Source: Flavobacteriales bacterium (GTDB lineage Bacteria > Bacteroidota > Bacteroidia > CAIKAF01). Taken from it: DNA of 32,143 bases. Location of the stretch: contig JAKRSD010000006.1 of the NCBI GenBank assembly GCA_022402535.1, forward strand, positions 1 through 32,143, read 5' to 3'. A program made the translations under genes and the position numbers. The stretch's first letter is position 1. The number at the start of each line of letters is the position of its first letter. The notes under the pieces were generated by a model. It had not been told where the DNA came from and made no database searches. It saw nothing but the letters and a program-made list of their open reading frames with translations. This document shows, piece after piece, positions 1 to 32,143 of this stretch.

Positions 1-45
1 GTTAAACAGTAGAGAAAAACGGTCAACATTATTTAGGCATAAACT

Positions 46-115
46 ACTCAATACTAAATACTCAATACTAAATACTCAATACTTTTCTCATATTCCAATA
101 CTCAACACTAAATAG
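46..115. repeat. Heptamer-based short tandem repeat
   Basis: A 14-bp unit made of two related heptamers (ACTCAAT and ACTAAAT) is repeated head to tail from 46 to about 83. After a short interruption a degenerate version resumes at about 93-113, just before the promoter of the first gene. There is no coding potential. Function is unknown. A different heptamer repeat occurs at the other end of the window (32058-32085). Confidence 0.8.
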
Positions 116-123
116 TACTTTCG
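116..123 (+). promoter_or_regulatory. Putative -7 promoter element (TACTTTCG)
   Basis: TACTTTCG is one base away from the Bacteroidota -7 consensus TAnnTTTG and lies 17 bases before the ATG at 141. It overlaps the GTG at 123, which argues against using that GTG as the start codon. No clear -33 TTTG is seen at the usual spacing. Confidence 0.45.
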
Positions 124-140
124 TGGCAAATACTTCAATC

Positions 141-923
141 ATGTCTTTTACAAACATACTCACCGAGAAAAAAGGGGGATTGCTGACCATCACCATCAAC
201 CGCCCCGAGAAATTAAATGCCCTCAACCGCGAAACCATTCAGGAACTGAACGAGGCCCTGAACCTCGCCCATCATGATGAAGAAGTGCGCTGCCTCATCC
301 TCACGGGTTCGGGGCAGAAGGCTTTTGTGGCCGGAGCCGATATTTCGGAGTTTGCCCATTTCTCGGTAGAGGAAGGCCGTAAACTGAGCCACGACGGTCA
401 GGTGAAACTCTTCGATAAACTGGAAAACTTTCATAAACCCGTAATTGCCGCCGTAAACGGTTTTGCCCTCGGCGGCGGACTGGAACTGGCCATGGCCTGC
501 CATATCCGCATTGCCTCCGACAATGCTAAAATGGGTCTGCCCGAAGTATCGCTGGGCGTGATTCCCGGATACGGAGGCACACAGCGCCTGCCCATGCTCA
601 TAGGTCGCGGAAGAGCCAATCAGCTTATTTTTTCGGCCGAAATGATCAATGCCGAAACAGCTGCCTCCTGGGGACTGGTGAATAAAACGGTTCCGCAGGA
701 ACAACTCCTGGCCGAATGCGAAGCCCTGGCCGATAAAATCTGTAAAAATTCGCCCAAGGCCATTGCTTTTGCCATTGAAGCGGTAAATGCGGGTTTTGAA
801 GACGGCGTAAACGGATACGAAGCCGAAATTGATGCCTTCGGGCGGGCTTTCGGTACGGCCGATTTTAAGGAAGGCACCACGGCATTTCTGGATAAACGCA
901 AACCGGTTTTTGCCGGAAAATAA
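141..923 (+). CDS. Enoyl-CoA hydratase/isomerase (crotonase) family protein
   Basis: 260 aa, the usual length of a single-domain crotonase. It probably adds water to trans-2-enoyl-CoA in beta-oxidation in the cytoplasm, although members of the family vary in reaction. The oxyanion-hole segment AGADI is at about 64-68. GGGLELAM (Glu115) and GLPEVSLG (Glu135) match the two catalytic glutamates of rat mitochondrial hydratase, and GYGGTQRL follows. Both glutamates being present favours a hydratase over an isomerase. I chose the ATG at 141 because the in-frame GTG at 123 overlaps the putative promoter. ApaG follows on the same strand after 42 bp, so the two may be co-transcribed. The exact substrate chain length cannot be read from sequence. 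Confidence 0.9.
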   Translation: MSFTNILTEKKGGLLTITINRPEKLNALNRETIQELNEALNLAHHDEEVRCLILTGSGQKAFVAGADISEFAHFSVEEGRKLSHDGQVKLFDKLENFHKPVIAAVNGFALGGGLELAMACHIRIASDNAKMGLPEVSLGVIPGYGGTQRLPMLIGRGRANQLIFSAEMINAETAASWGLVNKTVPQEQLLAECEALADKICKNSPKAIAFAIEAVNAGFEDGVNGYEAEIDAFGRAFGTADFKEGTTAFLDKRKPVFAGK

Positions 924-965
924 TCCGGGTTTGCACAGCTGAAAAAAATGCCCTAACATTGGGGC

Positions 966-1352
966 ATGGTAGTGAAGGAAACCCGGGGAATTTGTGTGGA
1001 AGTGGAAACGCGTTACCGAGATGCAATGTCGGAACCGCGCAACCGCCACTATTTTTTCTCCTACGAAATTTCGATAACCAATAATACGGATGCCCCCGTG
1101 CAGCTGCTGTTCAGAAAATGGCAGATTACGGACAGCAACGGCGAATACCGCGAAGTGGAAGGTCCCGGCGTGGTGGGCCAGCAGCCCGTGATTGAACCCG
1201 GCACCACGTTTATGTACGAAAGCGGTTGCAACTTCGTAACCGATATGGGTAAAATGGAGGGCATCTTTATCATGAAAAACCTGAGTTCCGGAGCCACGTT
1301 TCCGGTAGATATTCCCGCTTTTATCATGAATGTCCCTTACCGGTTGAATTAG
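966..1352 (+). CDS. apaG: ApaG family protein (DUF525)
   Basis: 128 aa, the full length of the stand-alone ApaG beta-sandwich fold. The family signature GPGVVGQQP followed by IEPGTTFMYESGC is at about residues 60-85. In enterobacteria apaG was linked genetically to Co2+ resistance and Mg2+ efflux, but the biochemical role is still unclear; the same fold is found in F-box proteins and in a PolDIP2 domain. The protein has no signal peptide or membrane segment, so it should be cytoplasmic. It lies 42 bp after the enoyl-CoA hydratase and about 50 bp before P5C dehydrogenase, which has its own promoter motif. Confidence 0.92.
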   Translation: MVVKETRGICVEVETRYRDAMSEPRNRHYFFSYEISITNNTDAPVQLLFRKWQITDSNGEYREVEGPGVVGQQPVIEPGTTFMYESGCNFVTDMGKMEGIFIMKNLSSGATFPVDIPAFIMNVPYRLN

Positions 1353-1374
1353 TCCGGTGTTGCGTTTATATCCT

Positions 1375-1382
1375 TACCTTTG
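1375..1382 (+). promoter_or_regulatory. -7 promoter element (TACCTTTG) of P5C dehydrogenase
   Basis: An exact TAnnTTTG match 21 bases before the ATG at 1404. A good -33 TTTG at 19-21 bp spacing is not obvious. Confidence 0.55.
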
Positions 1383-1403
1383 CCCAGCTAAAATTTGAAT
1401 CGT

Positions 1404-3032
1404 ATGTATGGACATTATCATGTGCCTAAGGCATATAACGAACCCGTAAAAACCTACGCACCGGGTACTCCCGAACGCGAAGCCCTCAAAAAGAAAATTG
1501 CCGAAATGCGTGCTGAAGTGCGCGAAATCCCCATGTTTATAGGCAATAAGGAAGTTTTTAACGATAACCGCCAAAAGCTTACTCCTCCGCACGATCATCA
1601 GCATGTGCTGGGCTATTTCCCCAAAAGCACCAAAGAGGATGTAACAGCGGCCATCAATGCGGCGCTGGCCGCCAAAGAAGCCTGGGTCGCTCTTCCTTGG
1701 GAACAGCGGGCTTCCATCTTTCTGAAAGCTGCTGAACTGATTGCGGGTCCCTACCGTGCCGAGCTGAATGCCGCCACCATGCTGGGGCAGAGCAAAAGTG
1801 CTTTTCAGGCAGAGATTGATTCGGCCTGTGAAATCATTGACTTTTTACGCTTCAACGTGGAGTTTCTGAGCGAAATTTATAACGAACAGCCCGTGAGTTC
1901 GCCCGGTATCTGGAACCGTATGGAATGGCGGCCGCTGGAAGGGTTCGTATATGCCCTGACTCCGTTTAACTTTACGGCCATTGCCGGAAACCTGCCCACC
2001 TCTGCTGCCATGTGTGGCAATACCATCGTATGGAAACCATCAAACACCCAGGTGTATTCGGCTCATGTGCTCATGAAAATTTTCCGCGATGCCGGTGTGC
2101 CTCCCGGAGTCATCAACCTGATTTATCCTTCGGGTCCCGATGCCGCCGAGGTGGTGTTTAATCATCCCGATTTTGCGGGAATCCATTTTACGGGTTCTAC
2201 GGAAGTGTTCCAAAATATCTGGCAATCCATCGGAAATAATATTCATAAATATCGTTCCTATCCTCGCATCGTAGGCGAAACGGGTGGGAAAGATTTTGTG
2301 GTGGCGCATCCCTCCGCCGATGTAAAAGCGGTAATTACTGCGCTTACCCGCGGGGCTTTTGAATACCAGGGCCAAAAATGTTCGGCCGCTTCGCGGGCCT
2401 ATATTCCCGCAAGCATGTGGAACGAGGTGAAAGCCGGTATCCAACGCGATCTGGCTTCTTTTTCCATTGGCGGAACGGAAGATTTCGGCAATTTCTTTAA
2501 TGCCGTAATCGATGAAAAATCGTTCGATAAACTGGCCGGATTTATTGACCGCGCCAAAAATGACCCTTCCGTGGAAGTGGTGGCGGGCGGTACCTACGAC
2601 AAATCCAAAGGTTGGTTTATACATCCCACCGTGTTGCGTGCGGATGACCCGAAATATGTTACCATGTGTGAGGAACTGTTTGGTCCTGTGCTTACCATCT
2701 ACGTGTATGAAGATGAGGCCTACGAACAAACGCTGGAGCTGGTGGATAAAACCAGTATTTATGCGCTTACGGGAGCCATTTTCTCGCAGGATCGTTATGC
2801 CTTGAATGTAGCGGTGAACAAACTCCGGAATGCGGCTGGTAATTTTTACCTGAATGATAAGCCCACAGGCGCCGTGGTGGGTCAGCAGCCGTTTGGCGGA
2901 GCCCGCGGATCGGGAACCAATGACAAGGCCGGCAGTAAAATCAACCTGCTGCGTTGGCTGAGTCCGCGCACCATAAAGGAAACGTTTGTGCCACCGCACG
3001 ATTACCGTTATCTGTTTTTAGATAAAGAATAA
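1404..3032 (+). CDS. pruA: L-glutamate gamma-semialdehyde (1-pyrroline-5-carboxylate) dehydrogenase
   Basis: 542 aa. It oxidises glutamate semialdehyde/P5C to glutamate with NAD+, the second step of proline breakdown. It carries the aldehyde dehydrogenase core: the nucleotide-binding region around TPFNFTAIAGN, catalytic Glu in GETGGKD, and catalytic Cys in EYQGQKCSAASRAY. The long N-terminal part and the segment GIWNRMEWRPLEGFVYALTP place it with the eukaryotic-type (ALDH4A1-like) enzymes, not the PutA fusion. The start is set at the ATG at 1404 (MYGHYHVPKAYNEP); a TTG nine bases upstream in frame is less likely. It has its own promoter element and a strong terminator at 3055, so it appears monocistronic. 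No proline dehydrogenase gene lies nearby. Confidence 0.93.
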   Translation: MYGHYHVPKAYNEPVKTYAPGTPEREALKKKIAEMRAEVREIPMFIGNKEVFNDNRQKLTPPHDHQHVLGYFPKSTKEDVTAAINAALAAKEAWVALPWEQRASIFLKAAELIAGPYRAELNAATMLGQSKSAFQAEIDSACEIIDFLRFNVEFLSEIYNEQPVSSPGIWNRMEWRPLEGFVYALTPFNFTAIAGNLPTSAAMCGNTIVWKPSNTQVYSAHVLMKIFRDAGVPPGVINLIYPSGPDAAEVVFNHPDFAGIHFTGSTEVFQNIWQSIGNNIHKYRSYPRIVGETGGKDFVVAHPSADVKAVITALTRGAFEYQGQKCSAASRAYIPASMWNEVKAGIQRDLASFSIGGTEDFGNFFNAVIDEKSFDKLAGFIDRAKNDPSVEVVAGGTYDKSKGWFIHPTVLRADDPKYVTMCEELFGPVLTIYVYEDEAYEQTLELVDKTSIYALTGAIFSQDRYALNVAVNKLRNAAGNFYLNDKPTGAVVGQQPFGGARGSGTNDKAGSKINLLRWLSPRTIKETFVPPHDYRYLFLDKE

Positions 3033-3054
3033 CCGGATTTTCCGGATAGGATAT

Positions 3055-3089
3055 GGGGCTGTTCGTTCGCGATACAGCCCCTTTTTTTT
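3055..3089 (+). terminator. Rho-independent terminator after P5C dehydrogenase
   Basis: GGGGCTG pairs with CAGCCCC around a 13-nt loop and is followed by eight T. It lies 22 bp after the P5CDH stop codon. Confidence 0.85.
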
Positions 3090-3094
3090 GAGTT

Positions 3095-3170
3095 GATGTC
3101 GCCCCTACGGGGCTTTATAGGAAGTGGGGCTGCTTGTTTTATTAATATGTCGCCCCTACGGGGCTGTTAT
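3095..3170 (+). repeat. Left 51-bp palindromic repeat array (2 units)
   Basis: The core GCCCC-TAC-GGGGC occurs at 3101-3113 and 3152-3164, 51 bp apart. The two cores are joined by a spacer containing GGAAGTGGGGCTGCTTG and TTTTATTAATATG. The same unit recurs four times on the far side of the transposase gene. Confidence 0.85.
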
Positions 3171-3187
3171 TGCTTTAAACGTATGTA

Positions 3188-3496
3188 GCTCCGTAGGAGC
3201 GGCATCATCATAGGATATGGGGAGCATAGAAAAAAGCTCCGTAGGAGCGGCATCATCATAGATATGAGTAAATGTCGACAAAAGCTCCGTAGGAGCGGCA
3301 TCATCATAGGATATGAGTAAATATCGACAAAAGCTCCGTAGGAGCGACATCATCATAGCATATGGGGAGCATAGAAAAAATCTCCGTAGGAGCGACATCA
3401 TCATAGATATGAGTAAATGTCGACAAAAGCTCCGTAGTAGCGGCATCATCATAGCGTATGGGGAGCATAGAAAAAAGCTCCGTAGGAGCGACATCA
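3188..3496 (+). repeat. 48-bp palindromic tandem array (7 cores)
   Basis: The core GCTCC-GTA-GGAGC starts at 3188, 3236, 3284, 3333, 3381, 3429 and 3477, a spacing of 48-49 bp. The fifth and sixth cores each carry one mismatch. Each core is followed by a CATCATCATAG-like block and then by one of two spacer types, one ending GGGGAGCATAG and one ending AGTAAATGTCGAC. The order of spacers is A, B, B, A, B, A. Because 48 bp is 16 codons, the array stays open in several frames, but the peptides it would encode are only repeats. The last core abuts the transposase stop codon. Confidence 0.9.
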
Positions 3497-3955
3497 TTCA
3501 ATCCATTCAAAAAGGTATTTTTCATCATATTCAATATTGAATTTTTGTAATAATTCAATGTATTCTTCTTTGAAGGATTTCTTTTTGTGGTGTTCTTCTT
3601 GATTGTTTATATATGCAATCACAGTGTCTAAAAGCGAGTGAGTGTGTGAAAATGCACCATAGCCTTCCTGCCAATTGAATTTTCCTGATACCAGTCTTTT
3701 TTCATTCACCCATTTTGAAGAATTCGCTTTTATATCTCTCACTAATTCTGAAATTGAAATTTCGGGTTTTATGCTGACTAAAATGTGTATATGATCTGCT
3801 ACACCGCCGATTGCATACACTTTTTGACTTTTACCGTTGACAACGCCGCAGATGTATTTGTGCAGTTCTTCTTTCCAATTCTTCTGTATCAGATTTTGAC
3901 GGCCTTTTACTGAAAATACGAGGTGAATGTAGATTTGTGTGAATGTGTTTGCCAT
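3494..3955 (-). CDS. tnpA: IS200/IS605-family (Y1, REP-associated type) transposase
   Basis: 153 aa, complete, typical for single-domain Y1 transposases. The HUH motif is His55-Ile-His57 in DHIHILVS, which should bind the metal ion. The catalytic tyrosine is Tyr115 in VIAYINNQ, with Gln119 in the expected YxxxQ pattern, and WQEGYGAFS precedes it at 95-103. These enzymes cut and rejoin single-stranded DNA near hairpins. No tnpB or IscB accessory gene is present. A GCTCC-GAA-GGAGC palindrome lies 85 bp before the start, and the first 48-bp array core lies 4 bp past the stop codon, which falls inside the repeat's CATCAT block. It is therefore better called a RAYT-like domesticated or REP-propagating enzyme than a classic IS, but that is inference. 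All key residues look intact. Confidence 0.88.
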   Translation of the reverse strand: MANTFTQIYIHLVFSVKGRQNLIQKNWKEELHKYICGVVNGKSQKVYAIGGVADHIHILVSIKPEISISELVRDIKANSSKWVNEKRLVSGKFNWQEGYGAFSHTHSLLDTVIAYINNQEEHHKKKSFKEEYIELLQKFNIEYDEKYLFEWIE

Positions 3956-4039
3956 GATTCTAAAGTTTGTCTGAATTGATATTGGTTTGATTTTTAGATG
4001 TTGGAACTTTTAAAGTAGTTTGTTTTATCGGTGTTTATT

Positions 4040-4052
4040 GCTCCGAAGGAGC
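4040..4052 (+). repeat. Single palindrome upstream of tnpA
   Basis: GCTCC-GAA-GGAGC, the same arms as the 48-bp array with a different loop, 85 bp upstream of the transposase start and in the same orientation as the array cores. It may mark the 5' boundary recognised by the transposase. Confidence 0.6.
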
Positions 4053-4179
4053 GATATAAGTTAATTTTATAAGTACACGTTTTTTAGTCAATTGGGTTTT
4101 CTTTTTAGTTTGTTAAAGTACAATTTTCGGAGAATATGAATAGTGTTTTCTATATCCATTTTTTCATAATAAGGTTGAT

Positions 4180-4372
4180 GCTGCCCCTACAGGGCTTAAT
4201 AGTAAGGATGTTTATTCGTTTTATTAATATGTCGCCCCTACGGAGCTTTATAGAAAGGAGGTCTTCTTGTTTTATTAATATGCCGCCCCTACGGGGCTTT
4301 ATGGTAAGTGGGGCTGCTTGTTTTATTAATATGTCGCCCCTACGGGGCTTTATAGGAAGCAGGCTGCTTGTT
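4180..4372 (+). repeat. Right 51-bp palindromic repeat array (4 units)
   Basis: Cores start at 4183, 4234, 4285 and 4335 (spacing 51, 51, 50). The sequences are GCCCCTACAGGGC, GCCCCTACGGAGC and two exact GCCCCTACGGGGC, joined by the same spacer as the left array. The units nearest the transposase are the most diverged. The rest of the 3956-4180 stretch is AT-rich with no gene visible. Confidence 0.85.
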
Positions 4373-4394
4373 TTTTTCATGTCAATTCAACTAC

Positions 4395-4426
4395 AAAAAA
4401 AAGGCTGCCCATCTGGACAGCCTTTT
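4395..4426 (-). terminator. Rho-independent terminator of the S46 peptidase gene
   Basis: Read on the minus strand, GGCTGTCC and GGGCAGCC form an 8-bp stem (one G-U pair) around AGAT, followed by eight T. Confidence 0.85.
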
Positions 4427-4448
4427 ACATATCGTGTGTGGCGTTTGC

Positions 4449-6596
4449 TTACGACACAATTTTCAATTCATCGATAATGTTTTGGGCACCGGCATATTTT
4501 TCAATAAACCAAAGCACATAACGGATATCCACCGAAATGGTACGCTGTACTTTTTTCTGGAAGGAAAGGTCGCCCACCATGCTGTCCCAGTTGCCGTCGA
4601 AAGCAATTCCGATCAGGTGTCCTTCGCCGTTAATCACAGGACTTCCTGAGTTTCCGCCGGTAATATCGTTATTGGAAAGGAAGTTCACTTTCAAATCTCC
4701 GTTTTCGGCATAGCGGCCAAAATCTTTGGTTACCAACAGGTTTTTCAGTTTGGCAGGTACATCAAATTCTAAATCGCCGGGAACTTCTTTTTCCAGAATA
4801 CCTTTGTACGAAGTGATGTGATTATAGGAAATGGCATCTCTTCCGTCGTAAGGCATAATAGAACCGTAGGTAAGACGTAACGTAAAGTTGGCATCCGGAT
4901 AGAACATATCGTTCGGTTTAAATTCGCGGATGGCAGCCATGTAAGTTTTCATGAGTTCATCATACGCTTTATCGGCAGCACTGTTTTTACCGGCCGATGT
5001 CATATACACGCTGATAACCGCCTGTAAAAAGGAATAGCCCGGATCGGCGCGGAAGGTTTTCGCCGAAGGCTTATCTAACCACGCTTTCATACGGCCCTTA
5101 TCCGCAAAAATAGATTTGGAATATAACATGTCTGTATAAGCTTCCGTGCGGCTTTGTCCTTTTTTAGCTTTTACCTTGGTATAATCACCCTTAGTAAGCA
5201 GTTCAGGCCAGCTTTCTTTCGGAATATCACTCATAAATAAATCCAACATCGTGCTGAATACGGCGCGGTCTACTTTTGCATTGTAGTTTTTGAAGTCTTT
5301 GTCCAGGCTTTCTTTGTTGGCCGCCAACATACCCATCACCGGTTCGGGAATGGTATCTCCGTCGCCCATCATCATGGCGGCCTGATAATATTTAACGGCG
5401 TATCCCACCATTTGCGAACCAAACAGGGAGAAGTTCAGGTAGGACATGACTTTGTCATTGGCGGGATCAGCTTCAACCGCTTTTTTCATATCGGCCACCA
5501 GATTGCCATATTTGGCTTTGCGGCTTTCGTCGGCATTAGCCCAGGCGGTAAATTCTTTTTCGAACTGTTCTTTTTTCTCAATAAAATCAGAGGTTTTGGC
5601 GGCATATACATTACCCAGGAAATACTTCCATGTATTGGCAAACGAAGCATAATCGCTGGCTAATTGCAGTTTGATGGCTTCGTCTTTGTCCATGAAGGAT
5701 TTCTGTACGTTTAATTTTTTCTCCATCACATTGGCCATCATCGGATAGTCGGTGAAAACCGTTTTGCGCACGGCATCCGAAGTCAGGTAACGTTGGGTTC
5801 TTCCGGGGAATCCCATAATGAACGAGAAATCGCCTTTTTGGACTCCTTTCAACGAAATGGGAAGTGAATGTTTGGGGGTGTACGGTTTGTTGTTGGGTGA
5901 ATATTCTGCCGGATTGTTATTGGCATCCACATAAATACGGAAGATGGAAAAGTCGCCCGTATGACGCGGCCACATCCAGTTGTCGGTATCGCCCCCGAAT
6001 TTACCTACTGATTCGGGAGGTGTTCCCACCAGGCGGATATCTTTAAATACCTGATATACCAAAAGGTAATACTCGTTATCGTAATAAAATGATTTTACTT
6101 CGGCTTCGTAACCGGGACCTTCTTTGGCGGCTTCTTCTTTCAGTTTTTTGATGATGGCATCTTTACCGTCCACGCCTTTTACTTTGGCGGTAACATCTTC
6201 CATGCGCACCAGAATTTTCACGCTCAGGCCTTCTACATGTAACTCTTTATCATGCGAAGCGGCCCAGAATCCGTCGCGAAGCCAGTTGTTCTGCGTGGTA
6301 GACAGTTCAGCAATGGCGTCGTATCCACAGTGGTGGTTGGTAAAAACCAATCCTTTGGATGAAACAATTTCGCCGGTGCAAAACCCGCCGAAGGAAACGA
6401 TGGCATCTTTGATGGAGGCTTTATTTACGTTGTAAATATCATCAGCGGTGAGCTTGCTGCCCATCTGCTGCATTTTGCCTTCCAACTGTTTCAGGTAAAG
6501 GGGCAGCCACATTCCCTCGTCGGCTTTGGCCGGGCTGAACAAAAACAAAGCACCGAAAATAATGGGTAATGCTTTTCTTAGAAATACTGTATTCAT
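4449..6596 (-). CDS. S46 family dipeptidyl-peptidase (DPP7-like)
   Basis: 715 aa, the usual length for the family. A signal peptide (about 1-25, ending PAKA) predicts a periplasmic enzyme. S46 peptidases release dipeptides from the N-terminus of oligopeptides and feed amino-acid-using Bacteroidota. The chymotrypsin-like triad is visible: His89 in TNHHCGYD, an Asp around 215 in RHTGDFS, and Ser650 in TGGNSGSPV. The residue after FD in AFDGNWD (Gly668) corresponds to Gly673 of Porphyromonas DPP7, where the acidic-specific DPP11 has Arg. This favours a DPP7-like preference for hydrophobic residues over Asp/Glu. The gene has its own terminator and appears monocistronic. A TAATTTCG box lies upstream. 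Confidence 0.93.
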   Translation of the reverse strand: MNTVFLRKALPIIFGALFLFSPAKADEGMWLPLYLKQLEGKMQQMGSKLTADDIYNVNKASIKDAIVSFGGFCTGEIVSSKGLVFTNHHCGYDAIAELSTTQNNWLRDGFWAASHDKELHVEGLSVKILVRMEDVTAKVKGVDGKDAIIKKLKEEAAKEGPGYEAEVKSFYYDNEYYLLVYQVFKDIRLVGTPPESVGKFGGDTDNWMWPRHTGDFSIFRIYVDANNNPAEYSPNNKPYTPKHSLPISLKGVQKGDFSFIMGFPGRTQRYLTSDAVRKTVFTDYPMMANVMEKKLNVQKSFMDKDEAIKLQLASDYASFANTWKYFLGNVYAAKTSDFIEKKEQFEKEFTAWANADESRKAKYGNLVADMKKAVEADPANDKVMSYLNFSLFGSQMVGYAVKYYQAAMMMGDGDTIPEPVMGMLAANKESLDKDFKNYNAKVDRAVFSTMLDLFMSDIPKESWPELLTKGDYTKVKAKKGQSRTEAYTDMLYSKSIFADKGRMKAWLDKPSAKTFRADPGYSFLQAVISVYMTSAGKNSAADKAYDELMKTYMAAIREFKPNDMFYPDANFTLRLTYGSIMPYDGRDAISYNHITSYKGILEKEVPGDLEFDVPAKLKNLLVTKDFGRYAENGDLKVNFLSNNDITGGNSGSPVINGEGHLIGIAFDGNWDSMVGDLSFQKKVQRTISVDIRYVLWFIEKYAGAQNIIDELKIVS

Positions 6597-6624
6597 CCTG
6601 TTTAAAATTTACATTATTGAAGGG

Positions 6625-6632
6625 CGAAATTA
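6625..6632 (-). promoter_or_regulatory. Putative -7 element (TAATTTCG) of the S46 gene
   Basis: One base from TAnnTTTG and 28 bases upstream of the ATG. A weak single-motif call. Confidence 0.35.
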
Positions 6633-6693
6633 ACCTTTTTATGGTTTGGGTTTTTAAATTTCGACCAAGTGCTGATAATCAGACTATAAAATG

Positions 6694-6723
6694 AAAAAAC
6701 CGGCCATGGAAATGACCGGTTTT
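6694..6723 (-). terminator. Rho-independent terminator after the small lipoprotein gene
   Basis: On the minus strand AAAACCGG pairs with CCGGTTTT across a 12-nt loop, followed by T residues. It lies 23 bp past the lipoprotein stop codon. Confidence 0.75.
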
Positions 6724-6746
6724 GGGAAGAGTATTTTTTGAAAAGT

Positions 6747-7364
6747 TTATTTCAATTTCACCGTAATGCCGTCAAAGGCAAAGGTAGCTCCGTTCTCTTC
6801 GGCGGAAGACGTCCAGCTGATTTTGTTTCCGGCACTGGTAACCGATTTGTTATTAACCGAACTTACCGGTTTAGGAAATTCGGCCTCCAAATTATAGGTC
6901 ATCATCATGGCCATGGAAGCGTAGGCAGAATCGGTAGAAGAGGAACCTAAAGGCCAGGTTCTGTAGATTAATTCTTTTTTCCCTTTAGAAGAGACTTTCT
7001 CGTATTTGCTGTCGCCTATGGTTTCTTTAATTAATCCCAGTTCGTTATGCGCTTTATTGAGCGAGGAAATATCAGAAAATGCAAAACCTAATTCAATACG
7101 GTTTTCCATCGCTTCATATTTTACATTCGATATGCCCGAAACGCCGCTGAGGGTTTGGGTCATTAAACCTAAATCGCCCAGTGAATCGGCCAGATTAAAA
7201 CTGGTGCCTGTAGTGTCCATGGCTTGCATCATGTTCATAAATTCAGTGGCATCAAAGGTGTAGTTAATGGTGCCTCCCATTTTAGAATTGAATACCACTT
7301 TTTCAGTAATGGTGCAGCTTGCCGCAATAATAGCAACTGCAATAAAAACAAAGATTTTTTTCAT
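6747..7364 (-). CDS. Hypothetical lipoprotein
   Basis: 205 aa. I do not recognise the family. The first 17 residues (MKKIFVFIAVAIIAASC) form a lipoprotein signal with a lipobox ending AASC, so Cys17 should be lipid-modified and the protein anchored to a membrane. The mature part is soluble and mixed alpha/beta, with the sequence KMGGTINYTFDATEFM near the start. It has no other cysteine-rich or catalytic motif that I can see. It is transcribed on its own: a TACCTTTG element lies 16 bases before the start and a terminator lies beyond the stop. The upstream glycosyltransferase is on the same strand 53 bp away but is separated by this promoter. Confidence 0.75.
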   Translation of the reverse strand: MKKIFVFIAVAIIAASCTITEKVVFNSKMGGTINYTFDATEFMNMMQAMDTTGTSFNLADSLGDLGLMTQTLSGVSGISNVKYEAMENRIELGFAFSDISSLNKAHNELGLIKETIGDSKYEKVSSKGKKELIYRTWPLGSSSTDSAYASMAMMMTYNLEAEFPKPVSSVNNKSVTSAGNKISWTSSAEENGATFAFDGITVKLK

Positions 7365-7380
7365 GAAAACGGATTTTGAA

Positions 7381-7388
7381 CAAAGGTA
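7381..7388 (-). promoter_or_regulatory. -7 promoter element (TACCTTTG) of the lipoprotein gene
   Basis: An exact TAnnTTTG match on the minus strand, 16 bases before the ATG at 7364 and inside the 53-bp gap after the glycosyltransferase gene. Confidence 0.55.
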
Positions 7389-7417
7389 GAATTAAACCTT
7401 TATGCCCCTTTGCGAAT

Positions 7418-8539
7418 TCAGAATTTTCTTTTTTTCCAATGAAAACGACCCAAAACGAGGCTCAATAATCCGCTGAAGGTGATATAAAAACTATGCAGCA
7501 TAGAGGCCAAGGGAATAAAGGGAATCCATACTTTTTTATGAAAGTGTAACGCTCCGGTTCCCAGCATGATGCCGTCTGCCAAGAGTTTTGTACCCATCAC
7601 CAGCCCAAGGGCTTCCAACCTGGCGGTACACATAAAATATACAATACTGACGGAAATAGCCATATTAAGTAAAAACAAAAATAGCGTGATGCTTTTCCCT
7701 TCGGTTCCGTAGGCTTTGGCTTTAGATCCCCAGCGGATTCTCCGGCTGATGAAATCCCGGATTCCCGTATCGCCTTGGGTATGGGTAAGATGTTTGGCAT
7801 CCGTCAGAAAGTGAATGGCCTTTTTTCCGAATTGTTGTTTGCATTTTTCCAATAGAAATACGTCGTCTCCGCCCGGAAACTGAAGATTCCCCTGATATCC
7901 ATTCAATTGTATAAAAGTCTCTTTTTTGAAAGCCAAAAAAGCCCCGTTGCACAGAAAGGGCATTCCCGCTCCCCAAAAAGCGATTCCGGAAGTCATGAGT
8001 GATAAAAATTCAATATCGGCCAACCGTCCGGCTAATCCCATACCCGAATGCTGCAACACGGGTCCGCAAACCAAATAGGTATCTGAATTTTGTAATATGG
8101 CGGCAGCCTCAGCAAGTGCGTCAATGCTGAGCCGGCTGTCGGCATCTGTAGTGATGATGATGGGATGCATACTCGCTTGTACGCCTAAAGTCAGGGCTTC
8201 TTTTTTACCCAGTTTGGATTCGGGAAGGGAGAGTATCTTGAACCGGTTTTCGGGCATTCCGGCCTGTTGAATGCAAAGCTGCGTGCCGTCGGTAGAATGG
8301 TCGTTGACGAAAATACATTCCACGTTCGGAAATTCCGCCGTGATGATTAGGAGTGCATCAAGCAGTATTTGTATACGTTTTTCTTCATCGCGGAATGGAA
8401 TCAAAAGAGAAATGCCGATTTGTGGGTTTGGGGTGAAACGGATTTTTCGATGAATGGCTTTCCGCCATCCATACAACCACACTACGGCAAATAAGCCGTA
8501 AGCAATCGATATCAGAATGGCAGGGAGCATTGCTGTCAT
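7418..8539 (-). CDS. Membrane-anchored family 2 glycosyltransferase
   Basis: 373 aa. The order is: N-terminal membrane segment (about 5-22), GT-A catalytic domain (about 40-280), then hydrophobic segments filling 285-365. Catalytic features are VNDHSTDGT (78-86), the TDADS metal-binding motif (131-135), GGDD (223-226) and RRIRW (266-270), the R-x-x-R-W form of the QxxRW motif of processive GT2 enzymes. It should move a sugar from a nucleotide donor at the cytoplasmic face of the inner membrane, but donor and acceptor cannot be read from sequence. It is divergent from ruvC with 53 bp between the starts. No other polysaccharide gene lies next to it, so the pathway is unknown. Confidence 0.85.
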   Translation of the reverse strand: MTAMLPAILISIAYGLFAVVWLYGWRKAIHRKIRFTPNPQIGISLLIPFRDEEKRIQILLDALLIITAEFPNVECIFVNDHSTDGTQLCIQQAGMPENRFKILSLPESKLGKKEALTLGVQASMHPIIITTDADSRLSIDALAEAAAILQNSDTYLVCGPVLQHSGMGLAGRLADIEFLSLMTSGIAFWGAGMPFLCNGAFLAFKKETFIQLNGYQGNLQFPGGDDVFLLEKCKQQFGKKAIHFLTDAKHLTHTQGDTGIRDFISRRIRWGSKAKAYGTEGKSITLFLFLLNMAISVSIVYFMCTARLEALGLVMGTKLLADGIMLGTGALHFHKKVWIPFIPLASMLHSFYITFSGLLSLVLGRFHWKKRKF

Positions 8540-8579
8540 GGGATAAACCTACAAAAAATGCGTAAACGGTCTTTTCTTT

Positions 8580-8587
8580 TACCTTTG
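8580..8587 (+). promoter_or_regulatory. -7 promoter element (TACCTTTG) of ruvC
   Basis: An exact TAnnTTTG match ending only 5 bases before the ruvC ATG, so a transcript starting at the usual distance would have almost no leader. Confidence 0.5.
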
Positions 8588-8592
8588 GAATC

Positions 8593-9150
8593 ATGGAGTC
8601 GTCCGCAAGCAGAATTATTTTAGGCATTGACCCGGGCAGCAATGTAACGGGCTACGGAGTCATACAGATGAAGGGAAGTAAAATCAGTGTACTGGATATG
8701 GGCGTTTTTAAAATGCCTAAAGGTGATGACCATTTTGAGAAACTGAAAGCCATTTTTCGGTCCACGTCAGAGATTATCCGCAAGCATAAACCCACAGAAT
8801 TTTCCGTGGAAGCTCCTTTTTACGGGAATAACGTGCAAAGTATGCTGAAGCTGGGCCGTGCTCAGGGGGTGGCTATATCGGCAGCTCTCAGCGAAAATTT
8901 GCCGGTGTTTGAATATTCTCCGCGTAAAGTGAAGCAGAGCATCACCGGAAACGGAGCCGCCTCAAAAGAACAGGTGGCCGCCATGCTGAAGCAGATGTAC
9001 GGCATTACCATCGATGAAAAATATATGGATGCCACGGATGGATTGGCGGTAGCGGTTTGTCATGCATTCAGCAATAAAATTTCGGCTACCGACGATAAAG
9101 TGAGCGGATGGGCCGCCTTCGTGAAGAAAAATCCCGGAAGAATAAAATAG
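8593..9150 (+). CDS. ruvC: Crossover junction endodeoxyribonuclease RuvC
   Basis: 185 aa, normal length. RuvC resolves Holliday junctions with RuvAB during recombination and repair. The four acidic active-site residues are recognisable: Asp13 in LGIDPGSNVTGYG, Glu73 in FSVEAPFYG, and Asp146 and Asp149 in MDATDGLAVAVCH. The start at 8593 is the only ATG upstream of the essential LGIDPG strand. The -7 element ends five bases before it. ruvA and ruvB are not in the window, as is usual in this phylum where ruvC often stands apart. The gene is convergent with the membrane-protein gene at 9153, with a gap of two bases. Confidence 0.95.
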   Translation: MESSASRIILGIDPGSNVTGYGVIQMKGSKISVLDMGVFKMPKGDDHFEKLKAIFRSTSEIIRKHKPTEFSVEAPFYGNNVQSMLKLGRAQGVAISAALSENLPVFEYSPRKVKQSITGNGAASKEQVAAMLKQMYGITIDEKYMDATDGLAVAVCHAFSNKISATDDKVSGWAAFVKKNPGRIK

Positions 9151-9152
9151 GC

Positions 9153-9968
9153 TTACAATAGAAAATATAACACCACCCAGACCAATAAAACCAACACCGG
9201 AAAAATCGCCGGAATTTTGGCAAATACATTAGGAATGGATTTAAAACGAAAAGGCATATTCTTTTTAATCAGAAATAAACCTAAGCCAAACACCGGATAA
9301 GCCAGCTGATAGAAAAAATGAAAATAACGGGATTCCTCATTTTGCAAAAGCATAATCAACGGGGCACCGAGGGCGAAAGGAATCAGATACATTTCGAGAA
9401 AATAGGTAGGACCTGCCGTAACGGAATCGGCATCGTTGTTTTTTTGGTGTAGAAATAATCCAAAAAAGAGGATGCCCGCCCTATATCCCAAAATACTTAA
9501 TATAACAGACATGACTATTGCCAGAATTATAGATGGTATGATGGATATATCCAACCAAACCATGATGTTTGAAAATCCCTGATTCAGCTGTTCTATTTCG
9601 GTGAAGAGATAAAAAAAGGAAAGATAAAATTGAGCCCCCAACAGATTAAAAGCGGCAATGCAAAACCAAAGTAGAAAAAAATCAACAACACCCTTCTGCG
9701 GGTTAATCCGGATAAAAAGTTGGATAACGGAAGCCAACACAACCAATAAAAAGGTAGGTAGCCCGAAAACGTAAACTATTTTGAGTTTAGACCAGTGATT
9801 ATAATCGTAATTGAACCCGATTTTCAGCAGAGAAAAATCATTCAGATTGCCGATGGAATAAGCAAACCCTGCCGTCAGGAGCTGACAGATAAAAAATACA
9901 ATCAAGTAGCCGAGCACGAACACGCCCGTTGATTTAAAGATTCTCTGTAACTGGATGACAGAATTCAT
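9153..9968 (-). CDS. Multi-pass membrane protein of unknown function
   Basis: 271 aa. I do not recognise the family. Hydrophobic stretches near residues 15-38, 67-86, 95-120, 138-165, 165-180, 193-208, 218-238 and 252-271 suggest six to eight membrane helices. There is no signal peptide and no obvious catalytic motif. Loops are short, with a few charged segments (KNNDADS at about 176-182). It starts just upstream of a GGGGGAGG purine block, and a TACATTTG box lies 31 bases before the start. It sits immediately downstream of the exosortase/T9SS locus on the same strand but has its own promoter and is preceded by a terminator. A link with that locus is only a possibility. Confidence 0.6.
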   Translation of the reverse strand: MNSVIQLQRIFKSTGVFVLGYLIVFFICQLLTAGFAYSIGNLNDFSLLKIGFNYDYNHWSKLKIVYVFGLPTFLLVVLASVIQLFIRINPQKGVVDFFLLWFCIAAFNLLGAQFYLSFFYLFTEIEQLNQGFSNIMVWLDISIIPSIILAIVMSVILSILGYRAGILFFGLFLHQKNNDADSVTAGPTYFLEMYLIPFALGAPLIMLLQNEESRYFHFFYQLAYPVFGLGLFLIKKNMPFRFKSIPNVFAKIPAIFPVLVLLVWVVLYFLL

Positions 9969-9999
9969 TTGTTAACCTCCCCCAAGGTTTTTTATGAGT

Positions 10000-10007
10000 C
10001 AAATGTA
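10000..10007 (-). promoter_or_regulatory. -7 promoter element (TACATTTG) of the membrane-protein gene
   Basis: An exact TAnnTTTG match 31 bases upstream of the ATG at 9968. The leader contains GGGGGAGG, a plausible ribosome-binding site. Confidence 0.5.
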
Positions 10008-10057
10008 ATTATCTGTTTCTGTCTTTATGAAATAAATCAAATTAAACTTTCGTGAAG

Positions 10058-10089
10058 AAAAAAGCCGGAAGAGAATTGTCTTCCGGCTT
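10058..10089 (-). terminator. Rho-independent terminator after small protein A
   Basis: On the minus strand AAGCCGGAAGA and TCTTCCGGCTT form an 11-bp stem around a 6-nt loop, followed by a T-tract. It closes the adhesin/small-protein transcript. Confidence 0.85.
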
Positions 10090-10109
10090 AATCTATAAAA
10101 CCTGCGAGG

Positions 10110-10343
10110 TTATTTCTTTTTACGAACCTGATAGTATTTTCCGGCGGCTGCGGCGCCCCCTGCTCCCAATACCAGCCAGGAAAGCGGGTCTAACGGGGCA
10201 CCCGAAACAGGCCCCGGTGTGGTGGGCGGCGGTGTGGTGGGTGGAGGTCCGGGGCCAACCTGTCCCCTCGAAATCAAGGAAATTCCGGTAATCAATATGC
10301 TGATCAGCAATACATGTTTGAGGTATGATGATGTGTTTTTCAT
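10110..10343 (-). CDS. Small proline-rich protein with exosortase-type C-terminal signal (A)
   Basis: 77 aa with four zones. Residues 1-28 form a signal peptide ending near SRGQ. Residues 29-47 are a Pro/Thr/Gly tract (PPPTTPPPTTPG). Residues 48-56 are GAPLDPLSW. A hydrophobic helix (LVLGAGGAAAAG) then ends in KYYQVRKKK. Motif, hydrophobic helix and terminal basic cluster are the tripartite layout of PEP-CTERM-like exosortase substrates; a Bacteroidota variant built on P-I-D is known to me, and P-L-D here looks related. The C-terminal 24 residues differ at one position from small protein B (15175-15411), whereas the N-terminal halves differ widely. The gene starts 10 bp after the large T9SS protein's stop codon, so the two should be co-transcribed. 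I infer it is a substrate of the exosortase at 14294. Confidence 0.8.
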   Translation of the reverse strand: MKNTSSYLKHVLLISILITGISLISRGQVGPGPPPTTPPPTTPGPVSGAPLDPLSWLVLGAGGAAAAGKYYQVRKKK

Positions 10344-10353
10344 GATTCAAAAA

Positions 10354-13300
10354 TTAGTTGATTCCAATAATGATTTTACGGGTTACGGTTTGGGTGTTTC
10401 CTGCAATTTCAGCAATGTACCGGCCTGAAGCAATACCGCTTAAATCAAATGACTGAACCGTTCCCTGTAAGTTTCGGTTCAGTATGCGTTTTCCCTGCAT
10501 ATCATAAAGGGTAAATACAGACTGATCAAAACCTGCTGAAGGAAGTATAATATGAATGGTGTTTGCCGCCGTCCATAATTGTATGCCGTTTTCAGTCATT
10601 TCATCCTGTATGGAAACGGTTCCGGCGGTAACCTGAATACTGGTTTGTGCCAAGGCTTCACAGTCTTCGTTTGAGGCAGATAGCATTACCACATACGTGC
10701 CTTCAGCATTATAGAAATGCACGGGATTCATATCTTCTGACGTATTTCCGTCACCAAAATTCCATGAGAACTGATCGGCATGAATGGTTTGGGCCGTGAA
10801 GGTGATTTCCTGTCCGGTTTCAGCCTGGGTCAATGAACTTACGATTTCAGCCGTTACCACAAAAGCACCGGTTACCGTAAGGTTTTCTTCGGCCACATAA
10901 CCCGAAACCGGTTCGGTAAGTATCAGTGTATATTCACCGGCAGGAATATTCAGAATCTGGGCATTTCCGTCCAAGGTTCCGTTGGCCACTTCTGTTCCGT
11001 TTTCATTGTTGAGGATATAATTCCAGCTGATGGGTGCATTTTCAGCAAGTGAAACATTTGCACCGTTTTCGCAGGTGGCTTCCTGGGTGATTTGATATTC
11101 CACGGGTGGATAAAAATGCACCTTGAACCGGTCGGTATGATTTCCGGCAGCGGACGTAAATGTATAACTGTCATTCACACGCATGTTCTGCCAAACGCCT
11201 GTCTGCACATCTTCCAGATAAATGAAAGAAGAGGCGGCAAATTGGTCTAAATTAGAAAAGGTGAAGGTGTGCGAACCTGATGCGGTAAGTTTTAGCCCCA
11301 GCGGAACGGTAACCACATTTTCCAGATTCCCGAAGGTGTTGGTAGAGTACAACTCGCCATTCCAAATGGAATATAACATGGGTTTGTTATTGTCGCCCAT
11401 GAGTTTGGGGGCATCATACAGATTGTCAAAATTGGTTGTGGCTTCCCCGTGGAAACGGATACGGCAGTAATCCGCTTTGTTGTCGGAGAGGATATCGATA
11501 TTCAATGCCTGGGCAGCATTACCCGAAAACAGGTAAGTGGGTGTGCCGGTGGTTCGTTCTGTATTATCTACCGAAAAAGTGGCCGATGTACCTGAACTCA
11601 CTCTTACCTGAAATCCTTGTCCGATGGCAATTACATCGCCCGGATCCACATCTACCCAGCTGCCTGTGTAAAGTCCCGAAGCACTGTACACTTTGGCAAT
11701 ACCGTCTATATTGGCATCGGGTGTCCAGGTAAGAGGAGAAGGATACGGATTTGAAACAATGTTATAACCATTTGAAAGTGTCGGATTTTGACGGGTCAGG
11801 TTTTGAGAAACCGGACCTGTAGTGTTGGTACCGGTGAAGGTCAATGTGCTTTGTCCCGGTACATCTAAATAATATCCTTTTCCATTTTCCATCAAACCGG
11901 AGGTTTTGGCAAACAGGAGCGACTGCACACAGTTAAGCTGTGGCGTCGCATTTTCAATCAGTTCCTGCCAGTTGCTGTAAGGAGAGTTGAATGCCACATA
12001 ATCGGGGTGACAGCCGGTTTGGAAAGGAATCAAAAAGCCGGGTGCGGCTGCGTTTCCGGCAACACTAAATCCGTTTAATGAACTTCCCATATTGCCGGCT
12101 AACGTAACCGGAGTTCCTAACTGACGGAATCCGTTGGCGGCACCGGGGATATATCTTTCCACCTGATAAACTCCGTTTACACTTCCCGTTCCTGCGGTAA
12201 AATCATCCAAATAAGCAGTGCCAGAAGGTGAGCTCAATAATTTGAAATTAGACGATACGTTCAGTACACCGCCTCCGATAACGGCAGAATGCGATACATC
12301 AACATATCCGTTTACCGAATTAATTGTAGCATTTCCATTAGTGCCAAAACGTTCAAAGTGTGTAGTTCCTGTAAGTGAGATGTTGTTTCCGTATATAAAA
12401 CGGGCTGTTCCATTGAGGGTATGTCCGTTACCGGCCCAAGTTCCTGCCGTGATGTTGATGTTGGCATTGGTGGTATTTGCCGTTAAATTTCCTAAGTTAT
12501 TCAGTGTTCCTCCTGTGCAGTTCAGTCCTCCGTTGGTCAGATTCAGTGTACCAGGCCCGGAAAGTTCGGCGTTGGTTCCGTTTATGATAAAAGCACCTGA
12601 ACTGGTAAGTTGGTTCATGGTAGCTCCCGCATTTAATTTGATTCCGTTTCGGAATGTTTTCGTAGCTGAACTTTGCCAGTCAACGGAATTGCCTGAACCC
12701 ATTTCAAATAATCCGTTAATTGTGGTGGGGTTAGTAGCTCCCCAAGAACCTTGGTTTACTGTTACTCTGAAAATGGGCACTTCATTCACTCCCGCATTTG
12801 GGAAATACGTTTGATTGCTGGTGGCAATGGCACTTACCACATTCCAGTTAAATACAGAATTATGCTCATAAAAAACGTTTGTAGATGTATTTCCTGCTAA
12901 TGCACCGGAGGGACCTCCCGTACCGGAATTTATTCTAAATGTGCCATCCGTTTTAATTCTTATGGTTCCTGTAATTACCGGCAAAATACTTCCCTGATAA
13001 ACCAAGGTGCCGAATACCGTTAAATCATCTCCCGGTCCGTCGGCCACGGTAAGGTTATTTCCGGTGCTTGTCTGTAATACAAGCTGCGCCGAAGAATCCA
13101 CCACGGTTTGGTCTATGGAAATGGCAGAGTTTAACGTTACAATATGGTCTTCGGTAATTAAAATGCCCGCTGATGTGGAGTTAGGTATAAGAGTAGAAGG
13201 TATCCAGGTTATTTGATTAGGAGAAGATTCCCAGGTAGAAGCCTGATTCCAAAATCCATCCTGTGCCGAGCGGAAAAAATCGGTACTGCTACTGATACAT

Positions 13301-14184
13301 ACTCCGTTTTGTGTAATGGTAAATGCATTGGATTCACTTCCCGTAACGGCGGGGTCAGAACCGATAACCCTAATTTTATATCCGGTACCCGTTACCGTAG
13401 GTGAAGGTATGGAAATAGAAATGGAACCATCGTTAACAGAAGTAAGTGTTCCGATATTGAGCGGAGAAGCAAAGCTACCCGAAGCATCGGATAATTGGGC
13501 CGTAAAAATATTACCCGGGTTAAAGGTTCCTGTTTTGGTATAAGAAATACTTCCTGTGGTGGTGTCTACACAGTTCGAAAATGTAAACGGTCCACCCGAT
13601 ACGGATAAATTAGTGGTGATGGTTGCACCCGCGGGTGTTCCTGTAAGCACTACGTCGTCCAATCTAAACTGTGGGGTTGCCGATGTGTTGGTAAATCGAA
13701 TGTGTAGATTAGTAGTAGCCGGAATGGTACCTCCTGTTATGGTAATTAATCTCCAGCTTGCCGTGCCTGTTCCGGTAGGTTGTGCCGGAAACGTAAGCGG
13801 ATTGTAGGAAATACCATCTGTACTCACTTCTACCGTAAATTCAGTAGCATTTGAGGCGGTTGTACTTTTATAAAGCCCAAAAGACAATGATATACCTGTA
13901 TAGCCGGCTGTGTTGATACCTGAAATGATAAAGTTTCTTCCAATTATGTTGGTGAAGAAGACATTTCCACTGCCTGATGCACCTGTATATCCTGTAGAAA
14001 CAGTTGTATTTCTTATATCAGCATTACCCGTAAAAGTTATCGGACTTCCATTTTGAAAAGTGTTTGAAGCAATGGCGGTTGTACCACTTGGAGTCCCCAT
14101 GTTTTCAGATAAAATGGTCACCTGGCTATACGATACGCCTGATGCCAATATCATCAGCAATAGAAAAGAGTAAATTTTTTTCAT
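10354..14184 (-). CDS. Large T9SS-secreted surface protein (adhesin-like, PKD domain)
   Basis: 1276 aa. Signal peptide at 1-20 (ending VSYSQ). Residues about 21-190 look like a beta-sandwich, ending HIRFTNTSATPQFRLDDV. A long Thr/Ser/Gly/Asn-rich beta-repeat stalk follows. Residues 740-1022 form a region shared with the 707-aa protein at 15434 (motifs NGKGY, NPYP, GFQVR, RFKVHF). A PKD-like domain (FSWNFGDGNTSED) is at about 1140, and a type A T9SS sorting domain at about 1195-1276 contains FTLYDMQGKRI and ends RKIIIGIN. It should cross the outer membrane by T9SS and be displayed or released. No enzyme motif was seen. A TATATTTG box lies about 40 bases upstream. The exosortase gene is upstream on the same strand (109 bp) and small protein A follows by 10 bp. 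Confidence 0.85.
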   Translation of the reverse strand: MKKIYSFLLLMILASGVSYSQVTILSENMGTPSGTTAIASNTFQNGSPITFTGNADIRNTTVSTGYTGASGSGNVFFTNIIGRNFIISGINTAGYTGISLSFGLYKSTTASNATEFTVEVSTDGISYNPLTFPAQPTGTGTASWRLITITGGTIPATTNLHIRFTNTSATPQFRLDDVVLTGTPAGATITTNLSVSGGPFTFSNCVDTTTGSISYTKTGTFNPGNIFTAQLSDASGSFASPLNIGTLTSVNDGSISISIPSPTVTGTGYKIRVIGSDPAVTGSESNAFTITQNGVCISSSTDFFRSAQDGFWNQASTWESSPNQITWIPSTLIPNSTSAGILITEDHIVTLNSAISIDQTVVDSSAQLVLQTSTGNNLTVADGPGDDLTVFGTLVYQGSILPVITGTIRIKTDGTFRINSGTGGPSGALAGNTSTNVFYEHNSVFNWNVVSAIATSNQTYFPNAGVNEVPIFRVTVNQGSWGATNPTTINGLFEMGSGNSVDWQSSATKTFRNGIKLNAGATMNQLTSSGAFIINGTNAELSGPGTLNLTNGGLNCTGGTLNNLGNLTANTTNANINITAGTWAGNGHTLNGTARFIYGNNISLTGTTHFERFGTNGNATINSVNGYVDVSHSAVIGGGVLNVSSNFKLLSSPSGTAYLDDFTAGTGSVNGVYQVERYIPGAANGFRQLGTPVTLAGNMGSSLNGFSVAGNAAAPGFLIPFQTGCHPDYVAFNSPYSNWQELIENATPQLNCVQSLLFAKTSGLMENGKGYYLDVPGQSTLTFTGTNTTGPVSQNLTRQNPTLSNGYNIVSNPYPSPLTWTPDANIDGIAKVYSASGLYTGSWVDVDPGDVIAIGQGFQVRVSSGTSATFSVDNTERTTGTPTYLFSGNAAQALNIDILSDNKADYCRIRFHGEATTNFDNLYDAPKLMGDNNKPMLYSIWNGELYSTNTFGNLENVVTVPLGLKLTASGSHTFTFSNLDQFAASSFIYLEDVQTGVWQNMRVNDSYTFTSAAGNHTDRFKVHFYPPVEYQITQEATCENGANVSLAENAPISWNYILNNENGTEVANGTLDGNAQILNIPAGEYTLILTEPVSGYVAEENLTVTGAFVVTAEIVSSLTQAETGQEITFTAQTIHADQFSWNFGDGNTSEDMNPVHFYNAEGTYVVMLSASNEDCEALAQTSIQVTAGTVSIQDEMTENGIQLWTAANTIHIILPSAGFDQSVFTLYDMQGKRILNRNLQGTVQSFDLSGIASGRYIAEIAGNTQTVTRKIIIGIN

Positions 14185-14225
14185 ACGAAAAGTAAAAATG
14201 ATTTTATGCGGCTGAAATTCGGATA

Positions 14226-14233
14226 CAAATATA
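14226..14233 (-). promoter_or_regulatory. -7 promoter element (TATATTTG) of the 1276-aa protein gene
   Basis: An exact TAnnTTTG match 41 bases before the ATG. Immediately upstream on the minus strand is an ACCCCT/AGGGGT inverted repeat (14233-14238 and 14256-14261), a possible operator or weak terminator. Confidence 0.45.
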
Positions 14234-14293
14234 CCCCTTCAAATGATATGCACATAGGGGTGTTAATTATTAAATTGTTAGGATATTGAAATC

Positions 14294-14887
14294 CTATTTT
14301 ACTTTTTTGACCAGATAGTAGTAATAAAACCCGATCATGGTGCCGAATACCATGATGTTAAACACATGGTCATGCGCAAATTCTATCCACTCGGGTTTGT
14401 GCAGAGCCAACAGGGCTAATCCCGAAATACGGATTACGTTAAGAACTTGAGTAATGATTATGCCAAATAAAATCGCGATGACTTTTCTTTTCCAGGGAGC
14501 CTGGGTAATGATAATCAGCAAGGTGTTGTAGTAAATGAGCTGCATGCCCAGACAGTAATTTCCCACCCCTACGGCATGTACATGCTCAATCCAGATGGAC
14601 CGCCCCGTAATATGGGAGGCATAGCCCAGAAGATTTAATACGAGTTTACTGACTAATAACAGTCCTTTTACAATCCAGAGGTTAAAGTCTTCCCATAGGG
14701 CACTGATTACCGGAACCACCCGCTCGTCAAGGGGTGTTTTTTCTTCGCCCAAAAACCAGAAGACGCCTTTCCACGATAACCAAATCAAAAACAGCTTCGC
14801 AAAAAAGAAAACCAGTTCCCTTTCTTTTTGAAACGCCGGATGGTACAGCCATTTTTTTAGGGTGGATTCGGATTTGGACACGCTCAC
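14294..14887 (-). CDS. Exosortase/archaeosortase family protein
   Basis: 197 aa. An integral membrane transpeptidase-like enzyme that should cut C-terminal sorting signals at the outer face of the inner membrane. The three conserved active-site motifs are present: Cys112 in GNYCLGMQL, Arg153 in NVIRISGLALL, and a His at 172 or 174 in AHDHVFN. Hydrophobic segments (about 25-46, 70-90, 112-130, 136-162, 175-193) give five or six helices. The length is like the short Bacteroidota exosortases (XrtF-type), but I cannot fix the subfamily. The start is a GTG, because an in-frame TAA lies six bases before it. It sits between two operons that each encode a tiny protein with an exosortase-type tail, the natural candidate substrates. 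Confidence 0.87.
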   Translation of the reverse strand: MSVSKSESTLKKWLYHPAFQKERELVFFFAKLFLIWLSWKGVFWFLGEEKTPLDERVVPVISALWEDFNLWIVKGLLLVSKLVLNLLGYASHITGRSIWIEHVHAVGVGNYCLGMQLIYYNTLLIIITQAPWKRKVIAILFGIIITQVLNVIRISGLALLALHKPEWIEFAHDHVFNIMVFGTMIGFYYYYLVKKVK

Positions 14888-14899
14888 TGATTATGAAGA

Positions 14900-14907
14900 C
14901 AAAGGTA
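14900..14907 (-). promoter_or_regulatory. -7 promoter element (TACCTTTG) of the exosortase gene
   Basis: An exact TAnnTTTG match 12 bases before the GTG start, giving a very short leader. It shows that the exosortase gene need not depend on the small-RNA promoter further upstream. Confidence 0.5.
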
Positions 14908-14976
14908 ATACGGGATTTGGGTATTATTTGGGTTTAACAACGGTTAATCCTTAAATAATCTTGCGGCTCCTGACAA

Positions 14977-15006
14977 CAAAAAAGCCGTGACAGAGGGTCG
15001 CGGCTT
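14977..15006 (-). terminator. Rho-independent terminator of the predicted small RNA
   Basis: A ten-base-pair stem (one G-U pair) with loop CCTCT on the minus strand and a run of six T. Confidence 0.8.
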
Positions 15007-15058
15007 CTTGTTTGGTGATAGCGGACTTCGAGAGATAGGGGCTGATGTCCTTTATTTG
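14978..15058 (-). ncRNA. Probable small RNA, about 80 nt
   Basis: A complete transcription unit with no open reading frame. The promoter TTTG-N20-TACATTTG (15096-15065) has exactly the Bacteroidota -33/-7 layout. The expected start is near 15058. An intrinsic terminator (AAGCCGCGAC, 5-nt loop, GTCACGGCTT, then six T) ends near 14978. The body contains a short GGAC/GTCC pairing. The unit lies between small protein B (which has its own terminator at 15135-15167) and the exosortase gene (which has its own -7 box). I do not recognise it as 6S, SRP, tmRNA or RNase P RNA. It could also be a leader that ends transcription early before the exosortase gene. Confidence 0.55.
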
Positions 15059-15064
15059 TATCGA

Positions 15065-15096
15065 CAAATGTATAAGGTTTAAACGAACCCTGCAAA
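15065..15096 (-). promoter_or_regulatory. Full Bacteroidota promoter TTTG-N20-TACATTTG
   Basis: The only place in the window where I found both the -33 TTTG and the -7 TAnnTTTG at canonical 20-bp spacing. It points towards the predicted small RNA. Confidence 0.7.
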
Positions 15097-15134
15097 TTTT
15101 TTTTTGACTTTTTTTCTTTATTATCAGAAATTTA

Positions 15135-15168
15135 TAAAAAAACCGGGAAGAAACAGTTCCCGGTTTTT
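15135..15168 (-). terminator. Terminator after small protein B (bidirectional)
   Basis: AACCGGGAA and TTCCCGGTT form a 9-bp stem around GAAACAG, with an A-tract on one side and a T-tract on the other. It lies just past the stop codon of small protein B. Confidence 0.85.
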
Positions 15169-15174
15169 ATGCTT

Positions 15175-15411
15175 TTATGATTTGTCAGCTTTGTTTTTTC
15201 TGTTGTTGTAGTACTTTCCGGCAGCGGCTGCACCACCTGCACCCAACACAATCCAGGAAAGCGGATCTAAAGGGGCTCCCGCAGAAGGCGGAGGTGTGGT
15301 TGGCGGTGGCGGTAATGTGGGTGGAGGAACCACCTGTGCTTTAGCCGTTATTACTCCGCAAACAAATAATATAGCTGTCAGATAAAATACTTTCTCTATA
15401 CGAAGTTTCAT
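15175..15411 (-). CDS. Small proline-rich protein with exosortase-type C-terminal signal (B)
   Basis: 78 aa, with the same plan as small protein A. Residues 1-25 form a signal peptide ending TAKAQ. Residues 26-43 are a Pro/Thr tract (PPPTLPPPPTTPPPS). GAPLDPLSW follows at about 45-53, then IVLGAGGAAAAG and the basic tail KYYNNRKNKADKS. The C-terminal block is the same as in protein A except Ile for Leu at one site, while the signal peptides share little. The gene starts 22 bp after the stop of the 707-aa T9SS protein. I infer processing by the nearby exosortase, which would leave a mature peptide of roughly 20-25 residues, mostly proline and threonine. Confidence 0.8.
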   Translation of the reverse strand: MKLRIEKVFYLTAILFVCGVITAKAQVVPPPTLPPPPTTPPPSAGAPLDPLSWIVLGAGGAAAAGKYYNNRKNKADKS

Positions 15412-15433
15412 ATGGTATACTTTAAATAGTTAT

Positions 15434-17557
15434 TTATTTTTTAATCAGTTTTTGAACGGTTCTTTCTCCTTTGGATGAACGTAATTCAACCAGATACATA
15501 CCGGCAGATAATGTTTCCGTATTAATTTGAACCTGATTGGTACCTTCAGCAATATATTGGCTGATGAATGTTTTTCCGCTCATATCCATAACCTGTAACG
15601 TATACGACTGATCGGTATTTGTAAAGGAAATTTGTACAAAATCTTCGGCAGGATTCGGGAATATCGTGAAGGCATTTTCCACGTTGCCGGCAATGCCGCT
15701 TACATCCACCATGCTGAAATGCACTTTAAAGCGCTCCTGATCGTCGCCGGCAGCGGTAGTAAAGTTGTAAACAAAATCTTCCTCAACCGGAGTGAAAGTG
15801 TTCAGTTTAGTATCTTCCAGGGTTACAGTGGTATTTTCCAGCGTAGCCAAATCTTGGAAACGCAGGCTGAAGTTACCGGGCGTGGCACCGTCATATACAC
15901 CCATCACCACGGTTTTGCTTTCGTTGTATAGCGGGGCATAAGCATTGTAGGCCATTCTTTCGTTTTCTCCGGCTTTCGTGAAAATAAAAGGCACATCAAA
16001 ATCTCCGGAAAGGCGGTTGGCTTCCAATTCCGGATCAAAGTTATCGGTAGCGTTTTCATCAAAGAAAATGGTGGTTGTCATATTAAAATTTTCTTTTTCC
16101 AGAGAAACGGTCAGAAAATGTTCAAAATTGAAATCAAAAAAGGAATATGCAAATGCATTTTTATTGAATTTGTAGAATGTAAATGCATCAGGAACGGAAG
16201 GAGTCATTTTACGTACCTGAAATCCCTGATTTTTACCAATCGTTACGGGAGCAATTGCTGGTATCCAAGAACCCAAAAGACCATCCCAAATTTGAACCTG
16301 CGTGCTGAAGCCTCTTGAGGTTAAGTCGGCAGCTTGAATGTCGTAGGAGCATGGATACGGATTCCCGAGCAGGTACCAACCACGGCTAATTGTTCCGCTT
16401 AACGGGTCAGTAATGGTACCCGAAATCACCGAAGCAGGAACGGAAATATCATCATTATTGAAAATACCGACAGATTGTGGATAAACTCCTCCGCTCATTA
16501 CGGCATATCCTTTCCCGTTCACTAGTGCCTCACCCGCACCTACGGTGAACCACAATTCCTGTGAACAGTTGTTGGCCGATGAAGCATTTTCGTTCATGCG
16601 TAAAAATTGAGACCAGGGAGAACCTGCCGCCAACTGAAGGGGGTTACAGCCGGCTTCGGAAACCAGTTGACCGCTGCCGTTTACGGGGGTTAAATTTACA
16701 CCGGTAGAGGAAGCAATCGGATTGCTGGTAGAAGAACTGAAATAGTGAAAGCGGTTATTGGTAGGAAATACTTTGTCTGTACTGTAAGTTCCTGTCCCAG
16801 TCTGAGTTCCAAAGTTTGCATAATTTCCAAAGCTTGATACGGCCAAACTTCCATCGTTAACTGCACTATTATATACCATAAGGCTGCCATAATCTGCAAT
16901 GAAAACCGACCCGCCGCCTGCTATTGATAACTCAAGTGCTGAATGGTTAAAGAAAACGAATGGTGGGTAAAGATATCCTGAAGAGGAAGGAATAGCCACC
17001 ACATCACCTGCTCCCGGCACTGCCGCGGGAGTCCAGTTGTCAGCAATATGCCACTCAGTACCAACCGAACCATTCCAGATGTGAGAAAAGTGAATTCCGC
17101 CCAAGGCATTAATTTCTGAAAATGAATATAAAGCGCCTCCGTTACCATCGCAGGTAGCGATAACCGCTCCGCCGACCCTGATTTTTTCTGCCGCCGTACA
17201 AGGGCCTCCTGTTTGTACAATCTGCCCTGTTCCATTTAAAATAATGGAGGACCCTGCTGCCAAATCAAGCTGACTGGGAGCATCAAAATCAATAACTCCT
17301 CCGCTGTTTACTACAATGCTGACTGTACCCGCCGCTGTCCAATCTTCATTGGTGGTTACATAGAGAGAACCTCCGCTGTTAATGGTAAGTGTTCCTCCGC
17401 AGGCAGCAATGTCGGCTGCATTAATCGAATTTGTATTTACGATTCCCGTAATAGGACTCGGGCAGGTCTGAGCAGAAGATACTCCGCTAATGATGACCGA
17501 TGCGGCCAACAAAGCAATTCCTCTGCCGTTAAGGTTTCTGAGTAAACTAGTTTTCAT
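15434..17557 (-). CDS. T9SS-secreted surface protein, paralogue of the 1276-aa protein
   Basis: 707 aa. An N-terminal signal peptide (about 1-29, ending VSSAQ) is followed by a G8/beta-helix-like region rich in G, S and N (TLTINSGGSLYVTTNEDW; IIDFDAPSQLDLAAGSS-like strands). Residues about 320-612 match residues 740-1022 of the 1276-aa protein (ENASSANNCSQELWF, NGKGYAVM, GNPYPC, NQGFQVRKM, ERFKVHF). A type A T9SS sorting domain at 628-707 contains FTIFPNPAEDFVQISF and ends TVQKLIKK. No catalytic motif was seen. A TACTTTCG box lies 25 bases before the start. Small protein B follows within 22 bp. The arrangement repeats the one at 10110-14184, so the pair looks like a duplicated module. Confidence 0.85.
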   Translation of the reverse strand: MKTSLLRNLNGRGIALLAASVIISGVSSAQTCPSPITGIVNTNSINAADIAACGGTLTINSGGSLYVTTNEDWTAAGTVSIVVNSGGVIDFDAPSQLDLAAGSSIILNGTGQIVQTGGPCTAAEKIRVGGAVIATCDGNGGALYSFSEINALGGIHFSHIWNGSVGTEWHIADNWTPAAVPGAGDVVAIPSSSGYLYPPFVFFNHSALELSIAGGGSVFIADYGSLMVYNSAVNDGSLAVSSFGNYANFGTQTGTGTYSTDKVFPTNNRFHYFSSSTSNPIASSTGVNLTPVNGSGQLVSEAGCNPLQLAAGSPWSQFLRMNENASSANNCSQELWFTVGAGEALVNGKGYAVMSGGVYPQSVGIFNNDDISVPASVISGTITDPLSGTISRGWYLLGNPYPCSYDIQAADLTSRGFSTQVQIWDGLLGSWIPAIAPVTIGKNQGFQVRKMTPSVPDAFTFYKFNKNAFAYSFFDFNFEHFLTVSLEKENFNMTTTIFFDENATDNFDPELEANRLSGDFDVPFIFTKAGENERMAYNAYAPLYNESKTVVMGVYDGATPGNFSLRFQDLATLENTTVTLEDTKLNTFTPVEEDFVYNFTTAAGDDQERFKVHFSMVDVSGIAGNVENAFTIFPNPAEDFVQISFTNTDQSYTLQVMDMSGKTFISQYIAEGTNQVQINTETLSAGMYLVELRSSKGERTVQKLIKK

Positions 17558-17581
17558 AAAAGATTAAGTATAATAATGCTA

Positions 17582-17589
17582 CGAAAGTA
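17582..17589 (-). promoter_or_regulatory. Putative -7 element (TACTTTCG) of the 707-aa protein gene
   Basis: The same octamer as at 116-123. Upstream of it on the minus strand are AACTAGTT (17593-17600) and the dyad ATGACT-TT-AGTCAT (17613-17626), possible regulator sites. The octamer also occurs at 17700-17707 on the plus strand without a gene, so a single match is weak evidence. Confidence 0.4.
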
Positions 17590-17694
17590 GTTAACTAGTT
17601 GATGAAAAAAACATGACTTTAGTCATTATTATAGTTTTTTTCTTGCCGGGAGTGTCTTATTTTCAGTTGATTAGTAATCGTCCTGTAAAATAGT

Positions 17695-18693
17695 TTATCT
17701 ACTTTCGGAAGTGTTTATGGCGTTAATAATTACACGTAAATACCCCTTTAAGTATAATCCGTGCTCATAGAATCCGCGGGCTTTCATGAGTCGGTGCATT
17801 TTAGGATAATTATACGAAGGAGCCGACATAAATAGATGGTGCTCGGCATGGTAGTTTACATGAAGCGGGGCAAATAAAATTTTTTCAACAAAATTAGCGT
17901 GTACGGTCCGGGTGTTCAATCTGGGGTCGGCCGGATTCGGGCTCATGCTATGTTCTGCCATGCTTCGCACCCGAAGACTGAACGTGTAAGTAGTGAGCAA
18001 CGCCCCGAACCACAATAAGTATAGCCATCCGGCTCCGCAGAGCCAAAGAATAAACCACAAACCCACATTGAAAAACACCGGACCGCTCAGATTTTTCAGC
18101 ATCATGCTGAGTTTGTTTACCTTTTTATGCTCTTTCCGAATTTCGCCGCTCAGTTGGTATTCCCATACGCCGCTTTGCATCAATAACAGGCCGATAAATC
18201 CTTTCAATCCGGTGATGCCCGACAAGTCTCTGAAAAACTTGCGGAACATACTTTTTTTCGTTGCGGGATATCCTTTGGTAAGCGGCAGATCCGGGTCTCC
18301 GGCATTCCCTGTAAATATATGATGCTCCAGATGATAAGGTCTGTATCTGACCACCGAATGGAAAATAGGATAGGCACCCAAAACATTCCCGATTATTTCG
18401 TTCAGTTTACGGGTTTTAAATAAAGAATAGTGCGATGCATCGTGCATGATGATAGCACAGCCCAATTGTTTGCCTCCTATGATAAATAAGGCAATCAGTA
18501 TCGTAAGCACATTGGGCCAAAATCCGGCCAGTGCCAGGGCCCCTGCAATCCACAGCCAATTATGAAGTACTTCCCATCCGCCTTTCCAATCTGATTTTTT
18601 GAGCAGTTCGGCCATTTCCTCCTCGCTCAGGTAGGATTTTAGAATCCGGTTATATTCAGCGGAGTGGTTTTGTTTCGGAGAGATGTTCATCAA
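17695..18693 (-). CDS. Membrane fatty acid desaturase family protein
   Basis: 332 aa. The three histidine clusters of membrane di-iron desaturases/hydroxylases are present: HDASH (84-88), HLEHH (121-125) and HAEHH (282-286, in NYHAEHHLF). Hydrophobic segments lie around 48-82, 100-115, 155-170 and 205-240. The enzyme should use O2 and electrons from a ferredoxin or cytochrome b5-like donor to introduce a double bond, or possibly a hydroxyl, into a lipid chain. The substrate is not readable from sequence. It overlaps the upstream VanZ-like gene by four bases, so the two are translationally coupled. It is last in the operon running from 21521. No strong terminator is visible after it. Confidence 0.85.
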   Translation of the reverse strand: MMNISPKQNHSAEYNRILKSYLSEEEMAELLKKSDWKGGWEVLHNWLWIAGALALAGFWPNVLTILIALFIIGGKQLGCAIIMHDASHYSLFKTRKLNEIIGNVLGAYPIFHSVVRYRPYHLEHHIFTGNAGDPDLPLTKGYPATKKSMFRKFFRDLSGITGLKGFIGLLLMQSGVWEYQLSGEIRKEHKKVNKLSMMLKNLSGPVFFNVGLWFILWLCGAGWLYLLWFGALLTTYTFSLRVRSMAEHSMSPNPADPRLNTRTVHANFVEKILFAPLHVNYHAEHHLFMSAPSYNYPKMHRLMKARGFYEHGLYLKGYLRVIINAINTSESR

Positions 18694-19565
18694 AAATCAG
18701 ATTTATACGGTTGCTTATTGATATCCAATCCTGCATAAAATAAGCAAGTTAAGGCAATCACTATCAATCCTTCGCCGGGTTTCATCACATGATACCTGGT
18801 TTGATGATGCGGGTGAATCTGCCAAAAATCGGAAGGATTTTCTAAATGATTCAACACAAGTAGTGTGTGACCGCATTCTCCCGATTTGAAAGGGGCCAAT
18901 ATGCAGGTGACCATAGATAATGCGATTAATAAAATAAAAATGCCCAACACCCGGATTTCGGTGCGGTTAAAAAGGGCTATATTTTTTCCTTTGGGTTTAA
19001 CGCCTCCGATATATAAGGTTACCATCATAAACCCGGCTCCCAGAATGTCCAACACAATGTCATTGAATTCAAAATATTCCACATATCCCGGATACCAAAC
19101 ACTATACTGAAGCCATTCGTCAAAAAACATTACAGGCACACTGTAAATAATGGCTGCGCCAAAACGCCGGGTCAACGGGAAAATTAAAAAAGCCAGCAAC
19201 CCAAATTCCAGCGCATGAATTATTTCAATGTTGAGTTCAAACATCAGCAGCGCGTGCAGGATAATCAGCAGCAGCGTAATGATTAAATAAGCGGCTTTTC
19301 GTTTTCTTTCTTGCGCAAAATAAAGGGCAAATCCCACAAAAATTAAGTACACAAAGAGTACGATAAATCCGATGAGCTGAACGTTGCGGTTAAAAGCTTC
19401 CACCCCCAGATTGTTTTTGATTTTAACCGCTTCGGTGGCTACTTCCTGGTGAAAAAACAGAATACAAAAACTGTAAACAAGAATGAGTGCACCTGTCAGA
19501 AGTTTATTTTCTGAAAGATATTGTACAACCCGGGTAAGAAAAGAAGCCGATTTGCCGTAACTCAT
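18690..19565 (-). CDS. VanZ-like multi-pass membrane protein
   Basis: 291 aa with about seven hydrophobic helices. The central part matches the VanZ-like pattern: IEIIHALEFGLLAFLIFPL, then DEWLQYSVWYPGYVEYFEFNDIVLDILGA, equivalent to the D-E-x-x-Q ... D-x-x-x-N-x-x-G signature but with Asp in place of the usual Asn. VanZ gives low-level teicoplanin resistance in enterococci by an unknown route; most relatives have no known function. An extra hydrophilic segment between the last helices (about 240-265) contains several His residues (QIHPHHQTRYH) and could face the periplasm. It lies 24 bp after the aldehyde dehydrogenase gene and overlaps the desaturase gene by 4 bp, suggesting a role linked to membrane lipid. 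Confidence 0.6.
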   Translation of the reverse strand: MSYGKSASFLTRVVQYLSENKLLTGALILVYSFCILFFHQEVATEAVKIKNNLGVEAFNRNVQLIGFIVLFVYLIFVGFALYFAQERKRKAAYLIITLLLIILHALLMFELNIEIIHALEFGLLAFLIFPLTRRFGAAIIYSVPVMFFDEWLQYSVWYPGYVEYFEFNDIVLDILGAGFMMVTLYIGGVKPKGKNIALFNRTEIRVLGIFILLIALSMVTCILAPFKSGECGHTLLVLNHLENPSDFWQIHPHHQTRYHVMKPGEGLIVIALTCLFYAGLDINKQPYKSDF

Positions 19566-19589
19566 GTTTTGCCTACTGTAGGTATAACA

Positions 19590-21005
19590 CTACAAGAGTT
19601 TGCTGATCATGGTTTTGAGTGTGCCGAGCGAAACTTTATTATAAGGCGGATAACGCAAAGGCGCATCGGGCCAGAAGGTTCTTTTCAGCACCGCTTTTTT
19701 ATGACTGAATGTATCAAACGAATGGTCGCCATGGTAGGCTCCCAGACCGCTGTCTCCGACTCCGCCAAAAGGCATGCTTTCGCCGGTCATATGCATCACG
19801 GTATCGTTTATGCTTACACCTCCGCTTGAGGTATTTTTCAGAATGGCATCCTGAAACTCGGTGTTGTTGGAGAATACATACAATGCCAGCGGTTTGGGTT
19901 TTGCATTCACAAAACGGATGACTTCGGCGGCATCGGTAAATTCAATAATGGGAAGAATCGGCCCGAAAATTTCTTCGTTGAGCAAGGCGCTGTCCTGAGA
20001 AGGATTTTCTACCAGGGTAGGTTCAATTTTCAAACGGTTCTCGTCCGCATTTCCGCCATGCACAATGGTTCCGCTGTTCAGGTAACTTTTCAGACGCTCA
20101 AAATGGCGCGCATTGATAATTTTTCCGTACTCCTCGTTTTCAATCGGATTGGCTCCGTAAAAACTGTTGATTTCTTTTTTAATAGCATCAATCAGTTTGG
20201 CTTTGACGTCTTTATGCACATACAGGTAGTCGGGCGCCACACAGGTTTGCCCGCTGTTGATGAGTTTACCCCACGTAATCCGGCGTGCGGTTATGGTCAG
20301 GTTAATGTCGCTGTCCACTATACATGGGCTTTTGCCGCCCAGTTCCAGCGTAACCGGAGTTAGATGGCGGGCTGCCGCTTCATAAACAATTCTTCCTACG
20401 GAAGTGCCCCCCGTAAAAAAGATGTAGTCAAACTTTTCTTTCAGCAGGTCTGTGGTTTCCTGCACACCGCCTTCCAATACATACAAAAATCCGGGGTCAA
20501 AATTCGGGTTGATGATTTTGGCCAAAATAGCCGAGGTTGCCGGAGCCACTTCGGACGGTTTGATGATGCATGTGTTTCCTGCGGCAATTGCACCCGCAAG
20601 CGGTGATATAGCCAGTTGGAACGGATAGTTCCAGGGCGAAATAATCAGCGTAACGCCATACGGGTCGGAATAAATCTGGCTGGAACCCACAAAGTGGAAC
20701 AGGGGAGTGGCCACCCGTTTAGGGCGAACCCAGCGGGGAATATTTTTGATGGCATGATTTATCGGGTTGAGCGACATACCGATTTCCGTAGCAAACGCTT
20801 CAAAAGTCGATTTCCCCAAATCGGTTTTAAGGGCATCCATAATTTCGGATTCGTGGGATTCAATCAGCCCACGCAGCTTTTTCAGCTGGTTTATCCGAAA
20901 GTCAATCTCCAGACTTTCCCCTTTGGCAAACCACGCACGTTGGCGCGAAACGGCCTCGGCGGCAGATATTCCTTTTTTTTCGGCAGTTTGAACAAGTTCA
21001 CTCAT
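19590..21005 (-). CDS. Aldehyde dehydrogenase family protein (class 3 / fatty aldehyde type)
   Basis: 471 aa. It oxidises an aldehyde to the acid with NAD(P)+. The core motifs are SPWNYPFQL (123-131), catalytic Glu221 in LELGGKSP and catalytic Cys255 in SGQTCVAPDY. The relatively short N-terminus and the ending, with PPYNKVSLGTLK near the C-terminus, are typical of class 3/fatty aldehyde dehydrogenases, not of betaine or acetaldehyde enzymes. The neighbours (Mpo1-like dioxygenase 36 bp upstream, desaturase downstream) make a long-chain aldehyde the likely substrate. Coniferyl or other aldehydes cannot be excluded. Confidence 0.88.
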   Translation of the reverse strand: MSELVQTAEKKGISAAEAVSRQRAWFAKGESLEIDFRINQLKKLRGLIESHESEIMDALKTDLGKSTFEAFATEIGMSLNPINHAIKNIPRWVRPKRVATPLFHFVGSSQIYSDPYGVTLIISPWNYPFQLAISPLAGAIAAGNTCIIKPSEVAPATSAILAKIINPNFDPGFLYVLEGGVQETTDLLKEKFDYIFFTGGTSVGRIVYEAAARHLTPVTLELGGKSPCIVDSDINLTITARRITWGKLINSGQTCVAPDYLYVHKDVKAKLIDAIKKEINSFYGANPIENEEYGKIINARHFERLKSYLNSGTIVHGGNADENRLKIEPTLVENPSQDSALLNEEIFGPILPIIEFTDAAEVIRFVNAKPKPLALYVFSNNTEFQDAILKNTSSGGVSINDTVMHMTGESMPFGGVGDSGLGAYHGDHSFDTFSHKKAVLKRTFWPDAPLRYPPYNKVSLGTLKTMISKLL

Positions 21006-21041
21006 GATGCAGATGCTTTTTGTTTCTGTTTACAGAATCGA

Positions 21042-21521
21042 TTAATATTTAAGTCCGATGCTTTTAAAAATGAAATGCATCAACCAGGCCGGACCCACCA
21101 GTAAAAATTGCAGGTCTTTCAGGAAAGAAGGTTTTTTGCCTTCCACGTTATGGCCGATGAATTGAAAAATCCAGGCCACCACAAACGCAATCAGGGCAAT
21201 AGCCCAAAGCGGAAATCCCACATTCTCTTCAATATAATAGGAAAGTGCCGCACAGCCTATGGAGTACAACAACATGCCAAATGAAATGGTAAAGGAAAGT
21301 GTGAGGTAATACCCCAGCACAAACACAAGGGTAATCAGGGCCAAATTCAGTTCAATTTCAAGTCCGGGTATGATGTATGGAATTTTTACCGCCCAAAGAA
21401 GAGCCGTTACTGTCCAAAAAATGATGGGTACACATATCCAGTGAATCAGCTTATTGGTCGGATTTTGATGGCTTTCTCCGTATTCGGAAAGCAGTCTTTC
21501 TATTGTTCTCATGTTGTGCAT
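21042..21521 (-). CDS. Mpo1-like (DUF962) 2-hydroxy fatty acid dioxygenase
   Basis: 159 aa, full length for the family. In yeast Mpo1 is a membrane Fe(II)-dependent dioxygenase that shortens 2-hydroxy fatty acids by one carbon (alpha-oxidation). The family's histidines are here: His18 in YGESHQNPTNKLIHW, His27 in the same block, His124 in FIGHNVEGKKPS and His149 in GPAWLMHF. Four membrane segments are likely (about 28-45, 52-70, 76-95, 105-122). Two in-frame ATGs (21521 and 21512) are close together and either could start the protein. A TACTTTTA box is at 21546-21553. It heads a four-gene operon with aldehyde dehydrogenase, VanZ-like protein and desaturase. Confidence 0.85.
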   Translation of the reverse strand: MHNMRTIERLLSEYGESHQNPTNKLIHWICVPIIFWTVTALLWAVKIPYIIPGLEIELNLALITLVFVLGYYLTLSFTISFGMLLYSIGCAALSYYIEENVGFPLWAIALIAFVVAWIFQFIGHNVEGKKPSFLKDLQFLLVGPAWLMHFIFKSIGLKY

Positions 21522-21609
21522 GTTTTGATTACGTTAAAAACATCCTAAAAGTACGTTTTTTTAATATATAATGTAGGCATACATACTATTTTCACGGAAA
21601 AATTAATCC

Positions 21610-23721
21610 ATGCGCCTTTTCGTTTTCTTTTTCACTCTGGTTTTTGCCCTTCCGGGTTTTGCTCAACAATCCCGCAAATACAATCCCGATTTATCTTTTA
21701 TCCGGGTAGATAGCATTCAGATTATTCGTGATCAGTGGGGTGTTCCCCATATTTATGCGCCCACCGATGCCGAAGTTTCTTACGGCTTGGCCTGGGTACA
21801 GTGCGAAGATGATTTTGAAACCCTGCAGGATTTTATGTTGATCATCAAAGGCTATTCGGGTCGAAAAAGCGGAATAGAAGGCGCTAAATTAGATTATGCC
21901 GTAGGCATGCTCAGGTCTAATGATCTGGTGAAAGCGGAGTACGACAAACAGGTTCCACCCGAAATGCAGAAGTACCTGCGGGCTTTTGCGGCAGGTGTAA
22001 ATCGCTGGGCCGAACTGCATCCCGAGGAGGTGTTATTCAAAAAGGCATTCCCCGTAACGGAATATGATCTGGCCGCCGGGTTTAATCTGGGATTAAGTAT
22101 GATGAGCGGCGTGCAGGATGCATTCACTAAAATTCTGGAAAATAAACTGCCGCCTCCTTCCCAAAATCCGCCAAAAGGCTCCAATGCCATGGCCATACAC
22201 TCGTCCAAAACGGAAGACGGAAAGGCATATATTGCGATCAACTCCCATCAACCTTTATCGGGTATTATGAGCTGGTACGAAGCGCATCTGGTCAGCGGAG
22301 AAGGTATGAATATTTTGGGCGGGGCTTTTCCGGGAGCTTGTATCATCGGGCATGGGGTAAATGAACACCTGGCTTGGGCGCATACGGTTTCTTTTCCGGA
22401 TTTGAAGGATTTTTACAAACTGGAAATGCATCCCAAAAAGAAAAATTATTACCGGTTCGACGGGCAATGGAAAAAACTGGAGTCCAAACGCATTCCGCTT
22501 ACGGTCCGTTTTCCCAAAAGTAAAATTCAACTTACCATCGGCAAAAAAGGCTTTTGGAGTGTGTACGGTCCCACCCTGAAAACAGACCACGGCGTGTATT
22601 CGTTTACATTGCCCACTTTCGGGCAGTTGAAAGCGCCCGAGCAATGGTTTAACATGGGCAAAGCCAAAAGTTATGCAGAGTTCAGAAAAGCCATGGAAAT
22701 TCAGCATGTGCCGTGCTTTAATATTGTGTATGCCGACCGCTACGACACCATCATGTACATTTCCAATGTAACCGTGCCGGTGCGAAATCCTGCCTACGAC
22801 TGGACTAAAACCCTTCCCGGAGATACGTCGGCTACCCTTTGGAGTCAGGGTTTTCAGCCGGTAGATAAACTGCCTCAGGTGGTAAATCCTGCTTCGGGGT
22901 TTGTGTATAATGCTAACAATTCGCCCTTTTTGTGTACACATCCCAACGATAATCCCGACCCCAAAAAGTATGACATCACCATGGGAACGCAAACCTTACA
23001 TTCTAACCGCAGTAAACGGTTTGAAGAGTTGTTGGTGCAGGCTACCCAAAACGGAAAAATAGACTGGAATACATTCAATGAAATCAAATACGACAGACAG
23101 TATCCCGACACGTTTCAGTTTCCTGTATCGGTAGATCATGTGTTTTATGCCGATCCCGAAAAATATCCCGAAATCAAGGAAGAACTCAAACGCATCCAAA
23201 GATGGAACAAAAGAGGAGATACTGACAATGTGGAAGCCTCCATGTTTTTGATGACGCTCCATTTTGTGATGGAAGATTATGGGGGCTTTCAATTTAATTT
23301 AACCTACCGCCCACTTGTGGAAGAAACGCTTATTGTGAATTCGGTGATAAAAGCCCGCGAATTTTTATTGAAACATTATGGCACATTGGATGTAAAACTC
23401 GGGCAGTTGCAAAGGCACCGCCGCGACGGTGAAGACTGGGCCTTACCGGGATTGCCCGACATGATTGTGGCCATGTATTCTTCTCCGCGCGAAGACGGAA
23501 CCATGGCTCCCAGAGCCGGTGAAAGTTATATCATGATGGTGAAAATGGGAAAAAATGGTCCCGAGATTGAATCGGTAAATGCGTTCGGGGCCTGTTCCAG
23601 AACAGGCGATACATACGCCTGCGACCAGATGGAAATGTTTACCAAACATCAGCTCAAACCCATGTCGCTGGATTGGAAAGAAGTGAAGAAAACAGCTGTG
23701 AGAATTTATAATCCACAATAA
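21610..23721 (+). CDS. Penicillin acylase family protein (Ntn hydrolase)
   Basis: 703 aa. A signal peptide (1-18, ending PGFAQ) predicts a periplasmic enzyme. The family is made as a precursor that cuts itself before a serine, which becomes the N-terminal nucleophile of the beta chain. Here the alpha chain is about 19-190 (including IIRDQWGVPHIYA), the junction is PPKG|SNAMAI with Ser191, and NSHQPL (211-216) supplies the conserved beta-chain His region. Members act on beta-lactam side chains, acyl-homoserine lactones or cyclic lipopeptides. The substrate here is not predictable, and an amide-hydrolysing or quorum-quenching role is only possible. The start is preceded by AAAAATTAATCC. The gene ends in a terminator shared with the convergent DUF4476 gene. 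Confidence 0.88.
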   Translation: MRLFVFFFTLVFALPGFAQQSRKYNPDLSFIRVDSIQIIRDQWGVPHIYAPTDAEVSYGLAWVQCEDDFETLQDFMLIIKGYSGRKSGIEGAKLDYAVGMLRSNDLVKAEYDKQVPPEMQKYLRAFAAGVNRWAELHPEEVLFKKAFPVTEYDLAAGFNLGLSMMSGVQDAFTKILENKLPPPSQNPPKGSNAMAIHSSKTEDGKAYIAINSHQPLSGIMSWYEAHLVSGEGMNILGGAFPGACIIGHGVNEHLAWAHTVSFPDLKDFYKLEMHPKKKNYYRFDGQWKKLESKRIPLTVRFPKSKIQLTIGKKGFWSVYGPTLKTDHGVYSFTLPTFGQLKAPEQWFNMGKAKSYAEFRKAMEIQHVPCFNIVYADRYDTIMYISNVTVPVRNPAYDWTKTLPGDTSATLWSQGFQPVDKLPQVVNPASGFVYNANNSPFLCTHPNDNPDPKKYDITMGTQTLHSNRSKRFEELLVQATQNGKIDWNTFNEIKYDRQYPDTFQFPVSVDHVFYADPEKYPEIKEELKRIQRWNKRGDTDNVEASMFLMTLHFVMEDYGGFQFNLTYRPLVEETLIVNSVIKAREFLLKHYGTLDVKLGQLQRHRRDGEDWALPGLPDMIVAMYSSPREDGTMAPRAGESYIMMVKMGKNGPEIESVNAFGACSRTGDTYACDQMEMFTKHQLKPMSLDWKEVKKTAVRIYNPQ

Positions 23722-23723
23722 AT

Positions 23724-23754
23724 AAAAAAAGCAGGATGTGAGTCCTGCTTTTTT
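23724..23754. terminator. Bidirectional intrinsic terminator
   Basis: A seven-A tract, GCAGGA, TGTGAG loop, TCCTGC and six T. It serves the acylase gene (+) and the DUF4476 gene (-), which converge on it. Confidence 0.85.
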
Positions 23755-23771
23755 GTTATAGAAACGAATGT

Positions 23772-24539
23772 TTAATTTCTTGTGGCGATGTAATTGGACA
23801 AATCCCTGGAATACGAATCAAACTGAAACTGTCCGAAGGTGACAAAGTAGTTTTGTTTATCGATGACAAAGTCATAACAGAATTTGGCCACATCCAGCTT
23901 ATAGCTGTCAAAACTCATCAGTCCTAACAGTTCGGCTACCTGTGCCGAGGTGAAGTTAGCCGTACGTGCCTGATTTTTAATCATGGGTACTTTGTTGCTG
24001 TCGAAACTTTGTTTGCGAACGGTTTCTTTAAACATATTAAATGTGTTCTGATCCATTCCCATCATTTGATTATTCCACTGGTTATTATTGTTGTTCCACT
24101 GGTTGTTGTTATTGTTCCAGTTATTATTCCACTGATTGTTATTGTTGTTGTTCCACTGGTTTGTGTTTGGATTATAATTCCAGTAACCATACCAGAAGTC
24201 CTGATTCATCTGATTGTTCTGCATCAGCTGCACCTGCTGAATAATCACAATGCCCTGATTGCTTCTGAATTCGGCTACGGTGCGGCTTCCGTTGTATATA
24301 CTCAGCATAGAGCGGAATAAATTCACTCCGTTGCGTTGCACGAATACTTCCTTCACACCGGGTCTAAGGTCAAAAAAGCGGAACTTTCCGTTTGAGTTGG
24401 TAATTACCTGATCATCTATTCTCACGGTAAAAATTCCGGGTTGGTTCACCATCAGAAAAAACTCGGCATAACCGAATTGGGTACGGGCCTGGGCTACAAA
24501 TCCGGCCAAAATCATCAGAAGGGTAAAGACAGTTTTCAT
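23772..24539 (-). CDS. DUF4476 domain-containing exported protein with Asn/Gln-rich linker
   Basis: 255 aa. Signal peptide at 1-18 (ending FVAQA). Residues 19-105 form a small beta-rich domain (VRIDDQVITNSNGKFRFFDLRPG) that may resemble a carboxypeptidase-regulatory or PEGA-like fold. Residues about 120-163 are low complexity, made of W, N, Q and Y (repeats of QWNNN). Residues 165-250 are a DUF4476 domain (FDSNKVPMI, FTSAQVAELLGLMSFDSYKLDVAKF, D..NYF). DUF4476 is common in Bacteroidota and of unknown function. A TACTTTTG box and an AAGGAG ribosome-binding site seven bases before the ATG support the start. No enzyme motif is seen. Confidence 0.85.
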   Translation of the reverse strand: MKTVFTLLMILAGFVAQARTQFGYAEFFLMVNQPGIFTVRIDDQVITNSNGKFRFFDLRPGVKEVFVQRNGVNLFRSMLSIYNGSRTVAEFRSNQGIVIIQQVQLMQNNQMNQDFWYGYWNYNPNTNQWNNNNNNQWNNNWNNNNNQWNNNNNQWNNQMMGMDQNTFNMFKETVRKQSFDSNKVPMIKNQARTANFTSAQVAELLGLMSFDSYKLDVAKFCYDFVIDKQNYFVTFGQFQFDSYSRDLSNYIATRN

Positions 24540-24568
24540 ACAATGCTCCTTTCTTATTTAAGTTGTGC

Positions 24569-24576
24569 CAAAAGTA
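24569..24576 (-). promoter_or_regulatory. -7 promoter element (TACTTTTG) of the DUF4476 gene
   Basis: An exact TAnnTTTG match 29 bases before the ATG. The leader holds GAAAGGAGC, an unusually strong Shine-Dalgarno for this window. Confidence 0.5.
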
Positions 24577-24703
24577 AGTCAAATGATATGCCAAGGTTCA
24601 GATAGCTTGTTTGCTAATACTTAAATATCAGTAAATCAGGCTTATAAAATTTTATCATGCACTCATTTACTCTTTGCTTATGTTTGTGAAAAATACACGC
24701 GAT

Positions 24704-25588
24704 ATGTACAACGAACCCATGTTGAAAGAAGGTGCCCTCAAAGGCAAAACGGTTATGGTAACCGGTGGCGGAACCGGTCTCGGACGTTCCATGACCCAAT
24801 ATTTTTTAAAGCTGGGCGCCAACGCCATCATTACGGGCCGTAGGGCCGATGTGCTTGCCGAAACAGCCCAAGAACTGGAAACCGAAACAGGAGGAAAAGT
24901 ACTGGCCATGGCCTGCGATGTGCGCGACTATGCCGGTGTGGAAGCCGTAATAGCCAAAGGCATCGAAACCTTCGGACAGATTGATATTTTGGTGAATAAT
25001 GCTGCCGGGAATTTCATCAGTCCTACAGAGCGATTGAGCCACAGAGCCTTTGACACCATTGTGGATATTGTGCTAAGAGGTACGTATAACTGCACATTGG
25101 CATTGGGTAAAATTTGGATTGCCAATAAACAGAAAGGTTCTATGCTCAACATTGTAACCACGTATGCCTGGACCGGTTCCGGTTATGTGGTGCCTTCGGC
25201 CTGTGCCAAAGCGGGAGTGTTGGCACTTACCCGTTCTTTGGGTGCTGAGTGGGGCAAATACGGCATCCGTGTCAATGCCATTGCTCCGGGGCCGTTTCCT
25301 ACCAAGGGCGCTTGGGACAGACTGTTTCCCAAACAATTTGCCGATAAAATTGACCCGGCAGGAAGGGTACCGCTCAAAAGAACCGGCGAACATCAGGAGC
25401 TGGCCAATTTGGCGGCTTATCTGGTGTCCGACTATTCCTCTTACATGACTGGGGAAGTGGTTACTTTGGATGGGGGCGAATGGCTGAACGGTGCCGGAGA
25501 GTTCAACTGGCTCGATGAAGCCACCACCACCGAAATGTGGGACGAAATTGAGCAGATGATCCGCGCTTCCTCTAAAAAGAAGGAGTAA
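24704..25588 (+). CDS. SDR oxidoreductase, 2,4-dienoyl-CoA reductase-like
   Basis: 294 aa. It probably reduces 2,4-dienoyl-CoA with NADPH during breakdown of unsaturated fatty acids. The Rossmann motif TGGGTGLG is at 20-27 and NNAAGNF at 98-104. Catalytic-type residues Tyr154, Ser165 and Lys169 (TTYAWTGSGYVVPSACAKAG) have the spacing of mammalian DECR1, not the usual SDR Y-x-x-x-K arrangement. QPGP-like APGPFPTKGAW (194-204) and LDGGEW also match DECR. I chose the ATG at 24704 (MYNEPMLKEG) because the upstream ATG at 24680 lies almost on a TACTCTTTG promoter-like sequence. It may act together with the enoyl-CoA hydratase at 141, but they are 24 kb apart. Confidence 0.87.
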   Translation: MYNEPMLKEGALKGKTVMVTGGGTGLGRSMTQYFLKLGANAIITGRRADVLAETAQELETETGGKVLAMACDVRDYAGVEAVIAKGIETFGQIDILVNNAAGNFISPTERLSHRAFDTIVDIVLRGTYNCTLALGKIWIANKQKGSMLNIVTTYAWTGSGYVVPSACAKAGVLALTRSLGAEWGKYGIRVNAIAPGPFPTKGAWDRLFPKQFADKIDPAGRVPLKRTGEHQELANLAAYLVSDYSSYMTGEVVTLDGGEWLNGAGEFNWLDEATTTEMWDEIEQMIRASSKKKE

Positions 25589-25664
25589 ATTGGGCTTAAC
25601 CCGGTTTTAGCATTCCGACACCAAACAATTGGGCGGTTGGGGCGTTTAGGTGATTATGGTAAAC

Positions 25665-26306
25665 ATGGCGAAAACAATTCCATTGTGGATGCTGATGCTC
25701 GTGGGTTGCGACTCGGGTGCGCAATCTGTGAAAAAATATCCGGACATGGAACAAAAACAGATCAGTAACATGAATACAGAAACAGCCACCCTGGGAGCAG
25801 GGTGCTTTTGGTGTGTGGAAGCCGTTTTTCAGGAATTGGAAGGCGTGCTCAGTGTGAGCAGCGGCTATATGGGCGGAACGGTAAAAAATCCGACCTATAA
25901 GGAAGTATGCACCGGTACGACCGGACATGCCGAAGTGGCCCGGATTATTTTTGATCCAGAAAAAATCAGTTTTTCCGAAATCTTGGAAGTGTTTTGGATG
26001 ACGCATGACCCCACCACGCTGAACCGTCAGGGAGCCGATGTGGGCACGCAATACCGTTCGGTTATATTTTATCATTCCGAAGCGCAGCGGCAGGAAGCGG
26101 AACGCCTGAAAAAAGCCCTGGATGAATCGGGTGCCTGGGATAACCCCATTGTCACGGAAATCAGTCCGGTGGTGGAATATTACGAGGCGGAGGATTACCA
26201 CCAGAATTACTATGCCGAAAATGGAGAGGCTTCCTATTGCCGCTTTGTAATCCGCCCCAAACTCGATAAATTCAGAAAAGTATTTGCCGACAAATTGAAA
26301 AGATAG
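25665..26306 (+). CDS. msrA: Peptide-methionine (S)-S-oxide reductase MsrA, lipoprotein form
   Basis: 213 aa. It reduces methionine-S-sulfoxide in proteins. The catalytic motif GCFWC is at 46-50 (Cys47 nucleophile), followed by GYMGG and GTGTTGHAE-like CTGTTGHAE, then GTQYRS and YEAEDYHQNYY. Ahead of the enzyme domain is MAKTIPLWMLMLVGCDSG, a short lipoprotein signal with lipobox LVGC (Cys15), so the enzyme should be tethered to a membrane facing the periplasm. The start could also be ATG 25656 or GTG 25650 in the same frame; 25665 gives the best signal peptide. A fused MsrB domain is absent. It follows the dienoyl-CoA reductase gene by 76 bp on the same strand. Confidence 0.92.
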   Translation: MAKTIPLWMLMLVGCDSGAQSVKKYPDMEQKQISNMNTETATLGAGCFWCVEAVFQELEGVLSVSSGYMGGTVKNPTYKEVCTGTTGHAEVARIIFDPEKISFSEILEVFWMTHDPTTLNRQGADVGTQYRSVIFYHSEAQRQEAERLKKALDESGAWDNPIVTEISPVVEYYEAEDYHQNYYAENGEASYCRFVIRPKLDKFRKVFADKLKR

Positions 26307-26789
26307 AAAAACAGATTCAGGAATACGGACGCTGAACCCTTAAGGAGAAGAGCAAAGAATTAAGTTATCTGAAGAAGGGTTGCTGATAAAGGCTATTATT
26401 TCGCTATCACTCCATGCTCCGCTGCGCTCTGGGGAAGTGTAAACATATACTTTTCTCTACATTTGATTTAACAACGTTAATCACCAACCACTTCTCCCCA
26501 TTTACCGACATACGCATGAAAATGTTATTTTTCTTTTGCATTGATATACTTACGTTTGTCAGGCAGATGTTAAAAACGGCTGATTTTGTCCGGATAAAAA
26601 TAAAATGCATGCCATATATTAGCCAAACCAATATCACTTCAACACCCTATGAGAGTTAATTTTCTGATAGACAACACTTCAAGACCGGAATTTATTGGGG
26701 GCAGGCTTTTGTACTCTGATATTATTATCGCTTTTACTTCGTGTGGGTGTTATCACCTAAACGGAACGGTATATACCCTTAAAAAGAGA
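26307..26789. other. Gene-free AT-rich stretch
   Basis: No convincing gene is seen on either strand. Overlapping short open frames here have no signal peptide, motif or good start. An AACCCTT/AAGGGTT pair (26335-26341 and 26375-26381), a TACATTTG -7-like box at 26458-26465 and small palindromes (GGTG-TTAT-CACC at 26746-26757; GGTATATACC at 26768-26777) are the only structures noted. Confidence 0.5.
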
Positions 26790-26790
26790 A

Positions 26791-26945
26791 GGAGGTGCAA
26801 GTCGTAGACTGACACCTCCCTCCGGCGCTTTAAATTTGCACACTCAAAGCGCCGTAAAGGTAGGAAAAAGAAAGCAGCACACAGAAATATGTGGTGGCGT
26901 TCGTGTTTCAATGATGGAATGTTGATTTAACGCCCGTTTTTTTTT
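26791..26945 (+). ncRNA. Three-hairpin structured RNA or attenuator before the 1290-aa gene
   Basis: Hairpin 1 (26791-26819) has GGAGGTG/CACCTCC outer arms and an AGTC-GTA-GACT inner stem. Hairpin 2 (26824-26853) has GGCGCTTT/AAAGCGCC with a 14-nt loop. Hairpin 3 (26896-26934) has GGCGTT/AACGCC, followed two bases later by nine T, like an intrinsic terminator. The T-tract ends 18 bases before the ATG at 26964. This could be a regulated leader (attenuator or riboswitch-like) or a separate small RNA. No known riboswitch consensus was recognised. Confidence 0.5.
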
Positions 26946-26963
26946 ATTTACCAATACGTTATT

Positions 26964-29900
26964 ATGAAAAATCAAATTTTTAAAGCAGTTATAGTGCTTC
27001 TGATTATGTCAGTTTCGTACATTAATTCGAAAAGTCAAATCCCTGAGTGGAAATTATGCCATGAACTGGGTCAGGCGGGATATTGTACCAATCTTGTCGT
27101 TAATCCATCTTTTAATAATTACAATCCGGGCTTTCTGCCCACCAACGGACCGGCAAACTCAGTGCTGGACAATATCATAAAATTTTGTCCCTGGACACCC
27201 GCAGTTTCGGTTGTCATGAATGGAGGATACGAATTTGCGGATAATCATCATCTGGGAATTCCCACCGGGTTCAGTTATGTATCGCTTGATGCAGAAACTG
27301 GTGTTCCTTCCAATTTTTATGGAACTCAGGAAGATGAATATAATACGGATGTGTGTAACGAAGACGACGGAGATTTTAATGCATACGCCTATATGGGGCT
27401 GTACACCTATGCACAGAACATCCACAACCCGCAGGGCAATCCGCAGCCGGCACCCGATTACCGCGAGTATGCCCAGCAGAAACTGAACGCACCGCTGCAG
27501 AACGGAATCACTTATTCTGTTACGCTGAGGGTAAGTCTGGTAGAATCGAGCAAAAAAGCAACCCCATTCGGGCTTCTGTTTACGGCGCAAAGGCCTTATT
27601 TTACCCCGTTCGGTACCCAGTATTCGGGAGTAATACCCATGCCTGCCGGTATAGCCCAGCCACAGATAACGGTGCCTGCCACCACAGATAAAAACAACTG
27701 GGTAACCTACACGTTTCAATATACCCACAGCGGACCCGATGCACAGTTTCTTACCATCGGCAATTTTGACACCGATGCCCAGCTTACTGCGGGCGGAAAT
27801 ATCCAAAATGTGGCAGCATCAGCCTGTAACGGCTGCCAGCAGGGCGATTTCAGTTTTTATTACATAGACGATATCGCCATACACGAAGCCACACCGCGCT
27901 GCTGTACCTTTACCCCGGATCCGCAGCTGCTTTGTCCGTATCTTCAGACTTATCCTGCCCCGGTTCCTGTTTACAACGGTACGGGATGTGCGGGCGGCGT
28001 TTTTCAGATTCAGAATGGCGCGGATTACCCGCAGGGTACCGTTTTTACCTGGTATTTTAACGGGCAGACCGTAGGAAACGGAACTTCATTAAACTACACC
28101 TATCCGTTTGGCACCCAGGGAAGTTTAACCGTAACGGCACTGCCCCCATACGGATGTCTTACGGAGGCAGATATTCAGATACCGCAGTGCTGCGTACCCG
28201 CCGGCTACACCGGCAACAATGCCACCACCTATGTGGCCACGGGCGCACCCGGGAGCAACAAAGCCTCCGACATGCTTGCCCACTTTGGCGGTACCGTACC
28301 CGTAAATGCGCAGATGGCCGTAAACGGACTGTTTACCGTAGATGTGAACATGCATTGGGACGATGTGGATGTGGTTTTTGGAGAGAACGCCAAAGTGGTA
28401 CTCAATAACAACATCCACCTCAGCATAGAAAAATCGCACCTGTATGCCTGCGACAAAATGTGGGAAGGACTCGAAGCCGACCACCCTTCCGAAAAAATAT
28501 CGCTCTACAAAGGCTCTCTGCTCGAACATGCCTACACCGGCATAAACAGCATAAACGGCGCCGATATACAGGTACACAACTCCACCCTGAACCGAAACCG
28601 GAACCACATAGGCATCGTGTTTTATTCGGGTACGGAGCATCCGGCCCGTATAACGGCCAACACATTTACCTGTAAGAACCTCTCCACCGGCGTACTGCAG
28701 ACCCTGCCGGCTCCCATGCAGAACGAACATACCGCATTCGGGATTACGGCGCTTGCCGCAGGGGGGCTTACCGTGGGCCGCGATGTTAACTTTGTGCTGG
28801 TGGGCACGCCCAACAAATTTGAATATGCCGATGTACATATATCGGCCGCTTACACCGGGCTGGAGGTAAAAAATGCCGAATTTAAACTGCCCCTGAACTG
28901 GACCCCGCCTTCTCCCTTGGCCGGCGGAATTTTAAACATTACCAACGGCGTGGCCATTTATGCCTACGGACCCGACGGCACGGCAAGCACCCAGCAGCTT
29001 ATGGTGGGCGGCCTGGGGGGCGAAGCCTGCACGTTTAACGGAAGCATACCAAATCCTGCCTTGCCTTTTTTTAACAACAATATGGGTGCGGCCATTGTAT
29101 CCATGAACAATATAGACGTAACGGTGCGCAACTGCGGGTTTACCAGACTCAAATACGGCGTGGTGGTAAACAAACTCACCGGCTGGCAGTCCGTTTCGGG
29201 AAATGTGGTAACACAACATGGCATGAATCTGCTGGTGAATACCTCCACCTTTACCGATATTGACTCCTGCGGGGTATATGGCGTGGTGTATAACCGGGCC
29301 GGTGTTACCGTACAGCAGAACACCTTTACCGGCATGGGGCACAAGGGTGTGTACTTTGGCAACGTAACATCACCGTCTTTGTTCTCGGGCTATCTGATTC
29401 AGGATAACTCCATAGCCGGCGACCGTATGACCCACGGGGTACACCTTATAAACTGCTCAAGGGCAAAAGTGCTGGCCAATACGGTGCAGTTTACGGCGGC
29501 TCCTGTCGGTTTTTATACCATGGGCAGCACTACCCGCTATGGCATACGCACCGAGGGTTGCTCCAGACTACAGATTATAGACAACCAGGTGCGCCGCACC
29601 AACACTACCATCAGCGGGGTATTCAGCAACACCAATTACCTGCGCCTGCAGGGCATAAACGTGGCGGCCTGCCCGGGTGCCACCGTATGCAACAACACCC
29701 TGGAACGCCTGGGCACCGGCATGCGCTTTATGCTCGATAACTCGGGCATACGCATACGCAAAAATCTGATGCAGAGCGACCATACGGGTATTGATTTGTT
29801 TCAGGCTAAAGTGGCAAATCCTCTTGTTTTTTCACACGATTTTCTGCCTACGGACAACCGGTGGAATAATATCGTGGGTGGTAACACGACGCGGAGGTTA

Positions 29901-30836
29901 ACCGGCTCAAGTAACCAAAATACGGTATGGCGTTGGAGAAGTAATAACAATGCAGATTTCAACCCAAATAATCATACTGTTGATCCTCAAATAGGAACGA
30001 CATTTGCAACTTTTAATGGCGGAAATCCAAGTACTTTGGTTACCTGTTTCGGTGAAGAGGTTTCGTCCATAACCGAACAAAATTTGGAACGCGAAGCCTT
30101 ATTTGGCGAAACGGTAGATAATGCAGAAACGTTAAGTCCGGAAGATTCCGCAGCCCTCAGGCTGATTTCGGAAAAACAGGCGTTCTTTTACCTTGCCAAT
30201 GACAGCAGCCTCTGGGCTACTAATTTGGTTGAGGATGATAAATTCCGTGACTATGTAATCGAAAAAGAAGAAGAACTGTTGGGTGCATTAAAAACTGTAC
30301 TGGATTATGAACTTCAGGGGGATAAAAATTCCGCTTTAGCCCGGTTGCAGTTGATTTATCCGAACGGTACTGCCGAAACCTTTGAAAAAGTGGTAAACGA
30401 AATTTACATTATCCATTGGATGAAGGACACCCTTTCGTTTGACAGTACAACGATGGAAACATTAATGCTGATTGCCAACCTGACTATGGAAGATGGCGGA
30501 AGTGCGGTACTGGGAGCAAGGGTATTATTGGGCGGTGATGCCGTGGATTTTGAAAGCAAAATGGGTGATCCCTTACAGGAAGAGGAAAACCTTGAAGCCA
30601 TGATTTCCGTTTATCCGAACCCTACTTACGGATATATAAACTTTTTAACCGAAAACATGGACCTGGGCTTTCATTTTACAATGTATACGACGGAAGGAGT
30701 AAAGGTGTTTGATAAATACCTGAATACCCCTTCGCCCATTGAGATTTTTGATATATCTCAAGGTCTTTATCTTTATGAGATAAGAACGGCGGATATGAAA
30801 AAGAAAACGGGAAAATTAGTGATAATGAAAAACTGA
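26964..30836 (+). CDS. Large T9SS-secreted protein with beta-helix region (type A tail)
   Basis: 1290 aa. Signal peptide at about 1-25 (ending INSKSQ). Residues 40-310 are an N-terminal domain beginning NLVVNPSFNNY, common in Bacteroidota surface proteins. A Cys-containing Ig-like segment follows (about 315-415, ending IPQCCVP). Residues about 420-960 have the short Asn/Gly-rich turns of a right-handed parallel beta-helix (VQQNTFTGMGHKGVYFG, IRTEGCSRLQIIDNQV). A charged alpha-helical segment is at about 1050-1190, and a type A T9SS sorting domain at about 1207-1290 contains SVYPNPTYGYINF and ends GKLVIMKN. Polysaccharide binding or adhesion is plausible from the helix fold; catalytic residues are not evident. 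Base composition changes inside the gene. It lies 47 bp before the next surface-protein gene. Confidence 0.82.
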   Translation: MKNQIFKAVIVLLIMSVSYINSKSQIPEWKLCHELGQAGYCTNLVVNPSFNNYNPGFLPTNGPANSVLDNIIKFCPWTPAVSVVMNGGYEFADNHHLGIPTGFSYVSLDAETGVPSNFYGTQEDEYNTDVCNEDDGDFNAYAYMGLYTYAQNIHNPQGNPQPAPDYREYAQQKLNAPLQNGITYSVTLRVSLVESSKKATPFGLLFTAQRPYFTPFGTQYSGVIPMPAGIAQPQITVPATTDKNNWVTYTFQYTHSGPDAQFLTIGNFDTDAQLTAGGNIQNVAASACNGCQQGDFSFYYIDDIAIHEATPRCCTFTPDPQLLCPYLQTYPAPVPVYNGTGCAGGVFQIQNGADYPQGTVFTWYFNGQTVGNGTSLNYTYPFGTQGSLTVTALPPYGCLTEADIQIPQCCVPAGYTGNNATTYVATGAPGSNKASDMLAHFGGTVPVNAQMAVNGLFTVDVNMHWDDVDVVFGENAKVVLNNNIHLSIEKSHLYACDKMWEGLEADHPSEKISLYKGSLLEHAYTGINSINGADIQVHNSTLNRNRNHIGIVFYSGTEHPARITANTFTCKNLSTGVLQTLPAPMQNEHTAFGITALAAGGLTVGRDVNFVLVGTPNKFEYADVHISAAYTGLEVKNAEFKLPLNWTPPSPLAGGILNITNGVAIYAYGPDGTASTQQLMVGGLGGEACTFNGSIPNPALPFFNNNMGAAIVSMNNIDVTVRNCGFTRLKYGVVVNKLTGWQSVSGNVVTQHGMNLLVNTSTFTDIDSCGVYGVVYNRAGVTVQQNTFTGMGHKGVYFGNVTSPSLFSGYLIQDNSIAGDRMTHGVHLINCSRAKVLANTVQFTAAPVGFYTMGSTTRYGIRTEGCSRLQIIDNQVRRTNTTISGVFSNTNYLRLQGINVAACPGATVCNNTLERLGTGMRFMLDNSGIRIRKNLMQSDHTGIDLFQAKVANPLVFSHDFLPTDNRWNNIVGGNTTRRLTGSSNQNTVWRWRSNNNADFNPNNHTVDPQIGTTFATFNGGNPSTLVTCFGEEVSSITEQNLEREALFGETVDNAETLSPEDSAALRLISEKQAFFYLANDSSLWATNLVEDDKFRDYVIEKEEELLGALKTVLDYELQGDKNSALARLQLIYPNGTAETFEKVVNEIYIIHWMKDTLSFDSTTMETLMLIANLTMEDGGSAVLGARVLLGGDAVDFESKMGDPLQEEENLEAMISVYPNPTYGYINFLTENMDLGFHFTMYTTEGVKVFDKYLNTPSPIEIFDISQGLYLYEIRTADMKKKTGKLVIMKN

Positions 30837-30839
30837 TCA

Positions 30840-30872
30840 ATATGCGGGCGGGGTTAAATTCCGCCCGCATAT
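30840..30872 (+). terminator. Strong hairpin between two surface-protein genes
   Basis: A perfect 12-bp inverted repeat (ATATGCGGGCGG / CCGCCCGCATAT) around a 9-nt loop, 3 bp after one stop codon and 10 bp before the next ATG. The sequence that follows (ACTTTTAAAT) is only weakly T-rich, so it may be a partial terminator or an mRNA-stabilising hairpin. Confidence 0.5.
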
Positions 30873-30882
30873 ACTTTTAAAT

Positions 30883-32055
30883 ATGAAAAAATGGTGTTAC
30901 ATAGGTTTATTGGGTTTTGTTTGTTTAAATGTTTCCGGCCAAAATTTAATTACTAACGGAGGATTTGAAGATACTGTGTCTTGCCCAATAATGGCAACTC
31001 AAATTAATCTTTCTGTAAATTATAATGGCATTAACACCTGCGATTATTTTAATCGTTGTTCATTAAACCCAAACGCTGTACCCGAAACTAATTTTATTTC
31101 ACCTTTATCCCCTGCCAACGGGGATGCAATGGCGGGTCTGAATTATAGTAAAGACCCTTTATATTTTTACCATGAAATTATTTGGGCAAAGACCCTTTAT
31201 TCTCTAAAAAAAGGTACATTTTACTGCTTCAGTTCGCAAATTTCGGCAAGCAGAAATAGTAATTTTTTTTCAAATCCCTTTGAGGTATTATTCAGCATAG
31301 ATACCATACCCCAAAACAACTTTTTAACAGAGGCCACCTTCAACTTTTCACCTCAAATTTCTTTTAAGAATCCGGTTACCAATACCGAAGATTGGAAGGA
31401 AATTAAAAGCGGCATGATTGCCTCCGAGGAATATCAATATTTTTACATGGGTAGACTTTTTAACTATGAAGATACGCTCATTTTGAATCCTAATTATGAC
31501 GGCTCCGAATTTCATAAATATATTGTTTATTTTTTCATAGACGATTTACAACTCACGGAAATCAGCCGTCCTGAATTTCAATATACGCATACCTGCGAGG
31601 GTGCGGCCTTGGCCGCTTCCGTTTCCGGTGCCGACAGCGTGCGCTGGTACCGCAACGGGCAGCTGTTTTCGCAGCAGCCAAACATACTACTCACCGATAT
31701 AGAAACGGGCGAGAGCCTAATGGCCGAGTATTTTCTGTGCAACTACACCTTTACCGATACGCTCACGGTGCCTCCCTGCACGGTTCCTGAGCCGGAGTTC
31801 CCCAATATCATTACCCCGAACGCAGACGGGGTAAACGATGCCTTTACCGTTGAGCATCTGCCCCCGGGCAGTTCGCTTATCATTTACAACCGCTGGGGCA
31901 ACGAGGTTTTCCGCACGGCCCACTACAACAATAACTGGCAGGGCACAACCGAAACCCTCGGAATCGAAACTAAAGTACCCGACGGCACGTATTTTTATGT
32001 ACTCATCACAACGGAAGGAAAACAGTATAAAGGGACGATAACTATTGTAAGATAG
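30883..32055 (+). CDS. T9SS-secreted protein with type B (CHU_C, gliding-motility-associated) tail
   Basis: 390 aa. Signal peptide at 1-19 (ending NVSGQ). Residues 20-230 are an N-terminal domain of the NLITNGGFEDTVSCP type, which typically carries a Cys pair and the DYFNRC motif. An Ig-like linker with two Cys follows (about 235-305). The C-terminal type B sorting domain (about 308-390) has PNIITPNADGVNDAF, YNRWGNEVF, NWQG and PDGTYFYVL, ending KGTITIVR. The protein should be carried across the outer membrane by T9SS. No enzymatic motif is seen. It is probably co-transcribed with the preceding 1290-aa gene, apart from the intervening hairpin. Base composition rises sharply from about position 31580, at the domain junction. 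Confidence 0.85.
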   Translation: MKKWCYIGLLGFVCLNVSGQNLITNGGFEDTVSCPIMATQINLSVNYNGINTCDYFNRCSLNPNAVPETNFISPLSPANGDAMAGLNYSKDPLYFYHEIIWAKTLYSLKKGTFYCFSSQISASRNSNFFSNPFEVLFSIDTIPQNNFLTEATFNFSPQISFKNPVTNTEDWKEIKSGMIASEEYQYFYMGRLFNYEDTLILNPNYDGSEFHKYIVYFFIDDLQLTEISRPEFQYTHTCEGAALAASVSGADSVRWYRNGQLFSQQPNILLTDIETGESLMAEYFLCNYTFTDTLTVPPCTVPEPEFPNIITPNADGVNDAFTVEHLPPGSSLIIYNRWGNEVFRTAHYNNNWQGTTETLGIETKVPDGTYFYVLITTEGKQYKGTITIVR

Positions 32056-32057
32056 AG

Positions 32058-32085
32058 CCAAGATGCAAGAACCAAGAACCAAGAC
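32058..32085. repeat. Heptamer tandem repeat (CCAAGAA type)
   Basis: Four head-to-tail 7-bp units: CCAAGAT, GCAAGAA, CCAAGAA, CCAAGAC. They start three bases after the last stop codon. The remaining 58 bases of the window show no gene. Confidence 0.75.
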
Positions 32086-32143
32086 AATATGACTCTGCCT
32101 AAATTTGGTTGACAGTTTTTATACTGATTTCTGTTAAATAATT

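Follow-up and report, generated by a model that had tools for sequence, protein, structure and literature searches.

Why should an exosortase gene lie between two genes for large T9SS proteins, each of which has a gene for a tiny protein with an exosortase-type tail behind it? This question is raised by the DNA analyzed here, a stretch of 32,143 nucleotides from a Flavobacteriales bacterium (contig JAKRSD010000006.1, hereafter the window). A preliminary description of the window had proposed that two duplicated modules flank the exosortase, and that in each the sorting tail of an exosortase substrate has been split off its passenger and placed on a companion peptide, in which case the locus may couple T9SS display with an anchor, plug or signal peptide made by the exosortase.

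Organization of the exosortase locus

All five genes of the locus are open where the preliminary description had placed them, and all are on the minus strand (Table 1); the short gaps between large and small gene, 22 bp in the first pair and 10 bp in the second, follow from these positions. In the order of transcription, a T9SS gene and its small gene are followed by a hairpin, then by the exosortase gene, which lies between the pairs, and then by the second T9SS gene, its small gene and a further hairpin. Overall, the hairpin scan returned 11 such elements versus 8.3 in shuffled sequence, which is little excess. The type A T9SS tails described for both large proteins are supported by TIGR04183, with scores above its cut-off of 23 bits in each case (Table 1).

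Table 1. Features of the exosortase locus, listed in the order of transcription
Feature	Position in window	Strand	Remarks
T9SS type A cargo protein, first pair	15434..17557	-	707 aa; TIGR04183 52.2 bits; kin of the OLB12 protein in the same place
RemA/RemZ-type domain of the 707-aa protein, before the T9SS tail	15716..16381	-	
T9SS type A tail (CTD) of the 707-aa protein	15437..15664	-	
Small exosortase-substrate-like protein, first pair	15175..15411	-	78 aa; paralogue of 10110-10343; distant kin of same-genome PID-CTERM proteins
C-terminal tail of the 78-aa protein: GAPLDPLSW, hydrophobic stretch, basic end	15178..15279	-	From sequence; OLB12 tail alike
Terminator-like palindrome 3' of the first small gene	15138..15168	-	12 pairs; T-rich tail on either strand
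Exosortase-family protein	14294..14887	-	197 aa; GTG start; subfamily unassigned; TIGR04178 and PF09721 over cut-off; C, R and H kept; placed in tree
T9SS type A cargo protein, second pair	10354..14184	-	1276 aa; TIGR04183 36.0 bits; kin of C29 and C7 proteins
RemA/RemZ-type domain of the 1276-aa protein	11113..11769	-	
T9SS type A tail (CTD) of the 1276-aa protein	10366..10560	-	
Small exosortase-substrate-like protein, second pair	10110..10343	-	77 aa
C-terminal tail of the 77-aa protein: GAPLDPLSW, hydrophobic stretch, basic end	10113..10202	-	From sequence
Terminator-like hairpin 3' of the second small gene	10062..10089	-	11 pairs, then TTTTTCTT

The reading of the two pairs as duplicated modules was only partly upheld. 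The small proteins are close paralogues, but their large partners are not. The 10354 protein is closer to T9SS proteins encoded on two other contigs of the same genome, C29 and C7, than to the 15434 protein (54% versus 26% identity in the domain that they share), and the 15434 protein is 52% identical to the large protein of OLB12, on whose contig the gene order is as in the window and the exosortase is 74% identical. Duplication of a single module was rejected because the large partners are of different lineages. Elsewhere in the window, positions 26964-30836 of the plus strand encode another large T9SS protein (tail at 30609-30824), which is apparently unconnected with the exosortase locus.

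The window exosortase

The identification of the central gene as an exosortase with Cys, Arg and His motifs was confirmed. Its product passes the superfamily models TIGR04178 (51.2 bits, cut-off 23) and PF09721 (35.8 bits, cut-off 25.7), and when 30 exosortases are aligned with MAFFT, the Cys (GNYCLG), Arg (NVIRIS) and His (FAHDH) of the window protein fall into the same columns as those of the other proteins. The protein scores below the cut-offs for XrtX (NF046081, 61.9 bits versus 170), XrtY (NF046083, 56.6 bits versus 160) and XrtF (TIGR04128, 30.6 bits versus 90), and in the tree it falls outside the XrtF clade. No TIGR04127-like neighbor was found among the window ORFs. The window exosortase joins the OLB12 protein in the tree (100/100), with a long branch of 1.94 changes per column, and is placed loosely near the one further exosortase of its own genome (89/77), which is encoded on contig C7 and is XrtX-like yet under the XrtX cut-off. 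A PDB sequence search with the window exosortase retrieved nothing convincing, and its AlphaFold model, generated from 2 sequences, had a pLDDT of 58.6 and was too poor for a fold search.

The small proteins and their tail class

Both small proteins contain a signal peptide, a Pro tract, the motif GAPLDPLSW, a hydrophobic stretch and a basic end, with about 20 residues remaining between the signal peptide and the tail motif. They are 60.6% identical to each other; the tail is their most similar part and is strongly conserved, whereas there is little conservation in the Pro-rich part. Neither protein could be assigned to an NCBIfam or Pfam family at its cut-off, and neither was matched by the PID-CTERM model NF046080 (25 positions, cut-off 26 bits) at E values up to 10. 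A search of the window's genome found one related small gene on contig C29 and another on contig C7. Each lies directly behind a T9SS protein gene, and the products of both are canonical PID-CTERM proteins (NF046080, 44 bits versus the cut-off of 26). The window small proteins are homologous to these two and have the architecture of the class, being small and secreted, with a motif, a hydrophobic stretch and a basic end. Judged by architecture and homology, then, the window tails are a divergent form of the known stand-alone microprotein class PID-CTERM, with APLDPLSW in the place of PIDGG.

Both window small proteins carry a PLDPLSW tail like that of OLB12 (77-81%), and the C29 and C7 tails differ from it. 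Because the window small proteins share the OLB12 tail while their large partners have different relatives, the tail type, as far as these comparisons of sequence go, goes with the exosortase locus rather than with the large partner. Similarly, the second exosortase of genome G045 has its own adjoining small protein, of the PLDFG type. Such matching of tails to exosortases is what an enzyme-substrate pairing would give, while falling short of proof.

The OLB12 small gene (L099:3148-3400), which has the same tail, is interrupted in this MAG by a frameshift that separates Pro tract and tail and may be either a sequencing error or real. The Pro-rich part of PID-CTERM proteins from many genomes (e.g., the proteins of L130, L146 and L155) often has CWPPPC immediately ahead of PIDGG, and this motif could close into a small disulfide loop; CWPPPC is absent from both window small proteins.

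Linkage of small genes, T9SS genes and exosortases in related genomes

PID-CTERM matches (E up to 0.01) were found in 45 of 99 related genomes and an exosortase in 63, with all 45 among the 63 (Fisher p = 9e-14; p = 1e-6 with one genome per family). Occurrence of the tail family in genomes lacking any exosortase, which the preliminary description had named as evidence against its proposal, was thus seen in 0 of the 45 PID-CTERM genomes. We inspected the neighborhoods of 53 PID-CTERM genes, two of which are those on C29 and C7 of the window's genome. Directly behind a same-strand T9SS gene, with start-codon gaps of 1-78 bp, were 28 of the small genes; 31 adjoin an exosortase gene, and 15 loci read T9SS - small - exosortase. 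The other 25 small genes are not behind a T9SS gene, with 16 of them beside an exosortase and 9 beside neither. Chance adjacency could be ruled out as the source of the 28 pairings (binomial probability of about 1e-22 at an assumed background of 5%). The adjacency of small and large genes, whose absence from relatives would have been the other evidence against the preliminary proposal, is conserved across many families. The proposed coupling of T9SS protein, tail-bearing small protein and exosortase is thus real, and related genomes conserve it.

Several genomes that have both an exosortase and the domain shared by the T9SS partners (see below), and that gave no PID-CTERM match, contain variant small proteins with tails of the PVNGG, LPIDSN, VPLDFG, APLDALAG, APLDILAG and VPITGIEW types. 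These adjoin the domain protein or the exosortase.

Other short products were seen in similar positions. One variant small protein, with the tail AVPLSDHLYILAVLGTLYFAYSQKKEKQI, is encoded directly behind a RemA-domain T9SS gene at L304 (G043 C28). In genome G024, a peptide of about 47 aa is encoded behind each of three RemA-domain T9SS genes (L275 on C7, L276 on C12 and L277 on C9). These peptides have the conserved core TIDNEISMVMMS-FGP-GDPEASVIKKLNPLRWW(R/K) and no PID-type tail, and by their sequence they look like a peptide-precursor family.

A RemA/RemZ-type domain in the T9SS partners

Of 32 T9SS partners, counting those of the window and of OLB12, 29 have in common a domain of about 222 residues, which usually lies immediately ahead of the T9SS tail and has no family in Pfam or NCBIfam. 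A profile was made in which the window domains are rows and from whose training set RemA and RemZ were absent. This profile matches Flavobacterium johnsoniae RemZ at residues 764-1022 (E = 4e-32) and RemA at residues 1096-1344 (E = 3e-31), and on this profile match we identify the partner domain as that of RemA and RemZ. An AlphaFold model of the domain, from 3 sequences, had a pLDDT of 55.6, too low to justify a fold search; the published structures of the translocon resolve RemZ well only in its CTD (PMC10994853).

The window's genome has at least 150 T9SS tails, among which a single-copy query found 5 proteins with the domain. Four of these 5 are the direct upstream neighbors of the genome's four small genes, and among the 30 strongest of the at least 150 tails the domain occurs only in the window's 15434 protein. 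The fifth domain protein (G000 C15:128432-129859, L192) is also a T9SS protein, and its gene is not followed by a small tail-bearing one. In many genomes, a single small gene contrasts with up to ten domain proteins. The further copies of the domain mostly have no small neighbor, and therefore any joint action would have to be partly in trans.

The domain is also associated with exosortases at the level of whole genomes. In a sample of 93 genomes with many T9SS tails, an exosortase was found in 55 of the 57 genomes with the domain versus 7 of the 36 without it (p = 3e-15), and the association persists with one genome per family (n = 53, p = 9e-9), which is the only way in which relatedness was handled. 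The two genomes with the domain and no detected exosortase are G056 and G066, the latter 72% complete. The partners used to train the profile all came from genomes with an exosortase; its matches to RemA and RemZ, which were not in the training set and belong to F. johnsoniae, where XrtF is present, argue against an artefact of training. T9SS or gliding genes were not supported as the cause of the association, because T9SS tails (TIGR04183, 98 of 100 genomes) and GldJ (96 of 100) are nearly universal in the sample.

Proposed role of the anchored peptide and alternative explanations

We consider it somewhat probable that the locus is a variant exosortase/PID-CTERM system working with RemA/RemZ-type T9SS proteins, which the anchored peptide would serve. 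The recurrence of the small/T9SS pairing across many Bacteroidota suggests that exosortase and T9SS, which have been studied as separate export systems, act together at the cell surface. From the observed gene linkage, the shared partner domain, the co-occurrence in genomes and the tail type that follows the exosortase locus, we infer cleavage, acceptor and binding as follows. The small protein would be exported through Sec and kept in the inner membrane by its C-terminal helix, whereupon the exosortase would cut near the (A)PLD/PID motif. The product would be a Pro-rich peptide of about 20 residues, whose new C-terminus would be joined to an acceptor, probably a lipid or glycan; this cut-and-transfer course is likely by analogy with archaeosortase A. 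The large T9SS proteins would use the anchored peptide; given the gene linkage, it would most likely tether the RemA-type domain that precedes their T9SS tail or act as its partner in assembly.

In F. johnsoniae, deletion of xrtF reduced colonization and biofilm and abolished zorbs, as did deletion of porZ (PMC10936215). These porZ-like surface-attachment phenotypes are a point for the proposed role, as is the reappearance of missing small partners as tail variants. Points against it are the further domain copies, most of which have no small neighbor, the fifth domain copy of the window's genome among them; the genomes G056 and G066; and the scores of the window tails and exosortase, which are below the PID-CTERM and XrtX models.

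A realistic, though rather unlikely, alternative is an ordinary exosortase/PID-CTERM system, with small proteins processed for a purpose of their own, e.g., on exopolysaccharide, and T9SS neighbors that are co-regulated surface genes and have no physical link to them. The 25 small genes that are not behind a T9SS gene would fit such a system. In G055 (L160) and G094 (L178), moreover, an opposite-strand gene overlapping or next to the small gene has a product with a Tyr/Gly-rich end (YGYGYG...); such a tail beside a PID-CTERM/exosortase pair recalls the polysaccharide-export tyrosine kinases, which we assume these products may be. Exosortase systems are classically tied to exopolysaccharide genes (PMC1569441). 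Co-regulation nevertheless explains neither why the T9SS neighbors share one specific domain nor why this domain tracks exosortases genome-wide even where the two are not adjacent.

We regard it as improbable that the exosortase releases the Pro-rich peptide as a secreted signal or antimicrobial, with the T9SS protein as its receptor, processing or delivery partner. The small size, with so few residues between signal peptide and tail motif, would suit such a product, as would the other conserved short peptides that one genome encodes behind domain-bearing T9SS genes; however, the Pro-rich part varies between the window copies and the tail is conserved, a pattern that favors sorting over a specific signal, and no gene for a dedicated transporter or peptidase came to notice. 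It is very improbable that, as the preliminary description had proposed, the sorting tail was split off the T9SS passenger, so that the small protein would act one-to-one in cis with the neighbor from which it derives. Adjacency, tight spacing and the four small genes for five domain proteins in the window's genome favor this reading. Against it, the tail is that of a class of stand-alone microproteins, every examined member of which was small, and 25 of the 53 small genes lack a T9SS gene in front of them; a lone small gene is found in many genomes with up to ten domain proteins, the large partners already have their own T9SS tail, the window large partner and tail type have different relatives, and the genomes sampled showed no fusion of an exosortase tail to a large protein.

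Relation to known systems

Tail class, exosortases and T9SS were all known individually, and the T9SS neighbor of PID-CTERM genes may have been noted elsewhere, e.g., in the curation of NF046080. PID-CTERM found no mention in the openly licensed PMC papers searched, and the T9SS/small-gene pairing with a RemA-type domain, the co-occurrence of domain and exosortase, and the PLDPLSW variant are undescribed in the openly licensed PMC literature searched. The PID-CTERM/exosortase X system (NF046080 and NF046081) resembles the window locus in the signal peptide, Pro-rich stretch, P(I/L)D, hydrophobic stretch and basic end of its small protein and in the adjoining exosortase; it differs in that its models do not match the APLDPLSW tails or, at the XrtX cut-off, the window exosortase.

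In PEP-CTERM/EpsH systems, the signal sits on the passengers themselves, many of them large, whereas in the window it is on tiny proteins paired with T9SS cargo. The likeness lies in the tripartite C-terminal signal, which is thought to be cut by an inner-membrane exosortase (PMC1569441). Archaeosortase A belongs to the same superfamily as the window exosortase, but its substrates include a large S-layer glycoprotein. Archaea are not known to have a T9SS. In haloarchaea, this enzyme couples processing of a C-terminal segment to lipid anchoring of its substrates, and it is our model for cleavage and lipid anchoring (PMC7157517). RemA and RemZ of F. johnsoniae are, like the window partners, large T9SS type A proteins with the domain before the CTD (8gl6, 8gl8; PMC10994853); in the text of that paper searched, neither 'exosortase' nor 'small protein' gave a match.

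The locus and its relatives give a testable link between a defined tiny substrate, an exosortase and a T9SS-protein domain, in a pattern that extends over many families. A domain that had no family model is singled out, and its presence tracks exosortases. The window's genome, with two exosortase/tail pairs, is a natural case for study.

The XrtF system (TIGR04128 with TIGR04127) also has a Bacteroidota exosortase, and PID-CTERM proteins occur in four XrtF-only genomes; it differs from the window locus in the low XrtF score of the window exosortase and in the TIGR04127-like protein, none of which was seen adjoining that exosortase. In each of the four genomes (G019, G052, G074 and G091), the single detected exosortase is over the XrtF cut-off and a PID-CTERM protein is over its own. 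The substrates of XrtF were left to future work by the authors of the deletion study (PMC10936215), and PID-CTERM-like microproteins are candidates for them, as suggested by these model matches. Whether a general rule holds in Bacteroidota, by which RemA-domain T9SS proteins, RemA included, would need an exosortase-anchored micropeptide in trans and PID-CTERM proteins would be substrates of both XrtF and XrtX, is doubtful, although we see it as a possibility worth stating. In a further genome, G029, the exosortase falls in the XrtF clade (124 bits versus the XrtF cut-off of 90), and a variant small protein is encoded directly behind a RemA-domain T9SS gene.
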